A stretch of 64,000 nucleotides of DNA, from contig JANQSN010000049.1 of NCBI GenBank assembly GCA_028284045.1, positions 1 to 64,000 on the forward strand, read 5' to 3'. The translations under genes and the position numbers were made by a program. Source of the DNA: Alphaproteobacteria bacterium. GTDB lineage: Bacteria; Pseudomonadota; Alphaproteobacteria; DSM-16000; Inquilinaceae. Positions 1-64,000 of this stretch are shown one piece after another. Within the stretch, counting starts at the first letter, position 1; every line of letters starts with the position of its first letter. The notes below the pieces were generated by a model, which was not told the DNA's origin, searched no databases, and saw nothing but the letters and a program-made list of their open reading frames with translations.

Positions 1-1
1 G

Positions 2-499
2 CGCTTCCTGTCGCGCTTCGGCGTCGTGCCGGTGACCCTGCCCTGGGAAGACATCGAAGTCGCGGTGCAGACCGGCGAGCTGGACGGCATCGCCTGGTCC
101 GGCATCACCGAGGACTACACGGTGGGTTGGGCGGACGTCACCGACTACTTCCTCACCAACAACATCTCCGGCGCCTGGTGCGGCTCCTTCTTCGCCAATA
201 TGGACCGGTACAACGAGCTGCCGGACCATCTGAAGGAGTTGCTGAAGCTGACCATGGACAGCTCGCACTACTACCGCCAGCACTGGTACTGGGGCGGCGA
301 GGCGCGGCTGCGGGTCGAGGGCGAGAAGATGCAGCTCACCACCATTCCCGACGAGGAATGGGCCCAGGTGGAGGCCGCCGCGCGCGAGTTCTGGGACGAG
401 ATCGCCGCGGAGTCGGAAACCAAGGCGCAGGTCGTCCAGATCCTGAAGGACTACAACGCCCTGATGGAGGCGGCGGGCCGCCCCTACCGCTACACGTGA
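2..499 (+). CDS. TRAP transporter substrate-binding protein (DctP family), C-terminal part
   Basis: This is the last 165 residues of a periplasmic solute-binding protein of a TRAP transporter; the gene runs off the left edge. The visible part has the family's C-terminal layout: a segment with GITEDYTVGWADVTDYF that lines the ligand cleft, a stretch around residues 60-100 rich in Tyr, Trp and His, and an amphipathic C-terminal helix ending in ALMEAAGRPYRYT. Such proteins hand carboxylates or related small acids to DctQM membrane partners, which must lie outside the window or be encoded elsewhere, since none follows. A weak stem-loop follows the stop. The next genes encode amine or amino-alcohol catabolism, so the ligand may belong to that route, but nothing in the sequence fixes it. 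Confidence 0.85.
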   Translation, partial: RFLSRFGVVPVTLPWEDIEVAVQTGELDGIAWSGITEDYTVGWADVTDYFLTNNISGAWCGSFFANMDRYNELPDHLKELLKLTMDSSHYYRQHWYWGGEARLRVEGEKMQLTTIPDEEWAQVEAAAREFWDEIAAESETKAQVVQILKDYNALMEAAGRPYRYT

Positions 500-504
500 T
501 CACG

Positions 505-528
505 GGCAAGGCACTGACGTGCCTTGCC
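505..528 (+). terminator. Stem-loop after the TRAP gene
   Basis: GGCAAGGCAC and GTGCCTTGCC form a perfect 10-bp stem around a TGAC loop, starting five bases after the stop codon. The following bases (TCTCGTTCCTC) are only moderately T-rich, so this could be a weak intrinsic terminator or an mRNA-stabilising hairpin. Confidence 0.45.
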
Positions 529-611
529 TCTCGTTCCTCAGTCGCCGGCGGGCCCATCGCGGGCCCTTGGCTTTCGCGCCCATTGGGGCGCGGCGCCGCG
601 GGCGGCGCAAG

Positions 612-647
612 CCAGCGCACCGATGAACATGTTCATCGGTGCACTGG
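612..647. promoter_or_regulatory. Long palindrome upstream of the glutamine-synthetase-like gene
   Basis: Positions 617-642 are a perfect 26-bp palindrome centred on ACATGT, with half-site GCACCGATGAAC. Adding CCAG on the left and CTGG on the right, after one mismatched pair, extends it to 36 bp. It lies 72 bases before the ATG at 719 and 113 bases after the TRAP stop. A perfect palindrome of this length fits a dimeric regulator's operator or a strong RNA hairpin. No regulator gene for it lies close by. Confidence 0.5.
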
Positions 648-718
648 TGTCCATTTGTGCGGCGCGGCCCCGGGGGTATCCCGGGGTCGCGGTCGCCCGC
701 CTGCCTGCGGAAGGACCG

Positions 719-2089
719 ATGCCCGGCAACCTGACCCTCGACGCGCTGCGCGCCGCCGCCGACACCGGCGAGATCGATACCGTCATCATGGCCCAGATCG
801 ACATGCAGGGCCGGCTGATGGGCAAGCGCTTCCATGTCCGCCACTTCCTCGACCACGCGGTGGAGGAGACGCATTCGTGCAACTACCTGCTGACCGTCGA
901 CATGGAGATGGAGCCGGTTCCCGGCTACAAGTCGGCGAGCTGGCAGACGGGCTATGGCGACTACGTCATGAAGCCAGACCTGGCGACGCTGCGCCGGATC
1001 CCCTGGCTGGACGGCACGGCCCTGGTCTTGTGCGACCTGCACGAGCATCACGGGCACGGCGAGGTCGCGGTGTCGCCGCGCGCGATCCTGAAGCGCCAGC
1101 TCGCCCGGCTCGATGCCTTGGGGCTGAAGGCGATGATGGCGTCGGAGCTGGAGTTCTTCCTGTTCCGTGAGAGCTTCGAGGAAGCGCGCGACCAGGACTG
1201 GCGCGACCTCACCCTGATCAGCGCCTACAACGAGGACTACCACGTCTTCCAGACCTCGAAGGAAGAGGGCGTGATGCGGGCGATCCGCAACGGCCTCTAC
1301 GGCGCCGGGATCCCCGTGGAGAACTCCAAGGGCGAGGCCTGGGCCGGGCAGGAGGAGATCAACGTCCGCTATGCCGACGCGCTGACCACCGCGGACGACC
1401 ACACGATCACCAAGACCGCCTGCAAGGAGATCGCCTGGAAGGCCGGCCGCGCGCTGACCTTCATGGCCAAGTGGGACTACACGGCGGCCGGCTCGTCCTG
1501 CCACGTCCACCAGTCGCTGTGGTCGGCCGACGGTGCTGCGCCCGTCTTCTTCGATCCCGCCGCCGAGCACGGCATGTCGCAGACGATGCGCCACTACCTC
1601 GCCGGGCTGTTGGCGCATGCTTCGGAGATCACCTTGCTGCTGGCGCCCAACATCAACAGCTACAAGCGCTTCCAGGCCGGCACCTTCGCCCCGACCAAAG
1701 CCGTGTGGAGCCAGGACAACCGCACCGCCGGGTACCGCATCTGCGGCGACGGCACCAAGGCGGTGCGGGTGGAATGCCGGGTCGGCGGCTCCGACCTCAA
1801 CCCCTATCTCGCCTTCGCCGGGCTGCTGGCCGCCGGGCTGGCCGGAATCGAGGGCAAGCTGGCCCTGGAGCCGGAGTTCCGCGGCGACGCCTATGGCGCG
1901 AAGCGGGTGCGCGAGATCCCGCACACGCTGCGCGACGCCACCCGCGCATTCCGCAAGTCCGCGATGCTGCGGTCCGCCTTCGGCGCCGACGTGGTCGAGC
2001 ACTACGCCCACGCCGCCGATTGGGAGCAGTTGGAATACGACCGGCGCGTCACCGACTGGGAAGTCGTGCGCGGCTTCGAGAGGTCTTGA
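719..2089 (+). CDS. Glutamine-synthetase-like gamma-glutamyl-amine ligase
   Basis: A 456-residue member of the glutamine synthetase family. These enzymes use ATP to join the gamma-carboxyl of glutamate to ammonia or an amine. The C-terminal catalytic domain shows QEEINVRYADAL near residue 212, GSSCHVHQSLW near 257, an arginine segment NRTAGYRIC near 332 and VRVECRVGGSDLNPYLA near 348. The start at 719 is chosen because GGAAGG lies just upstream and the family N-terminus begins here. The neighbouring aldehyde and alcohol dehydrogenases argue for a PuuA- or IpuC-like role, glutamylating an amine or amino alcohol before oxidation, rather than ammonia assimilation. The substrate (polyamine, ethanolamine, alaninol or similar) cannot be read from the sequence. 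Confidence 0.85.
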   Translation: MPGNLTLDALRAAADTGEIDTVIMAQIDMQGRLMGKRFHVRHFLDHAVEETHSCNYLLTVDMEMEPVPGYKSASWQTGYGDYVMKPDLATLRRIPWLDGTALVLCDLHEHHGHGEVAVSPRAILKRQLARLDALGLKAMMASELEFFLFRESFEEARDQDWRDLTLISAYNEDYHVFQTSKEEGVMRAIRNGLYGAGIPVENSKGEAWAGQEEINVRYADALTTADDHTITKTACKEIAWKAGRALTFMAKWDYTAAGSSCHVHQSLWSADGAAPVFFDPAAEHGMSQTMRHYLAGLLAHASEITLLLAPNINSYKRFQAGTFAPTKAVWSQDNRTAGYRICGDGTKAVRVECRVGGSDLNPYLAFAGLLAAGLAGIEGKLALEPEFRGDAYGAKRVREIPHTLRDATRAFRKSAMLRSAFGADVVEHYAHAADWEQLEYDRRVTDWEVVRGFERS

Positions 2090-2092
2090 ACG

Positions 2093-3487
2093 ATGGATCA
2101 GATCGTTCCGAAAGTTCTGAAATGCGTTTCGCCGATCGACGGCAGCGTGTTCGCCGAGCGCCCGGTTCTGACGGCGGATGCCGCCGCGGCGGCCGTCGCC
2201 CGCGCCCGCGCCGCGCAAACCGGCTGGGCGGCCCGCCCGCTGGAGGAGCGGATCGCCCTGGTGACGGCCGGGGTGGCCCGCCTCGGCGAGATGGCCGACG
2301 AAGCGGTGCCGGAGCTGGCCCACATGATGGGCCGGCCGGTGCGCTACGGCGGCGAGCAGGGCGGCGTGGCGGAGCGCACGGAGACCATGGCCGCCCTGGC
2401 CGCGTCGGCGCTGGCGCCCGTGGTGGTGGAGGACAGCGCCCGGTTTCTGCGCGCCATCAAGCGGGAGCCGCAGGGCCTGGTCCTGGTCGTCGCACCCTGG
2501 AATTACCCCTACCTGACCGCCGTCAACACAGTCGTCCCGGCGCTGATCGCCGGCAATGCGGTGTTGCTGAAGCATGCCACCCAGACCCTGCTGGCGGGCG
2601 AACGGATGGTGCGCGCCTTCCACGAGGCGGGCGTGCCGGCGGACGTCTTCCAGAACCTCTTCCTCGATCATGAGACGACGGCCGGGCTGATCGCCGCCCG
2701 GTCCTTCGGCTTCGTCAACTTCACGGGTTCCGTCGCGGGCGGCCGCGCGATCGAGCGCGCTGCCGCCGGCACTTTCACCGGGCTGGGGCTGGAGCTGGGC
2801 GGCAAGGACCCCGGCTATGTCATGGCCGATGCCGATCTCGACGCGGCGGCCGACACGCTGATCGACGGCGCGCTCTACAATTCGGGCCAGTGCTGCTGCG
2901 GGATCGAGCGGATCTACGTCGCCGCCCCGGTCTACGACGCCTTCCTGGAGAAGGCCGTGGCGATCGCCGGCGGGCTGACGCTGGGCGACCCGCTGACGCC
3001 GGAGACCACGCTGGGGCCGATGGCGCACCGCCGCTTCGCCGACACCGTGCGCCGCCAGGTCGACGCCGCGCTGGCCGCGGGCGCGGTGGCGCATCTGCCG
3101 GCCAGCCCGGCCGACGACGGCGGCGCCTATGTCTCGCCGCAGATCCTGACCGGGGTCGACCACGCCATGGAGATCATGCGCGAGGAGACCTTCGGGCCCG
3201 TGGTCGGCATCATGAAGGTGGCCGACGACGACGAGGCCGTGCGCCTCATGAACGACAGCCCCTACGGCCTGACGGCATCCTTGTGGACGCGCGATCCGGC
3301 CCGGGCGGAGGCGCTGGGCGCGCGGATCGAGACCGGCACCGTGTTCCTGAACCGCTGCGACTACATCGACCCGGCCTTGTGCTGGACCGGCTGCAAGGAC
3401 ACCGGGCGCGGCGGCGCGATGTCGGCCATCGGCTACCACAACCTGACCCGGCCGAAGAGCTACCACCTGCGCATCGCGCAGGCTTGA
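2093..3487 (+). CDS. NAD(P)-dependent aldehyde dehydrogenase
   Basis: A 464-residue aldehyde dehydrogenase of normal family length. PWNYPYLTAVN near residue 139 is the nucleotide-binding start, GLELGGKDPGYV near 231 holds the general-base Glu, and NSGQCCCGIERIYV near 262 contains the nucleophilic Cys in a run of three cysteines. REETFGPVVGIM near 363 is the usual late motif. The ATG is three bases after the glutamine-synthetase-like stop, so the two genes are co-transcribed and probably translationally coupled. In the inferred pathway it would oxidise the gamma-glutamylated amino aldehyde to its acid. It could also act on a free aldehyde made by the alcohol dehydrogenase at 3902. Confidence 0.88.
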   Translation: MDQIVPKVLKCVSPIDGSVFAERPVLTADAAAAAVARARAAQTGWAARPLEERIALVTAGVARLGEMADEAVPELAHMMGRPVRYGGEQGGVAERTETMAALAASALAPVVVEDSARFLRAIKREPQGLVLVVAPWNYPYLTAVNTVVPALIAGNAVLLKHATQTLLAGERMVRAFHEAGVPADVFQNLFLDHETTAGLIAARSFGFVNFTGSVAGGRAIERAAAGTFTGLGLELGGKDPGYVMADADLDAAADTLIDGALYNSGQCCCGIERIYVAAPVYDAFLEKAVAIAGGLTLGDPLTPETTLGPMAHRRFADTVRRQVDAALAAGAVAHLPASPADDGGAYVSPQILTGVDHAMEIMREETFGPVVGIMKVADDDEAVRLMNDSPYGLTASLWTRDPARAEALGARIETGTVFLNRCDYIDPALCWTGCKDTGRGGAMSAIGYHNLTRPKSYHLRIAQA

Positions 3488-3541
3488 ACGAAAAGGACAG
3501 AAACTTCTGATCGTTCGGAAGGAATCCACACGACACAGACC

Positions 3542-3818
3542 ATCATGCCCCGACTTGATCCACGGTTATCCGGTTGAATGAACACGGCTGAAGGAGGGTA
3601 ACCGGACTGTCGCTTTCGATCGTCATGACCGGGCTTGACCCGGCCATCCACGGCTCTCCGCTGGCACTGCCGCACTGTCATGCCGAGCGTCGGTGCCGGT
3701 GGCGGCCCGTGGATGCCCGCATCAAGTGCGGGCATGACGATTGGAGTCGCAGAGTCTGCTGCTTTCCTCGGCCAGTTTCGTTCAACCGGACAGCCGTGGG
3801 TCGAGCCCGGCCATGACG
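3542..3818. repeat. Cluster of four short inverted repeat units
   Basis: The 414-base gap between the two dehydrogenase genes holds no convincing gene. It carries four copies of a short unit running from CATG(A/C)CCGGGCTTGA to CCACGG: 3542-3565 and 3621-3653 in one orientation, 3707-3739 and 3794-3818 in the other. Each unit is itself partly palindromic, for example GCCCGCATCAAGTGCGGGC. The outer arms also match: CCGGTTGAATGAAC after the first unit faces GTTCAACCGG before the last. The whole reads as a large imperfect inverted repeat of the dispersed intergenic kind common in alphaproteobacteria. It would fold strongly in RNA and could separate expression of the flanking genes. Confidence 0.75.
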
Positions 3819-3901
3819 GTAGGTGTCATAGCTGGCGCGCCCTCGCGTCGACCGACCCCGTTTGCCCCTGACGAAGCCCCCGAAGCGCCAAGGATCCCAT
3901 C

Positions 3902-5050
3902 ATGACCGCGCCCACTGCCAACTGGTCCTACCCGACCGCCGTCCGTTTCGGCCCGGGCCGCATTGCGGAGCTGGCCGACGCCTGCCGGGCGGCCGGCATG
4001 ACCCGGCCGCTGGTGGTCACCGACCGCGGCGTGGCGCGCCTGCCGATCGCGGGCCAAGTGCTGGACATCCTGGACAGCGCCGGGTTCGGGCGGGCGCTGT
4101 TCGGCGAGGTCGACCCCAACCCCACCGACGCCAATCTCGCCGCCGGCATCGCCGCCTTCCGGGCCGGCGGGCATGACGGGGTGATTGCCTTCGGCGGCGG
4201 CTCCGGCCTCGATCTCGGCAAGCTGGTCGCCTTCATGGCCGGGCAGACGCGGCCCGTCTGGGACTTCGAGGATGTCGGCGACTGGTGGACGCGCGCCGAT
4301 GCCGCGGCGATCGCCCCGATCGTCGCCGTGCCGACCACCGCCGGCACCGGGTCGGAGGTCGGCCGCGCCGGCGTGCTGACCGACACCGGGACCCATGTGA
4401 AGAAGGTGATCTTCCACCCGAAGATCCTGCCCGCGCAGGTGATCTGCGACGCCGAGCTGACGACCGGCATGCCCAAGCCGATCACCGCCGGCACGGGCAT
4501 GGACGCCTTCGCCCATTGCCTGGAGGCCTATTGCGCGCCGTCCTACCACCCGATGAGCCACGGCATCGCCCTGGAAGGCATGCGGCTGGTCAAGGAATGG
4601 CTGCCCGAGGCCTATGCCGACCCCGGCAATATCGAAGCGCGCGCCCATATGATGGCCGCCGCCGCCATGGGTGCCGTCGCCTTCCAGAAGGGGCTGGGAG
4701 CGGTGCATGCGCTGTCGCATCCGGTGGGCGCGCTCTACGACACCCATCACGGCACCACCAACGCCGTGGTGCTGCCAACGGTGCTGCCCTTCAACCGTCC
4801 GGCGATCGAAGAGCGGATCACGGCCGCCGCCGCCTATCTCGGCATCGCCGGGGGCTTCGACGGTTTTGTCCATTTCGTGCAGTCGCTGCGCGCGGCCTTG
4901 GGCATCCCGGAGACGCTGGGGGCGCTGGGCGTCGGGCGCGACCGCATCGCGGAGATGGCGGCGATGGCGATCAAGGATCCGACCGCCGGCGGCAACCCGG
5001 TGCCGCTGACCGTCGAGGCGGCGACGCGGCTCTACGAGGCCTGCATCTGA
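3902..5050 (+). CDS. Iron-containing alcohol dehydrogenase
   Basis: A 382-residue group III (Fe-ADH) dehydrogenase. GGGSGLDLGK near residue 97 is the NAD(P) pyrophosphate loop and PTTAGTGSEVGR near 144 is the second cofactor motif. The metal ligands sit in MDAFAHCLEAY near 200 and in HALSHPVGALYDTHHG near 268, so Asp and all three His positions are present. The enzyme would interconvert an alcohol and its aldehyde. With the upstream ligase and aldehyde dehydrogenase it completes a ligase, ADH and ALDH set: glutamylate an amino alcohol, oxidise to aldehyde, oxidise to acid. It is separated from them by the repeat cluster, so it may have its own promoter or be expressed at a different level. 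Confidence 0.9.
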   Translation: MTAPTANWSYPTAVRFGPGRIAELADACRAAGMTRPLVVTDRGVARLPIAGQVLDILDSAGFGRALFGEVDPNPTDANLAAGIAAFRAGGHDGVIAFGGGSGLDLGKLVAFMAGQTRPVWDFEDVGDWWTRADAAAIAPIVAVPTTAGTGSEVGRAGVLTDTGTHVKKVIFHPKILPAQVICDAELTTGMPKPITAGTGMDAFAHCLEAYCAPSYHPMSHGIALEGMRLVKEWLPEAYADPGNIEARAHMMAAAAMGAVAFQKGLGAVHALSHPVGALYDTHHGTTNAVVLPTVLPFNRPAIEERITAAAAYLGIAGGFDGFVHFVQSLRAALGIPETLGALGVGRDRIAEMAAMAIKDPTAGGNPVPLTVEAATRLYEACI

Positions 5051-5204
5051 CCTGGCCGCGCCGACAGCAACCACAGATCTGAAGATCCGGATAGAATTTC
5101 GTCGGAATATGCGTGTTTCACCCGTAGTCGATATTCGTTAAGCGCGTATTAATCGTCGCAGCATACCGTTTCTCGATTGGCGGCCTTGGGGAAGGACACG
5201 GGTC

Positions 5205-6587
5205 ATGTCGCAGCCGATCGAGGGCGTGATCTCGGCCTTGGCGAATGACGTCGGCAAGCTGGGGATCGAGATCACCGACGTCGCCGGCCATGTCGACAAC
5301 GTCGCCGCGCGGACGCTGGGTCAGGCCGACGGGTTCACCGAGATCCGGGACTCCGCCGACCGCATCGGCGCGATCGAACGGACCCTGGCGGCCGCGGCGC
5401 GCAGCACCTACGGGGCCGCCCGCGAGACGGCGGACAAGATGGCGCAGTCCTCCGGCCAGGTTGATCAGGCCTTGCAGCATATCCGCGACCTCGTCGACTT
5501 GGTGACCGATGCGGATGCGCGCCTGGGCGGCTTCCAGGAGGCGCTGCAGCGGGTCGGCAAGGTGGCCGCCGCCATCGAGACCATCGCCAAGCAGACCAAC
5601 ATGCTGGCGCTCAACGCGACGATCGAGGCGGCGCGCGCCGGGGCAGCCGGGCGCGGTTTCGCGGTCGTCGCCAGCGAGGTCAAGACCCTCGCCGGCCAGA
5701 CCGCCGCCGCCACCCAGGAGATCGACACCACCTTGAAGGCCCTGGCCAACCAGGCCGAGAGCATCGTCGAGGGCATCGACGCCAGCATGCAGCGCGCGGA
5801 GTCGGTGCGCGACGGCACCGGCGCCATCGCCCTGGTGATCGACGAGGTCGGTCAGTCGATGCGCGGCATCGAGAGCCAGGCGACGGAGATCGAGGCCGCC
5901 GCCACCGAGATCGACGGCAACTGCCGGGTCTTCCACGACCGCGTGGAGAGCCTGAATGCCGATCTCGACTGCTCGTCGCACGACCTCGACGAGGCACGCC
6001 AGCGGCTGAACGGCCTGGTGTCTTTGAGTGAGGGCCTGGTTGGGCTGACCGCGGACTGCGGCGTCGCCACCGTCGACACGCCGTTCATCGCGCGGGCGAA
6101 GGACGCCGCCGCCGCCATCGCCGATCTCTTCGAAGCGGGCCTGGACCGCGGCGAGATCGCCGAGGCGGATCTGTTCGACGAGGACTACCGCCCGATTGCC
6201 GGCACCGATCCCCAACAGGTGCTGACGGGCTTCACCGACTTTACCGACCGCCACCTGCCGGCGGTGCAGGAGGCGCTGTTGCAGGCCGACGGCCGCATCC
6301 TGTTCTGCGCCGCGGTCGACCGGAACGGTTATCTGCCGACCCACAACGCCAAGTTCTCCCAGCCGCAAGGCGATGATCCGCAGTGGAACACCGCGCATTG
6401 CCGGAACCGCCGGCTGTTCAACGACCGCGTCGGCCTGGCGGCGGGCCGCAATACCAAGCCGTTCTTGTTGCAGAACTACCGCCGCGATATGGGCGATGGC
6501 CGCTTCGTGCTGATGAAGGACCTATCCGCCCCGATCGTCGTGCGCGGCCGCCACTGGGGCGGCTTCCGCATCGGCTACGGAACGTAG
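5205..6587 (+). CDS. Soluble methyl-accepting chemotaxis protein
   Basis: A 460-residue chemoreceptor without any hydrophobic membrane segment, so probably cytoplasmic. The signalling hairpin tip is clear: [20 protein letters not shown] followed by [20 protein letters not shown], about residues 127-167, flanked by Ala/Glu-rich coiled coil. The order is unusual, because the signalling module comes first. A C-terminal domain of roughly 140 residues, from about 315, contains [15 protein letters not shown] and [20 protein letters not shown] and resembles the ligand-sensing tails seen on other alphaproteobacterial receptors. It would connect to CheA/CheW, which are not encoded here. The signal is unknown. 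The upstream 154 bases are relatively AT-rich and probably hold its promoter. Confidence 0.88.
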
Positions 6588-6812
6588 GGGCCGGCAGCGG
6601 CGGCACGGGCGAAAGCCGCCTGAGGCGGCGGCTGCTGCTCCATCGGGGAAGAACCGCAGATTCTCCGGCCGTGCGGGTCTCGATGGACAGCTCGGCCGGC
6701 AGAAGACGCCGGTGGTGACCACCGCATAGACGAAGCGGTCGTCATAGGCCCGGTCGCGCCGGGTGACAGCGGCGCGCATCTCGGATTCGGTCGGTGGGTG
6801 GTCGGCGCTCAT
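6522..6812 (-). CDS. Stand-alone Ada-type zinc-binding domain protein
   Basis: A 96-residue protein matching only the N-terminal metal-binding domain of the Ada methyl phosphotriester repair protein: [20 protein letters not shown], then [16 protein letters not shown], then [10 protein letters not shown]. The four zinc cysteines (CRPSC and CRRC) are present, including the Cys that accepts the methyl group in Ada. The AraC-like DNA-binding and alkyltransferase domains of full Ada (about 350 residues) are missing. After CRRC the sequence is low-complexity Ala/Asp. Its last 66 bases overlap the end of the chemoreceptor gene on the opposite strand. It could be a functional single-domain protein, which do occur, or a remnant of a truncated ada. 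Confidence 0.6.
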
Positions 6813-6878
6813 GCCTCCCAGGATAGCGGGCGCACCGCCGCCGTCGCCCCGGTTCTTGCGATTGCGGTCGGCCCGCCC

Positions 6879-8528
6879 TCAGGCGGCGACCAGCAGACCG
6901 TCCCGGCGCAGGGTGTCCAGAATGACCGCCTGGTTCTCGTGGACGAAGCCGTCGCGCAAGCCCAGCAGGTCGCCGCCGAAGCGGTCGGCGTGGCGGGCGA
7001 TCTCCGGGTTGGTCCAGCGCCGGCGCGCGCCCTCGCCATGGCGGGCGACCAGATCGTCGACGATGTCCAGCACCATGGCGTTGCTCTCAGCCGTCAGGCC
7101 GGCCAGCGCGGCCTTGTAGCGATCGAGGGCGGCGAGGCCGGGGAACAGCCGCTCCAGAATGGCGACCTCGTTCCAAGCCCAATTCAAGGCCGGCGACAGC
7201 GCCTTGTGGCCGTGAATCCAGCCGGAGACGTGCAGCACCTCGTTCAGTTCCTGATAGAAGCCGTCGAGGCGCGGGTCGAGGAAGTCATAGTCGGGGTTGC
7301 AGATGTCGCCTTTCAGGCGTCCCTCCGCCGCCAGCCGGTCCTTGATCGGGGTGCCGTCATAGGGGAGCATTCGGCAGAACACGGCCGCCACCGACCCGTC
7401 GCCCGCGATGGCGCGCAGGAAGCCGAGATTGGCGCGGATGCTGGCGAAGCTCGACGACGGGTCGAGCAGCATGAAACCGAACTCGAAGACCAGGCCGAGG
7501 CGCTTCAGGGTGTCCACCGCCGCCAGGTTCTGGGCCACGGTGATGCCCTTGTTCAGCGTGTCCAGCCCGTCTTCGTCGCCCGATTCCAGGCCCATATAGA
7601 CGAGATAGAGCCCGGCCGCCCGCATCTCGGCGAACAGCACCTCGTCCACCGCGTCGGCGCGGCAATTGATCTTCCAGATCGCCCGCCCCGGCAGGGCGGC
7701 CTTATGCAATTCCGCCAGGAACCGGCGGGTCCAGCGCTGCCACACCGGGCCGAACAGCGGGAAGTCGTCGTCCTGGAACAGGAAGATCGACACGCCGCGG
7801 CTGTCGTGCAGCCAGCGCATCTCCTCCACCACCCGGGCGGGATCGCGGGTGCGCACCACCTTGCCCGGCGCGCTGCGGTAGAAGGTGTGGATGGAGCAGA
7901 AGGAGCAGGTGCGCACGCAGCCTCGGCTGGCCAACAGCGGCATGGCGCGGCGGCCCAACACCTGTTCGGCCGGATAGTCGCGGGTCGGCCAGGGCAGGTC
8001 GTCGAGATCGCGCATCAGCGTGCGCGGCGGGGTCTCCTGGGTCGTGCCGTCGCCCGTGCGGTGGACGATCCCGGCCGTGTCCCGCCAATCGATGCCGGCC
8101 GCCAGGCGATCGGCGAGGTCCTTCAGCGTCGTCTCGCCCTCGAAGCGCACGATGCTGTCCAGCCCGGGCATCTCGGCCAGCGTCTGGGCCGGGCTGAGGC
8201 TGGGGAAATGGCCGCCGGTGGTGATATGCGCCTCGATCCCGGCGGCGCGCAGCGCCCGCACCAGTTCCGCGAAACGGCGGATATAGAACTGGAAGATCAG
8301 CGACAGGCCGATCAGCAGCGGGCCTTCGTCCCGGGCGGTCTGCACGATCTCCGCCGTCGGACGCTCGACATCGACCACGACGACGCGGTAGCCGGCGTCT
8401 CGGAGCGTCGCGGTCAGATAGCCGAGGCCGAGATTGCCCTGGTCGAGGAAGCCGACCAGCAGGATCGGCGCCGGCCGCGGTGCGGGCACGGAATCGCTTG
8501 CAAGAGCGCCGGGGGGCGTCGGGTGCAT
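6879..8528 (-). CDS. B12-binding-domain radical SAM protein
   Basis: A 549-residue enzyme with an N-terminal cobalamin-binding domain (about residues 20-150, opening PILLVGFLDQGNLGLGYLTA) and a radical SAM core. The core has the cluster motif GCVRTCSFCS, a CX3CX2C arrangement near residue 203, and later VYMGLESGDEDGLDTLNKGI typical of the family's SAM-binding strand. The start is placed at MHPTPPG because AGGAGG lies six bases upstream; an in-frame ATG ten codons earlier has no such site. The C-terminal 150 residues have no assigned role. Members methylate unreactive carbons or rearrange lipids, cofactors and peptides. The only close partner is the 71-residue protein just upstream, so the substrate may be that protein, a lipid or something else. 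Confidence 0.88.
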   Translation of the reverse strand: MHPTPPGALASDSVPAPRPAPILLVGFLDQGNLGLGYLTATLRDAGYRVVVVDVERPTAEIVQTARDEGPLLIGLSLIFQFYIRRFAELVRALRAAGIEAHITTGGHFPSLSPAQTLAEMPGLDSIVRFEGETTLKDLADRLAAGIDWRDTAGIVHRTGDGTTQETPPRTLMRDLDDLPWPTRDYPAEQVLGRRAMPLLASRGCVRTCSFCSIHTFYRSAPGKVVRTRDPARVVEEMRWLHDSRGVSIFLFQDDDFPLFGPVWQRWTRRFLAELHKAALPGRAIWKINCRADAVDEVLFAEMRAAGLYLVYMGLESGDEDGLDTLNKGITVAQNLAAVDTLKRLGLVFEFGFMLLDPSSSFASIRANLGFLRAIAGDGSVAAVFCRMLPYDGTPIKDRLAAEGRLKGDICNPDYDFLDPRLDGFYQELNEVLHVSGWIHGHKALSPALNWAWNEVAILERLFPGLAALDRYKAALAGLTAESNAMVLDIVDDLVARHGEGARRRWTNPEIARHADRFGGDLLGLRDGFVHENQAVILDTLRRDGLLVAA

Positions 8529-8621
8529 GGCAACCTCCTGCGCGCCCGGGGTGGTCAAGGGACCGGTCGGCCAGGCCGCGAGGCGCCGAAAGGCTCCGGC
8601 GACCCGGCCGGGGTCACGGCG

Positions 8622-8837
8622 TCACCGGATCCGATCGAGCAGGTTCATCGTTTCCTTCGCGGCCTCCAACTCGGCCTGCAGGATGCGGCTGTGCTTTTCG
8701 AGCTGGACCCGGGTGAAGTCGCGGGCGAGTTCGACGGTGAGATGTTCCGACAGCCACGGCGGCACCGGGTCCCACCACCACTTCGGATTGAACCGCAGGA
8801 TGTTTTCCGCGAGCTGCAGATCGGAGAATTGCGCCAT
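8622..8837 (-). CDS. 71-residue protein upstream of the B12 radical SAM gene
   Basis: A small gene with a strong ribosome site (GGAGGGG, then ATC, then ATG) that ends 93 bases before the radical SAM start on the same strand. The product begins MAQFSDLQLAENILRFNPKW, has an aromatic/proline patch WWWDPVPPW near residues 20-28, and ends in a charged helix (RVQLEKHSRILQAELEAAKE). There is no signal peptide, membrane segment or cysteine. I do not recognise the family. Upstream DNA (about 8860-8911) is markedly AT-rich with a TTGACA box at 8906-8911 on this strand, but I cannot find a good -10. Its position suggests a partner or peptide substrate of the radical SAM enzyme; this is inference. Confidence 0.7.
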   Translation of the reverse strand: MAQFSDLQLAENILRFNPKWWWDPVPPWLSEHLTVELARDFTRVQLEKHSRILQAELEAAKETMNLLDRIR

Positions 8838-9044
8838 GATGCCCCTCCAATAGTGCGGGATCGGGGATTTTTTAGTGAATAGAGGTGATCATAAGAATTC
8901 TTTCTTGTCAACGAGCCGAGTTGTCGTCTCCGGCGGGCAATACCACCCACAGGCGGCCGGGCACGGCCAACGCCGCTGCAAAAGGCGCGCGCCTGCGTCC
9001 TCTTGCCGCGTGTCGGTCGGGTACGGTGATAGCAGGAGTCGGGA

Positions 9045-9989
9045 TCAGATGGCGGCCAGGTGATCGACCCAGCTTGGGTCACGCATGATGGCGCGCATGC
9101 GCATCAGCTTCCACGCCCCGTACTTGAAGAAATCGAAGTCGAGGGTGGAGACCTGCTGTTGGACGAAGGACCACAGCGCCCATTTCACGTCGGCCAGCGC
9201 CTTGTGCACCGTCACGCGGCCGACGATCTCCGGCCGGACCTCGCCGAAATACGCCTCGATCAGCTCATGTTCGATCCGGGGCGTATAGAACATCTCGCCG
9301 AACCAGATGCCGAGGTCGTAGCAGCGGTCGTTGTTGGACGCGTATTCGTAGTCGATCAGCATGATCGTCTTGGCGTCGTCGACCATGAAATTGCCGGCCA
9401 TCGGATCGTTGAAGCAGGGCGCCCAGTCGATTCCCGATGCCTCCAGCGCCTGGCGGGCCAGGCGGTACTGCCGCATCATCCAGGGATAGTCGGGGGGCCG
9501 CCAGCCGCCCAACGCGTCGATCTGGCGATCGTGCTCCTCGATCATGTCGAAGACGGTCTTGGTGAGGTCCAGGTCGCCCACCTTGTGGAACGCCCGATAG
9601 GCATCAATGGCGGCTAGGCGGATCGCCCGGTCGTCGAAATCGCTGTTGGTGCAGGCGCGCCGGTCGGGGATGAAGTCGTTGATCTCGATCCCGCGGTCGT
9701 AGAGATCGTCATAGACCATCGGGCCGACGCCCGCCCGGCCGGCGCGGCGGCTGGCGTCGAAGGCGGCGGCCCGGTCGATGAACATCTCGGTCCCCTTGCC
9801 GGGGATCTTGACGAAGTAGCGCCGGTCGTCCTCCGTCGTGCGGACCATCCAGTTGACATTGCTGATGCCGCCCAGCACCGGGCGGTAGCGCACCGGCCGG
9901 CCGGCGAACAGCGGGGCGGCGGCGATCGCCGTCTCCAGCTCGCGTTCCGCCGCGCTCGCCGCCTGTCCGGGGGTTTTTTCCAGGATCAT
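9045..9989 (-). CDS. Choline-kinase-like phosphotransferase (APH family), copy 2
   Basis: A 314-residue kinase of the aminoglycoside phosphotransferase/choline kinase fold. The N-lobe shows GGISNVNWMV and a Lys in RRYFVKIPGKGTEMFIDR. The catalytic loop FNDPMAGNFMVDD near residue 190 is followed by the metal-binding IDYEYASNNDRCYDLG. These are close to LicA-type choline kinases, so the substrate is probably a small amino alcohol or sugar. The start at MILEKTPGQ is supported by GGGAGGG just upstream. It lies 13 bases after its paralogue at 10003 and is the last gene of the minus-strand transporter operon, so it probably acts on an imported compound or its hydrolysis product. Confidence 0.8.
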   Translation of the reverse strand: MILEKTPGQAASAAERELETAIAAAPLFAGRPVRYRPVLGGISNVNWMVRTTEDDRRYFVKIPGKGTEMFIDRAAAFDASRRAGRAGVGPMVYDDLYDRGIEINDFIPDRRACTNSDFDDRAIRLAAIDAYRAFHKVGDLDLTKTVFDMIEEHDRQIDALGGWRPPDYPWMMRQYRLARQALEASGIDWAPCFNDPMAGNFMVDDAKTIMLIDYEYASNNDRCYDLGIWFGEMFYTPRIEHELIEAYFGEVRPEIVGRVTVHKALADVKWALWSFVQQQVSTLDFDFFKYGAWKLMRMRAIMRDPSWVDHLAAI

Positions 9990-10002
9990 CCGGTATCCCT
10001 CC

Positions 10003-10965
10003 CTACAGCCGGCGCAGCCGTTCCTCGAACCGCGGGTCGCCGACCGCCATGCGGCAGCGCAGCAACCGCCATTCGCTGTATTTGCGGAACTCCACATAGG
10101 TGCGCGGCGACTGCCGGGCAGCCAGCGCCGCCCACAGCGCCCACATCAGGTCGTCGGCCACGCCATAGGCGGTGACGCGGTCGAGGGTCGCCGGGTCGGC
10201 GCGCCCGCACCAATGCTCCACCGCCGGTGCCCGCGCGCTGTCGAAGGGATGCGCCTCGGTCAGCAGGACGGCGAGGTCGTAGACCGGGTCGTTCATCCCG
10301 GCGCGGTCGTAGTCGACCAGTAGGACCGCCCCGTCGGGACCGATCATCACGTTGGACGACACGCCGTCATTGCGGCACGGCGCGCTGTCGGCGCCGGCGG
10401 CGGCCACCGCCGCCTCCACATCGCCGAGCGCCACTTCCAGCCACCAGAGATCGGCCGGCAGGTCCACCCCGGCGCCGCGTGCCCGTGCGGCGAGGTCGCG
10501 CGCCTCGGCGAACACGTCGAAGCGGTGCGCCAGCGGCCGGCCGTCGTGCAGGCGTTGGGCGGCGTCCAGCGCGCCGGCCATTACCTGGTCGTCCTGGAGG
10601 TCGGCCATCGTCGCTGTCCGCCAGCCCTCGCCCAAGAGCGCGAAGGTGGCCGTACCCAGGCCGGCATCGGCCCACAGCAGTTGCGGTCCCGCGCCGGTCT
10701 CCGCCGCCCGCTCCGCCCCGGCGATGGCCGCGGCGGGGTCGAAATAGGGCCGCATGTCCTCGCGCAGTACCTTCAACACCGTGGGCGGCGCGCCGTCGGC
10801 CTCGACGCGCCAGACGGCGCTTTCGACGCCGCGATGCACCGGGGAGACGACATCCGGGCAGACCAGCGCATAGCGTGCATTCAGGCCCGACCAGGCTGGG
10901 TTGGCCTCGATGGCGGCCTCCGCCGCGCACTCGTCGGCGGTTTCGGCTTGCCCGAGATGCTTCAT
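10003..10965 (-). CDS. Choline-kinase-like phosphotransferase (APH family), copy 1
   Basis: A 320-residue paralogue of the next gene, with the same fold and the same ending (a WALW segment, then a Lys/Arg-rich MRMRAIMRDP-like tail, here RCRMAVGDPRF). The catalytic loop reads CRNDGVSSNVMIGPDG near residue 195 and the metal motif is LLVDYDRAGMNDPVYDLA. The two copies are clearly diverged, which suggests either two different substrates or a heteromeric kinase. It sits 21 bases after the M20 hydrolase gene in the operon. The annotation as antibiotic resistance would be misleading: there is no sign of an aminoglycoside role in this catabolic context. Confidence 0.78.
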   Translation of the reverse strand: MKHLGQAETADECAAEAAIEANPAWSGLNARYALVCPDVVSPVHRGVESAVWRVEADGAPPTVLKVLREDMRPYFDPAAAIAGAERAAETGAGPQLLWADAGLGTATFALLGEGWRTATMADLQDDQVMAGALDAAQRLHDGRPLAHRFDVFAEARDLAARARGAGVDLPADLWWLEVALGDVEAAVAAAGADSAPCRNDGVSSNVMIGPDGAVLLVDYDRAGMNDPVYDLAVLLTEAHPFDSARAPAVEHWCGRADPATLDRVTAYGVADDLMWALWAALAARQSPRTYVEFRKYSEWRLLRCRMAVGDPRFEERLRRL

Positions 10966-10986
10966 GGGATCGGCCGCCCTTTCCTC

Positions 10987-12258
10987 TTACGCGGCCGCGG
11001 CGGCGGCGAGGTCGCCGCCGCTCAGCTCCAGCCGCCACAGCATGCGCGCCAGCACCTGTGCGCCGGCATAGAGGTCCTCGGGCGCGGTGTATTCCGCGGC
11101 ATTGTGGCAGACGCCGCCGACGCTGGGCACGGCGACCACGATCGCCGGACAGCGCCGCCCGACCGGGATGGCGTCGTGGCCGCCGATGGTGTCGAGGCGC
11201 ATGGTCTCCAGCCCCAGCGCTGCGGCCTCCGCCTCCGCCATCGTCGCCAGGCGGGCGTCGAAGGCGCCGGCCGGGCGCCGGTCGACCGACAGCACCGCGT
11301 AGTCGACGCCGGCCTTGGCGGCGCACTCGACGAGCAGGCGGTTCAGCGTCTCTTCCGCCGCCTCCAGAACGGCGGGCGAGGGCGAACGCAGCTCGATGAA
11401 CATCGTGGCGCGGCCGGGCACGATGTTGGGGGAGTTCGGCTCTACCTCCAACCGGCCGACCGAGGTGTGCAGGACATCGGCCGCCTGGTCCGGCAGGGTG
11501 CGTAGCGCGGCGATGAGATGGGCGGCGCCGAGCAGCGCGTCCTTGCGCCGCGCCATGGCCGTCGGCCCGGTATGCGCCTGCTCCCCGATCATCGCGGCGC
11601 GGACCTTGATCGCGCCCCAATAGCGCATGAACGGGGCGATGGTCTTGCCCGCGGCCTCCAGCTCCGGCCCGCATTCCACGTGGAATTCCAGATAGGCGGC
11701 GGGGTCGGGGGCGGGGTCGCCGCCGCGATAGCCGACGCGATCCAGCTCCTCCCCGACCGCGCGGCCGTCGCCGTCGCGCCGGGTCAGGGCGAAGTCCAGC
11801 GTGTGCTCCCCACCGAACACGCCGCTGCCCAACAGGCTGGGCTGGAAGCGGGCGCCTTCCTCGTTCATCCAGTCCGCGACGGCGAAGTTGCAGCGCGGCG
11901 CCAGTCCCGCCGCATCGGCCGCCGCGCGCACCGCCTCGATGGCGGCGACCGCGGCGACGACGCCATAGGCGCCGTCGAAGCGCCCGCCCAGGGGCTGGCT
12001 GTCGAGATGCGAGCCGCTCATCACCAGGGGCGCATCGGGGCCGCCGCGCTCCAGCACGCCGAAGACATTGCCGATGGCGTCGATGCGGGTGGTGTAGCCG
12101 CGCGCCGCGAAGATCTCGCGCAGCCAACCGCGCGCGGCGGCATGGGCGTCGGTCAGCGCCGGTCGGTCGACGCCGCCGGCCTCCGTCGCGCCGTGGCGCG
12201 AGACGGCGGTCATCAACTCCTCAAGAAACGCGCGGGAAACGACAGGCGCGTCAGGCAT
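10987..12258 (-). CDS. M20-family amidohydrolase (allantoate/N-carbamoyl amino acid hydrolase type)
   Basis: A 423-residue binuclear zinc hydrolase. MSGSHLDSQPLGGRFDGAYG near residues 78-97 carries the first His and bridging Asp, WMNEEGARFQ near 130 the Glu pair, and EFHVECGPELEAAGK near 200 the His of the allantoate amidohydrolase/hydantoinase subgroup. A late HDAIPVG motif gives the last ligand region. Such enzymes split ureido, amide or carbamoyl groups from amino acid derivatives. Its ATG lies inside the end of the ABC ATPase gene (8-base overlap), so it is translationally coupled to the importer and probably processes the imported molecule. The two kinases downstream would act on the product. 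Confidence 0.85.
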   Translation of the reverse strand: MPDAPVVSRAFLEELMTAVSRHGATEAGGVDRPALTDAHAAARGWLREIFAARGYTTRIDAIGNVFGVLERGGPDAPLVMSGSHLDSQPLGGRFDGAYGVVAAVAAIEAVRAAADAAGLAPRCNFAVADWMNEEGARFQPSLLGSGVFGGEHTLDFALTRRDGDGRAVGEELDRVGYRGGDPAPDPAAYLEFHVECGPELEAAGKTIAPFMRYWGAIKVRAAMIGEQAHTGPTAMARRKDALLGAAHLIAALRTLPDQAADVLHTSVGRLEVEPNSPNIVPGRATMFIELRSPSPAVLEAAEETLNRLLVECAAKAGVDYAVLSVDRRPAGAFDARLATMAEAEAAALGLETMRLDTIGGHDAIPVGRRCPAIVVAVPSVGGVCHNAAEYTAPEDLYAGAQVLARMLWRLELSGGDLAAAAAA

Positions 12259-14086
12259 CGGGTCGGGCTTTCTGCAAGGGGGACGTGTGCGCCGGGTCGA
12301 GCAGGAAGCACTCGGCCCGGTCGTGATGGCCGCGCGGGAAGGCGGGCGGGTTCTCCGTCCGGCAGCGCGCGAAGGCCGACGGGCAGCGGCTGGCGAAGGC
12401 GCAGCCCGGCGGCAGGTCGATGGGGCTCGGCGGCTCGCCTTCCAGGAGGCAGTCCTCCGGGCGGTAGCGCCGCTCTTCCAGCGTCGGCGCCGCGCTCAGC
12501 AGCGCCTTGGAATAGGGGTGGCCCGGATCGAAGAAGAGGCGCTGGTTCAGCGCCAGCTCCACCACCTCGCCCAGATACATCACGGCGATGCGGCCGCACA
12601 CCCGGCGCACCATGGCGATGTCGTGGGAGATGAAGACATAGGTGAAGTTGTGCTGCGCCTGCAGCCGCTCGAACAGGTCCAGCAGCTTCGCCTGTTCCGT
12701 CTGGTCGAGCGCCGACAGCGTCTCGTCCATGATCAACAGGCGCGGCTCCAGGATCATCGCGCGGGCGACATTGACCCGCTGGCGCTGGCCGGCGCTGAGG
12801 CCTGCCGGCAGCTCGTCGTAGAGCGCGCGGGCGAGGCCGACCTCGCCCATCATGTCGAGCGCCCGGCGCCGCCGCTCCCGGCGTCCGCCGATGGCGTGGA
12901 TGTGCAAGGGCTCGGCGATGATGTCGCCGATGGAGGTCTGCGGCGGCAGCGAGCTGTAGGGGTCCTGCAGGACGAGCTGCAGGCGCTGGCGGGTGGCGCG
13001 CAGGGCGGCGCCGTGCTGCACCGCGAGGTCCCGGCCCTCGAACAGGACCTGGCCGGAATCCGGCGGCTCCAGTCCGGTCAGCAGGCGCATCAAGGTGGAC
13101 TTGCCGCAGCCGGACTCGCCGACAACGCCGAAATTCTCGCCCTCGAAGACGTCGAAATCGGCGTTGCGGACGGCCTGGATCCGCCGCTTGGCGCCGAAGG
13201 GGGACTTGCCGGCCGCCTCGTAGGTCTTGCTGACCTGGCGGATGCTCATGATCGCCGGGGCGTCCGGAGCATGTTCGCGCGGGGTGCCCACGCCCCGGTC
13301 GGTCCACAGGGTCGGCAGCTCGGCGATCAGCTTCTCCGTATAGGGGTGGCGCGGCGTGGCGACCAGGGACGGGGCCGGCTGATGCTCCACGATGGCGCCG
13401 TTGCTCAAGACCAGGATGTCGCCGGCGAGATCGGCCACCGTCGGCAGCGAGGAGGAGACGAACAGGATCGCCGTGTCGAACTGCTCCGTCAGCTCGCGCA
13501 TCAGCTTGATGATCTGGGCGCCGATGGTGACGTCGAGCGGCTGGGTGATGTTGTCGGCAACCAGAAGCGCGGGGTTGGAGATCATCGCATCGACGATCAT
13601 CGCCCGCTGCATCATGCCGCCGGAATACTGGAAGGGGTATTCGTGGAAGCGCATCTCCGGCGAGGGGATGTGCACGGCGCCGAGCAGGGCGATGGCCCGG
13701 TCGCGGGCCTCCTGCTTGGACACGCCGGGTTCCACCGCGCGCAGCTTCTCCACGAGCTGGCTGCCGACCGACAGCGTCGGGTCCAGCGCGCCCGCCGGGT
13801 TGGCGCCGACATAGCCGATCTCCCGCCCGCGCAGGCGCCGCGCCTCGGCCCGCGGCAGGGTCAGCACGTCGCGCCCGCGATAGCGGATCTCGCCCTTGGT
13901 GATGCGCAAGCCCGCCGGCAGCCAGTTGACCAGCGCCTGGGCCAGCACGGTCTTGCCCGAGCCGCTTTCGCCGATCAGCCCGAGGATGGCGCGCGGCGCC
14001 AGAGACAGCGAGATGTCGTCGAGGATCACCCGGTCGCCGGCCGCGACAGTCAGCCCGCGCACCTCGATCAGCGGATCGACGCTCAT
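12251..14086 (-). CDS. Fused oligopeptide-type ABC ATPase (DppD-DppF-like)
   Basis: A 611-residue protein with two ABC ATPase domains in one chain. The first has GESGSGKTVLAQ near residue 39 and signature YSGGMMQRAM; the second has GESGCGKSTLMR near 345 and signature LSAGQRQRVNVARA. Each half ends in the oligopeptide-family C-terminal extension, with the second showing LPPGCAFASRCP, the zinc/iron-site-like motif of this family. The first Walker B is unusual: LLVADNITQPLDV has Asn where the catalytic Glu is expected, whereas the second has IMDETLSALD. One site may therefore be degenerate. The ATG overlaps the stop of the upstream permease gene (ATGA). Confidence 0.88.
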   Translation of the reverse strand: MSVDPLIEVRGLTVAAGDRVILDDISLSLAPRAILGLIGESGSGKTVLAQALVNWLPAGLRITKGEIRYRGRDVLTLPRAEARRLRGREIGYVGANPAGALDPTLSVGSQLVEKLRAVEPGVSKQEARDRAIALLGAVHIPSPEMRFHEYPFQYSGGMMQRAMIVDAMISNPALLVADNITQPLDVTIGAQIIKLMRELTEQFDTAILFVSSSLPTVADLAGDILVLSNGAIVEHQPAPSLVATPRHPYTEKLIAELPTLWTDRGVGTPREHAPDAPAIMSIRQVSKTYEAAGKSPFGAKRRIQAVRNADFDVFEGENFGVVGESGCGKSTLMRLLTGLEPPDSGQVLFEGRDLAVQHGAALRATRQRLQLVLQDPYSSLPPQTSIGDIIAEPLHIHAIGGRRERRRRALDMMGEVGLARALYDELPAGLSAGQRQRVNVARAMILEPRLLIMDETLSALDQTEQAKLLDLFERLQAQHNFTYVFISHDIAMVRRVCGRIAVMYLGEVVELALNQRLFFDPGHPYSKALLSAAPTLEERRYRPEDCLLEGEPPSPIDLPPGCAFASRCPSAFARCRTENPPAFPRGHHDRAECFLLDPAHTSPLQKARPDA

Positions 14087-15006
14087 CCCACCCCCCCGAA
14101 GACGCGGTTGCGCGAGCGTTCCAGGGCGGCGCCCATCAGATTCAAGCTGGCCAGGGTGATGAACAGGAAGACGCCGGGCATGGTGGCGATCCACCAGGCG
14201 TTGACCAGGTATTTGCGGCCATCGGCGATGATGTTGCCGAAGGTCGGCGTCGGCGGCTGCACGCCGAGGCCGAGGAAGCCCAGCACCGCCTCGAAGATCA
14301 TCATCCGCGCGACGTCGAGCACCGCAACGAAGGCGATCGGCGTCAGGCACAAGGGCAGCAGCATGCGGAACATGATCCGCGTATCCGACGCGCCCAGCAC
14401 CTTCGCGCCGCGTACGTATTCCTTCTTGCGCTCCGCCATCACGACGCTGCGCATGACCCGGGCATAGACCGGCCAGCCGGACAGGCCGAGCACCAGGATG
14501 ATCGCCGGAATGGTGGGCCGCGCCACGCCGAGAATGGCGATGGCGAGGATGATCATCGGGATGGAGAGCTGGGCGTCGGTGATGCGCATCAGCACCGTGT
14601 CGGTCAGCCCGCCGCGATAGCCGGCGAACAGCCCGACCAATCCGCCGATCGCCAGCATCAACAGCACGGTGGAGATGCCGATCAGCAGCGAATAGCGCAA
14701 GCCCACCAGGCTGCGCAGCAGCATGTCGCGGCCCAACTGGTCGGTGCCCAGCGGATGCGCCCAGGTCCAGCCTTCGCCCAGGAACAGCGGCGGCAACTGG
14801 CGGGCGCGCACATTCATCGCCGTCGGGTCGAGCGCGCTGATCTCCGGCCAGACCAGCGCCATCAGCAGAATGCCGAGAAACCCGAAGAAGCCGATCTTGA
14901 ACTCCACCGAGGCCCAGGCCCCGGCGGCGATGCGCCGCGAGATCGACCGCGTGCGGTCGTCGTCCGCCGCCGCGCCCGCGGCCGTCGTCATCCCCTCCGC
15001 CGTCAT
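14083..15006 (-). CDS. Oligopeptide-type ABC permease (DppC-like)
   Basis: A 307-residue inner-membrane permease with an N-terminal membrane anchor, a periplasmic segment containing HPLGTDQLGRDMLLR (the hallmark of DppC/OppC proteins), and a core of about five further membrane segments. The ATPase-contact loop is EYVRGAKVLGASDTRIMFR near residue 195. The start codon shares one base with the stop of the DppB-like gene (TGATG), and its stop overlaps the ATPase start. It forms the channel with the DppB-like protein. The ligand is unknown. Confidence 0.9.
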   Translation of the reverse strand: MTAEGMTTAAGAAADDDRTRSISRRIAAGAWASVEFKIGFFGFLGILLMALVWPEISALDPTAMNVRARQLPPLFLGEGWTWAHPLGTDQLGRDMLLRSLVGLRYSLLIGISTVLLMLAIGGLVGLFAGYRGGLTDTVLMRITDAQLSIPMIILAIAILGVARPTIPAIILVLGLSGWPVYARVMRSVVMAERKKEYVRGAKVLGASDTRIMFRMLLPLCLTPIAFVAVLDVARMMIFEAVLGFLGLGVQPPTPTFGNIIADGRKYLVNAWWIATMPGVFLFITLASLNLMGAALERSRNRVFGGVG

Positions 15007-15986
15007 CAGTAGTCGAGCCTCGGGTCGATCGCCGTGGCGGCGAGGTCGACGATGATGTTGATCAGCACGAAGGCGGCGCTGGTGACGATCGCGATCCCCT
15101 GGATCAGCGGAAAGTCGCGCTGCAGGACGGCGTTGATGGTCAGCAAGCCGAGGCCCGGATAGTCGAAGATGAACTCGATCACCAGGACGCCGCCGAGCAG
15201 CAGGCTGAACTGTACGCCCAGCAGGTTCAGCAGCGGCACGGAGGCGTTCTTCAGCGCATGCGCGAAGACGATGCGGGTCCGTCCCAGGCCGCGCACCGTC
15301 GCCGCGGCGATGTAATTCTCCTGCATGACCTGGGCGACCGACACGGTCAGCGTGCGCAGGATGAACGGCGCGATCTCGATCGCCAGCACCAGTGCTGGCA
15401 GGATCGTCCAGGCGAAGCCGCCATAGCCGATGGCCGGCAGCCATCCCAGCTTCACCGACAACAACAGCACCAGCACGATGCCCAGCCAGAAATTGGGTAG
15501 CGAGACGAACAGCGAGCCGAGATAGAGCGCCAGCCGGTCCGGCCATCGGCCGGGATAGAGGCCGCCGGCGATGCCGATCGGCGTGGCGATCAGCAGCGCG
15601 AAGACCATGGACAGGAGGGCGAGCTGAATGGTCATCGGCGCCGTCTCGGCGATCAGCGTCAGCACCTCCGCGCGTTCCGCGCGCGTCGCGTCGTCGAACT
15701 GGGCGCCGCCGACCGCCGCGCCGCTGGCCGGCCGCAGAAAGGATTGGCCGAGATCGCCTTGGATGACGCCGCCCATATAGCGGGCGAACTGCACGGGGAT
15801 GGGGTCGCGCAACCCCATGTCTTCGGCGATCTGCTCGATCAGCTCCTCCGGCGCCATGCCGCCGGCCATCAGCCGCACCGGATCGCCCGGCACGACGCGC
15901 AGAAGCGTGAAGATCAGGAACGAGACGAGGAAGATGATGACCGCGCCCTGGGCCAGGCGGCGCACAAGGAACGTGACGACGAACAT
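15006..15986 (-). CDS. Oligopeptide-type ABC permease (DppB-like)
   Basis: A 326-residue permease with the N-terminal hydrophobic helix and PGDPVRLMAGG motif usual for DppB/OppB, six membrane segments in all, and the coupling loop ENYIAAATVRGLGRTRIVFA near residue 226. It contains an Ala/Asp-rich periplasmic insertion around 104-126. It is the first membrane component after the binding-protein gene, from which it is separated by 140 bases holding a strong stem-loop. It pairs with the DppC-like protein encoded immediately downstream. Confidence 0.9.
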   Translation of the reverse strand: MFVVTFLVRRLAQGAVIIFLVSFLIFTLLRVVPGDPVRLMAGGMAPEELIEQIAEDMGLRDPIPVQFARYMGGVIQGDLGQSFLRPASGAAVGGAQFDDATRAERAEVLTLIAETAPMTIQLALLSMVFALLIATPIGIAGGLYPGRWPDRLALYLGSLFVSLPNFWLGIVLVLLLSVKLGWLPAIGYGGFAWTILPALVLAIEIAPFILRTLTVSVAQVMQENYIAAATVRGLGRTRIVFAHALKNASVPLLNLLGVQFSLLLGGVLVIEFIFDYPGLGLLTINAVLQRDFPLIQGIAIVTSAAFVLINIIVDLAATAIDPRLDY

Positions 15987-16085
15987 GGCCCCCTCCCCTC
16001 AAAGACGGCGCACGACTGGCGGTGGGCGAGGTGACCCTAAAGAGCGGTCGGTCCTCGCACGGATGGGCAATTCCAGGACGGTGAG

Positions 16086-16120
16086 GGCCGCGCCGGCGAC
16101 GTTGGCGCGCCGGCGCGGCC
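16086..16120 (-). terminator. Stem-loop between binding-protein and permease genes
   Basis: GGCCGCGCCGGCG (16086-16098) and CGCCGGCGCGGCC (16108-16120) form a perfect 13-bp GC-only stem with a nine-base loop, right after the binding-protein stop. No T-run follows. It is likely to stabilise the upstream mRNA or partly stop transcription, giving more binding protein than permease. Confidence 0.55.
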
Positions 16121-16126
16121 GCCCGG

Positions 16127-17695
16127 TCAGGCGAAATCCGCCTCCGACGCATCGATGCTGCCGTCGGGATAGATGAACAGCCCGTCCAGATCGCTCTGGA
16201 TGGCGTGGATCATCACCGAGGTGAACAGCGAATAGGCCGGCGCCTTGTCCGCCAGCATCGGCGTCAGGTCGGTCTGGATCAACTGCTCGCGCTCCTCCAG
16301 CGTCGCGGCGGAGCGTTCGCGGTCCAGCGCGGCGTCGATCTCCTCGTCGACGATGCCGGTGATGCGCTTGGAGCTGGAGTGGAAATGCGTGCGCAGCACC
16401 AGATCGGGCTCCGGCGAGCCGGTGGACCAGCCGCAGTCGATCATGTGGCCGGGACCGCCGCCGGGACGGTCGTAGAGGCGCTCGTTCCACGCCGCGACCT
16501 CCATGACGTTCAGCGTCACGGGGAAGCCCTGCTCCTGCAACAAGGCGGTGATGATCTCACCGTACTCCTTGGTCTTCGGATAGAAGCCGACCGACGTGAT
16601 GTACTCCAACTCCGGCAGGCCCTCGCCGCCCGGATAGCCGGCCTCCGCGAGCAGGCGCTGGCATTCCTCCGGATCGTATTCCGGATAGTTCTCCAGATCG
16701 ATGTAGCCGAACTTGATCGGCGAGATGAAGTTGGACGACGGGCTGCCGGCTTCGCCCAGGATCTCCAGGATGATGGAGCGGTCGATGGCGTGGCAGGCCG
16801 CCTTGCGCAGGAGCGGGTTGTCGAAGGGCGGCTTGGAGCAGCGGAACCACAGATACTTGTTCTCCACGGACACGAGCTTGGAGAACTTGATGTTCGGCTC
16901 CTGCTCCAGGGTTTCGAGCTGCTCGGGCTCCAGCCGCTCGATGATCGAGGCCTGGCCGTTCAGCATCGACAGGATGCGCGTGGTGGCGTCGCCGACGAAG
17001 GAGAAGGTGACGCCCGACACCTTCGGCGCGCCCTGGAAGTAGTCCGGGAACGCCTCCAGGATCGTGTCGTTGCCGCGCTGCTCGACGAAGCGGAACGGGC
17101 CGGTGCCGTTCAGGCGCTGGGACAGCGGGCCGTCGGGGCCGGCCTCGATGTCCTTGGCCGACATCATCGGCAGATAGGCGGCCAGGAAGATGAACAGGCT
17201 GGCGCTGTAGCCGCCCTTGGAGGTGTCGACGATGACCGTCAGGTCGTCCGGCGTCGTCACCTCGAAGCTGTCGGTCGGCCCCGGATACCATTGCGCCGGG
17301 CGGTCGGGCTGGGCGCCGTACTCGAAGGTCGCCTTGACGTCGCGGGCGGAGAAGGGCTCGCCGTCATGGAAGGTGATGCCCGACTTCAAGGTGATCTGCA
17401 GGCGCGACCCGTCGAGCAGCTCGATCGACTCCGCCAGCTCGTAGTTCATCTCGCCCGGATCCTCCGGCCGCATCGGGGCGCGGGCGAGGAAGCCCATGAC
17501 ATAGCCCTCGATGTTCTTCTGCGAGAGCGTCGTGTGGGCGGTCGGATCCCAGTTGCCGGTGATGTTCTCCGCCGACAGGAAGACGATCGGCTGGCCGGCC
17601 TGGGCATAGGCCGAGTCGATGAAGAAGCGGGGGTTGATCTGCGTCAGGCCGAGGCCGGCGCCGGCGGCCCCCAGGAAACGTCTCCGGTCGATCAT
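16127..17695 (-). CDS. Oligopeptide-type ABC substrate-binding protein, Tat-exported
   Basis: A 522-residue family 5 extracellular binding protein. It opens with a twin-arginine signal (RRRFLGAAGAGLGL, residues 4-17), ending near AYAQAGQ, so it is exported folded. Typical motifs are YELAESIELLDG, ITFHDGEPFSARDVKATFEY and FDNPLLRKAACHAIDRS. The start MIDRRRF is chosen because AGAGGAGAG precedes it. Family members bind peptides, glycosides, opines or other medium-size ligands; the neighbouring M20 hydrolase and kinases suggest an amide- or ureido-linked compound carrying a hydroxyl group. Confidence 0.9.
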   Translation of the reverse strand: MIDRRRFLGAAGAGLGLTQINPRFFIDSAYAQAGQPIVFLSAENITGNWDPTAHTTLSQKNIEGYVMGFLARAPMRPEDPGEMNYELAESIELLDGSRLQITLKSGITFHDGEPFSARDVKATFEYGAQPDRPAQWYPGPTDSFEVTTPDDLTVIVDTSKGGYSASLFIFLAAYLPMMSAKDIEAGPDGPLSQRLNGTGPFRFVEQRGNDTILEAFPDYFQGAPKVSGVTFSFVGDATTRILSMLNGQASIIERLEPEQLETLEQEPNIKFSKLVSVENKYLWFRCSKPPFDNPLLRKAACHAIDRSIILEILGEAGSPSSNFISPIKFGYIDLENYPEYDPEECQRLLAEAGYPGGEGLPELEYITSVGFYPKTKEYGEIITALLQEQGFPVTLNVMEVAAWNERLYDRPGGGPGHMIDCGWSTGSPEPDLVLRTHFHSSSKRITGIVDEEIDAALDRERSAATLEEREQLIQTDLTPMLADKAPAYSLFTSVMIHAIQSDLDGLFIYPDGSIDASEADFA

Positions 17696-17789
17696 TGTCG
17701 CTCTCCTCTGCGTCTGGTCCGCCCGATGGCGGTTCTTGTTGTGGCTGGGGTTGGAACGGATCGGTGGCCGCATCCACCGATCCCACGGG

Positions 17790-18578
17790 TCACGATTGCA
17801 GGACGGCCAGCACCTCCGCGTGCAGGTCGGCCGACGCGGCCGCGATCACCCTTCCGTCGGACGAGAGGTCGAGCGGCCGACCGGACCAGTCGGTCATGAC
17901 GCCGTCGGCCTCCTCGATCACCGGGGCGATCGGCAGGTAGTCGTAGGGCTTCAGGCCCGCCTCCACGACGAGGTCGAGATGCCCGGCCGCGACCAGCGCA
18001 TAGGCGTAGCAGTCGCCGCCGAAGCGGGTCAGCGCGGCGCGGTCGGCGAGCTTGGAGAACTGGGCAAGATCCGCGTCGGCAAAAACGCGCGGCGAGGTGG
18101 TGGCCAGCGACGCGTCGGCCAGCCGCGTCCGCCCGCTGGTCCGGCAGGGCCTGCCGTTGAACCGGGCGCCGCCGCCCTTCACCGCGGACCAGCGTTCGCC
18201 CAATGCGGGAATGTCGATGACGCCGACGACGGGATCGCCGTCGCGCACCAGCCCGATCAGCGTGCCGAAGAGCGGCGAGCCGGTGACGAAGGCGCCGGTG
18301 CCGTCGACCGGGTCGAGCACCCAGATATCCGCGGCATCGGCGCGGTCGGTGCCCATCTCCTCGCCGAAGACCCCGGCGTCCGGACAGTGTTCGGCCAGGA
18401 GGCTGCGCATCGCTTCTTCGATGCTGCGGTCGGCGATGGTGACGGGGGTGCAGTCGGCCTTGGTCTCGACATCGATGGCGCGCCGGAAATGGGTCAGCGC
18501 GATGGCGCGGGCGACATCCGCCAGATGCTCGGCACAGGTCAGTGCGTCGTTGGCCAGACCGTGCTGCAGCGTCGCCAT
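17790..18578 (-). CDS. Inositol-monophosphatase-family phosphatase (HisN-like)
   Basis: A 262-residue metal-dependent phosphatase. GEEMGTDRADAADIWVLDPV followed by DGTGAFVTGSPLFGTLIGL (about residues 72-110) gives the first metal site, with Glu and two Asp, and YDYLPIAPVIEEADGVMTDW near 215 the last Asp region. The family removes phosphate from inositol phosphate, histidinol phosphate, fructose bisphosphate or PAP. It is the first gene of the minus-strand run that includes the importer and two kinases, 94 bases before the binding-protein start. A phosphatase beside two kinases may be the end of a short pathway through phosphorylated intermediates. HisN of histidine synthesis is possible but no his genes are near. 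Confidence 0.82.
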   Translation of the reverse strand: MATLQHGLANDALTCAEHLADVARAIALTHFRRAIDVETKADCTPVTIADRSIEEAMRSLLAEHCPDAGVFGEEMGTDRADAADIWVLDPVDGTGAFVTGSPLFGTLIGLVRDGDPVVGVIDIPALGERWSAVKGGGARFNGRPCRTSGRTRLADASLATTSPRVFADADLAQFSKLADRAALTRFGGDCYAYALVAAGHLDLVVEAGLKPYDYLPIAPVIEEADGVMTDWSGRPLDLSSDGRVIAAASADLHAEVLAVLQS

Positions 18579-18833
18579 GTGCGACCCCCCTTGACCCCGT
18601 CTCGAAGCGATCACAGCACAGGACACAGACGAATGCACTAAAAAACACAAATCCATAAATTTGCACATCGCCTGGGCGGTTGTTGCCCATTCGCAGGGCG
18701 ATTCCGGCCTCGACGCGCCGCTTTCCCGCTGGCGGCGATGCTTGCCGCGGGGCATCGGGGCCGCTAGGAAAGGCGCCGCATAAGGGGCGCCGGAGCCTAC
18801 GGGCGGCGTCGCAATCGAGGGAGGTGTGGCGTC
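18579..18833. promoter_or_regulatory. Divergent promoter region between phosphatase and DeoR genes
   Basis: This 255-base gap faces two outward-reading genes. It contains a conspicuous AT-rich stretch (about 18637-18663) bracketed by two direct TGCAC copies at 18634-18638 and 18662-18666, 28 bases apart. That is a plausible operator/promoter for control of the transporter operon by the DeoR-family protein, but no family consensus can be confirmed by eye. Confidence 0.4.
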
Positions 18834-19568
18834 TTGTGGCATCAGGACAGGCGCTCGCGCATCATGGCGCTCTTGCGCAACGGCGCCCAAGTCAGCACGG
18901 CGACCATCGCCGAGACGCTGGGGGTGTCCCGTGAGACGGTGCGGCGGGACTTCCTGACGCTGGAGGCGGAAGGCGTCCTGAAGCGGGTGCATGGCGGCGT
19001 CGTCTCCTGCGAGGTGCCGTCCGAGGCGCCGTTCGAGCGCCGCCGCCGGCTGCATTGGCGCGAGAAGCTCGCCATCGGCCGGACGGCGGCCCGGCTGATC
19101 GAGCCCGGCATGATCGTCTTCGTCGATGCCGGGACGACGACCTTGGCCTTCGCGGAGGCGCTGGACGCCATCGCCGATCTGCGCGTGGTCACCAACGCCG
19201 TCGGCGTGGCGGAGCGCCTGCGCGGCCGGGCGCTGTTGCTGGGCGGCGAAATCAACACCGACGTGCCGGCGACCTTCGGCGAGCTGACGCTGGCGAACAT
19301 CGAGCGGTTCATGGCCGATATGGCCTTCATCTCGCCGGTGGCGGTCCACCCGGTCGCCGGGGCGATGAACTACGCGCTGAACGAGGCGGAGGTGGCGCGG
19401 GCGATGATCCGCCGGTCGCGCAAGACCGTGGTGCTGGCCGATCACTCCAAGCTCGGCCAGACCAGCCGGGTCAGCGTCTGCGAGGTCAGCGAGATCGACA
19501 CGCTGGTCTGCGACCGCCCGGCCGATTTCCGCGAGATGGGCGAGGTGGTGGTCGCCGGCGCGGCTTGA
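18834..19568 (+). CDS. DeoR-family transcriptional regulator
   Basis: A 244-residue regulator. The N-terminal winged helix shows VSTATIAETLGVSRETVRRD (residues 21-40) and GVLKRVHGGVV; the sensor domain has VDAGTTTLAFAEAL, TNAVGVAERL and LADHSKLGQ, the sugar-phosphate-isomerase-like fold that binds phosphorylated ligands. I place the start at a TTG preceded by GAGGGAGG, because starting at the later ATG would remove part of the family's N-terminal helix. It is transcribed away from the phosphatase/ABC/kinase operon and is its most likely repressor. DeoR effectors are usually phosphosugars, which agrees with kinases in that operon. Confidence 0.88.
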   Translation: MWHQDRRSRIMALLRNGAQVSTATIAETLGVSRETVRRDFLTLEAEGVLKRVHGGVVSCEVPSEAPFERRRRLHWREKLAIGRTAARLIEPGMIVFVDAGTTTLAFAEALDAIADLRVVTNAVGVAERLRGRALLLGGEINTDVPATFGELTLANIERFMADMAFISPVAVHPVAGAMNYALNEAEVARAMIRRSRKTVVLADHSKLGQTSRVSVCEVSEIDTLVCDRPADFREMGEVVVAGAA

Positions 19569-19694
19569 TGCCCATCTCGTGGGCGCTTGCGTCCGCCATC
19601 GCCTAATCGCTGGTCAGGCATCGCCCCTCCCGGCCGCCGAGATGTCGGTATCTGCCGTCGCCTGCCGACCGGCACGGGATTTGCGGGGACGATG

Positions 19695-19810
19695 CCCATA
19701 ATGCGCCTAGGGTTCCGGTCGCCAATGGCGATGCCTGGTCCGAGAGGGGCACTCCCGGCCGGTGACCACCGGCCGGAGCCACGGCGGGACAAAAACCCGG
19801 GAGACTCGAT
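19695..19810 (+). promoter_or_regulatory. Guanidine-I (ykkC) riboswitch
   Basis: The leader between the DeoR gene and the next operon carries the conserved blocks of the guanidine-I riboswitch in order: CTAGGGTTCCGG (19707-19718), CTGGTCCGAGAGGG (19735-19748), a variable GGCCGGTGACCACCGGCC hairpin, and ACGGCGGGACAAAAACCCGG plus GAGA (19781-19804). These are the ligand pocket blocks of the class and I know no other RNA with this combination. A GC-rich hairpin at about 19820-19847 before the ribosome site may be the expression platform. It precedes an importer and a guanidine-hydrolase-like gene, so guanidine should switch the operon on. The rest of 19569-19920 shows no gene. Confidence 0.92.
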
Positions 19811-19920
19811 CGGCGACGTCGCGTCCGCGCCTTAGCGCGGGGACGCGGGCTGTCGCTCCGCCGAGCCTCCGACCTTCGGGCTGCGCCGATCGGGTCCTCC
19901 AGACCGACAGGAGAGGCGCG

Positions 19921-20997
19921 ATGCCCGTCCGCATCCCCGTTGCCAAGTTCTTGAGCATGGCCGCTCTGGCCGCCGTGCTGGCGTTGGCCGGCACGGTCCA
20001 GGCCCAAGCGCAGGAGCGCACAAGCTTCCGGATCGCCTGGTCCATCTATGTCGGCTGGATGCCGTGGGGCTATGCCGCCGATGCCGGGATCGTCGACCGC
20101 TGGGCCGACCGCTACGGCATCGACATCGAGGTCGTGCAGATCAACGACTATATCGAGAGCATCAACCAATACACCGCCGGCGCCTTCGACGGCTGCGTCA
20201 TGACCAATATGGACGCGCTGACCATCCCGGCGGTCGGCGGCGTCGACAGCACGGCCTTGATCGTCGGCGACTTCTCCAACGGCAATGACGGCATCGTGTC
20301 GAAGACCGCGGCGACGCTGGAGGCGCTGGCGGGCACCACGATCAATCTGGTGGAGCTGTCGGTCTCGCACTACCTGCTGGCCCGGGCGCTCGACAGCGTC
20401 GGGCTGGTGGAGCGCGACGTGACGGTGGTCAACACGTCGGATGCCGACATGGTCTCGGTGTTCACCTCCACCGACGACGTCACGACCGTGGTCACCTGGA
20501 ACCCGCTGTTGAGCGAGGTCGCGGCCTTCCCCGACGCCACGCCGCTGTTCGATTCCAGCCAGATCCCCGGCGAGATCATCGACATGATGGTGGTGAACTC
20601 CGAGGTGCTGGAGGCCAACCCCGATTTCGGCCGCGCGTTGGTTGGGGCCTGGTACGAGACCATGGCGCTGATGTCCGCCGGGGACGAGGCGGCGCTGGCC
20701 GCGCTGACGGAGATGGCCGTCGCGTCGGGCACGGATCTGGCGGGCTACCGGGCGCAGCTCGCCAGCACCCAGATGTTCTATCAGGCGGCCGATGCCGTCG
20801 ACTTCACCCTCAGCCCCGATCTGATCGAGACCATGGACCTCGTCCGTCAGTTCTCCGCCGACCATGGGTTGATGGGCGGTGGCGTCGACAGTGTCGGCAT
20901 CGCCTTTCCCGACGGCAGCGTGCTGGGCGATCCGGAGAATGTGACCCTGCGGTTCACGGAAGCGTTCATGCAGTTGGCGGCGGACGACGCGCTCTGA
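19921..20997 (+). CDS. NitT/TauT-type ABC substrate-binding protein, probably for guanidine
   Basis: A 358-residue periplasmic binding protein with a Sec signal (about residues 1-31, ending VQAQAQE). The mature part starts SFRIAWSIYVGWMPWGYAAD and has DGCVMTNMDALTIPAVGGVD near 93 and VTTVVTWNPLLSEV near 189, the pattern of NitT/TauT and taurine/nitrate-type receptors. The ATG is preceded by AGGAGAGG. It is the first gene behind the guanidine-I riboswitch and is followed by its permease and ATPase and by a ureohydrolase. That context makes guanidine, or a guanidine derivative, the likely ligand. The family itself would not tell this. Confidence 0.88.
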   Translation: MPVRIPVAKFLSMAALAAVLALAGTVQAQAQERTSFRIAWSIYVGWMPWGYAADAGIVDRWADRYGIDIEVVQINDYIESINQYTAGAFDGCVMTNMDALTIPAVGGVDSTALIVGDFSNGNDGIVSKTAATLEALAGTTINLVELSVSHYLLARALDSVGLVERDVTVVNTSDADMVSVFTSTDDVTTVVTWNPLLSEVAAFPDATPLFDSSQIPGEIIDMMVVNSEVLEANPDFGRALVGAWYETMALMSAGDEAALAALTEMAVASGTDLAGYRAQLASTQMFYQAADAVDFTLSPDLIETMDLVRQFSADHGLMGGGVDSVGIAFPDGSVLGDPENVTLRFTEAFMQLAADDAL

Positions 20998-21034
20998 TCG
21001 CCGATCGGGGTCGGGCGAGCGGCGGCCATCGGCG

Positions 21035-21847
21035 ATGAGACGCCTGGTCAACCGGCGGCCCGGGGCGGCGGGATCCTTCTATCTCGCCGCCCTGCCGTTC
21101 GTCCTGCTGGTCGCCGCCTACCTGATGGGGTCGGCCGCCCGGTTGGCGGAGAACCCGAACGACAAGCTGCTGCCGGCGCCCGCGACCCTGGCCGCGGCCA
21201 TCGAGCAGGTGGCGGCGACCGAGGATGTGCGCACCGGCGATATCATCTTGTGGACGGATACGGCCGCCAGCCTGCAGCGCCTCGGCCTTGGGCTGGCGAC
21301 GGCGACGCTGATCGGCCTGGTCTTCGGCATCGCCATCGGCCTGATCCCCTATATCCGGGCAACGCTGGCGCCGTTCGTCGCCGTCCTGTCGATGGTGCCA
21401 CCGCTGGCGGTGCTGCCGATCCTGTTCATCGTCTTCGGCCTGGGCGAATTGTCGAAGGTGGTGCTGGTGGTCGTCGGCGTCGCGCCGTTCCTGGTGCGCG
21501 ACGTCGCCTTCCGCGTGGCGGAACTGCCGGGCGAACTGCTGATCAAGGCGCAGACCCTGGGCGCCAACACGGCCCAGATCGTGCTGCGGGTGGTGCTGCC
21601 GCAGGTCATGCCGCGGCTGATCGGGGCGCTGCGGCTGTCGCTCGGGCCGGCCTGGCTGTTCCTGATCGCCGCGGAGGCGATCGCGTCGACCGACGGGCTC
21701 GGCTACCGCATCTTCCTGGTGCGGCGGTATCTGGCGATGGATGTGATCCTGCCCTACGTCGCCTGGATCACCTTCTTGGCCTTCCTGCTGGATCTCGCGT
21801 TGGCGCGGCTGTCGCGCCGGCTGTATGCCTGGGCGCAACCCTCATGA
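21035..21847 (+). CDS. NitT/TauT-type ABC permease of the guanidine-linked importer
   Basis: A 270-residue membrane protein with an N-terminal anchor and about five core membrane segments. LSMVPPLAVLPILFIVFGLG near residue 122 is the conserved permease strand of this family, and LPGELLIKAQTLGANTAQIV near 164 is the ATPase-contact loop. AEAIASTDGLGYRIFLVRRY near 211 is the usual periplasmic/C-terminal motif. It starts 37 bases after the binding-protein stop, and its stop overlaps the ATPase start codon (ATGA), so the importer genes are coupled. Confidence 0.9.
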   Translation: MRRLVNRRPGAAGSFYLAALPFVLLVAAYLMGSAARLAENPNDKLLPAPATLAAAIEQVAATEDVRTGDIILWTDTAASLQRLGLGLATATLIGLVFGIAIGLIPYIRATLAPFVAVLSMVPPLAVLPILFIVFGLGELSKVVLVVVGVAPFLVRDVAFRVAELPGELLIKAQTLGANTAQIVLRVVLPQVMPRLIGALRLSLGPAWLFLIAAEAIASTDGLGYRIFLVRRYLAMDVILPYVAWITFLAFLLDLALARLSRRLYAWAQPS

Positions 21848-22629
21848 CCGCGCTGTCGGTGCGCGGCTTGTGGAAGAGCTACGGCGGTCGCTCCGTCTTG
21901 GAGCGCATCGATCTGGACGTGGCGAGCGGGGAGTTCTGCACGCTCGTCGGCGCCAGCGGCTGCGGCAAGACCACCTTCCTGCGCATCCTGCTGAGCCAGG
22001 AGCGGCCGACCCGCGGCACCGTCCTGTTGGACGAGCGGCCCCTGCCGCCGGAGCCGGAGCCCGGGCGCGGCGTCGTCTTCCAGCGCTACTCCGTCTTCCC
22101 GCACCTCACCGTCCTGCAGAACGTCCTGTTGGGGCCGGAGTTGCAGGGGTCACGCTGGCTCGGGCGGCTGTTCGGCAGCGCGCGCCGGCGTGCGGTGGAG
22201 GACGCGGAAGGTTGGCTGGCCGCCGTCGGCCTGGCGGGGTCCCGCGATGCCTATCCGGCGGCGCTCTCCGGCGGCATGCAGCAACGCCTGGCCATCGCCC
22301 AAGCGCTGATCCTGCAACCAAGAGTGCTGCTGCTGGACGAGCCCTTCGGCGCGCTTGATCCCGGCATCCGGGCCGACATGCATGTCCTGATCCGGGACCT
22401 GTGGAAGCGCACCGGCATGACCGTCTTCATGGTGACCCACGATATCAAGGAGGCGTTCGGGCTCGGCACCCGGGTCCTGGCCTTCGACCGGGTGCGCCAC
22501 GACCCGCAGGCGCCCGAGGCCTATGGCGCCACCATCACCTACGACTTGCCCGGCCGGGCGGACGGGGCGGAGGAGGGGTCGCTGACCCCCGTGCACGATC
22601 CGATCCCCCTGCCTCTGGCCAAGACCTGA
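21844..22629 (+). CDS. NitT/TauT-type ABC ATPase of the guanidine-linked importer
   Basis: A 261-residue ATPase with all motifs: Walker A GASGCGKTTFLR near residue 37, Q-loop in VVFQRYSVFPHLTV, signature LSGGMQQRLAIAQAL near 141, Walker B VLLLDEPFGALDPG and switch His in FMVTHDIKEAF. The C-terminal 35 residues are not conserved in the family and carry an acidic/Pro stretch. It completes a three-gene importer behind the guanidine riboswitch. The ureohydrolase gene starts 29 bases after its stop. Confidence 0.9.
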   Translation: MTALSVRGLWKSYGGRSVLERIDLDVASGEFCTLVGASGCGKTTFLRILLSQERPTRGTVLLDERPLPPEPEPGRGVVFQRYSVFPHLTVLQNVLLGPELQGSRWLGRLFGSARRRAVEDAEGWLAAVGLAGSRDAYPAALSGGMQQRLAIAQALILQPRVLLLDEPFGALDPGIRADMHVLIRDLWKRTGMTVFMVTHDIKEAFGLGTRVLAFDRVRHDPQAPEAYGATITYDLPGRADGAEEGSLTPVHDPIPLPLAKT

Positions 22630-22658
22630 ACGCCAGACTTGAACGAAGGACCCCGATC

Positions 22659-23831
22659 ATGCGGATGATCTCACCGCCCAGCGAACGCCGGCATCATCAC
22701 CCGGATTTCGACCGCAAGGGCTTGCGTGGCTGGCGGGCCGCCCACAAGGAGGCGGAGATCCCCGAGACCGCCTGGCAGCGTGAGCGGGACTGGGCGCTGA
22801 AGGTCGGGCTGCCGGGGGCCGACAGCCTGACCGACCGCACCATCCCGACCTTCTCGCGGGGCGAGCTGCCGCACTATGCCGGCATCAACACCTTCCTGAA
22901 GGCGCCCTATATCGAAGACGTGCGCGATGTCGGGCGGTTCGATGCCGCGGTGATCGGCGTGCCCTTCGACGGGGGTACGACGTATCGCCCGGGCACGCGC
23001 TTCGGCCCCCAGGGCATCCGCAAGATCTCCGCACTCTACACGCCCTACAATTACGAGCTTGGGGTGGACCTGCGCGAGCAGATGACGCTGTGCGATGTCG
23101 GCGACGTCTTCACCATCCCGGCCAACATCGAAAAGACCTTCGACCAGATCAGCCGGGCCGTCGCGCATGTGTTCTCGTCGGGCGCGCTGCCGATCATCCT
23201 GGGTGGCGACCACTCCATCGGCTTCCCGTGCGTGCGCGGCATCGCGCAATGCACGTCCAAGCGCATCGGCATCGTGCATTTCGACCGCCACGCCGACATC
23301 CAGGAGAAGGACCTCGACGAGCGCATGCACACGACCCCGTGGTTCCACGCCACCGACCTACCCAACGTGCCGGCGGTCAACCTGGTGCAGGTCGGCATCG
23401 GCGGCTGGCAGGTGCCGCGCGAGGCGGTGAAGGTGGCGCGTGAGCGCGACACCACCATCCTGACCATGCGCGACGTGGAGGAGCTGGGCCTCGACAAGAC
23501 GGCGGAGATCGCGTTGGACATCGCCTGGAAGGATGCCGACGCGGTCTATATCAGCTTCGACATCGACAGCGTCGATTGCGGGTTCGTGCCGGGCACCGGC
23601 TGGCCGGAACCGGGCGGCTTCCTGCCGCGCGAGGCCCTGGCGCTGGTCGGCCGCGTGGCGGCGGAGGGGATCTGCGGCCTTGAGGTGGTGGAGGTCTCGC
23701 CGCCCTACGACACCTCGGACATCACCGCATTGCTGGCGACGCGTGTGATCGTCGACGTGCTGGGCTCGATGGTCGCCCATGGCCGCATGGGCCAGCACAA
23801 GCCGATCATCGACCGGCCGGTGGCGTTTTGA
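22659..23831 (+). CDS. gdmH: Ureohydrolase, probable guanidine hydrolase (GdmH-like)
   Basis: A 390-residue arginase/agmatinase-fold enzyme. Metal ligands are in GGDHSIG near residue 182, HFDRHADI near 206 (Arg where most members have Ala) and SFDIDSVD near 297. It has a long N-terminal region of about 90 residues before FDAAVIGVPFDGGTTYRPGT and the insertion MHTTPWFHAT near 222, which I associate with the nickel-dependent guanidine hydrolase branch rather than agmatinase. It would split guanidine to urea and ammonia in the cytoplasm. Support is the upstream guanidine-I riboswitch, the co-transcribed importer, and a complete urease locus 6 kb away to use the urea. Agmatinase or guanidinobutyrase activity remains possible from family alone. 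Confidence 0.82.
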   Translation: MRMISPPSERRHHHPDFDRKGLRGWRAAHKEAEIPETAWQRERDWALKVGLPGADSLTDRTIPTFSRGELPHYAGINTFLKAPYIEDVRDVGRFDAAVIGVPFDGGTTYRPGTRFGPQGIRKISALYTPYNYELGVDLREQMTLCDVGDVFTIPANIEKTFDQISRAVAHVFSSGALPIILGGDHSIGFPCVRGIAQCTSKRIGIVHFDRHADIQEKDLDERMHTTPWFHATDLPNVPAVNLVQVGIGGWQVPREAVKVARERDTTILTMRDVEELGLDKTAEIALDIAWKDADAVYISFDIDSVDCGFVPGTGWPEPGGFLPREALALVGRVAAEGICGLEVVEVSPPYDTSDITALLATRVIVDVLGSMVAHGRMGQHKPIIDRPVAF

Positions 23832-23836
23832 GCCTG

Positions 23837-24205
23837 ATGCCCCACGACCATCCCCATGGCGAGGGCGGGGGCGAGGGCGAGGACGCCGTCCGCCTGCTGG
23901 AGGCCGCGTTCATCGACGGGTTCCGCGCCGCGCCGGACAAGGCGAGCTTCCTGCGCCTGGCCGGCGTTCCGCTGGAATGGCGGGATGGGGACGGGCAGGG
24001 CTGGAAGCTGCTGGAGGTGCGGATCGCCGACAGCTTTGCCGTGGGCGCCGCAACGCCTGGCTTCGCAACGCCCGAGCTGGTCTACCATCCTTTCCCCGGC
24101 GCGATGATCCGCCAAACGACCGACCTGAGCTTCGTCTACCGCACCTTGAGCGAGACACGGACGCTGAGCTGGGCGGAGGCGACCGCGCCCCCGTCCGCGC
24201 CCTGA
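23837..24205 (+). CDS. Small protein with His-rich N-terminus after the guanidine hydrolase gene
   Basis: A protein of 122 residues, or 125 if translation begins at the TTG that overlaps the hydrolase stop (TTGA at 23828). It opens MPHDHPHGEGGGEGED, a likely metal-binding or disordered tail, followed by a compact domain with GVPLEWRDGDGQGWKLLEVR, then ADSFAVGAATPGF and ELVYHPFPGAMIR. I do not recognise the family. It is not HypA- or HypB-like: there is no zinc CXXC pair and no P-loop. Tight coupling to the hydrolase suggests a shared job, perhaps assembly, metal supply or regulation; this is inference only. Confidence 0.65.
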   Translation: MPHDHPHGEGGGEGEDAVRLLEAAFIDGFRAAPDKASFLRLAGVPLEWRDGDGQGWKLLEVRIADSFAVGAATPGFATPELVYHPFPGAMIRQTTDLSFVYRTLSETRTLSWAEATAPPSAP

Positions 24206-24285
24206 TGATCGATGAGAGCAGGATTCACGCCTCGGCTGGCATCGCCCGTGGGCGATTCCAGCCAAGACGATCCTGCCTTGTGCTG

Positions 24286-24511
24286 AATCGACATTCATCG
24301 CCGCCGCTCACTGCAGCCCTCCCCCTTGATGGGGGAGGGTTGGGTGGGGGTGATGCTTGTCAGTGGGCAAAGCCGGACAAAGAGGCGCCATTCGACGGTC
24401 ACGGGGTTGCGGCGCGAGATGGGCGCCTTGCAGGCGACGACGTCGTGCGGCGACATCACCCCCACCCTAACCCTCCCCCATCGAGGGGGAGGGAAGTTCT
24501 GAATGTCGATT
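24286..24511. repeat. MITE-like palindromic element, copy 1
   Basis: This 226-bp element fills the gap between the small protein gene and the convergent response-regulator gene. It is bounded by a perfect 12-bp inverted repeat, AATCGACATTCA (24286-24297) and TGAATGTCGATT (24500-24511). Inside, CCCTCCCCCTTGATGGGGG followed by AGGGTTGGGTGGGGGTGA (from 24317) faces its near reverse complement (24456-24493). The core between them, about 100 bp, is unique. The second copy at 42358 shares the inner blocks and has similar ends. No transposase is encoded, so it is a non-autonomous or structural repeat. Confidence 0.8.
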
Positions 24512-24515
24512 GATC

Positions 24516-26261
24516 CTAAAGTACCAGCCGATTTCGCGCCAAGGCGAAGGCGTTGCCGGGTTGGTCCTGCTCGCCGGCGATGGCGCGGCCGGCGATCAGC
24601 CGGCATCCGGCGTCGATCGCCGTGTTGACCCCGCCCAGCGTGCTGAGGCCGTGGACATAGGGCTGAAGGGCCAGGCTCCGCGTCTCCCGGGCGAAGGTCC
24701 GGATCTCGCGGTAGAGGCGGGCCGGCTCCTCGCCGTTCGCGGCGTCGGCGATGCTCAGCGACAGCGATCGGACGCCCTCGTGGATGAACTGGGTGATGCG
24801 CGGGTGGCGGGGCCCGCATCTGAGGACCAGGAAGCGGCAACGGTCCCTGAGGAACGCCAGAGCATCGAAGATCCTTGAGGCGTCGCCCGCCCCGGCGGGT
24901 GGGATCATCTCGATGATCAGAACTTCCTGAAGCACCCGGTCCGGCACCTTGGACAGGCGGTCGACGAACGCCGCGCGATCCGGGCCGGCAAGGACCGAGA
25001 AATGGATCGGCAGCGTGATCATCACGTTGCGGCCGCTTTGCAGGACGGCGCGGAGGTCGGCGGTGACTTTGGCGGCGGTCAACAGGTCCATGCCGGAGAT
25101 CAGCGGATGCACCGGCCCTTCGCCATCGTCCTCCTGGGGCAGCGGGAGAGGGGCCGCGCTCGGCAACCGGCAGGCCGCATGATAGCCGATGACCCGCTCC
25201 GACTCCGGGGTCCAGAGCGGCTGATAGGCGACGACGGCTTGATCGAGCAGCCGGGTCGCGAGGTTGCCGGCGCGCCCGTCCTGGCGGGGGGCGCGGGTGT
25301 TGAAGGCGTGCTCCAGCGCCGTGACCGTCGGCCGACGCCCCTCGCTGGCAAGCGCTTGCATCGCCAGGGTCGCCGAGGTCAGCGAGAGTTCGCGATACCG
25401 ATGCTCCTTCTCGCCCAGCAGCTTGATGGAGATCTCGTTGGCGATTTTCTCCGTCTCGATCGCTGCCTCTTCCTCGTTCAGCGTCGGGAAGAACAGGAAA
25501 AACACCTCGTTGTCATAGCATCTGTACTCGGCCTGTTTGGGCAGCTGTGCTTCGATGATGTGTTTGGCGGTATCGATGATTTTTCCTGAGAACCTCGACC
25601 ACTTGTCGCCGAGTTTTTCCTTGATCTCCGAGAGGTTGATGAACTGCAGCTTGCCGGCGGAGCCGCGCAGACCCTGGGCGTCGAGCGCCTCTTGCAGGCG
25701 CGCTCTGCCGTCACCGGCCGGTGGCGGGGTGGCGGGCGCGCCGCCCGACGGCGCCGGGGCCGGCGCCGGGGCCAGCGCCGGGGCCGGGGCGGGGGCCGGG
25801 GTTGGGGTCGGGGTCGGGGTCGGACTGCCGTCTCGCGTCAGCGCCTTGTACAGCTTGACCTGCTCCTCCTGGCGCATGCGGTCGATCCGCGAGACCTGGC
25901 GGAGGGTCGCCTCGACCTTCGCCAGCAGCACGTCATGGTCGATGGGCTTGGCCAGGTAGTCGTCGGCGCCCAGGCGCAGGCCGTCCACGACGTCTCCCCG
26001 TCCAGCGAGCGCCGACAGGAAGATGAAGGGCAGATCGGAGAGCTGGGGGTGATCCTGCCGGAGTTCCCGCAGGACGTCGTGCCCGGACATTCTCGGCATG
26101 GTGATGTCGCAGAGCACCAGATCCGGCCGCCGCTCGCACAGCGCCGTCAGGGCTTGCTCGCCGTCGGTCGCCTCTCGGACATCGTGCCCGCCGAATTCGA
26201 GGATGCTGCGGATCGTCGACCGCACCGGCTCCTCGTCGTCAACGATCAGTATGGCGGCCAT
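24516..26261 (-). CDS. Response regulator with Pro/Thr/Ala linker and degenerate EAL-like domain
   Basis: A 581-residue protein. Residues 1-125 are a receiver domain with the acidic pair in ILIVDDEEP, phospho-Asp in LVLCDITMPRMSG and Lys in DDYLAKPIDH. A low-complexity linker follows at about 147-187 (PTPTPTPTPAPAPAP and onward). The middle region (220-320) is unassigned. The C-terminal half resembles an EAL domain in outline, with VVAYQPLWTPESERVIGY near 349 and GVNTAIDAGCRLIAGRAIAG near 544, but the EAL catalytic motif is lacking, so c-di-GMP hydrolysis is unlikely. It lies 81 bases downstream of the hybrid kinase on the same strand, so the kinase is its probable phosphodonor. Confidence 0.78.
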   Translation of the reverse strand: MAAILIVDDEEPVRSTIRSILEFGGHDVREATDGEQALTALCERRPDLVLCDITMPRMSGHDVLRELRQDHPQLSDLPFIFLSALAGRGDVVDGLRLGADDYLAKPIDHDVLLAKVEATLRQVSRIDRMRQEEQVKLYKALTRDGSPTPTPTPTPAPAPAPALAPAPAPAPSGGAPATPPPAGDGRARLQEALDAQGLRGSAGKLQFINLSEIKEKLGDKWSRFSGKIIDTAKHIIEAQLPKQAEYRCYDNEVFFLFFPTLNEEEAAIETEKIANEISIKLLGEKEHRYRELSLTSATLAMQALASEGRRPTVTALEHAFNTRAPRQDGRAGNLATRLLDQAVVAYQPLWTPESERVIGYHAACRLPSAAPLPLPQEDDGEGPVHPLISGMDLLTAAKVTADLRAVLQSGRNVMITLPIHFSVLAGPDRAAFVDRLSKVPDRVLQEVLIIEMIPPAGAGDASRIFDALAFLRDRCRFLVLRCGPRHPRITQFIHEGVRSLSLSIADAANGEEPARLYREIRTFARETRSLALQPYVHGLSTLGGVNTAIDAGCRLIAGRAIAGEQDQPGNAFALARNRLVL

Positions 26262-26342
26262 AGGTCAGTCCCCAATGCCCTAGTGGTGCGGCCGAAACGG
26301 ATGGTTCCCATCCGCGGGGCGGCCGCGTCGCGAGACACGGCC

Positions 26343-29300
26343 CTACCGACCGGGTGCCGGCGGCACCGCCGCCAGGGCGTCCGGCTGTGCCGCCGCCCGC
26401 GGGTCGACGGATCCTGCCAGGCCCAAGACCGCCTTGCCGCGCGCGGCGGGGCGGTCCGGCCCCAACCGCCGCAGCGCCTCCGACAGCTCCACGCAGTCGT
26501 AGGGCTTGGGCAGCAGCTCGATGCCGTCATCGAAGTCGGTGTTCTGCGGAATGGCGTTCCGCGCGTAGCCGGATGTCAGCAGGATCTTCAGATCGGGCCA
26601 TCGCGCGCGCGCCTGCCGGGCAAGCTGCGGTCCCGTCATGCCGCCCGGCATGATGACGTCGGAGAACAGCAATGTGATCTCGGGCCGCTGCTCCAGGACC
26701 CGCAGCGCCGAATGGCCGTCCTCGGCTTCCAGGCAGTCGTAGCCCAGGGCTTCCAAGACGGCGACGGACGTGTCGCGAACATGGGGGTCGTCCTCCACCA
26801 CCAGAACGGTCCCGCTGTCCACCGTGTCGACGGCCCGCTCCAGCAACGGCAGCTCGTCATCGATATCTGCGGTCAGGGCGCGCGGCAGGTACAACCGCAC
26901 GCTGGTGCCGATCCCTTCCTCGCTGTCGATCTCGACATGGCCGCCGGACTGCTTGACGAACCCATAGACCATGCTGAGCCCCAGCCCGCTGCCCTTGCCG
27001 ACCTCCTTCGTGGTGAAGAAGGGGTCGAAGACACGCGACAGGATGTCGGGCGACATGCCGGTTCCGGTATCCGTCACCGACAGCCGGACATAGTCTCCCG
27101 GTGGCAGTTCCGACCGCGGATCGAGGTCGCCCGGGTCGACCTGGGAATTGCAGGTGGCGATCGTCAGCGTGCCGCCGTCCGGCATGGCGTCGCGGGCATT
27201 GATGGACAGGTTGACCAGCGCGTTCCTGAGCTGCACCGGGTCGCAGAAGACGAACCACAGCGGCCGGGCCGCCTCGATCTGGATGTCGACGGTCTCGCCC
27301 AAGGTGCGGCCGAGCAGCTTCGTCGTTTCGCCGATCACCTGATTGAGGTCCAGGTCTTCCGGCCGCAACGCCTGGGTTCGGGAGAAGGCCAGGAGCTGGC
27401 TGATCAGGTCGGCGCCGTGCTTGCCGGCGGTATGGGCCCGCTCGACCAGCTTGCGGACGCGGTCGTCGCCGATATGCTCGCGGGCCAGGCCGAGATTGCC
27501 GACGATCACCGTCAGCAGATTGTTGAAGTCATGCGCGACGCCGCCGGTGAGCTGGCCGACCGCCTCCATCTTCTGCGCCTGTGCCAGCCGCGCTTCGAGA
27601 TTGCGGCGATCGGAGATGTCTCGGACGATCATGGTGAACTCGCGCCGGCCGCTCGCCATCCACGAGGACAGCGAGATCTCGATCGGGAATTCGGAGCCGT
27701 CCTTCCGGGTCCCGTTGTGTTCGAAGGTTGCGCCCGCCGGCTCCCGATCGGTCGGCAGTCCAAGCGTCTGCCACTTCTCCGACCGCATGATGTCTTGAAG
27801 GTCCGGCCATATCATCTTGACATTGCTGCCGATTGCTTCATCCGCCGTGTAACCGAACATGCGCTCGGCTGCTTCGTTCCAAGACCTTATGGCTAAACTA
27901 TTGTCGAACGATAATATTCCATCATTTGCTGCTTCCGTAATACTGCGAAAGCGTGTTTCACTTCCTCGGAGCGCTTTTTCTGATTTTCGTTGGCTAATGA
28001 TGGTCGTCAGTGTTTCGGCGGCTGTGGACAGGAAATTGATCTCTGAGGGGCTGAGTACATGATCTCCTGATATCTGCAATGTTAGGGCGCCCAGGACTTC
28101 CCCGCCGTTTGCCAGCAAAGAACAGAATCCGGAGTTCTCCGTAGGGTTGTATCCGTGATGTTCTAGAGAGAATAGTTTGCAGGATTTTTCCGTATTGCCA
28201 CACAGGCATGTATCAATCGGAATTCTTGTTGAAACATCGTAAGAGTCAATGCCATTCGAGCTTTCCGCAATTATCGAGAAGTGGCGAGATTTACTGTCGA
28301 ATTTGAACAATCTGGCGGCATAATTTATTGTTTTTGCAGATTTGCACACAATCGTTTCGAGTGCGAGATTCAATATGTCGGTCAAGCTTGCGCCACCAAC
28401 GTCGTTCGAACTCATCGCAGCGCTCAAGATACCGCCAATGATCTGAAGTTCTCTGCATCTGTATTGCAGTTGTTCGTCAATGATCTTTCGTTCCGAGATA
28501 TCTTCCTTGATGGCGACATAATGCGTTGCCGTGCCATCGTCATCTGTTATGACGCCGACGGTGGCGTATTCCCAGAATTCTTCTCCGCTCTTTTTTTTGT
28601 TCAGAATCTCGCCGCGCCAAACGCGGCCAGCCCTGATGGTATTCCACAGCGATTTGTAGGTTTGCGGAGAAGTCTTTCCGGATTGCAGAATTCTCGGATT
28701 CTTCCCGACGGCTTCTTCGCTTGTATAGCCTGTCAGCTTCTCGAAGGCCGGGTTCGCATACTCGATAGTTCCGTTCAAATCCGTTATGAAAACACCGGCC
28801 GGATTTTGCTCAACCGCCATGGACAGTTTTCTAAGCTCTTCTTCGTAGCGTTTTTGCGCAGTGATATCCGCTCTAATCAGCACATGCCCGCCATCGTGTG
28901 TTTCGTAACGTCGAACTTCGAACCACTGGCCGTCGTTTTTCCTTTGAATACTGATGTCGTGTTTATTGAATTTTCTCGTGGTTTGTTCGAGCAGCCATTC
29001 GGCCGCGTCCTGGCCATCGGGGATGATCACCTGCCGGCGCTCGACAAGGGCCTTCAACAGAGTCCCCCGTGTGACGCCGGGCTTCAACAGGTCGGCGATG
29101 GCCGACAGCGAAGAACGATAGCTGGAATTGCAGAGCACCAGCCGATCATCGGCGTCGTACAAGGCGAAGCCGTCGGTGATCGCATCGACGGCATCCTTGA
29201 GCAGCCCGCGATGCTTCGCGTCGGACCGCTCCGCTTCGATCTGGGCCGTGATGTCGCTGCCGGTGCCCCGATAGCCCAGGAAGGTGCCGTCTTCATCGTA

Positions 29301-30008
29301 GTAGGGCAGGCCGTCGATCCTGACCCAGATCGTTCGGGTCTCATCGATCTTCGCCTGGTAGCGAAAGTCCCTGAACGGACGGTGCGCCTCCAGGTCGGCA
29401 AGGTGATCGCACCACGCCTTATCGTTCTCGTCGGGCTGGCGGAGGTCTTCTCGGGATTTCCCGATCGCGGCCAGCGTCGGCTGGTTGAAAACCGATTGCC
29501 ACCCCTCGGAGAACCAAGTGAAGCGCAGGTCGGGTCCCATTTCCCAGAACCACCCGGACGATGCGCTGGCGCAGTCGAGAAAGCGCTTCTTCAGCGCCTG
29601 GGCTTCTCTCTCCTGAGATCGGGACTGGTCGCGCAGGGCTCGGCGCTCGATGGCGTGGCGCAGGCTTTGCTCGACCAGCGGGCCGCTCAGGTCCTCCTTC
29701 GACAGGCAGTCTTCGGCGCCGGCCGTGAGGGCCTGGGCGGTGAACCCGTCGTCGGTTCGTGCGCTGATGGCGATGATCGGAAGCTGGGGCGCATGACGTC
29801 GAAGTGTCCGCAGCGCCTCCAGGCCGGCGCCATCGGGGCGATCGAGATCGAACAGGATCGCGCCGTCCGGCATCGCCGCCGCCGCCGCGAGCGCCTCCGC
29901 GACAGTCGTAACCGGCTCGACGGAGAGGGTTCCGCCCCCTCGGTCTCTCAGATTGCCCTCGATAATGGGGGCGAGAGCCGCGTTAAATTCAACTGAAAGT
30001 ACATTCAT
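26343..30008 (-). CDS. Hybrid sensor histidine kinase, multi-PAS with GAF
   Basis: A 1221-residue soluble kinase. In order: an N-terminal receiver-like domain (1-125, AILFDLDRPDG), a PAS domain near 150-260, a second near 275-380, a third near 395-510 (NPAGVFITDLNGTIEYANPA), a GAF-like domain near 525-680, a fourth PAS near 690-810, then HisKA with VAHDFNNLLTVIVGNLG near 820, an HATPase domain (INARDAMPDGGTL, GTGMSPD, GKGSGLGLSM) and a C-terminal receiver (LLFSDVIMPGGMTG). No membrane segment is seen, so the signal is cytoplasmic. DNA for the central part, about 27850-29050, is distinctly AT-rich compared with both ends, suggesting domain acquisition. It is encoded just before the response regulator. 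Confidence 0.9.
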   Translation of the reverse strand: MNVLSVEFNAALAPIIEGNLRDRGGGTLSVEPVTTVAEALAAAAAMPDGAILFDLDRPDGAGLEALRTLRRHAPQLPIIAISARTDDGFTAQALTAGAEDCLSKEDLSGPLVEQSLRHAIERRALRDQSRSQEREAQALKKRFLDCASASSGWFWEMGPDLRFTWFSEGWQSVFNQPTLAAIGKSREDLRQPDENDKAWCDHLADLEAHRPFRDFRYQAKIDETRTIWVRIDGLPYYDEDGTFLGYRGTGSDITAQIEAERSDAKHRGLLKDAVDAITDGFALYDADDRLVLCNSSYRSSLSAIADLLKPGVTRGTLLKALVERRQVIIPDGQDAAEWLLEQTTRKFNKHDISIQRKNDGQWFEVRRYETHDGGHVLIRADITAQKRYEEELRKLSMAVEQNPAGVFITDLNGTIEYANPAFEKLTGYTSEEAVGKNPRILQSGKTSPQTYKSLWNTIRAGRVWRGEILNKKKSGEEFWEYATVGVITDDDGTATHYVAIKEDISERKIIDEQLQYRCRELQIIGGILSAAMSSNDVGGASLTDILNLALETIVCKSAKTINYAARLFKFDSKSRHFSIIAESSNGIDSYDVSTRIPIDTCLCGNTEKSCKLFSLEHHGYNPTENSGFCSLLANGGEVLGALTLQISGDHVLSPSEINFLSTAAETLTTIISQRKSEKALRGSETRFRSITEAANDGILSFDNSLAIRSWNEAAERMFGYTADEAIGSNVKMIWPDLQDIMRSEKWQTLGLPTDREPAGATFEHNGTRKDGSEFPIEISLSSWMASGRREFTMIVRDISDRRNLEARLAQAQKMEAVGQLTGGVAHDFNNLLTVIVGNLGLAREHIGDDRVRKLVERAHTAGKHGADLISQLLAFSRTQALRPEDLDLNQVIGETTKLLGRTLGETVDIQIEAARPLWFVFCDPVQLRNALVNLSINARDAMPDGGTLTIATCNSQVDPGDLDPRSELPPGDYVRLSVTDTGTGMSPDILSRVFDPFFTTKEVGKGSGLGLSMVYGFVKQSGGHVEIDSEEGIGTSVRLYLPRALTADIDDELPLLERAVDTVDSGTVLVVEDDPHVRDTSVAVLEALGYDCLEAEDGHSALRVLEQRPEITLLFSDVIMPGGMTGPQLARQARARWPDLKILLTSGYARNAIPQNTDFDDGIELLPKPYDCVELSEALRRLGPDRPAARGKAVLGLAGSVDPRAAAQPDALAAVPPAPGR

Positions 30009-30211
30009 GGTGGGGCTTCACAATTCATGAATACACTTCACCATAGACTAGTGCCTGCCTCGCCTGCTGAATCGGATCGTGCGAGCGTTAGCAGAATAGA
30101 AATTGTCTTACACGGGGATCAGAAAATTTCTGTTAATTTTAGGAAGATACCTACACATACGCCGATCGCGACCCGTGCGCTGTGCCGGAGGGATGGCCGC
30201 GCCGCCGATGC

Positions 30212-30837
<626 letters not shown>

Positions 30838-30841
<4 letters not shown>

Positions 30842-31527
30842 GACCGGAACAGCCTCGTGTATTGGGTTTCGTGGCGCATGGCGGCGAGATCGACGGCGAT
30901 GGCCGCCGCGCCGGGGCGATCCGCGCGGTGCGGCAGGGCCGCCGCCGCCAGTTCCATCACCGTGGGTTCCAACGCGGCGACCGCCCGCTGGCCGTCTGTC
31001 TGGCCCAAGGGGATCAGCCGGACCCCGGCGGAGATCAGGTTGGCGACCAGGGCGTTGAGGTAGAGCGGCAGCATCTGCGCTACCGGCACGGCGAAGGCCG
31101 CGGCGGCCAGGCCCGCCGCCACCGGCAGCGTGGCCGGCACCGCCTGCGCGGCCAGCAGATGCGCGGCATCGTCCAGCCGCGGGTGCGGCCACGCCGCGCG
31201 CAGCGTCTTCAGGAACGCCGCGCCTTGAAGCTGGGTTTCCTGCGCCAGCTCCGAAGCACCGCTGAGGGCCGCGGCCAAGGCCGCCGCCTCGATCAGCCGC
31301 CGGTCATCCCGGTTGGCGGCGGCCGCGTGCGTCTCCAGCAGGAACCAGGCATCGCTGCGCCCGACGCCGAAGCGCAGCACGCCGTCGAGCCAGCGCACCA
31401 GGCCGTCGCGATCGGTGACGATCCCATCCGCCACCGCCGTTTCCAGGCCGTGGGAATAGCTGAACGCGCCCGTCGGGAAGGCCGGCGACAGCCAGCTTTG
31501 CAGGCGCAGCAGCGTTGTCGCCGTCAT
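30838..31527 (-). CDS. ureF: Urease accessory protein UreF
   Basis: A 229-residue helical scaffold protein that bridges UreD and UreG on apo-urease. [20 protein letters not shown] near residue 8 is the diagnostic UreF motif, followed by [19 protein letters not shown]; the C-terminal part ends with the [12 protein letters not shown] segment typical of the family. The ATG overlaps the ureE stop and its own stop overlaps the ureG start, so the three accessory genes are translationally coupled. Confidence 0.95.
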
Positions 31528-31994
31528 CCGTGATGATCCGGGCCGTGGCGATAGGCGCCGCCCTCTGGCTGGAAGGGGGCGGTCACGTCGCGAACCGCCG
31601 CGCCCAGGCCGCGCAGCATATCGGCGATCACCGGGTCGGGCCGGATCAGCAGCCGGCCGGCCGTGATCTGGCAGGGTACGTGCCGGTTGCCGACATGCCA
31701 GGCGAGCCGCGCCAGGTCGTCCGGGTCCTTGGCGGTCACCGCCAACAGCGGTTCGGGTGCGGCGTGGACGGCGATCCAGCCGCCGCCGGCCAGGCTGAGC
31801 CCGTCGCCGTCCGCCAGCGCCGTCGCCTGTTCCAGGTCCAACAGCACGGCCGTCCCATCGTCGGTGGTCAGGCGGATGCGCCGTCGGTGGCGCAGGTCGT
31901 AGGGCAGCGTGACCCGGCCCTGCGCCCGGTTCGCCGGCCAGGCCCCGGCGCGCACGGCTGCCACGGCACGGGTTGGCGGGACGTCGTCGGTCAT
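31524..31994 (-). CDS. ureE: Urease nickel metallochaperone UreE
   Basis: A 156-residue nickel carrier. The N-terminal peptide-binding domain includes VTLPYDLRHRRRIRLTTDDG near 31, and the metal domain has HVGNRHVPCQI with the conserved His near 108. The C-terminus is short but His-rich ([12 protein letters not shown]), giving extra nickel sites. The start at MTDDVPP is favoured over an ATG five codons upstream because AAGGA stands seven bases before it. It begins 26 bases after ureC and overlaps the ureF start. Confidence 0.94.
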   Translation of the reverse strand: MTDDVPPTRAVAAVRAGAWPANRAQGRVTLPYDLRHRRRIRLTTDDGTAVLLDLEQATALADGDGLSLAGGGWIAVHAAPEPLLAVTAKDPDDLARLAWHVGNRHVPCQITAGRLLIRPDPVIADMLRGLGAAVRDVTAPFQPEGGAYRHGPDHHG

Positions 31995-32020
31995 CCCAGC
32001 GTCCTTCATGCGCGGGGCCG

Positions 32021-33733
<1,713 letters not shown>

Positions 33734-33738
33734 CGGCG

Positions 33739-34062
33739 TCAGCCCTCCCGATCCGGGCCGAGGGCGCCCATGACGCGCCCCTGGAAACCGTAGACCCGCC
33801 GGGCGCCGGCGTAAGTGATCAGCGCGACGTCGCGGCTCTGCCCCGGCTCGAAGCGGATGGCGGTGCCGGCCGGGATGTCGAGCCGCCGGCCCCGCGCGCG
33901 GTCGCGGTCGAAGGACAGGCCGGCATTTGTCTCCGCGAAATGGTAGTGGGAGCCGACCTGCACCGGCCGGTCGCCGGTATTGGTGACGGTGACGACCACC
34001 GCGTCGCGATCGGCATTCAGCACGATCTCGCCGTCGGCCGGCAGGATCTCGCCCGGGATCAT
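33739..34062 (-). CDS. ureB: Urease beta subunit UreB
   Basis: A 107-residue structural subunit beginning [20 protein letters not shown] and carrying [20 protein letters not shown], the family signature, followed by [20 protein letters not shown]. It packs with UreA and UreC in the (ABC)3 enzyme. Length is normal. It sits 14 bases after ureA and five bases before ureC in the standard order ureA-ureB-ureC. Confidence 0.97.
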
Positions 34063-34076
34063 CTGCGTCCTCTCCT

Positions 34077-34379
34077 TCAGCGGATCGGGTCGTGGACGGT
34101 CACCAGTTTGGTGCCGTCGGGGAAGGTCGCTTCGACCTGCACCTCGGGGATCATCTCCGCGATGCCGGCCATCACCTGGTCGCGGGTCAGCACCGTGGCG
34201 CCCGCCGCCATCAGGTCGGCGACGCTGCGGCCGTCGCGGGCACCCTCCAGCACGGAATCGGTGATCAGGGCGACGGCCTCGGGGTGGTTCAGCTTCACCC
34301 CGCGCTCCAGCCGCCGGCGCGCCACCATGGCGGCGACGGCAATCAGCAGCTTGTCCTTTTCCCGCGGCGTCAGGTTCAC
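34077..34379 (-). CDS. ureA: Urease gamma subunit UreA, GTG start
   Basis: A 100-residue gamma subunit, the exact family length when translation starts at the GTG that gives (M)[19 protein letters not shown]. An AG-rich ribosome site lies just upstream. Further signatures are [20 protein letters not shown] and [20 protein letters not shown], ending HDPIR. It begins 16 bases after ureD and is followed by ureB. An upstream in-frame ATG would add about 100 residues overlapping ureD and is rejected. Confidence 0.96.
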
Positions 34380-34395
34380 GGTCTTCCCCCCACCT

Positions 34396-35271
34396 TCAGA
34401 TGTGCCACAGCACCGGCAGCCGTGCCGGCCGACCCAAGGTCGCCGCCCGCAGCCAGGCCCAGAACCGCCCGAACAGGCGCCGGACGGCCGCCGGATCGGC
34501 GCCGAGCACGCGCACCAGCAACACCCCCGGCAGCGCCGTCGCCGCCGCCTGCACGGCACCGTCGCCGATATCGGCCAGGCGCCAGCGGGCCGCGTCCAGA
34601 AGATCGGCGGCGCCGGGCGCGGCGTAGAGCGCCGTCGCCAGGCTGCGCGCCCCGGCGAGCGCCGCCGGGTGGTCGAGGGTCGCCCCGACATTGCCGTCCA
34701 GGCGCAGCGCGTCGGCCCAGACCAGCCTACCGTCCACCCGCACGCGCCAGTGCTCGTCCAGCCGTCCGCGGCGCATCACCTCGCCGCGGCCGATCCGGCC
34801 GAACACCAGGATCTCGCCGGCCAGCAGCCGCCCGCCCGCCGCCAGGTCCGCCGTCGTCAGGCGGTCGAGCCGGGCGCCGTCGAACAGGATGGTGCCCTGG
34901 GGCAGCCATTCCAAAGCGGCGTCCTCCGCCACCGACAGGGCGACCTCTGCGACCGTGTCGGCGCCGGCCGCGCGGTAGACCTTCTCCGCCGCCTGGCCGC
35001 AGACCAGCAGATCGGCGCCGGGAGCAACGGTGACGGCCGTCCGGTAGCGGTCGCCGGACACCATGCCGCCGGACAGGTTGGCCAGGACCAGGGTCAGCGG
35101 CTCGCCCGCCGCGGGCCTGGGCGTGAAACCGCGCAACGGCTGGTGCTGATAGAGATGGGCGAGACGGGTGGCGCGCCCGCGCCGGTCGGCGACGGCTGCC
35201 AGCGCGCCATCGGCCCGGCCGACCGGCGGGGCCTCCGGCACGCCGGCGGGCATCACGCTGCCGTCCATCAT
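34396..35271 (-). CDS. ureD: Urease accessory protein UreD
   Basis: A 291-residue urease activation protein (UreH in some systems) that binds apo-urease with UreF and UreG. Typical motifs are [20 protein letters not shown] near residue 66, [12 protein letters not shown] near 95, [18 protein letters not shown] near 120 and [20 protein letters not shown] near 157. It starts two bases after the urtE stop, linking the urea importer and urease genes in one transcript, and precedes ureA by 16 bases. Confidence 0.94.
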
Positions 35272-35273
35272 GA

Positions 35274-35969
35274 TCAGACCGTCAGGTGCCGGCGCATCTC
35301 GGCCTCCTGCATGGTGTCGCGGGTGCCGGCCAGCACGACCTCCCCCCGATCCATCACCGCATAGCGGTCGGCCAAGTCGCGCGCGAACTCGAAATACTGC
35401 TCCACCAGCAGAATGCCCATGCCGGTGGCGGACACCAGGTGGCGCAGCACCTGCTCGATCTGCTTGATGATCGAGGGCTGTATACCCTCCGTCGGCTCGT
35501 CGAGGATCAGCAGGCGCGGCCGGGTGACCAGGGCGCGGGCGATGGCGAGCTGCTGCTGCTGGCCGCCCGACAGGTCGCCGCCGCGCCGCCGCAGCATCTG
35601 CTTCAGGACCGGGAACAATTCGTAGGTCTCCGGCGGGATGGCGCGCTCGGCGGGGGCAAGCGCGGCGAAGCCGGTCTTCAGGTTCTCTTCCACCGTCAGC
35701 AAGGGGAAGATCTCGCGGCCCTGGGGCACGAAGGCGATGCCGCGGCCGGCGCGGGCATGGGTCGGCAGGGCGGTGATGTCGGCGTCACCGAAGCGGACCC
35801 GGCCGGAGCGGATCGGCTGCAGCCCAAGGATGGCCTTCATCAGGCTGGTCTTGCCCACGCCGTTGCGCCCCAGCACGCAGGTGATCTGCCCGGGTGCGGC
35901 CTCAAGGTCGACGCCGCGCAGCGCATGGCTGGCGCCGTAGTAGAGATGGATATCCTCGACCCGCAGCAT
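35274..35969 (-). CDS. urtE: Urea ABC transporter ATPase UrtE
   Basis: A 231-residue ATPase of the branched-chain-type (LivF-like) family. It opens MLRVEDIHLYYGASHALRGV; Walker A is LGRNGVGKTSLMKAI near residue 33, signature DLSGGQQQQLAIARAL near 132, Walker B LLILDEPTEGIQPSIIKQIE, and the C-terminus GEVVLAGTRDTMQEAEMRRH is characteristic of UrtE. It works with UrtD below UrtB and UrtC. It follows urtD by 31 bases and precedes ureD by two. Confidence 0.95.
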   Translation of the reverse strand: MLRVEDIHLYYGASHALRGVDLEAAPGQITCVLGRNGVGKTSLMKAILGLQPIRSGRVRFGDADITALPTHARAGRGIAFVPQGREIFPLLTVEENLKTGFAALAPAERAIPPETYELFPVLKQMLRRRGGDLSGGQQQQLAIARALVTRPRLLILDEPTEGIQPSIIKQIEQVLRHLVSATGMGILLVEQYFEFARDLADRYAVMDRGEVVLAGTRDTMQEAEMRRHLTV

Positions 35970-36000
35970 CGTCTGGTCGCCTTCCTCCGCCCCCCAAGCC

Positions 36001-36774
36001 TCAGCGGCCGAGATAGACCTCGATCACCCGTTCGTTGGCCTGCACCTGGTCGAGCGGGCCTTCGGCCAGCACACCGCCTTCGTGCAGCACCGTGACCTTG
36101 ACGTCGAGCGCGCGCACGAACGCCATGTCGTGCTCGACCACCACGACGGAGTGCTGGCCGGCGATCTGGCGCAAGAGGGCGGCCGTCTGCTCGGTCTCCG
36201 CATCGGTCATGCCGGCGACCGGTTCGTCGAGGAACAGAAGCTCCGGGTCCTGGATCAGCAGCATGCCGATCTCCAGCCATTGCTTCTGGCCGTGCGACAG
36301 GGCGCCGGCGCGGTCGGCGCGCTGGTCGGCGAGGCCGATGGTCTCCAGAACCGCGTCGATGCGCGTCGCCTGCTCGCCCGTCAGCCGGAAGAACAGGCTG
36401 TGGAAGGGGCCGCGGGCCGATTTCGAGGCCAGCTCCAGGTTCTCGAAGACCGAATGGTTCTCGAACACCGTCGGCTTCTGGAACTTGCGGCCGATCCCGA
36501 GATTGGCAATCGCCGCCTCGTCGAGCCGGGTCAGGTCGTGCACCTGCTTGAAGTAGACCTCGCCGGCATCGGGCCGGGTCTTGCCGGTGACCACGTCCAT
36601 CATGGTCGTCTTGCCGGCGCCGTTGGGGCCGATGATCGCCCGCATCTCTCCGGTGCGCACGACGTAGCTGAGATTGTTCAGCGCCTTGAAGCCGTCGAAG
36701 CTGACGGTGACGCCGTTGACATAGAGCACGACATCTTGGTCCTGGGCGACCTTGGCGGGCGTCGGCACCCTCAT
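36001..36774 (-). CDS. urtD: Urea ABC transporter ATPase UrtD
   Basis: A 257-residue LivG-like ATPase. NGVTVSFDGFKALNNLSYVV near residue 19 leads to Walker A GPNGAGKTTMMDVVTGKTRP; signature-region ALSHGQKQWLEIGMLL near 158 has the SHGQ variant typical of UrtD, and Walker B is LLFLDEPVAGMTDAE. It ends with the family's EVYLGR. The start codon overlaps the urtC stop. Its partner ATPase UrtE follows. Confidence 0.95.
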   Translation of the reverse strand: MRVPTPAKVAQDQDVVLYVNGVTVSFDGFKALNNLSYVVRTGEMRAIIGPNGAGKTTMMDVVTGKTRPDAGEVYFKQVHDLTRLDEAAIANLGIGRKFQKPTVFENHSVFENLELASKSARGPFHSLFFRLTGEQATRIDAVLETIGLADQRADRAGALSHGQKQWLEIGMLLIQDPELLFLDEPVAGMTDAETEQTAALLRQIAGQHSVVVVEHDMAFVRALDVKVTVLHEGGVLAEGPLDQVQANERVIEVYLGR

Positions 36775-37925
36775 GGAACCGTCCCCCGGGCCGGCGCGCG
36801 GATGCGCCGGCGCAGGCTCCGCCAGCCGTCCGCCGCGGTGCCGACGATCCCCTTCGGCAGGAACAGGGTCACGGCGATGAACAGCCCACCCAGCAGGAAC
36901 AGCCAGATCTCCGGCGCCGCGCCGGTGAAGTAGGTTTTTGCGTAGTTCACCAGCACCCCACCGAGTGCTGCGCCGTAGAGGGTGCCGCGCCCGCCGACCG
37001 CCACCCAGACGATGATCTCGATGGAGTTGGCCGGGGAGAACTCACCGGGATTGATGATGCCGACCTGCGGCACGTAGAGCGCCCCGGCCAGGCCCGCCAG
37101 CATCGCGGAGACCACCCAGACCACCAGCTTGTAGTACTCGACCCGGTAGCCGAGGAACCGCGTCCGGCTCTCGCCGTCGCGCACGGCCATGACGACGCGG
37201 CCGAACTTCGACAGCATCATCAGCCGGCAGACGAGATAGCCCAGCGCCAGCGCCAGCGCGCTGGCGGCGAACAGGGCGGCGCGGGTGCCGTCGGCCTGCA
37301 GGTCGAAGCCCAGCAGGTCCTTGAAATCGGTCAGGCCGTTGTTGCCGCCGAAGCCCATATCGTTGCGGAAGAAGGCCAGCATCAACGCATAGGTCATGGC
37401 CTGGGAGATGATCGACAGATAGACCCCGCCGACCCGGCTGCGGAAAGCCAGCCAGCCGAAGACGAAGGCCAGCGTGCCAGGCACCAGCAGCACCATCATC
37501 ATGGCGAAGGCGAAGCTGTCGAAGCCGTGCCAGTACCAGGGCAGGCGATCCCAATCGAGGAAGACCATGAAGTCCGGCAAGACGGGGTGCCCATAGACGC
37601 CGCGATCGCCGATCTGGCGCATCAGATGCATGCCCATGGCATAGCCGCCCAGCGCGAAGAAGGCGCCGTGGCCCAGGCTGAGAATGCCGCAATAGCCCCA
37701 GACCAGATCGACGCTGACCGCCAACAGAGCGAAGCACAGATACTTGCCCCACAGGCTGACCAGATAGCTCGGCACATGGAAGGGCGAGTCCGGCGGCACC
37801 GCCAGGTTCAGGACCGGCACCAGCACCGCCGCGCCCAGGACGATGGCCAGCAGCACGACCCCACCGGGATCCAGGCGCAGCAGGATGGGCACATATCCGG
37901 TGCGCGGCGACGGCATCACGCTCAT
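36771..37925 (-). CDS. urtC: Urea ABC transporter permease UrtC
   Basis: A 384-residue LivM-like permease with about ten membrane segments. WGYCGILSLGHGAFFALGGY near residue 75 is the family signature, and the long loop containing HPVLPDFMVFLDWDRLPWYW is typical of UrtC. The C-terminal core has YKLVVWVVSAMLAGLAGALY and PANSIEIIVWVAVGGRGTLY. The start at MSVMPSPRTG overlaps the urtB stop (ATGA), and its stop overlaps urtD. Confidence 0.94.
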   Translation of the reverse strand: MSVMPSPRTGYVPILLRLDPGGVVLLAIVLGAAVLVPVLNLAVPPDSPFHVPSYLVSLWGKYLCFALLAVSVDLVWGYCGILSLGHGAFFALGGYAMGMHLMRQIGDRGVYGHPVLPDFMVFLDWDRLPWYWHGFDSFAFAMMMVLLVPGTLAFVFGWLAFRSRVGGVYLSIISQAMTYALMLAFFRNDMGFGGNNGLTDFKDLLGFDLQADGTRAALFAASALALALGYLVCRLMMLSKFGRVVMAVRDGESRTRFLGYRVEYYKLVVWVVSAMLAGLAGALYVPQVGIINPGEFSPANSIEIIVWVAVGGRGTLYGAALGGVLVNYAKTYFTGAAPEIWLFLLGGLFIAVTLFLPKGIVGTAADGWRSLRRRIRAPARGTVP

Positions 37926-39574
37926 CCCTCCACCGCGCGGCCCTTGAGGGCGACCAGCCCCCTCGGCCGTTTCTGGATGAACAGGATGATGGCGACCAGC
38001 ACCAGGATCTTGCCCAGCACGGCGCCGGCATAGGGCTCCAGCAGCTTGTTGGCGATGCCCAGCGAGAAGGCGCCGGCCAGCGTGCCCCACAGATTGCCGA
38101 CCCCGCCGAACACGACGACCAGGAAACTGTCGATGATGTAGGACTGCCCGAGATTGGGGCTGACATTGTCGATCTGGCTGAGCGCCACGCCCGCCATCCC
38201 GGCGATGCCGGAGCCGAGGCCGAAGGTCAGCGCGTCCACCCGGTCGGTGCGGATGCCCATGGCGCGCGCCATCTGGCGGTTCTGGGTGACCGCGCGCATC
38301 TGCAGGCCCAGCGCCGTGCGCCGGAGCACGAAGATCAGCCCGGCGAACACGATCAGGCTGAACAGGATGATGTAGAGGCGGTTGTAGGTCAGCGTGATGC
38401 CGGCTGTGGTCTCGATGGCGCCCTGCATCCAGGACGGCGAGCCGACCTCCCGGTTGGTCGGGCCGAAGACCGTCCGCACGAGCTGTTGCAGGATCAGGCT
38501 GAGGCCCCAGGTCGCCAGCAGGGTTTCCAGCGGCCGGCCGTAGAGGAAGCGGATGATGCCGCGCTCGATGGCGATGCCGGCGAGGCCGGCCACCAGGAAG
38601 GCGGCCGGAATGGCGACCAGCAGCGAGACGTCGAACAGGCCCGGCGCCAGGTCGCGGAAGATCTGCTGGACCACATAGGTGGTGTAGGCGCCGAGCATCA
38701 CCATCTCGCCATGCGCCATATTGATGACGCCCATGACGCCGAAGGTGATGGCCAGCCCGATCGCCGCCAGCAGCAGGACGGAGCCGAGGCTGATGCCCTG
38801 ATAGACGTAGCCGGCGACCCGCCAGGTGGCGAGCCGGCCTTCGATGGCGTCCAGCGCCTCGCCGGCGGCGGCGCGCACGGCCTCGTCGGTCTCCTGAAAG
38901 CTGCCGTCGTTACTCTGGCGCAGCATGGCGGCCAGCATGCTGCGGATCTCCGGATCGGTAAGGGCGCCCAGCGTCTCCACGGCCTGGAGGCGGGCGGCCG
39001 GATCGTCGCTGTCCAGCAGGATCGCGGCGCGTGCCTTCGCCATGGCCTGGCGCACGGCGTCGTCGGTCTCTTCGGCTAGCGCCTGGTCCAACGCGGAGAG
39101 CGCGCTGGCGTCCTGGCTGCGGAACACCGCCTCCGCGGCCGCCAGTCGGACCGCCGGGTCGGGGTTCATCAGGGTCAGCGTGCCGATGGCCGATCCGGCC
39201 AGCCGGCGCAGCCGGTTATTGGCGCGCACGCGGTCGACGTCGCGGGACGCGACGACGCCGAGATCGTCCCCGGTGACGGCGTCGGTCAGGCTGAGCCCGT
39301 CGGGATGATCGGCGCCGATGGCCACCAGCCCATCGGCTTCCCGAACGTAGAGATTGCGGTCGGCGACCGCCTCCAGGATCGCCTGCACCCGGGGGTCGCC
39401 GGTCGCCACCAGCGCCTCGATGGCGGCGACCTTCTCCTCGAATGCGCCCACCGCAAGCTGGGCGACCAGCGCGGCGAAATCGCCGTCCTGGGCCCGGCTC
39501 GGCGCGGCCGCGGCGAGTGCGGCGAAGACGAACACGACACAGACGAAGACGGCCCGGAGTCCCGAAACCGGCAT
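37922..39574 (-). CDS. urtB: Urea ABC transporter permease UrtB with helical-repeat N-terminus
   Basis: A 550-residue protein. After a Sec-type signal (AVFVCVVFVFAALAAAAPSR) comes a periplasmic region of about 230 residues made of HEAT-like helical repeats (for example NPDPAVRLAAAEAVFRSQDA and SDDPAARLQAVETLGALTDP). The LivH-like membrane domain follows, with FGVMGVINMAHGEMVMLGAY near 290 and GVGNLWGTLAGAFSLGIANK near the end. This two-part layout is the usual one for UrtB. The start at MPVSGLRAV is chosen because it begins the signal peptide; a more upstream ATG would put extra hydrophilic residues in front. Confidence 0.93.
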   Translation of the reverse strand: MPVSGLRAVFVCVVFVFAALAAAAPSRAQDGDFAALVAQLAVGAFEEKVAAIEALVATGDPRVQAILEAVADRNLYVREADGLVAIGADHPDGLSLTDAVTGDDLGVVASRDVDRVRANNRLRRLAGSAIGTLTLMNPDPAVRLAAAEAVFRSQDASALSALDQALAEETDDAVRQAMAKARAAILLDSDDPAARLQAVETLGALTDPEIRSMLAAMLRQSNDGSFQETDEAVRAAAGEALDAIEGRLATWRVAGYVYQGISLGSVLLLAAIGLAITFGVMGVINMAHGEMVMLGAYTTYVVQQIFRDLAPGLFDVSLLVAIPAAFLVAGLAGIAIERGIIRFLYGRPLETLLATWGLSLILQQLVRTVFGPTNREVGSPSWMQGAIETTAGITLTYNRLYIILFSLIVFAGLIFVLRRTALGLQMRAVTQNRQMARAMGIRTDRVDALTFGLGSGIAGMAGVALSQIDNVSPNLGQSYIIDSFLVVVFGGVGNLWGTLAGAFSLGIANKLLEPYAGAVLGKILVLVAIILFIQKRPRGLVALKGRAVEG

Positions 39575-39611
39575 GAAGCGGCCCCCTGGCTGATCCTGGA
39601 ACGAGGGCGGT

Positions 39612-39641
39612 CCGGGTGCCGGCACTTCGTCCGGCACCCGG
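39612..39641 (-). terminator. Stem-loop between urtA and urtB
   Basis: CCGGGTGCCGG (39612-39622) and CCGGCACCCGG (39631-39641) form a perfect 11-bp stem with an eight-base loop in the 89-base gap after urtA. No T-run follows on the minus strand. It probably protects the urtA message or lowers read-through into urtB, giving excess binding protein. Confidence 0.6.
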
Positions 39642-39663
39642 GGCCCATTTCAGCCTCGGCCGA

Positions 39664-40953
39664 TCAGAACCGCGGGGTCTCGCAGTTGCCGCACACCCAG
39701 GGATAGGTCCAGTTGGCGGTCAGCACGGCGCTTTCGGGGATGAAGTCGCTCCAGGCGTCGCCGACGACCACGCCGTCCGTCTCCCACACGGTGTCGAACT
39801 GGCCGTCTTCGAGGATCTCGCCGATCAGCACCGGCTTGGACAGGTGATGGTTGGTGTTCATCACCGCGACGCCGCCGGTCAGGTTCGCCACCTCCTGGCC
39901 GTACATGGCCTGGCGCACGGCGTCGACATCGGTGGTGCCGGCCTGTTCGACCGCCTGCACCCACATGTTGAAGCCGATGTAATGGGCCTCCATGGGGTCG
40001 TTGGTCACCCGCGTGTCGTCGCCGATGAAGTCATGCCAGGCGGCGATGAACGCCTCGTTTTCGGCCGTGTCGACGGACATGAAGTAGTTCCAGGCCGCGA
40101 GGTGGCCGACCAGCGGCTCGGTGTCGAGACCGGCCAGTTCCTCCTCGCCGACGGAGAAGGCGACCACCGGAATGTCGGCGGCGTCGATGCCCTGATTGGC
40201 CAGCTCCAAATAGAAGGGCACGTTGGCGTCGCCGTTGATGGTGGAGACCACCGCGGTGGGCAGGCCCTGGTCGGCGAACTCCTGCACCTCGGCGACGATG
40301 GTCTGCCAGTCGGAATGTCCGAACGGCGTGTACTCCTCCATGATGTCGTCGTCGCTGACGCCATTGGCGTTCAGGAAGGCGCGCAGAATCCGATTGGTGG
40401 TGCGCGGATAGACGTAGTCGGTGCCGAGCAGAACCCAGCGTTCCGCCGCCCCACCCTCATCGCTCATCAGATATTCGACGGCCGGGATCGCCTGCTGGTT
40501 CGGGGCGGCGCCGGTGTAGAAGACGTTGCGGGAGCTTTCCTCGCCTTCGTACTGGACGGGATAGAACAGCAGGCCGTTCAGCTCTTCGAAGACCGGCAGG
40601 ACCGATTTACGGCTGACGGAGGTCCAGCAGCCGAAGACGACGTCCACCTCCTCCTGCTCGATCAGCTCGCGCGCCTTCTCCGCGAACAGCGGCCAGTCGG
40701 AGGCGGGATCGACCACCACGGCCTCCAGCGGCCGGCCGAGCACGCCGCCCGCGGCGTTCTGTTCCTCGATCAGCATCAGCATGACGTCCTTCAACGTCGT
40801 CTCGCTGATCGCCATGGTGCCGGAGAGCGAATGCAGGATGCCGATACGGATCGGCTCCCCCTCTTGTGCCATCGCCGCCGGCGCCCCGACGGTAAGTGCG
40901 CTGGCGAGCGCCGCGCCGGCGCCCCAACGCGCGATGCGACCGAACAGACCCAT
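39664..40953 (-). CDS. urtA: Urea ABC transporter substrate-binding protein UrtA
   Basis: A 429-residue periplasmic receptor with a Sec signal of about 29 residues ending AMAQEG. The mature protein opens PIRIGILHSLSGTMAISETT and contains FGCWTSVSRKSVLPVFEELN, LFYPVQYEGEESSRNVFYTG and DYVYPRTTNRILRAFL, the recognisable UrtA pattern. The C-terminus WVCGNCETPRF is typical. The ATG has AAGGAGG upstream. It is the first gene of the urtABCDE-ureDABCEFG run; the promoter must lie in 40954-41368, shared with the divergent TctC gene. Nitrogen control is expected for the family but no NtrC site is evident by eye. Confidence 0.96.
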   Translation of the reverse strand: MGLFGRIARWGAGAALASALTVGAPAAMAQEGEPIRIGILHSLSGTMAISETTLKDVMLMLIEEQNAAGGVLGRPLEAVVVDPASDWPLFAEKARELIEQEEVDVVFGCWTSVSRKSVLPVFEELNGLLFYPVQYEGEESSRNVFYTGAAPNQQAIPAVEYLMSDEGGAAERWVLLGTDYVYPRTTNRILRAFLNANGVSDDDIMEEYTPFGHSDWQTIVAEVQEFADQGLPTAVVSTINGDANVPFYLELANQGIDAADIPVVAFSVGEEELAGLDTEPLVGHLAAWNYFMSVDTAENEAFIAAWHDFIGDDTRVTNDPMEAHYIGFNMWVQAVEQAGTTDVDAVRQAMYGQEVANLTGGVAVMNTNHHLSKPVLIGEILEDGQFDTVWETDGVVVGDAWSDFIPESAVLTANWTYPWVCGNCETPRF

Positions 40954-41267
40954 CGACTGCCTCCTTGCCGTTGTCGCAGGGCTCTTGGCGGCCCGGCGGT
41001 ATCAGTCGGTTGAGCAATCGCCGTGCCAGTCGCGGCGGGGGCGCCATATCGCCGGCATTTCTCGCATCCGCAGCACAAACGCTGGTGTGCCGCTTCTCAC
41101 GGGTCGTTCGAGGTGCGCCCATTTAATCGGCATTCGCCTGCAATCGCATACGATCTGAGCAGAAATCGCCCATGGGGGCGGCAAATAGCGCCAGTTGCCC
41201 AGAGTTTCGGCGGCCGATAGCGGGCTACGCGGTTACGGATGTCCGGCAGGGGGCGATCGATGTGGGA

Positions 41268-41298
41268 TTTTGGTATGTGAAATTTTGGTATACCAAAA
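41268..41298. promoter_or_regulatory. Palindromic operator with extra half-site upstream of tctC
   Basis: TTTTGGTATACCAAAA at 41283-41298 is a perfect 16-bp palindrome, and the same half-site TTTTGGTAT occurs again at 41268-41276. It lies 70-100 bases before the first gene of the sugar-acid operon. Size and symmetry fit a GntR/FCD regulator such as the one encoded at 46645. The rest of the 415-base divergent region (40954-41368) shows no gene, and I could not assign -10/-35 boxes with confidence. Confidence 0.7.
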
Positions 41299-41368
41299 CA
41301 GATCTAGATGCTAATGGGTCGGGTGACGTGCCGCAGAACGCACGTGCAAGCCCAGGAGGATATGCCCC

Positions 41369-42313
41369 ATGAAGAAGCTGCTCTTGACAGCCGCTGCCGT
41401 CGCCACCGTCTGCACGGCCGCAGCCGCTGAGGACTTTCCCGCGCGCACCATCGAGGTCGTGACCCATGCCGGCAACGGCGGCGGCACCGATGTGACCACC
41501 CGCATGATGATGATCCGCGCGCGCCGTGAGCTGGACACCGACATGGTTGTGGTCAACCGCCGCGGCGGCGGTGGCGCCGTGGCCATGGACTATTATCTGG
41601 AGCAGGAGGCGGACGGTCACAGCATCCTGACCTTCACCATCGGGCACTCCGCCACGGTGGCGCTGGGCAACACCGAGATGACGCTCGACGACATCCGGCC
41701 GATCGCGCGGGGCACCGACGACCCGCAGATCCTGATGACCCGCTGCGGCATCTATGACAGCGCCGAGGCCTTCGTCGACGCCCAGCGCGAGGAGCCGCTG
41801 ACCTACGGCACCACCCATCTGGGCGGCATCGACGATGTCTCGGCCTTCATGTTCGCCCGCCGCGGCGAGCTGGCCACGCCCAACATCGTGCCGTTCGAGG
41901 GCGGTGGCGAGCTGGCGACCCAACTCGTGGCCGGCGCGGTGGACGTCGCCGTGCTCAACCTCGCCGAGGCCGGATCGCAGATCGAAGCCGGCGACATCTG
42001 CCCGATCGTCGTGCTGGCGCCGGAGCGGATGAGCGCCCTGGCCGATGTGTCGACGGCTGAGGAGCTGGGCATCGACGCCAACTTCTCCACCGTCCGCGGC
42101 TTCGTCGTGCACGCCGACACCCCGGACGAGGTGGCCGCGCGGCTTGAGGAAGCGTTGCTGAACGCCATGAACCACACCGTCTATCAGGGCTTCCTGACCT
42201 CCGTCGGTCTCGACCCGACCTCGGTGGCGGGGGCCGATGTGTGGGGCAACCAGCTCACCTCGATGCAGGCGGACATGGATGCCGCCCTTCGCGAGCTTGG
42301 CTTCATCGAGTAA
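41369..42313 (+). CDS. Tripartite tricarboxylate transporter binding protein TctC, copy 1
   Basis: A 314-residue Bug-type periplasmic receptor with a short Sec signal (MKKLLLTAAAVATVCTAAAA). The mature N-terminus DFPARTIEVVTHAGNGGGTD and the VVNRRGGGGAVAMDYYLEQE segment form the ligand-binding loops of the family, in which carboxylates are held by backbone and water contacts. It is the first gene of the twelve-gene run and is separated from tctB by a MITE-like repeat. The ligand is probably a sugar acid, judging by the enzymes downstream. Confidence 0.9.
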   Translation: MKKLLLTAAAVATVCTAAAAEDFPARTIEVVTHAGNGGGTDVTTRMMMIRARRELDTDMVVVNRRGGGGAVAMDYYLEQEADGHSILTFTIGHSATVALGNTEMTLDDIRPIARGTDDPQILMTRCGIYDSAEAFVDAQREEPLTYGTTHLGGIDDVSAFMFARRGELATPNIVPFEGGGELATQLVAGAVDVAVLNLAEAGSQIEAGDICPIVVLAPERMSALADVSTAEELGIDANFSTVRGFVVHADTPDEVAARLEEALLNAMNHTVYQGFLTSVGLDPTSVAGADVWGNQLTSMQADMDAALRELGFIE

Positions 42314-42357
42314 CCGGCGACACGGGTTCCCGGCCTAGCCCTCAAGTTGAGAGGGCG

Positions 42358-42520
42358 GGTTCAATCGGTACTCATCCCACAGCCCGTTAGAGCCCTCCCC
42401 CATCAAGGGGGAGGGTTGGGAGGGGGTGATCCCTGTCGGTGGGGCAGTTGGCGGCGCCATCAACCCCCACCCGAACCCTCCCCCATCAAGGGGGAGGGAC
42501 TTGGGACTATCGATTGAACC
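42358..42520. repeat. MITE-like palindromic element, copy 2
   Basis: This 163-bp element sits between tctC and tctB. Its ends are a perfect 10-bp inverted repeat, GGTTCAATCG (42358-42367) and CGATTGAACC (42511-42520). Inner blocks CCCTCCCCCATCAAGGGGG and AGGGTTGGGAGGGGGTGAT face CAACCCCCACCCGAACCCTC and onward. The inner blocks nearly match those of the copy at 24286, and both have a TCGATT-type end, so they belong to one family. Inside an operon it would fold in the mRNA. Confidence 0.8.
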
Positions 42521-42607
42521 TGGCGATTGGACCTGGGCCGGCGTGCTTCGCGCCTCACTCTTGTCGGGGCCTCGACGCCCCTGACGCGCCAGCAAGAGGG
42601 ATCTGCC

Positions 42608-43051
42608 ATGGCCCGCTTTGCTGTTCCCGTTGGCCTGCTCGCCTTCTGCGCCATCGCCTTCTGGCTGTCGACGCAGTTCGACCGCGTGCCGCCGATCCTG
42701 CTGCGCGGCATGCAGCCGGAGCATTTCCCGCAACTGGTGGTGATCCTGATCGCCGCGCTGGCGGTCTGCGTGATGGTCTTCGACCCGGTGGTCGAGCAGC
42801 AGCGGCGGCCGGCCCGGATGGTCTGGATCAGCATGGGCCTGTTCGCCGTGTTCGCCCTGTTGGCGCAGGTCGACCTGTTCCTCGGGCTCGGCGTCTTCGC
42901 CGGGGCGTTGGCCTTGTGCTGGGGCGAGCGGCGGCCATGGGCGCTGGCGCTGGTGGCCGTCGTCGGCCCGGCCTTCGTCTTCTTCCTGTTCGACCAGGTC
43001 TTCGAGATCCGCTTCCCGCGCGGCCTCCTGACCAATCTCTGGTACGGGTGA
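42608..43051 (+). CDS. Tripartite tricarboxylate transporter small membrane protein TctB, copy 1
   Basis: A 147-residue protein with four predicted membrane segments: residues 5-20, 42-60, 74-95 and 105-130. The FDRVPPILLRGMQPEHFPQL region after the first helix is typical of TctB. It starts 294 bases after tctC because the repeat element is inserted between them, and ends seven bases before tctA. Function is to assist the large permease TctA; family members are poorly conserved, so the call rests on topology and position. Confidence 0.85.
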   Translation: MARFAVPVGLLAFCAIAFWLSTQFDRVPPILLRGMQPEHFPQLVVILIAALAVCVMVFDPVVEQQRRPARMVWISMGLFAVFALLAQVDLFLGLGVFAGALALCWGERRPWALALVAVVGPAFVFFLFDQVFEIRFPRGLLTNLWYG

Positions 43052-43057
43052 CCGGCG

Positions 43058-44554
43058 ATGGACGCGCTCTTCGGCGGCCTGGCGGCGCTGGCGGATCCCG
43101 GCTTGCTGTTCCTGATCTTCCTGGCGACGTTGGGCGGCGTGGTGATCGGCGCGTTGCCGGGGCTGAACGCCACGACCGGCGCGGCGCTGATGCTGCCCTT
43201 CACCATCACCATGGACCCGATCGCGGCCATCGCGATCCTGACGACTATCTATTGCGCGGCGACCTTCGCCGGCGCGATCACCGCGATCCTGATCAACACG
43301 CCGGGCACCTCGGCGAGCGCCACCACCTGCCTGGACGGCTATCCGCTGGCCCAGCGCGGCGAGGCGGGGCGGGCCTTGGGCATGGCGACCATCTCGTCGA
43401 CCTTCGGCGGCATCCTGTCGGTCCTGTGCCTGATGGCGGCCGCACCGCTGCTGGCGCGCATGGCCTACAATTTCGCGCCGCCGGAGTATTTCGCGCTGAC
43501 CGTCTTCGGTATCTCGATGCTGGCGACCATCGGCAACGGCACGCCGATGCGCAACATCATCGCCGGCCTTCTGGGCATCCTGCTCGCCACCGTCGGCAAA
43601 GACCTGCTGACCACGGTCGAGCGCTTCACCTTCGGCTTCAACGAGCTGTCCGAAGGCATCGGCTTCGTGCCCGTCATGATCGGCATCTTCGGCATCTCCG
43701 AGCTGCTGGTTCAGGCGGAGACCCTGGCCGTGGAGAAGCGCCGGGTGATCATGAAGGCGATCAAGCTGCCCAGCCGCGACGATTACCGGAAGGTCTGGCG
43801 CACCATCCTGCGCAGCTCCGGCATCGGCACCTTCATCGGCATCCTGCCGGCCGAGGGGGCGACCGTCGCCTCGATGATCGGCTATAACGAGGCGCGCCGC
43901 TGGTCGAAGACGCCCGAAGAGTTCGGCAAGGGCGCGATCGAGGGCATCGCCGGGTCCGAAGCGGCCAACAACTCCGCCACCGGCGGGGCCATGGTGCCGA
44001 CGCTGGCGCTCGGCATCCCCGGCAGCCCGACCGCGGCGGTGATCCTAGCCGGGCTGATGGTGCACGGGCTGCAGCCCGGCCCCACCATGTTCACCGACCA
44101 GTCGCACTTCGCCTACGCCATCTTCTGGGCGATGCTGCTGGTCAATGTGATGTTCATCTTCGTCGGGCTGTTCGGTGCCAAGCTGTTCGCCCGCGTTGCC
44201 TTCATTCCCATCCCGATCCTCTGGCCGATCGTCTTCACCTTCTCGATCGTCGGCGCCTATGCGCTTGACCAGTCGATGCTGGATGTCTGGATCGCCATCG
44301 GCGCTGGCATCGTCGGGTACTTCATGCGCCGGTTCGGATACTCCGTGGTGCCGCTGGCCATCGGCCTGATCCTCGGCGGCATGCTGGAGAAGCGGCTCGG
44401 CCAGTCGCTGATCATGCTCGACGATCAGTGGTGGCTGATGTTCACGCGCCCGCTGGCGCTGTTGTTCTTCGTCCTGACCTTCCTGGCGCTGTTCGGACCG
44501 TTCCTCTGGAAGCGCTTCGTCAAGCGGCCCAGCGCCGCCGCAACGAGAGAGTAG
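43058..44554 (+). CDS. Tripartite tricarboxylate transporter large permease TctA, copy 1
   Basis: A 498-residue permease with about eleven membrane segments. The family motif GALPGLNATTGAALMLPFTI lies near residue 29, AILINTPGTSASATTCLDGY near 76, IIAGLLGILLATVGKDLLT near 167, and the second-half repeat VPTLALGIPGSPTAAVILAG near 310. Together with TctC and TctB it forms a proton- or sodium-driven carboxylate importer. The enolase-superfamily gene begins three bases after its stop. Confidence 0.93.
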   Translation: MDALFGGLAALADPGLLFLIFLATLGGVVIGALPGLNATTGAALMLPFTITMDPIAAIAILTTIYCAATFAGAITAILINTPGTSASATTCLDGYPLAQRGEAGRALGMATISSTFGGILSVLCLMAAAPLLARMAYNFAPPEYFALTVFGISMLATIGNGTPMRNIIAGLLGILLATVGKDLLTTVERFTFGFNELSEGIGFVPVMIGIFGISELLVQAETLAVEKRRVIMKAIKLPSRDDYRKVWRTILRSSGIGTFIGILPAEGATVASMIGYNEARRWSKTPEEFGKGAIEGIAGSEAANNSATGGAMVPTLALGIPGSPTAAVILAGLMVHGLQPGPTMFTDQSHFAYAIFWAMLLVNVMFIFVGLFGAKLFARVAFIPIPILWPIVFTFSIVGAYALDQSMLDVWIAIGAGIVGYFMRRFGYSVVPLAIGLILGGMLEKRLGQSLIMLDDQWWLMFTRPLALLFFVLTFLALFGPFLWKRFVKRPSAAATRE

Positions 44555-44557
44555 TTC

Positions 44558-45733
44558 ATGACCACCATCAAGTCCGTGCGCGCCAGGGTCTGGCACTGGA
44601 AAGGGCCGACGGTTCCGCCCACGGGGAACTTCTGCACCAACGCGTCCGACGCCCTGTGGATCAAGGGCGACACGATGGCCTCGTTCCGCTTCCACCAATG
44701 GCTGACCTGCGAGGTGGAGACCCAGGACGGCACCATCGGCATCGGCAACGCCGCCCTGGCGCCGACCCTGGTCAAGGCCGCCATCGACGACTGGTATGCG
44801 CCGCTGGTGATCGGCGAGGACCCGTTCGACTACGCCTATATCTGGGAGAAGATGTACCGCCGCAGCCATGCCTGGGGCCGCAAGGGCATCGGCATGATCG
44901 CCATGTCGGCGATCGACATCGCGATCTGGGACCTGATGGGCAAGCTGGTCGGCAAGCCCGTCTTCAAGCTGTTGGGCGGGCGGACGAAGGAGAAGATCCC
45001 GGTCTACTACTCCAAGCTCTATTCCGGCCCGATCGAGACCATGCAGGCGGAGGCGGCAGCCGCCCAGGCCAACGGCTATGCCGGCTACAAGATGCGCTTC
45101 GGCTGGGGGCCGAAGGACGGCATGGCCGGCATGCGCGAGAACCTGAAGCGCGTCGCCGCGGTGCGCGAGGTGATCGGCTACGACGTCGACCTGATGCTCG
45201 AATGCTACATGGGCTGGACCGTCGACTACGCCAAACGCATGCTGCCCAAGCTCGCCGAATACGAGCCGCGCTGGCTGGAAGAGCCGGTGATCGCCGACGA
45301 CGTGGCGGGCTATCGCGAACTGAACGCGCTGAACATCGTGCCGATCTCCGGCGGCGAGCACGAATTCTCGGTGATCGGCTGCAAGGACCTGATCGAGACC
45401 AAGGCGGTCAGCGTTCTGCAATACGACACCAACCGGGTCGGCGGCATCACCGCCGCGCAGAAGATCAACGCGATCGCCGAAGCCTTCCAGCTTCCGGTGA
45501 TCCCGCATGCCGGTCAGGCGCACAACTATCACCTGACCATGGCGAACACGAACTGCCCGATCAGCGAGTACTTCCCTGTCTTCGACGTCGAGGTCGGCAA
45601 CGAGCTGTTCTACTACATCTTCGACGGCGATCCGGAGGCCAAGGACGGCTTCCTGCAGCTCGACGACGACACGCCCGGGCTCGCCATCACCATCACAGAC
45701 CGGCACCTCCAGCATTTCGAGATCGACGAATGA
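44558..45733 (+). CDS. Enolase-superfamily sugar-acid dehydratase (rhamnonate dehydratase-like)
   Basis: A 391-residue mandelate racemase/enolase family enzyme. The barrel carries [14 protein letters not shown] near residue 175, metal-ligand strands [18 protein letters not shown] and ISGGEHEF, the Asp in [17 protein letters not shown] and the His in [13 protein letters not shown]. The His-Asp pair and GGEHEF strand are close to L-rhamnonate dehydratase, in which that pair does the chemistry. It should dehydrate an aldonic or related acid to a 2-keto-3-deoxy acid. The exact substrate cannot be told. It is coupled to the DapA-family gene by an ATGA overlap. Confidence 0.82.
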
Positions 45734-46641
45734 CCCCCTACCAAGGCATCTGGCCGGTCGCGCCCACCCCGTTCCACCCCGACGGCACCGTCGATTACGA
45801 CGGCATGCGCCGGGTGATCGACTGCATGGTCGATCAGGGGTCGGACGGGATCTGCATCCTCGCCAACTTCTCCGAGCAGTTCCTCATGACGGATGAGGAG
45901 CGCCGGCAGCTCACCGAACTGTCGCTCGCCCATATGGCCGGGCGGCTGCCGGTGATCGTCACCATCAGCCATTTCGCCACCGATATCGCCGTGGCCCGCG
46001 CGCAGCACGCCAAGGCGCATGGCGCGGCCATCGTGATGATGATGGCGCCCTATCACGGCGCGCTGATGCGCGGCACGGCGGAGCAGACCTACGAGCAGTT
46101 CGCCCGCGTCGGCGAGGTCGGCCTGCCGATCATGGTGCAGGATGCACCCTTGTCGGGGGTGGAGCTGCCGGTGCCGCTGCTTCTACGCATGGCGCGCGAG
46201 ATCGACATGGTCCGGCTGTTCAAGATCGAATGCCCCCAGGCGGCGGCGAAGCTGCGCGCGCTGATCGCGGCGGGCGGCGACGCCATCGCGGGGCCGTTCG
46301 ACGGTGAGGAAGGTATCTCGCTGCTGGCCGATCTCGACGCGGGCGCCACCGGCTCGATGACCAGCGCCATGATCCCCGATCAGATCAAGCCGGTGATCGA
46401 CACGCATCGCCGCGGCGACCGGGACGGCGCGATGGCGGCCTATGCCCGCGTCCTGCCGGCGATCAACCACGAGAACCGGCAATGCGGCTTCCGGGCGACC
46501 AAGGCGGTGATGGCCGAGGGCGGGGTGATCGGCTCGGCCTTCTGCCGCCATCCCATCGCGCCGCTGCATCCCGACACCCAGGCCGAGCTGATCGCGCTGG
46601 TGCGGCCGCTCGATCCGGTGGCCTTGCGCTGGGGGCGTTGA
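45730..46641 (+). CDS. DapA/NAL-family keto-deoxy-acid dehydratase or aldolase
   Basis: A 303-residue class I Schiff-base enzyme. It opens [20 protein letters not shown]; the Schiff-base Lys is in [12 protein letters not shown] near residue 163, with [10 protein letters not shown] upstream holding the usual aromatic or Pro region. It acts on the product of the upstream dehydratase, either cleaving the 2-keto-3-deoxy acid or dehydrating it. The 2-oxoglutarate-semialdehyde-type dehydrogenase two genes later favours the dehydratase role, as in the nonphosphorylating pentose-acid route. It is not lysine-pathway DapA, given the context. Confidence 0.8.
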
Positions 46642-46644
46642 GAC

Positions 46645-47367
46645 ATGGGCACGGTGGTCGACCTGAAGAGCCTGATCGATAGGGAGGGCGGGGTGGCGCG
46701 CAGCCCCAGCCTGGCGGAGGACGCGGCCAGCCGGCTGCGCGAGATGATCCTCTTGGAAAGGCTGCCCGCCGGCATGGCGCTGCCGGAACGCGATCTGGCC
46801 GAGGCGCTGGGCGTCAGCCGAACCCCGATGCGCGAGGCCATCCGGCTGCTGGCGAATGAGGGGCTGGTCTCCTACACCCCGTCCCGGCGGCCCTTCGTTG
46901 CCGACCCATCGCTCGACGAGATCAACGATTGCCTGCGCGTCCAGGGCGCGATGGAGGCCCTGGCCGGCGAATGGGCCTGCCAGTTGGCGACCGACGAGGC
47001 GTTGGCCGGGATCGCCGCCATCAACCTGTCCATCGCCGAGGCGGCGGATGCGGAAGCCAAGCTGCAGGCGTTTCGGCGCGACATGCAGTTCCATTGCGCC
47101 ATCGTCGCCGCGGCCCAGAACAAGGCGCTGGCCGAGACCCACAAGACGTACAACGCGCGGCTGTGGCGCGTACGCTTCCTGTCGTCCCAGCGCCCGCAGG
47201 GGCGCGAGGACACGCGGCGCGAGCATCTGGAGATCGTCGAAGCGCTGACCGCCCGCGACCCGCACCGGACCGCCACGGCCCTGAAGAACCACCTGCGCAC
47301 GGCGGAGAAGAACATTGCCGCCGCCGTGGCTGAGCGCGCCGAACGCAACCGGGAACTGACGCGATGA
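46645..47367 (+). CDS. GntR-family regulator, FCD subfamily
   Basis: A 240-residue regulator. The winged helix includes LREMILLERLPAGMALPERD near residue 30 and ALGVSRTPMREAIRLLANEG near 54. The FCD effector domain follows, with LRVQGAMEALAGEWACQLAT, FRRDMQFHCAIVAAAQNKAL and the metal-binding His in DTRREHLEIVEAL. Effectors of this subfamily are carboxylates. It lies within the catabolic operon between the DapA-like and PdxA-like genes, overlapping the latter, so it probably autoregulates through the palindrome at 41283-41298. Confidence 0.9.
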   Translation: MGTVVDLKSLIDREGGVARSPSLAEDAASRLREMILLERLPAGMALPERDLAEALGVSRTPMREAIRLLANEGLVSYTPSRRPFVADPSLDEINDCLRVQGAMEALAGEWACQLATDEALAGIAAINLSIAEAADAEAKLQAFRRDMQFHCAIVAAAQNKALAETHKTYNARLWRVRFLSSQRPQGREDTRREHLEIVEALTARDPHRTATALKNHLRTAEKNIAAAVAERAERNRELTR

Positions 47368-48386
47368 CGCGACCGAGACTGGCTATCGTGCCCGGCGATC
47401 CCTCCGGCATCGGGCCGGAGCTGATCGCCAAGCTTCTCCAGGACGACGGCGTACGCGACGCGGCCGACATCCTGCTGGTCGGCGACGGCCATCTTTGGCG
47501 GCAGGGCGCCGAACAGGCCGATCTAGCCTTGGATCTGAACACGCTGCCCGAAGAGCGGATCGGCGATTTCGAGGGGCTGGCCCATCTGGAGATGCAGACC
47601 ATCGACCCCGCCGATGTGCGCATCGCGGAGGTGACGGCGGCGGGCGGCACCACATCCTTGCGCTGCCTCGACAAGGCGATGGACCTGGCGCAGGGAGCCC
47701 AAGTCGACGGCATCCTGTTCGGCCCGTTCAACAAGGCGGCGATGACCGAAGCGGGCCTCGATGCCGAAGACGAGCACCGCTACATGGCCCGCTATCTCGG
47801 CTTCACCGGCTATCACAGCGAAATCAACGTCCTCGACGACCTGATGACGACCCGCGTGACCAGCCATATCGGGCTGAAGGAGGTGGTCGCCCATATCGAC
47901 GAGGCGGGCGTTTGCCGCGCCGTCGATCTCGCCCACGACACCCTGACGAAGGCGGGCCGCGCGCGGCCGCATATCGCGGTCGCCGCGCTCAACCCCCATG
48001 CCGGCGACAACGGCAAGTTCGGGCGGGAGGAGATCGACATCCTCGAACCCGCCGTGCGCGCCTGCCAGGCGCGCCAGATGCAGGTAACCGGCCCCTGGCC
48101 GTCCGACACTGTGTTCCTGAAGGCCAAGCGCGGCGAGGTGGATGCCGTGGTCACCATGTATCACGACCAGGGCCAGATCGCGATCAAGCTGATGGGCTTC
48201 GACCGCGGCGTCACCGTGGCCGGCGGCCTGCCGATCCCCATCGCCACGCCCGCCCATGGGACGGCCTTCGATATCGCCGGCCAGAACAAGGCCAATGTCA
48301 GCGCCACCCGGCAGGCCTTCGACCTGCTGGTCCGCATGGCCACCACGCATCGCGCCGATCGTCTGGCGCAAGAGAGCCCAAGATGA
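47364..48386 (+). CDS. PdxA-family 4-phospho-hydroxyacid dehydrogenase
   Basis: A 340-residue metal-dependent beta-decarboxylating dehydrogenase. PGDPSGIGPELIAKLL near residue 10, PFNKAAMTEAGLDAEDEHRY near 118 and NPHAGDNGKFGREEIDIL near 210 with the metal His are all PdxA motifs, as is VVTMYHDQGQIAIKLMGFDR near 263. True PdxA serves vitamin B6 synthesis, but copies inside sugar-acid operons (PdxA2 type) oxidise 4-phospho-threonate or -erythronate. The catabolic context supports the latter, though the DUF1537-type kinase that normally accompanies PdxA2 is absent here. Its start overlaps the GntR gene and its stop overlaps the next gene. Confidence 0.83.
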   Translation: MTRPRLAIVPGDPSGIGPELIAKLLQDDGVRDAADILLVGDGHLWRQGAEQADLALDLNTLPEERIGDFEGLAHLEMQTIDPADVRIAEVTAAGGTTSLRCLDKAMDLAQGAQVDGILFGPFNKAAMTEAGLDAEDEHRYMARYLGFTGYHSEINVLDDLMTTRVTSHIGLKEVVAHIDEAGVCRAVDLAHDTLTKAGRARPHIAVAALNPHAGDNGKFGREEIDILEPAVRACQARQMQVTGPWPSDTVFLKAKRGEVDAVVTMYHDQGQIAIKLMGFDRGVTVAGGLPIPIATPAHGTAFDIAGQNKANVSATRQAFDLLVRMATTHRADRLAQESPR

Positions 48387-49888
48387 GATTGACCGGACAC
48401 CACCTGATCGCCGGCGACTGGGTCGGCGGTGCGGCGACGTTCGCGTCGCAGCCGGCCCATGGCGACGCCCACAGCTTCGCCATCGGCACCCCCGCCCATG
48501 TCGATGCGGCGGCGGCGGCGGCGGACGCCGCGTTCGAGACCTATGGCTGGTCGCGCCCGGCCGACCGCGCCCGCTTCCTGCGCACCATCGGCGAGGAGAT
48601 CGAGGCGCGCGGCGGCGCCATCACCGAGATCGGCACCCAGGAGACCGGGTTGCCCGCCGCGCGCCTGGAGGGCGAGCGCGCCCGCACCGTGGGCCAATTG
48701 CGCCTGTTCGCCGACCATATCGAGGCGGGCGACCATCTCGACCGGCGCCACGATCCCGCCCTGCCCGACCGCACGCCGCTGCCGCGGCCGGACCTGCGCC
48801 TGATCCAACGGCCGATCGGGCCGGTGGCGGTGTTCGGAGCCTCCAACTTCCCGCTGGCCTTCTCCACCGCCGGGGGCGATACGGCGGCGGCGCTCGCCGC
48901 CGGCTGCCCGGTGGTGGTCAAGGGCCACTCGTCCCATCCGGGCACCGGTGAGATCGTCGCCGACGCGATCGCCGCCGCCGTCCGGGCGACCGGCATGCCG
49001 CCCGGCGTCTTCTCGCAGATCCAGGGCGGCGACCGCGCGGTCGGCACAAGGCTGGTGCAGCATCCGCTGATCCGCGCGGTGGGCTTCACCGGCTCGCTGG
49101 CGGGCGGACGGGCGATGTTCGACCTGTGCGCCCGGCGGCCGGAACCCATTCCGTTCTTCGGCGAACTGGGCTCGGTCAACCCGATGTTTCTGCTGCCGGC
49201 GGCGATGGCGGCCCGTGCCGATGCGATCGCCCAGGGCTGGGCGGCCTCACTGACCATGGGAGCGGGGCAGTTCTGCACCAATCCCGGCATCGCCATCGTC
49301 GTCGACGGCGCCGATGCCGACCGGTTCGCCGCGGCGGCGCAAGCCGCCCTCGGCCGGATCGATGCCCAGACCATGCTGACCGACGGCATCGCCGATGCCT
49401 ATCGCGCCGGCACCGCCCGCATCGCTGCCGGGACCGGCGTCCGCGAGATCATCGGGACGGCCTGCGAGACCCGCCGCGCCGCGCCCTACCTGTTCACCGT
49501 GTCGGGCGACGCCTGGCTCGCCGACGAGGCGCTGCAGGAGGAGGTGTTCGGCCCGCTGGGCGTCATCGTGCGGGTGCGCGACGGCGACCAGATGCGCGCC
49601 TTGGCCCGGGCGATCCAGGGCCAGCTCACCTGCACGGTCCATATGGACGACGCCGACACCGACGCCGCCCGCCGGCTGGTGCCGCTGATCGAGCGCAAGG
49701 CCGGGCGGCTGCTGGTCAACGGCTTCCCGACCGGCGTGGAGGTCTGCGATGCGATGGTGCATGGCGGCCCCTATCCGGCCTCGACCAATTTCGGCGCGAC
49801 CTCGGTGGGGACGCTGTCCATCCGCCGCTTCCTGCGCCCGGTCTGCTACCAGAACATGCCCGTCGGGCTGCTGCCGGAGACCGTCTGA
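48383..49888 (+). CDS. Aldehyde dehydrogenase, 2-oxoglutarate-semialdehyde type
   Basis: A 501-residue member of the NADP-dependent alpha-ketoglutaric semialdehyde dehydrogenase group. Motifs: VAVFGASNFPLAFSTAGGDT near residue 148, KGHSSHPGTGE, FGELGSVNPMFLLP near 257 with the Glu, and MGAGQFCTNPGIAIVV near 289 with the nucleophilic Cys. The late FPTGVEVCDAMVHGGPYPAS and STNFGATSVGTLSIRRFLRP are hallmarks of this group. It would make 2-oxoglutarate from the semialdehyde, ending the sugar-acid route. The start overlaps the PdxA-like stop (ATGA). Confidence 0.87.
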   Translation: MRLTGHHLIAGDWVGGAATFASQPAHGDAHSFAIGTPAHVDAAAAAADAAFETYGWSRPADRARFLRTIGEEIEARGGAITEIGTQETGLPAARLEGERARTVGQLRLFADHIEAGDHLDRRHDPALPDRTPLPRPDLRLIQRPIGPVAVFGASNFPLAFSTAGGDTAAALAAGCPVVVKGHSSHPGTGEIVADAIAAAVRATGMPPGVFSQIQGGDRAVGTRLVQHPLIRAVGFTGSLAGGRAMFDLCARRPEPIPFFGELGSVNPMFLLPAAMAARADAIAQGWAASLTMGAGQFCTNPGIAIVVDGADADRFAAAAQAALGRIDAQTMLTDGIADAYRAGTARIAAGTGVREIIGTACETRRAAPYLFTVSGDAWLADEALQEEVFGPLGVIVRVRDGDQMRALARAIQGQLTCTVHMDDADTDAARRLVPLIERKAGRLLVNGFPTGVEVCDAMVHGGPYPASTNFGATSVGTLSIRRFLRPVCYQNMPVGLLPETV

Positions 49889-49981
49889 GATCCTGTTCGG
49901 CGCCCTCCGCCACAGGGGGCGCCTCGGCTTGCCGACCCGCAACGCCAAGACAACAAACGTGGCCATGGAGGAAAGAGTAGA

Positions 49982-50944
49982 ATGAAGAAGCTCATGACGG
50001 GTGTCGCCGCGGCGGCGTTGTCCTTGGGCGCGCTCGCCGGGGCGCCGGCGCTTGCCGACTACCCCGAACGGCCGGTCACGATCATCGTGCCCTGGGGGGC
50101 CGGCGGCGGCACGGATACCATCATCCGCATCTTCGCCATCGGGTTCGAGGAGGCGATGGGCCAGCCGATCAATGTGGTCAACCGCACCGGCGGCTCCGGC
50201 GTGGTCGGCCATTCCGCCATCGCCAATGCCGGCGCCGACGGCTACACGCTGGGCGCCTGCACCTCGGAGATCACCTATTTCGACACGATCGGCCTGGCGC
50301 CGATCACGCCGGACAGCTTCGACCTGATCTCGCGGCTGGCGGAGATCCCGGCCGGTGTGACGGTGGCGGCCGACAGCCCCTTCACCTCGGTCGAAGAGGT
50401 CGTCGACGCGGCCGCGGCGGGCGACCTGACCTCCTCGGGCTCCGGCCTCGGCGGTCCGTGGCATATGGCGGTCGCCGGCATGATGCGCGAGGCGGGCGCG
50501 GCGGTGGACACCGTACGCTTCATCCCGTCCCAGGGCGGGGCACCGGCGCTGCAGGAGCTGGTGGCCGGCAGCATCGATATGTTCACCGGCTCGCCCATCG
50601 AGGCCCGGGCGCTGGCCAGCGCCGGCGAGGTAACCATTCTCGCGATCATGTCCGAGGAACGCTCCCCAGCCTTCCCCGACGTGCCGACGCTTGCCGAAAG
50701 CGGGATCGACTGGGCGCTGAGCAACTGGTTCTCGCTGTGCGCGCCGGCCGGCTTGCCCGATGATGTCAAGGCCACCATCGAGGCGGCGGCGGCGGAGGCA
50801 CACGCCTCCGACGCGGTGCAGGAGGCGCTGGGCGAGCGGGGCATCACGCCGTTGTTCGACGGCTCGGAGGGCTTCTCCGCGTTCGCCGCCGAGTTCGCGG
50901 GCGAGGCGGCATCGCTGCTGACCGATCTCGGCATCGCCGAGTAA
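49982..50944 (+). CDS. Tripartite tricarboxylate transporter binding protein TctC, copy 2
   Basis: A 320-residue Bug-type receptor with Sec signal MKKLMTGVAAAALSLGALAG and cleavage near ALADYP. The mature part opens YPERPVTIIVPWGAGGGTDT and has NRTGGSGVVGHSAIANAGAD, then QGGAPALQELVAGSIDMF, typical of the family. It is clearly diverged from copy 1 at 41369, so the two transporters probably take different ligands. A terminator-like hairpin follows it, before tctB copy 2. The ribosome site GGAGGAAAG stands shortly upstream. Confidence 0.92.
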   Translation: MKKLMTGVAAAALSLGALAGAPALADYPERPVTIIVPWGAGGGTDTIIRIFAIGFEEAMGQPINVVNRTGGSGVVGHSAIANAGADGYTLGACTSEITYFDTIGLAPITPDSFDLISRLAEIPAGVTVAADSPFTSVEEVVDAAAAGDLTSSGSGLGGPWHMAVAGMMREAGAAVDTVRFIPSQGGAPALQELVAGSIDMFTGSPIEARALASAGEVTILAIMSEERSPAFPDVPTLAESGIDWALSNWFSLCAPAGLPDDVKATIEAAAAEAHASDAVQEALGERGITPLFDGSEGFSAFAAEFAGEAASLLTDLGIAE

Positions 50945-50952
50945 GGACGGCA

Positions 50953-50989
50953 CGGGCGCCGGCCGGCTGGCCCGGTCGGCGCCCGTTTT
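50953..50989 (+). terminator. Stem-loop with T-run between tctC and tctB, copy 2
   Basis: CGGGCGCC (50953-50960) pairs with GGCGCCCG (50978-50985), the loop region GGCCGGCTGGCCCGGTC can extend the stem, and TTTT follows directly. It looks like a partial terminator placed after the binding-protein gene so that TctC is made in excess over the membrane parts. Confidence 0.6.
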
Positions 50990-50994
50990 CGCCC

Positions 50995-51453
50995 ATGAAG
51001 CTCAACGATCGCCTGCTGGGCGGGATCGCAATCCTCGCCGGGATCGCCGTGATCGCCGGGACCCTGGGCTTTCGCGAGATCCCCGGCCAGCAATTCGGCT
51101 CGGCCTTCTTCCCGCGGCTGATCGGGGCGGCGCTGATCCTGACCGGCGTCGCGCTGATGGCGAGGCGGGCGGACGGCGCCTGGCTGACGGTCAGCCGGCT
51201 TTCGCGGGGCAGGGCGGGGCTGAAGGTCGTTTCGGTCTTCGCCGCCGTGCTTGTCTGGGTATTGGTCTCCCCCGTGCTCGGCTTCATTGCCACCACCGCG
51301 CTGTTGATCGCGCTGTTGATCGTGGTTGCCGGGGGCCGGCCGGTGGCGGCGTCGCTGACCGGTGTCGGCATGGCGTTGGTCCTGCATCTCGTCTTCGCCG
51401 TTCTGTTGCGCGTGCCGCTGCCGTTCGGGGTGATCGAACGGATGATGTCGTGA
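50995..51453 (+). CDS. Tripartite tricarboxylate transporter small membrane protein TctB, copy 2
   Basis: A 152-residue membrane protein. LGGIAILAGIAVIAGTLGFR forms the first helix, then FGSAFFPRLIGAALILTGVA, the most conserved TctB segment, then two more helices including VVSVFAAVLVWVLVSPVLGF. It matches the usual TctB length and topology better than copy 1. Its stop overlaps the GTG start of tctA copy 2 (GTGA). Confidence 0.88.
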   Translation: MKLNDRLLGGIAILAGIAVIAGTLGFREIPGQQFGSAFFPRLIGAALILTGVALMARRADGAWLTVSRLSRGRAGLKVVSVFAAVLVWVLVSPVLGFIATTALLIALLIVVAGGRPVAASLTGVGMALVLHLVFAVLLRVPLPFGVIERMMS

Positions 51454-52934
51454 GCGTGCTGCTCGAAGCGCTCGCCCTGGTGCTGCAACCGGGCGTGATC
51501 GGCACGGTCCTGGTGGCCAGCCTGATCGGCATCACCATCGGCGCCATTCCCGGCCTGACCGCGGTCATGGGCGTGGCGCTGCTGATCCCCATCACCTTCT
51601 TCATGGACCCGGTGCCGGCGATCGCGGCGATCGCCGCGCTGGCGGCGATGGCGATCTTCGCCGGCGACGTGCCCGGCACGCTGTTGCGCATTCCCGGCAC
51701 CCCGGCTTCGGCCGCCTATGTCGAGGATGGCTATGCCATGACCCGGGCCGGGCGGCCGGAACGCGCGCTCGGCCTGTCCATGGTGTCGGCCTGCATCGGC
51801 GGGACCATCGGTGTCCTGTTGTTGATGCTGGCGGCGCCGCTGCTCGCGCGGTTCGCCACGAACTTCTCGTCCGTCGAGTATTTCTGGCTGGCCATTCTGG
51901 GCCTGAGCTGCGCGGCGGTGATCTCGTCGGGCTCCGCGCTGAAGGGCATCCTGTCGGTGCTGTTCGGCCTGTGGGTGGCGATGATCGGGATCGACACCGT
52001 CGCCGGGCAACCGCGCTATACCTTCGGGTCGGTGGAGCTGATGGGCGGCGTCAGCTTCATTCCCGCGATGATCGGGATGTTTGCGCTGCCGGAAGTGCTG
52101 CGCAACATCACGGCCCAAGCGCAGGAGCGGCATCCGCCGGTCATGGGGCCGATCTTTCCGGGCCTGGGAACGACCCTATGGCGGCGGCGCGCCAATGTGC
52201 TGCGCGGCGGCCTAACGGGCTCGCTGATCGGCGCCTTGCCGGGGGCCGGCGCGGACATTGCCGCGTGGGTTGCCTATGCGGTGGCCAAGCGCCGCTCCAA
52301 GACGCCGGAGAAGTTCGGCCAGGGCCATGACGAAGGGATCGTCGAAGCCGGCGCGGCCAACAACGGCGCGCTGTCCAGCGCCTGGGTGCCGACGCTGGTG
52401 TTCGGCATCCCCGGCGACAGCATCACCGCCATCGTCATCGGCGTCCTGTACCTCAAGGGGCTGGAGCCCGGGCCGATCATCTTCATCCGCACGCCGGAGC
52501 TGGTCTACGCCATCTTCCTGGCCTTCCTGCTGGCCAACCTGCTGCTGATCCCGTTCGGCTGGGCGATCATCAAGGCGTCGCGCCAGTTGCTGCGGGTGCC
52601 GTCGGCCTATTTCACGCCGGTCGTGCTGGCCTGCTGCATCGTCGGCAGCTTCGCCATCAACAACACCGCCTTCGGGGTGCTGACCATGCTGGCCTTCGGC
52701 CTGGTCGGCTGGTTCTTCGAGGAGAACGGTATCCCGCTCGCCCCGGCTATCCTGGGCATCGTTCTGGGCGGGGTGCTGGAGTTCAACTTCGTCACCTCGA
52801 TGCTGATCTCCCAGGGCGACGTCATGGTCTTCTTCTCGCGCCCCGTCGCGATCCTGCTGGCCGTCGCGGTGGCGCTGGCGTGGACGGTGCCGATCGTTCG
52901 GGCCTTGCGGGCGCGGCGCACGGCCAGATCATGA
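51450..52934 (+). CDS. Tripartite tricarboxylate transporter large permease TctA, copy 2, GTG start
   Basis: A 494-residue permease starting at a GTG that overlaps the tctB stop. GAIPGLTAVMGVALLIPITF near residue 32 is the first family motif, FAGDVPGTLLRIPGTPASAA near 70 the second, and VPTLVFGIPGDSITAIVIGV near 312 the repeat in the second half. About eleven membrane segments are visible. It pairs with TctB and TctC copy 2, and its stop overlaps the start of the lactonase gene, tying the transporter to that enzyme. Confidence 0.93.
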   Translation: MSVLLEALALVLQPGVIGTVLVASLIGITIGAIPGLTAVMGVALLIPITFFMDPVPAIAAIAALAAMAIFAGDVPGTLLRIPGTPASAAYVEDGYAMTRAGRPERALGLSMVSACIGGTIGVLLLMLAAPLLARFATNFSSVEYFWLAILGLSCAAVISSGSALKGILSVLFGLWVAMIGIDTVAGQPRYTFGSVELMGGVSFIPAMIGMFALPEVLRNITAQAQERHPPVMGPIFPGLGTTLWRRRANVLRGGLTGSLIGALPGAGADIAAWVAYAVAKRRSKTPEKFGQGHDEGIVEAGAANNGALSSAWVPTLVFGIPGDSITAIVIGVLYLKGLEPGPIIFIRTPELVYAIFLAFLLANLLLIPFGWAIIKASRQLLRVPSAYFTPVVLACCIVGSFAINNTAFGVLTMLAFGLVGWFFEENGIPLAPAILGIVLGGVLEFNFVTSMLISQGDVMVFFSRPVAILLAVAVALAWTVPIVRALRARRTARS

Positions 52935-53818
52935 AGATCATCGACGCCCATCACCATTTTTGGGACCCGGACGCGAACTATCACCCCTGGTTGCGCGACG
53001 AGCCGATGATCGCCTTCCGATACGGCGACTATGGGCCGATCCGCCGGCGCTTCCTGCCGGAGGACTACGACCGGGTCAGCGCCGGCTGGGACGTCGCGGC
53101 GACCATCACCATGGAAGGGGAATGGGACCCGGCCGATCCGGCCGGCGAGGCGCTGTGGATGCAGCGGCTCGCCGACAGCCAAGGACGCCCCGCCGCCCAT
53201 GTCGCCCAGGCCTGGCTGGACCGGGACGATCTGACCGCCGTCCTGAAGACCTATGCGGACCTGCCCCTCGTTCGCTCGGTGCGCCACAAGCCGCGGGCCA
53301 ATCCGCGGCCGGGCGGTCCGCCGGGCGGCATGACCGACGTCGCGTTCCGCGACGGCTTCAAGCGGCTCGGCGACCACGGCCTGGCCTTCGACCTCCAGAC
53401 GCCCTGGTGGCATCTCCACGAGGCCGTCGACCTGGCCGCCGCCAGCCCGCAAACCCCGATCATCCTCAACCATGCCGGGCTGCCGGCGGACCGGTCGGAA
53501 AGCGGGTTGGCGGTGTGGCGTACGGCGATCGCTGCCTTTGCCGCCTTGCCCCAGGCGCGCATCAAGATCTCCGGCCTCGGCCTTCAAGGCGGGCCATGGC
53601 GGATCGACCACAACCGCGAGATCATCCGCACCTGCATCGACACTTTTGGTGCCGAGCGGGCCATGTTCGCGTCGAACTTCCCGGTCGACGGCCTGTGCGG
53701 ATCGTTCGACACGATCTATTCGGGGTTCAGGTCGGTCGCCGAGACGTATGCGCCGGCCGCCCAAGCGCAGCTTTTCTGGAGGACGGCGGCCGAGACCTAC
53801 CTCTCGACGGGGACCTGA
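52931..53818 (+). CDS. Amidohydrolase-family sugar lactonase
   Basis: A 295-residue member of the COG3618 branch of the amidohydrolases, which includes L-fuconolactone and L-rhamnonolactone hydrolases. DAHHHFWDPDANYHPWL near residue 5 holds the first metal His pair, VRHKPRANPRPGGPPGG lies near 118, FDLQTPWWHLHEAVDL near 153 the next His, PIILNHAGLP near 178 and ASNFPVDGLCG near 249 the later ligands. It would open a sugar lactone to the acid used by the dehydratase encoded upstream. It is the last gene of the operon, overlapping tctA copy 2 by four bases. Confidence 0.8.
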   Translation: MKIIDAHHHFWDPDANYHPWLRDEPMIAFRYGDYGPIRRRFLPEDYDRVSAGWDVAATITMEGEWDPADPAGEALWMQRLADSQGRPAAHVAQAWLDRDDLTAVLKTYADLPLVRSVRHKPRANPRPGGPPGGMTDVAFRDGFKRLGDHGLAFDLQTPWWHLHEAVDLAAASPQTPIILNHAGLPADRSESGLAVWRTAIAAFAALPQARIKISGLGLQGGPWRIDHNREIIRTCIDTFGAERAMFASNFPVDGLCGSFDTIYSGFRSVAETYAPAAQAQLFWRTAAETYLSTGT

Positions 53819-53864
53819 CGCGCGGGCGCCCTTGCGCCGATGCGCAGCCGTTGCCGGTCTTAGA

Positions 53865-54149
53865 TCAGTCCAGGGCGGCGAACTGCCATTTCGGGGCGCC
53901 GCAATCCGGGCAGAACCAGCCGCCCGGCAGGTCCTGGAAGCGCGTGCCGGGCGGGAAGCCCCGGTCCGGATCGCCGACCGCGGGATCGTAGACGTAAGGG
54001 CTGCAATCCGGCTCCACGCAGATGTAGCGTGAGTCGGGGTTGTCCGAATAGACGGGTTCCCGAGCCGCCGCGGCCGCCGGCAGGGTGAGCACGCTCGTCG
54101 CGGCAAGCCGTAGCAGTTGGCGGCGGGTCGGGGTGAATTGGGGCTGCAT
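53865..54149 (-). CDS. Rubredoxin-like protein with Tat signal
   Basis: A 94-residue protein. The N-terminus [20 protein letters not shown] is a twin-arginine signal, followed by a rubredoxin domain: [19 protein letters not shown], then [20 protein letters not shown] and DCGAPKWQF. The second metal pair is the normal CPDC; the first is CX4C rather than CX2C. All four cysteines are present, so iron binding is likely but with altered spacing. Start MQPQFTP is preferred because GGAG stands six bases upstream. An exported rubredoxin is uncommon; the role is probably electron transfer in the periplasm or at the membrane, with an unknown partner. Confidence 0.82.
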
Positions 54150-54262
54150 CGCCATCTCCGGATGCGGGATCGCCGGGTCGTATCCACGCCCCATCGTCCT
54201 GCCGCAGACGCGCGCCCGCCGCGATGCGCTGCGTCAAGCCGCGCGCAACCGTCATCATAATT

Positions 54263-55231
54263 TCATCGACCGGGCGGGGTGCCACCGGCGAAGAAGCTGA
54301 TGACGGCGTAGCGCCGGCCGGCGGTGACCGGGCGAACGGCGTGCAAGAGCGCGCAGGAGAAGACGACCGCCCCGCCGGCCAGCGGCGCATAGCGCTCCGG
54401 CCCGTATTCCGGGAAGACGAGATCGCCGCCCGCATAGCCGCCGGTATTGAGGTTGATCGTCAGCGCATAGCGGCGATGGGCGGCATCGGGCGTCGTGTTG
54501 TCGCGATGTGGCGAGAAATGGCCACCCGTTTCGCCATCGTATCGAACGATCTTGAAGGCCTCGTGGCGGGTCAGCGGAAAGTAGAAGGCGCGGGCCAGCT
54601 CCGGCACCAAGCGCCGCGCCAGGGCGGCGGTCAGCGCGCCGGCCAAGGCCGGATCGCGGAGCGTGTGGTCCTGACGGATCTTGGCGGTGGGGTCGGCCAC
54701 CAGCCCCGGCTTGCCGTCCACCGGTCGCAGCATGCCAGAGGCTGTGTTGTCGGCGTCATGCGCGGCGATCAGCGCCTCGCAGAGATCCGGCGCCAGCACC
54801 CCGGGCACGATCAGCACCGGCGCGGTTCGGCCGACCGTCGTGGGCTCGTCCCAAGCCAGCGCGGCGAGCCGTCCGGCGGCGGCGGACAGCGTGCCGGCAT
54901 CGGTTGCGTCGACGATCTCCACGACCCTGAGCGCGGGGTCGAGCACGAACGCGACGGCCGGCGCGTCGGCGTCGCCGACAAGATGCCGGGTCACCGCCCC
55001 ATCGCTGTCGACCAGGTCGTCGCTCTCGGCGGTCGCGTCGCCCGGCGCCAGCAGCCGCACCACCGTTCCATCAGTCTTGGGCACGGATGCTGCGCCCGAC
55101 CCGACGATGAGAAGGACAGGACGTCCGCAATAGGTCTCATAGAAGCCGACCGCGCGGCCGTTCGGGTCGCGGCGGGTGAAGTCGATCAGGCGGTCGCCCG
55201 GTGCCGGGCTTGGCGGTCGCGCGTCCGGCAT
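54263..55231 (-). CDS. 2OG-Fe(II) oxygenase with N-terminal peroxiredoxin-like domain
   Basis: A 322-residue two-domain protein. Residues 1-120 resemble a thioredoxin-fold/AhpC-type domain (PAPGDRLIDFTRRDPNGRAV, FYETYCGRPVLLIVG), with one Cys near 35 but no CXXC. Residues 135-322 are a prolyl-4-hydroxylase-type dioxygenase domain: GGHFSPHRDNT near 236 supplies the His and Asp iron ligands, HAVRPVTAGRRYAVISFF near 295 the second His and the Arg for 2-oxoglutarate. It would hydroxylate an unknown substrate, perhaps a protein side chain. It lies downstream of phoX, but a strong terminator separates them. Confidence 0.82.
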   Translation of the reverse strand: MPDARPPSPAPGDRLIDFTRRDPNGRAVGFYETYCGRPVLLIVGSGAASVPKTDGTVVRLLAPGDATAESDDLVDSDGAVTRHLVGDADAPAVAFVLDPALRVVEIVDATDAGTLSAAAGRLAALAWDEPTTVGRTAPVLIVPGVLAPDLCEALIAAHDADNTASGMLRPVDGKPGLVADPTAKIRQDHTLRDPALAGALTAALARRLVPELARAFYFPLTRHEAFKIVRYDGETGGHFSPHRDNTTPDAAHRRYALTINLNTGGYAGGDLVFPEYGPERYAPLAGGAVVFSCALLHAVRPVTAGRRYAVISFFAGGTPPGR

Positions 55232-55263
55232 CGGCGATATCCTCCAACAGAACGCTGGGTTGG

Positions 55264-55305
55264 AAAAAAAGAAAGGGGGTGGCCCGTTTCCGAGCCACCC
55301 CCTTT
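55264..55305 (-). terminator. Intrinsic terminator of phoX
   Basis: AAAGGGGGTGGC (55272-55283) and GCCACCCCCTTT (55294-55305) form a perfect 12-bp stem around a ten-base loop. On the minus strand the stem is followed by a C-T7 run (complement of 55264-55271). This is a textbook rho-independent terminator placed 30 bases after the phoX stop. Confidence 0.9.
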
Positions 55306-55335
55306 AAGGGGAAAACGTCGATCGATGAAAGGCGC

Positions 55336-57330
55336 TTAGCCGCCGATCTCGCCGCCGTCGTCCTTGATGATGGCCACCACCGACGGGCGCGGCGGGATGC
55401 CTTCCTGGAAGTCCGGCCAACGGGTCGCCGGATCCTCGAAGGTCGAGTCGCGCTCGAAGCCCGGGAAGTGCTGCGTGCCGTCGGTGGCGACATGCTGCAC
55501 GGCGACGAACAGGGTGGTGACGTCCGGGGTGAACTTCGGACCGCACATCTCCGCCCCGACCGGCACGCGGAAGAACATCCGGCCCGTGCCGCGCAGGTCG
55601 CCTTCGGTCTCAACCGCCCACACGCCGTCGGCGGTGCCGCTGTTGGAGGCCCAGCCGCCGCCCTGGTCGGTGGAGATCCACATCCGCCCGCGGGCGTCGA
55701 AGGCGACGTTGTCGGGGTTGGCGAACCAGCCGTTTTCCGACGTCGCCGGGTTGAAGGTGGCGCCGACCGCGCCGTCCGACGGGTCGCCGCACTGGACCAG
55801 GATGTTCCAGTCGAAGGTCGTGGCCGCGTGATCCTCGCCCGCCGGGGTCAGTTCCACGATGTGGCCCCATGCGTTCTCCGCCCGCGGATTGGCGGCATCG
55901 ACCTGGTCGGCCGTCCGGCGGGTGTTGTTGGTGAGCATCACATAGACCTTGTTGGTCGCCGGGTTGGCCTCGACGTCCTCTGGACGGTCCATCGGGGTGG
56001 CGCCCAGCAGATCCGCCGCCGCGCGCGCCATGATCACCACATCGGCCTGGCTGTTGAAGCCGTTCTCGGCCGTCAGCGGGCCCTCGCCATGGACCAGGGC
56101 CAGCCACTCGCCGGTGCCGTCGCCGTCGAAGCGCGCGACGTACAGCGTGCCTTCGTCCAGCAGGTCCATGTTGGCCGCCCGGTCGTCGGCGTTGAAGGTG
56201 CCGGCGGTGATGAACTTGTAGAGGTACTCGAACCGCTGGTCGTCGCCGCTGTAGACGGCGACACGGCCGTCGCCGTTGACGATGACCTCGGCGTTCTCGT
56301 GGCGGAATCGGCCCAGCGCGGTGCGCTTCTTCGGCGTGGAGGCAGGGTCGAACGGGTCGACCTCGACGACATAGCCAAAGCGATTGCCCTCATTGGCTTC
56401 CTTGGTGACGTCGAAGCGGTCGTGATACTGGCCCCAGGCGTACCACTTGCCCGGCAGACCGTACCGGTCGAAGTTCGCGAACTCCGGGTGATCCTCGGCC
56501 AGATCACCCCAGAAATAGCCGTGGAAGTTCTCTTCCGCCGACAGGAAGGTGCCCCACGGGGTCTGACCGCCGGCGCAGTTGTTGATGGTGCCGATCACCC
56601 GGGTGCCGGTGTCGTCGGTCGAGGTCTTCAGACGGTCGTGGCCGGCGGCCGGACCGGTCAGCGCCATCTCGGTGCCCAGCGCGGTCAGGCGGCGCGCGTA
56701 TTCGCTGTCCGGCACCACCTGCCAGGACCCGCCGTCCTTGCGGATCTCGATCACCGAGGCGCCGTGGGCGGCCATCTCGATGTCGACCAGATCCTTGGTC
56801 ATGTTGGTGAACTCTTCATCGGACTTGCCGACGCCGGGGAACATGACCTCTTCGTTCGTGTACTCGTGGTTCACGAACATGATGCCGTGGTCGCTGGCGT
56901 CGCCGTCGGGCAGGCCGATATAGCCGATGAAGTCGTTGTTGTAGCCGAACTGCTGGGACTGCGCCTCGGCCGACTGGTTCATCGGATCGAAGGCCGGCGC
57001 GCCCGGCACCACCGGGTCGCCCCAGCGAATCAGCACATCCGCCGTGTAGCCCGGGGCGACGTGGTGGGTCTCGTCGACACCGTGGGAGATCTCGTCGAAG
57101 GTGAAGCTGCCGGCCTGGGCCTTCGCCTCCTGGCTCGACAGCGCCAGCGGCGCCGCGATCGCGGTGGTCGCGGAAACGGCGAGCGCGCCGCGCATCATGT
57201 CGCGCCGGCCGAATCGCGCGTTGATGACGTCGCCCATGGTCGGAGCGGTCGAACGGTTGACCGGAATGTCGTCCGATGCCTCGAACGCGGCCGAACGCGT
57301 CGGGTACGCCGAAAAGTCACGGGTATCCAT
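55336..57330 (-). CDS. phoX: PhoX-family alkaline phosphatase
   Basis: A 664-residue periplasmic phosphatase that frees phosphate from organic esters with calcium and iron cofactors. The Tat signal RRDMMRGALAVSATTAIAAP is set about 42 residues in, which is usual for PhoX, and ends near EAKAQ. Typical motifs are DHGIMFVNHEYTNEE near 165, NNCAGGQTPWGTFLSAEENF near 250, WGQYHDRFDVTKEANEGNRF near 308 and PDNVAFDARGRMWISTDQGG near 535. A possible Pho box stands upstream and a strong terminator follows. It is expected to be expressed when phosphate is scarce. Confidence 0.94.
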   Translation of the reverse strand: MDTRDFSAYPTRSAAFEASDDIPVNRSTAPTMGDVINARFGRRDMMRGALAVSATTAIAAPLALSSQEAKAQAGSFTFDEISHGVDETHHVAPGYTADVLIRWGDPVVPGAPAFDPMNQSAEAQSQQFGYNNDFIGYIGLPDGDASDHGIMFVNHEYTNEEVMFPGVGKSDEEFTNMTKDLVDIEMAAHGASVIEIRKDGGSWQVVPDSEYARRLTALGTEMALTGPAAGHDRLKTSTDDTGTRVIGTINNCAGGQTPWGTFLSAEENFHGYFWGDLAEDHPEFANFDRYGLPGKWYAWGQYHDRFDVTKEANEGNRFGYVVEVDPFDPASTPKKRTALGRFRHENAEVIVNGDGRVAVYSGDDQRFEYLYKFITAGTFNADDRAANMDLLDEGTLYVARFDGDGTGEWLALVHGEGPLTAENGFNSQADVVIMARAAADLLGATPMDRPEDVEANPATNKVYVMLTNNTRRTADQVDAANPRAENAWGHIVELTPAGEDHAATTFDWNILVQCGDPSDGAVGATFNPATSENGWFANPDNVAFDARGRMWISTDQGGGWASNSGTADGVWAVETEGDLRGTGRMFFRVPVGAEMCGPKFTPDVTTLFVAVQHVATDGTQHFPGFERDSTFEDPATRWPDFQEGIPPRPSVVAIIKDDGGEIGG

Positions 57331-57453
57331 GAGTTGATCCTCTCCCCTGTCGTGAGCTGGCGGTGCGGTCTTCGGACAAGACGCAAGCGATGGGCGCCAA
57401 CGAACGAACGGCGTTTTAGGCCGTTCGGCTGGGCGCGACCATAGAGCCGCCTC

Positions 57454-57471
57454 GTGACGGTTTTGTTACGC
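57454..57471 (-). promoter_or_regulatory. Possible Pho box between phoX and the divergent gene
   Basis: Read on the phoX strand the sequence is GCGTAAC, AAAA, CCGTCAC: two 7-bp direct repeats with a 4-bp A-rich spacer, close to the alphaproteobacterial PhoB box. It is about 125 bases before the phoX ATG. The second half is the better match. It may also serve the plus-strand gene at 57707. Apart from this, 57331-57706 shows no gene I can support. Confidence 0.55.
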
Positions 57472-57706
57472 TTCCGTGATGGCGGAGTGATTTATCCTGC
57501 CGCCTCGTCGCAACGGACAAAGCGCCGCAGAAATCGTCGGCGGGACTCGGTCGGGCGAGGGTCGTGGAAAAATTTCCCGCGAGATCGGTGATCGGCTATC
57601 CCGGCCCTTGCGTAGAAGGGAGCGACAGATGCGGCACAGGCCGCCTGCGGTGTCGAGCGGCCGAGTAGCGCGCCGCCACCGCTGGACAGAGAGGTTGGAT
57701 CCGTCG

Positions 57707-58450
57707 ATGACCGTGGAGATGGCAGGAGACACTGCCGGGACCGCCCGGTTGGCCCTGGGCCGGCGCCGGCTGATGGCCGGGGCGCTGGCAACCGGTGGCA
57801 TGGCGTTCGGTGCCGGGCTCGCCTGGCCGACAGGGGCCCACGCGGCGGGCATTCCGCCCGCGGAGCGTATGCCCTTTGCGGTGCGCCGCGGCGACGACTT
57901 CATCGGCCAGCATACGGTCAGCTTCCGCCGCGACGGCGCGCGGGTCGAGGTGGCGGTGGAGGCGGCGTTCGAGGTCAAGATCGCCTTCATTACCGCGTGG
58001 CGCTACCGCCACCAGAACCGCGAGGTCTGGGAGGGCGGCCGTCTGATCTCCGTCGACAGCGTCACTTACGACGACGGCACCGATCTGCGCGTGACCGCGC
58101 GGGCGACCGCGTCGGGGCTGGAGGTGGAGGGGCGCGATGGCCGCTTCACCGCGCCGGCCGACACCCTGTCGACGAGTTGGTGGAATGCCGACGTGGTCAA
58201 CCGCAGCCAAGTGCTGGACACCCAGAATGGCGTGCTGCGCAGCTTCCGCGCCAACCCGGGGCCGTGGGAGACGGTGACCGCCGCCGGGCGTCCGGTGCGC
58301 GCGCGCGGCTACACGCTGAGCGGCGATTTCGACCTGAGGATCTGGTACAGCGACCAGGACCAGTGGGTGAAAATGCGCTTCGACGCGCGCGGCGAGCCGG
58401 TGGACTACCGCCTGCAGCCCAACGGCGCCGTCCTGGTGGGCGCCAGCTAA
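57707..58450 (+). CDS. DUF6134-type exported protein
   Basis: A 247-residue protein of unknown function. A twin-arginine-like signal (GRRRLMAGALATGGMAFGAG, about residues 25-44) precedes a beta-rich domain with FAVRRGDDFIGQHTVSFRRD near 67, then FITAWRYRHQNREVWEGGRL near 98 and FDLRIWYSDQDQWVKMRFDA near 215. These match what I recall of the DUF6134 family. The start at MTVEMAGD gives a signal of normal length; an in-frame ATG 33 codons earlier adds an Arg-rich stretch with no supporting site. It is divergent from phoX and may share its control. The next gene, for a photolyase, is 117 bases away beyond a hairpin. Confidence 0.75.
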   Translation: MTVEMAGDTAGTARLALGRRRLMAGALATGGMAFGAGLAWPTGAHAAGIPPAERMPFAVRRGDDFIGQHTVSFRRDGARVEVAVEAAFEVKIAFITAWRYRHQNREVWEGGRLISVDSVTYDDGTDLRVTARATASGLEVEGRDGRFTAPADTLSTSWWNADVVNRSQVLDTQNGVLRSFRANPGPWETVTAAGRPVRARGYTLSGDFDLRIWYSDQDQWVKMRFDARGEPVDYRLQPNGAVLVGAS

Positions 58451-58518
58451 GGCGCCCGAGGTCGGCAGGGCGACGGCGCCGGCCGGTTTCCCCACCTCAT
58501 CTCGTGCAAGCGATTGAA

Positions 58519-58547
58519 GGCCGGGTGGCCCTCTAGGCCGCCCGGCC
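58519..58547. terminator. GC-rich stem-loop before the photolyase operon
   Basis: GGCCGGGTGGCC (58519-58530) pairs with GGCCGCCCGGCC (58536-58547), 12 bp with one G-T pair, around a CTCTA loop. No T-run follows. It lies 20 bases before the GTG start at 58568, so it may end the upstream transcript or affect translation of the photolyase. Confidence 0.4.
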
Positions 58548-58567
58548 GTCCCTGACGGAGCGCCATC

Positions 58568-60139
58568 GTGTCCTCCCCCGACCGGCGGCTGCGCGTGGTC
58601 TTGGGCGACCAGCTCTCGCCAAGACTGTCCGCGCTCGACGGCCTCGACCCCGCGCGCGACCGCGTCTTGATGATGGAGGTCGCGGACGAGGCGACCTATG
58701 TCCCCCATCACCCGAAGAAGATCGCCTTCCTGTTCGCGGCGATGCGCCATTTCGCGGAGGCGCTGCGGGCCGACGGGATCGATGTCGACTATGTGCGGCT
58801 GACGGATCCGGCCAACACCGGCTCTTTCACCGGCGAGGTCGCGCGCGCGGTCGCCCGCCACGGCGCCGGCGCCGTGATCGCCACGGAGCCCGGGGAGTGG
58901 CGGGTTGCCGAGGCGATGGCGGCTTGGTCGGCTGAGATCGGGGTTCCGGTGGAGATCCGCGAGGATACGCGCTTTCTGTGCGCCCGCGGCGACTTCGCCG
59001 CCTGGGCGGCCGGCCGGCGCAGCCTACGCCTGGAGCCATTCTATCGGATGATGCGCCGCCGCTACGGCGTGCTGCTGGACGACGCCGGGCAGCCGGTCGG
59101 CGGCCAATGGAACTACGATGCGGAGAACCGCAAGGCGCTGCCCGCCGGCCTCGCGCCGCCCGCGCCGGTGCCGGTGGCGCCCGATGCGGTGACGGCGGCG
59201 GTGCTGGACTTGGTCGGCCGCCGGTTCGGCCACCATTTCGGGCGGCTCCATCCCTTCGGCTTCGCGGTCACCCGCGCCGACGCCGAGGCCGCGTTCGAGC
59301 GGTTCGTGGAGACGGCGCTGCCCCGGTTCGGCGACTATCAGGATGCGATGCGGACGGGCGAGCCCGTCCTGTTCCATTCGGTCATCGCGCTCTATCTGAA
59401 TGCCGGCCTGCTCGATCCCCTGACGGTCGTTCGGCGGGTGGAGGCGGCATGGCGCGACGGCGCGGTGCCGCTGAACGCCGCGGAAGGGTTCATCCGCCAG
59501 ATCCTGGGCTGGCGGGAATATGTGCGGGGCATCTACTGGCACTTCATGCCCGGCTATGCGGAGACCAACGCGCTGGACGCCCATAACCCGCTGCCCGATT
59601 TCTACTGGACGGCGGACACGGAGCTGAACTGCCTGGCCCAGGTGATCGGCCAGACGCGCGACGAGGCCTATGCCCACCACATCCAGCGGCTGATGGTCAC
59701 CGGCAACTTCGCCCTGCTCGCCGGGGTCGAGCCGGCCGAGGTCTGCGCGTGGTACTTGGCGGTCTACGCCGATGCCTATGAATGGGTGGAGCTGCCGAAC
59801 ACCCATGGCATGGCGCTCTATGCCGATGGCGGGCGGATGGCCAGCAAGCCCTATGCCGCCAGCGGCGCCTATATCGATCGGATGTCCGACTACTGCCGCG
59901 ATTGCCGCTACGATGTGCGGCAGAAGACGGGGCCGGATGCCTGCCCGTTCAACCTGCTCTATTGGGACTTCCTGATGCGCAACCAGTCCCGCCTGGCGGG
60001 CAATCCCCGCCTCGCCATGCCCTACCGGACCTTGGCGCGCATGACGCCGGCGCGGCGCGCACAGATCCGGACGGAGTCCGGCCGGTTCCTCGACGGGCTG
60101 TTCGCCGCGGCGCCGCCGCGCGCTGCCGCCGGCGGTTGA
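58568..60139 (+). CDS. FeS-type bacterial (6-4) photolyase/cryptochrome (PhrB family)
   Basis: A 523-residue flavoprotein of the iron-sulfur bacterial cryptochrome/photolyase group. It opens LRVVLGDQLSPRLSALDGL. Four cysteines sit where the PhrB [4Fe-4S] cluster is bound: ELNCLAQ near residue 355, YCRDC near 442 and 445, and DACPFN near 458. IRQILGWREYVRGIYWHFMP near 312 and AWYLAVYADAYEWVELPNTH near 395 are FAD/antenna-region motifs of the group. It should repair (6-4) photoproducts or act as a light sensor. Translation starts at a GTG with GGAG seven bases before it. It heads an operon continuing to the end of the window. Confidence 0.92.
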   Translation: MSSPDRRLRVVLGDQLSPRLSALDGLDPARDRVLMMEVADEATYVPHHPKKIAFLFAAMRHFAEALRADGIDVDYVRLTDPANTGSFTGEVARAVARHGAGAVIATEPGEWRVAEAMAAWSAEIGVPVEIREDTRFLCARGDFAAWAAGRRSLRLEPFYRMMRRRYGVLLDDAGQPVGGQWNYDAENRKALPAGLAPPAPVPVAPDAVTAAVLDLVGRRFGHHFGRLHPFGFAVTRADAEAAFERFVETALPRFGDYQDAMRTGEPVLFHSVIALYLNAGLLDPLTVVRRVEAAWRDGAVPLNAAEGFIRQILGWREYVRGIYWHFMPGYAETNALDAHNPLPDFYWTADTELNCLAQVIGQTRDEAYAHHIQRLMVTGNFALLAGVEPAEVCAWYLAVYADAYEWVELPNTHGMALYADGGRMASKPYAASGAYIDRMSDYCRDCRYDVRQKTGPDACPFNLLYWDFLMRNQSRLAGNPRLAMPYRTLARMTPARRAQIRTESGRFLDGLFAAAPPRAAAGG

Positions 60140-60155
60140 CGGGAAGGGGACGCCG

Positions 60156-60941
60156 ATGAGCATGGCGGTTCGACCGGCCGACGGCATCGCCTGGGTCACC
60201 GGCGCCTCCACGGGCATCGGCCGAGAGGTGGCGGTGGCCCTGGCGCGCGCCGGCTGGCGGGTGGCGGCGACCGCCCGCAGCGCGGAGACGCTGGCCGAGC
60301 TGGCGCGCGCTCAGCCCGGCATTGTGGCCGTCCCGGTCGACATCACCGACCGCGCGGCCCTGCGCGCCGTGGTAGACCGCCTGGAGCGGGAGGAGGGCGG
60401 TATTGCGCTGGCCATCCTGAACGCCGGCACCTATGTGCGCGACCGGGCGGAAGACCTGGACGAGGCGGCGTTCGCGCGGACCATCGACCTGAACCTGATG
60501 GCGACCGTGGCGTGCGTCGCGGCGCTGATGCCGGGCTGGCTGGCGCGGCGGCGCGGTCAGCTCGCCATCGTCTCCTCCGTCGCCGGGTATCGCGGGCTGC
60601 CGGGGGCGCTGTCTTACGGCGCCAGCAAGGCCGCACTGATCAATTTCAGCGAGTCGCTGCGCTTCGACTTCGACCGGCTGGGCCTGAAGGTCCAGGTGAT
60701 CAATCCCGGCTTCGTGCGCACCCCGCTGACCGACAAGAACGACTTCCCCATGCCGTTCATCATCGAGGCCGACGACGCCGCGCGCCGGATCCTGCAGGGG
60801 CTGGCGCGCGACCGGTTCGAGATCGCCTTCCCGGGCCGCTTCGTGCAGATCCTCAAGCGGCTGCGCTGCCTGCCCTATGGGCTCTATTTCGCGCTGGTCG
60901 GCCGGCAGACCGGGGCGCGCAGGGGACAGGACCCCTCGTGA
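60156..60941 (+). CDS. Short-chain dehydrogenase/reductase
   Basis: A 261-residue SDR. The cofactor loop is WVTGASTGIGREVAVALAR near residue 13, followed by AILNAGTYVRD near 87 and the catalytic Ser-Tyr-Lys in VSSVAGYRGLPGALSYGASK near 132. INPGFVRTPLTDKNDFPMPF near 178 is typical of the classical family with a lipid or ketoacyl-like substrate. An Arg-rich C-terminal tail follows. It lies 16 bases after the FeS photolyase gene, and its stop overlaps the GTG of the next photolyase. The substrate is unknown; homologues occur in stress operons together with the next two genes. Confidence 0.87.
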   Translation: MSMAVRPADGIAWVTGASTGIGREVAVALARAGWRVAATARSAETLAELARAQPGIVAVPVDITDRAALRAVVDRLEREEGGIALAILNAGTYVRDRAEDLDEAAFARTIDLNLMATVACVAALMPGWLARRRGQLAIVSSVAGYRGLPGALSYGASKAALINFSESLRFDFDRLGLKVQVINPGFVRTPLTDKNDFPMPFIIEADDAARRILQGLARDRFEIAFPGRFVQILKRLRCLPYGLYFALVGRQTGARRGQDPS

Positions 60942-62440
60942 GCGACGGGCCGACGATCCTGTGGTTCCGTCAGGATTTGCGCCTGGCGGATAACCAAGCC
61001 GCGGCCGCGGCGCTGGCCGGCGGCGGCCCGGTCGTGCCGGTCTTCATCCTGGATGACGACACGCCGGGCGACTGGCGTCCGGGCGGTGCGTCGCGCTGGT
61101 GGCTGCACCACAGCCTGTCGCGATTGGGCGAGGCGCTGGCGGCGCGCGGCAGCCGGCTGATCCTGGCGCGCGGCGTCGCGGGGCCGGTGCTCGACCGGCT
61201 GGTCGCGGCGACCGGGGCGGTGCGGGTGGTGTGGACCCGCTGCTACGAGCCGGCGGCCATCCGGCGCGACACGGCGGTCAAGGCGGCGCTGAAGGCCCGC
61301 GGCGTGGCGGCGGAGAGCCATCCCGGCGCGCTTCTGTTCGAGCCCTGGACCGTTACCACCGCGGGCGGCACGCCCTATCGCGTCTATACCCCGTTCTGGC
61401 GCGCCTGCCGGGCCGCGGGGGTGGCAGGTAGCCCCGTTCCGGCACCGGAACGGCTGCCGGCACCGGCGGCCTGGCCGGAGAGTGAGGCGCTGGACGCCTG
61501 GGGATTGCGGCCCACCGCCCCGGACTGGTCGGGTGGCCTGGCGGCGGCCTGGACCCCCGGCGAGGACGGGGCACAGGCGCGCCTCGCCACCTTCCTCGAC
61601 CGGCCGCTCGGCCGCTATGCCGACCAACGCGACCGCCCGGACCTGCCCGGCACCTCCGGTCTGTCCCCGCATCTGCATTGGGGCGAGATCGGGCCTCGCC
61701 AGATCTGGCGGGCCGTGGAACACCGGGTCGACTCCGGCCGTCTCGACGGCAAGACGGCGCAGGCGGAGAAATTCCTGAAGGAGATCGTCTGGCGCGAATT
61801 CTCCTACAATCTGCTCTACCATTTCCCGGAGATCGCCGACACGCCGCTGGATGCGCGCTTCGCCGCGTTCCCGTGGCGCACGGACGACGCGGCGCTTGCC
61901 GCCTGGCAGCGGGGCCGCACCGGCTATCCGATCGTCGATGCCGGCATGCGCCAGCTCTGGGCGGTGGGGTGGATGCACAACCGGGTGCGGATGATCGTGG
62001 CGTCGTTCCTGGTGAAGCATCTCCTCTTGCCCTGGCAGGCGGGGGAGGCGTGGTTCTGGGATACGCTGGTCGATGCGGACCTCGCCTCCAACGCGGCGAG
62101 CTGGCAATGGGTGGCGGGTTGCGGCGCCGATGCCGCGCCCTATTTCCGGATCTTCAATCCGGTGCTGCAGGGCTGCAAGTTCGACCCCGACGGCACCTAT
62201 GTTCGACGCTGGGTTCCGGAACTCGCCACCCTCGACACCGCCTGGCTGCACGCCCCGTGGGAGGCGCCGGCGGGCACGCTCGACCGGGCGGGGATCCGGC
62301 TAGGCCGTGACTATCCGCAGCCGATCGTCGACCACCGGTCGGCGCGGGCGCGGGCGCTGGCGGTGTTCGAGCAGATCAAGTCGCGACCGGACCCGGCGGC
62401 CGCCGGGCCGGGACCTCAGAACAGACGGACGGGCACATGA
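60938..62440 (+). CDS. Class I photolyase (CPD photolyase type), GTG start
   Basis: A 500-residue DNA photolyase. The N-terminal antenna domain starts (M)SDGPTILWFRQDLRLADNQ. The FAD domain shows FLKEIVWREFSYNLLYHFPE near 280, TGYPIVDAGMRQLWAVGWMH near 322, NRVRMIVASFLVKHLLLPWQ and ASNAASWQWVAGCGADAAPY near 382, the standard CPD/cryptochrome core including the tryptophans for electron transfer. It uses blue light to split cyclobutane dimers. The GTG overlaps the SDR stop, and its own stop overlaps the next gene. It is the second photolyase in this operon and from a different subfamily. Confidence 0.93.
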   Translation: MSDGPTILWFRQDLRLADNQAAAAALAGGGPVVPVFILDDDTPGDWRPGGASRWWLHHSLSRLGEALAARGSRLILARGVAGPVLDRLVAATGAVRVVWTRCYEPAAIRRDTAVKAALKARGVAAESHPGALLFEPWTVTTAGGTPYRVYTPFWRACRAAGVAGSPVPAPERLPAPAAWPESEALDAWGLRPTAPDWSGGLAAAWTPGEDGAQARLATFLDRPLGRYADQRDRPDLPGTSGLSPHLHWGEIGPRQIWRAVEHRVDSGRLDGKTAQAEKFLKEIVWREFSYNLLYHFPEIADTPLDARFAAFPWRTDDAALAAWQRGRTGYPIVDAGMRQLWAVGWMHNRVRMIVASFLVKHLLLPWQAGEAWFWDTLVDADLASNAASWQWVAGCGADAAPYFRIFNPVLQGCKFDPDGTYVRRWVPELATLDTAWLHAPWEAPAGTLDRAGIRLGRDYPQPIVDHRSARARALAVFEQIKSRPDPAAAGPGPQNRRTGT

Positions 62441-63774
62441 GAGTTGCGGTCATCGGTGCGGGGATCGCCGGTCTCGGGGCCGCCTGGGCGCTGGCGCGGC
62501 GCCACGAGGTGGTGCTGTACGAGGCGGCGGAGAGCCTGGGCGGCCACGCCAACACCGTCGTGGTGGAGGAGCCCGGCGGGACCGGCCCGATCGCCGTCGA
62601 CACCGGCTTCATCGTGCTGAACGACCGGACCTATCCCAATCTCAGGGCGTTGTTCGCCCGGCTCGGCGTGGCGACGCGCGACACCAACATGTCCTTTGCC
62701 GTCAGCCTGAACGGCGGGCGCACGGAGTATAGCGGCGACGGGATCGCCGGGCTGTTCGCCCAGAAGCGCAAGATGCTGTCGCCGCGCCATTGGGGCATGA
62801 TCCGCGACCTGCTGCGCTTCTACCGCGAGGCGCCGGGGACGGTCGACGATCCGGCCTGGTCCGGCGCGACGCTGGGCCAGTATCTGGCGGAGGGACGCTA
62901 CAGCCGCAGCTTCCTCGACGACCATTTGCTGCCGATGTCGGCGGCCATCTGGTCGTGCACCAGCCAGGAGGTGCTGGGCTTCCCGCTGGCCAGTTATGTC
63001 CGCTTCTGCGTCAACCATGGCCTGCTGCAGCTTCGCGGCCGGCCGCAATGGATGACGGTGGACGGTGGCAGCCGCCGCTATGTCGATGCCGTGGCCGGCG
63101 ACTTCGCCGGGGAGATCCGCCTGTCGACGCCGGTCGCCCGGGTGGCGCGCGCCGCCGGTGCCATGATCGTCGACGACCATCGCGGCGGGCAGGATCGCTT
63201 CGACGAGGTCGTGCTGGCCTGCCATGCGGACCAGGCGCTTGCCCTGATCGACGGGCCCGACCCGGCGGAAGCGGCGGTGCTGGGATCGTTCCGCTACTCC
63301 AACAACGGCGCGGTGCTGCATCAGGACCGCCGGTTGCTGCCGCGGCGCGAGCGGGTGTGGTCGTCCTGGAACTATATGGGCGGTCCCGGCCCCGGCGGTG
63401 GCCGCGACGTCTCCGTCAGCTATTGGATGAACCGGTTGCAGGGGCTGACCAGCCGCCGGCCGCTGGTCGTCTCGCTCAATCCGCTGATCGAGCCGGACCC
63501 CGCCCTGGTGCATGGCGCCTACACCTACGCCCATCCGATCTTCGACGATGCCGCGATCACCGCGCAGCGCCGGCTGGGCGCGATCCAGGGCCAGGCGGGC
63601 TTGTGGTTCTGCGGCAGCTATTGCGGCCACGGCTTCCACGAGGATGGGTTGGCCGCCGGGCTGGCGGTCGCGGAAGGGCTGGGCGCGCCGCGGCCCTGGC
63701 AGGTCGCCGACGTGTCGCCGGCCTTCGCGCATGCCAGCCAGCGATCCGCCCGCCTTGCGAACGCCGCGGCCTGA
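62437..63774 (+). CDS. FAD-dependent oxidoreductase (amine-oxidase-like)
   Basis: A 445-residue flavoprotein. The dinucleotide fold begins MRVAVIGAGIAGLGAAWALA and ends in VVLYEAAESLGGHANTV near residue 28. Later motifs are TGFIVLNDRTYPNLRALF, the SCTSQEVLGFPLASYVRF region and WFCGSYCGHGFHEDGLAAGL near 390, which closes the FAD site. This subfamily is commonly next to DUF1365 and a cyclopropane-synthase-like methyltransferase, and is thought to modify fatty acyl chains. Here a DUF1365 gene follows. The start overlaps the photolyase stop (ATGA). Confidence 0.88.
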   Translation: MRVAVIGAGIAGLGAAWALARRHEVVLYEAAESLGGHANTVVVEEPGGTGPIAVDTGFIVLNDRTYPNLRALFARLGVATRDTNMSFAVSLNGGRTEYSGDGIAGLFAQKRKMLSPRHWGMIRDLLRFYREAPGTVDDPAWSGATLGQYLAEGRYSRSFLDDHLLPMSAAIWSCTSQEVLGFPLASYVRFCVNHGLLQLRGRPQWMTVDGGSRRYVDAVAGDFAGEIRLSTPVARVARAAGAMIVDDHRGGQDRFDEVVLACHADQALALIDGPDPAEAAVLGSFRYSNNGAVLHQDRRLLPRRERVWSSWNYMGGPGPGGGRDVSVSYWMNRLQGLTSRRPLVVSLNPLIEPDPALVHGAYTYAHPIFDDAAITAQRRLGAIQGQAGLWFCGSYCGHGFHEDGLAAGLAVAEGLGAPRPWQVADVSPAFAHASQRSARLANAAA

Positions 63775-63785
63775 TCGCTAGCGTA

Positions 63786-64000
63786 ATGATTATGTCCTCG
63801 GCCGAGACCGCAACCGCCGTGCCCCTACCGGCCGCGACCGGCACGCTGGATGTCGCGGGTGCCCCGGCGCCGGTGGCGCCGCCGGGGCTCTATTTCGGGC
63901 GCGTCATGCATCGTCGGCTGCAGCCGGTGCGCCACCGCTTCGACTACCGGGTGGTATCGGTGCTGCTGGACGTCGACCGGCTGGTGGAGACGGCGGCGGA
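63786..64000 (+). CDS. DUF1365 protein, N-terminal part
   Basis: The first 71 residues of a protein cut by the window edge. After a variable Ala/Pro-rich leader of about 38 residues comes LYFGRVMHRRLQPVRHRFDY and RVVSVLLDVDRL, the recognised DUF1365 opening. The ATG at 63786 lies 11 bases after the oxidoreductase stop; a second ATG at 63792 is equally possible. In other alphaproteobacteria this gene follows the FAD oxidoreductase and precedes a fatty-acid methyltransferase, in clusters induced by singlet oxygen. The rest is not visible. Confidence 0.8.
   Translation, partial: MIMSSAETATAVPLPAATGTLDVAGAPAPVAPPGLYFGRVMHRRLQPVRHRFDYRVVSVLLDVDRLVETAA

Follow-up and report, generated by a model that had tools for sequence, protein, structure and literature searches.

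A small protein family encoded beside an unnamed clade of cobalamin-binding radical SAM enzymes in scattered bacteria

Many cobalamin-radical SAM enzymes have, to our knowledge, no assigned function, and few have been tied to a second protein. The class 1 enzyme OxsB, involved in oxetanocin A biosynthesis, combines a B12-binding domain, a radical SAM core and a helical domain, and works with OxsA, a partner of the HD-domain type. We know of no small partner for the families of the tetrapyrrole cyclase BchE or of the hopanoid enzymes HpnJ and HpnR. ApyD, the B12-radical SAM peptide C-methylase of aminopyruvatide biosynthesis, belongs to a cluster that includes its precursor peptide gene; it yields β-methyltyrosine and carries an RRE, and an MNIO, a P450 and a methyltransferase are encoded in its cluster as well (PMC11117315). 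In clavusporin biosynthesis, a B12-radical SAM enzyme is accompanied by a dedicated DUF5825 neighbour, which, on our reading of the source, is a partner and not a substrate (PMC12257519).

The locus described here lies in a 64,000-nucleotide stretch (the window) of an alphaproteobacterial contig and comprises two genes on the minus strand. The larger (6879..8528, -) encodes a 549-residue protein. Its ATG at 8528, with an AGGAGG before it, seems a likelier start than the TTG at 8558, which would add 10 residues (559 in total). The product had been called a B12 radical SAM enzyme by a sequence-only reading of the DNA, and Pfam agrees: the protein matches B12-binding (PF02310, 2e-22) and Radical_SAM (PF04055, 2.8e-16). 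The B12-binding Rossmann domain is N-terminal, as is also found by fold alignment to OxsB, TsrM, CysS and TokK, and the cysteines of the CxxxCxxC motif (C204, C208, C211) are invariant in 13/13 aligned enzymes. Judged by its domains, this motif and its predicted fold, it is a class 1 cobalamin-radical SAM enzyme. OxsB is the closest solved relative both by profile (E 2e-31) and by fold (Z 32.1 over 491 residues, rmsd 4.9), followed by AprD4 (28.5), MgmA (28.0), CysS (26.9) and TsrM (26.4); as all of these belong to one broad fold, such neighbours say nothing about the substrate.

The window enzyme shares with OxsB the overall architecture but only ~20% identity, and it differs from OxsB in the extra N-terminal domain that the latter possesses (PMC13331322). 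A nearly invariant residue, Ile78, faces OxsB Asn186 in the HMMER alignment (the residue number was counted by hand on the alignment). Asn186 of OxsB holds waters under the cobalt, and this place is taken by Trp76 in TokK and by Arg69 in TsrM (PMC13331322). Ile78 would thus be a hydrophobic, non-liganding residue under the cobalt, just as Trp76 is in the radical methylase TokK. By analogy with its subclass, the enzyme may be a methylase.

The protein falls below the cut-off of every NCBIfam model among the matches listed (25 of the 33 matched). The highest-scoring named profiles are those of BchE (118 bits against a cut-off of 481), HpnJ (103 against 577.6) and HpnR (92 against 650), while ApyD (90 against 750) and a ladderane-type profile (64 against 360) follow. 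On these cut-offs, membership of the hopanoid or bacteriochlorophyll enzymes is rejected, and the sequence-only reading, which had named a known lipid or hopanoid pathway as the finding that would speak against it, is not contradicted on this point. A PADLOC search returned one weak match for the enzyme, PDC-M51A (E 2e-5).

The scan of a collection of 84,980 species genomes with six octapeptide patterns returned 11 relatives of the enzyme, all from metagenome-assembled genomes and 37-62% identical over the best segment. Other searches were made in genome samples, which added L023 (58%), L024 (46%) and L030 (50% over residues 18-428), resulting in a clade of 15 members including that of the window. 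In a maximum-likelihood tree of 28 rows, 14 clade members separate from 14 outgroup rows with branch support of 100/98; this tree is midpoint-rooted, omits L016 (two fragments) and includes several long outgroup branches and four rows of unusual composition.

Directly upstream of the enzyme gene, a 71-residue protein is encoded at 8622..8837 (-). Its ATG is preceded at 4 bases by a ribosome-binding site, ggagggg (8842..8848, -), and a gap of 93 bases (8529..8621, -) separates the two genes, which share the same frame with no in-frame stop past the TGA of the small gene. The shared strand, the gene order, a strong ribosome site and a WWWDPVPPW stretch, located at residues 20-28 (8754..8780, -), are all as previously read from the sequence.

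That the two genes belong together is supported by their relatives. The upstream region could be inspected in 13 of the 15 clade members, since L013 and L016 are cut before it, and a recognisable relative of the small protein is encoded immediately upstream, on the same strand, in 11 of these 13 (the window, L006-L012, L014, L023 and L024). The 11 paired proteins are 66-86 residues long, their start codons having been picked by hand where longer frames exist (L006, L007, L009, L010, L014 and L023), and the gap to the enzyme start spans 12-99 bases. A GGAG is present within 22 bases before the start of 11 of the 13 upstream ORFs, the exceptions being those of L015 and L030. Leave-one-out profiles searched against the ORFs of the locus left out put the small ORF in first place in 11 of 12 tests, with E-values ranging from 0.0012 (L014, the weakest) to 8.5e-22 (L011), L009 and L010 being left out jointly.

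The pairing is confirmed at 11 of the 13 loci; of the other two, L015 counts as a miss and L030 as undecided. In the Bacteroidota-labelled L015, whose enzyme is ~37% identical, the place of the small protein is taken by an unrelated ORF of 75 residues without GGAG (L015:4393-4620, +), which the small-protein profile does not find. In L030, a 104-residue ORF (L030:2796-3107, -) lies upstream of the sister enzyme and contains a run of seven Ile, a stretch rich in Gly and the sequence GDPGP; it is missed by the profile of the others, with which it shares only this DPxP-containing stretch and the general shape, and it may be either a diverged partner or a precursor that bears repeats. The poly-Ile segment is reminiscent of cyclopropylglycine peptides; the conversion of Val to cyclopropylglycine has been described for an enzyme of another radical SAM subfamily (PMC9062424).

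Co-occurrence was assessed in two overlapping samples. Among 398 genomes of the phylum, the small protein (E 9e-19 or better) and the enzyme (at least 46% identical) are found in the same three, the other 395 having neither at those thresholds, and five further genomes hold enzyme relatives at 32-35% only. Among 385 genomes of the class, both proteins are found in the window's own genome only. Weak profile matches were judged to be due to chance: four in the class sample, lying within ORFs of 128-866 residues (E 3e-4 to 8e-3), and two more in the 398-genome sample, lying within ORFs of 295 and 2830 residues (E ~2e-3). These six cover only part of the profile, and there is no enzyme within flanks of ~1.5 kb. 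A small gene occurring widely without its enzyme, the other finding that would have spoken against the initial reading, was thus not encountered convincingly in either sample. The window's genome itself has one convincing copy; four further weak matches (E 0.05 or worse) were attributed to chance, one of them, L003, in a frame overlapping a HemB-like ORF. When 60 relatives were searched with the single small-protein sequence, only that of the window was recovered. Five outgroup loci are devoid of this small protein: L025-L027 adjoin a methyltransferase-like gene and L028-L029 an Hsp70-like gene (types assigned by eye). Over 12 loci, the mean identity is 26% for the small proteins and 49% for the enzymes, and a Mantel test finds the matrices of identities correlated (r 0.79, p 0.0001), a supportive result only, as it includes L030 with its unconfirmed small ORF and the near-duplicates L009/L010.

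The small ORF is a real gene: relatives are encoded directly upstream of 10 further orthologous enzymes, the leave-one-out profiles rank it first, and its protein sequence is under selection in the sole close pair. In L009/L010, the small gene exhibits a dN of 0.060 and a dS of 0.479 (NG86), that is a dN/dS of ~0.13; the corresponding values of the enzyme gene are 0.025 and 0.328 (NG86). The protein has a disordered N-terminus, a LxFxPxWxxDPVPPW motif and a long predicted helix. Predicted alone, it displays a poorly ordered N-terminus, a short helix (27-32) and one helix spanning residues 35-70, the block pLDDT over residues 31-70 being 79-95. In the alignment of the 11 confirmed members, Asp23 and Pro24 are invariant, Pro26 is kept in 10/11 and Trp28 in 9/11 (Leu in L008, a gap in L014 in the alignment used). 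Leu14, Leu33 and Leu46 are each kept in 9/11, Phe16 and Pro18 each in 8/11, and column 34 is Asp in 8/11 and Thr in the window protein. The aromatic patch that first drew attention is present, but the tryptophans before Asp23 are mostly not conserved, and the conserved element is Asp-Pro-x-Pro. Along the helix, columns 33, 38, 41, 44, 46, 66 and 67 are mostly hydrophobic, which suggests a contact with another protein, although the helix shows only a weak periodicity (at 100 degrees p is 0.02, and 162 degrees scores equally high).

At E-values up to 1, the window protein has no match in Pfam, NCBIfam, PHROGs or PADLOC. When the 12 aligned small proteins are searched, Pfam lists only two matches, each for a single member: MscS_porin for L030, the best at E 0.004, and Abi_2 for one member at E 0.3. 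Those of PHROGs and NCBIfam, also limited to single members, have E-values of 0.04 or worse and were disregarded. DUF5825, the domain of the clavusporin neighbour, is absent in 12/12 (Pfam, E up to 1). By these searches, the small proteins appear to form a family that convincingly matches none of the four libraries. The pair had been thought to lack a prior description, and none was found in the open-access literature searched. As far as sequence comparison goes, an unnamed clade of cobalamin-radical SAM enzymes has a small partner family that lies outside these libraries, the two forming a two-gene unit in records that carry the labels of four phyla.

The distribution of this unit is patchy. 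Clade members come from records labelled Pseudomonadota, Acidobacteriota (L008), Nitrospirota (L012), Myxococcota (L014) and Bacteroidota (L015). The first four of these labels cover the records with both genes, L007, L008, L012 and L014 being contigs of 3-23 kb in which misbinning is possible. At E 1e-60, the enzyme is found in 1/17 genomes of the window's order, 1/385 of its class, 2/99 of the family of L023 and 1/48 of the order of L024, the starting genomes being counted each time. Since the distribution is patchy and the enzyme tree does not follow taxonomy, we infer from the sequences that the pair spread by horizontal transfer. Plasmids contain no ortholog of the enzyme, the best match being 35% identical over 70% of the query, and one viral contig encodes a distant relative (27%) with no such small ORF upstream.

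Around the pair, almost nothing is shared. Neighbourhoods of 13 loci, up to ~6 kb on each side (flanks are short in L008, L023, L024 and L030), were compared by blastp at 1e-6 for ORFs of at least 80 residues, a procedure in which unrelated peptidases or transporters of single loci would not show. Besides the pair and shadow frames, they have in common only the families of the near-identical L009 and L010 and one match between L006 and L015 (27% identity across 402 residues, judged by eye to be kinase-like). Among ORFs of this size, the 13 neighbourhoods have no homologous peptidase, exporter or recognition protein in common. Within the flanks compared, the conserved unit is thus the two genes alone, a stand-alone cassette, which fits an enzyme needing no pathway partners.

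Because the genes are adjacent in nearly all relatives that could be checked and co-occur in scattered bacteria, the two products probably function together, either as the two parts of a single enzyme or with the small protein as the target that the enzyme modifies. The sequence-only reading had offered the same two options, a peptide substrate in a RiPP system or an accessory subunit. The absence of common companions and the long helix at the end of the protein have weakened the RiPP side. In our weighting, the subunit receives just under half, the substrate a little over a third, and other or unforeseen explanations the remaining fifth.

The reading we prefer, at just short of an even chance, is that the small protein is a dedicated accessory subunit of a self-contained two-component enzyme. 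It is favoured over a substrate mainly because the loci lack conserved RiPP companions and the small protein lacks a variable core at its C-terminus. The large protein, with its Rossmann B12 domain, CxxxCxxC radical SAM core and C-terminal helical domain, would most likely methylate or otherwise remake an unactivated carbon. The long helix of the small protein would dock on the enzyme, placing the WxDPxPW segment at or near the entrance of the active site, where it may serve substrate binding or stability. The substrate, for which no nearby gene would be responsible, is probably a widespread metabolite, a lipid or a macromolecule, so that the pair could work wherever horizontal transfer lands it. 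An AlphaFold2 model of a read-through fusion, translated through the stop of the small gene, bears on the docking step: the enzyme is well modelled (mean pLDDT 83), yet there is no sign of docking, and the helix has a block pLDDT of 74-83 over residues 41-70 against 88-95 alone, a comparison judged on pLDDT between runs that used different alignments (8 versus 12 small-protein rows). Complex prediction had been proposed with the initial reading; in this form it does not help to tell subunit from substrate. The lack of a recognisable partner in L015 and the weak periodicity of the helix also speak against a subunit. If the small protein is a subunit, the pair constitutes a cobalamin-radical SAM enzyme of two components, one of them from a family for which no description was found. 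The pair of the clavusporin pathway resembles it in associating an enzyme with a dedicated neighbour, but here no RiPP neighbours are common to the loci.

A substantial, though minority, chance is given to the small protein being the substrate: the enzyme would C-methylate or cross-link residues of the DPxPW segment, the C-terminal helix would be the recognition part, and the product would either remain in the cell as a modified protein or be released as a short peptide through the action of a general protease. The gene order and the strong ribosome site of its own are those of RiPP precursors, and the small ORF of precursor size (66-86 residues in 11/13) occupies the usual place of one. Also in keeping with a substrate, one short segment, with D23-P24 invariant, is far more conserved than the rest. 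Related B12-radical SAM enzymes do modify peptides, as in the case of ApyD (PMC11117315), and the ApyD profile is matched by all 13 aligned members, by that of the window far below the cut-off. Distant homologs (27-30% identical) likewise adjoin very small ORFs, of 44 residues with an exporter in L033 and of 55 residues with a peptidase in L032. Against a substrate, the neighbourhoods compared share no homologous recognition element, peptidase or exporter of the kind conserved in a canonical RiPP cluster. The companions of ApyD have no counterpart common to these loci, and Pfam, admittedly a weak test, finds in the window enzyme no RRE-type domain such as ApyD carries (PMC11117315). Moreover, the conserved motif lies towards the N-terminus, what comes after it is a long charged helix and not a variable core, and the window's genome has a single convincing copy.

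A specific form of the substrate reading, to which we give about one chance in three, would be a minimal mobile protein-modifying cassette: an enzyme and its ~70-residue client, subject to radical C-methylation or cross-linking at the invariant Asp-Pro-x-Pro (mostly followed by an aromatic residue), lacking a conserved exporter, peptidase or recognition protein and spread horizontally over at least four phyla. If the small protein is indeed a substrate, the pair represents a minimal peptide-modifying system that would be overlooked by cluster mining keyed to exporters, peptidases and recognition domains.

The loci of the two distant homologs deserve a description of their own. On a Rhizobium leguminosarum plasmid (L033:4796-6386, +), the 44-residue ORF is located 4 bases upstream of the enzyme relative, which is followed by an MFS transporter, and the whole looks like a small RiPP operon. 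A Burkholderia stagnalis plasmid (L032:1170-7748, +) harbors three enzyme-like radical SAM genes in a row, together with the 55-residue ORF and with genes for a peptidase of the insulinase family and for AzlC/AzlD transporters, possibly another RiPP cluster.

It is unlikely that the small protein is a short chaperone or maturation factor loading cobalamin or an iron-sulfur cluster into this enzyme only. The close pairing of the genes would fit, and helper proteins are known for other radical enzymes, but the window protein contains no Cys and only two His, and its enzyme's relatives TokK, TsrM and OxsB are not known to require a loading factor of this kind for activity. Less probable again, and in our view very improbable, is that the genes are neighbours by common ancestry with unrelated functions. 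Only 11 pairs are confirmed, which leaves some room for such a view; nevertheless, the linkage has persisted through an almost complete change of surroundings, in neighbourhoods otherwise unrelated, and neither of the overlapping samples of 385 and 398 genomes holds a convincing lone small gene. Finally, the short, Trp-rich upstream ORF on the same strand might recall a tryptophan attenuator, a regulatory leader peptide of the enzyme gene, but this is largely refuted by a conserved amino-acid sequence in which most Trp are not kept, by the dN/dS seen in the one close pair, and by Rfam, which at gathering scores detects no leader and no cobalamin or other riboswitch near the pair in the window and 11 loci.

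The window contains several other features. Downstream of the enzyme, a 96-residue ORF (6522-6812, -) possesses the Ada metal-binding domain only (8e-26), the rest of Ada not being in frame. Upstream of the pair, two tandem choline-kinase/APH-like kinases (9045-9998 and 10003-10965, -) match GntI weakly (97 and 67 bits against a cut-off of 357); after them, 2-9 kb from the pair, come an M20 peptidase and an ABC importer of the oligopeptide type. A match to the 5' ureB sRNA family (33293-33580, +, 107 bits) would imply urease genes at that place. A Guanidine-I riboswitch (19696-19805, +, 83.7 bits) precedes the gene of an NMT1-like substrate-binding protein (19924-20997, +), an arrangement that suggests a guanidine-type nitrogen uptake operon.
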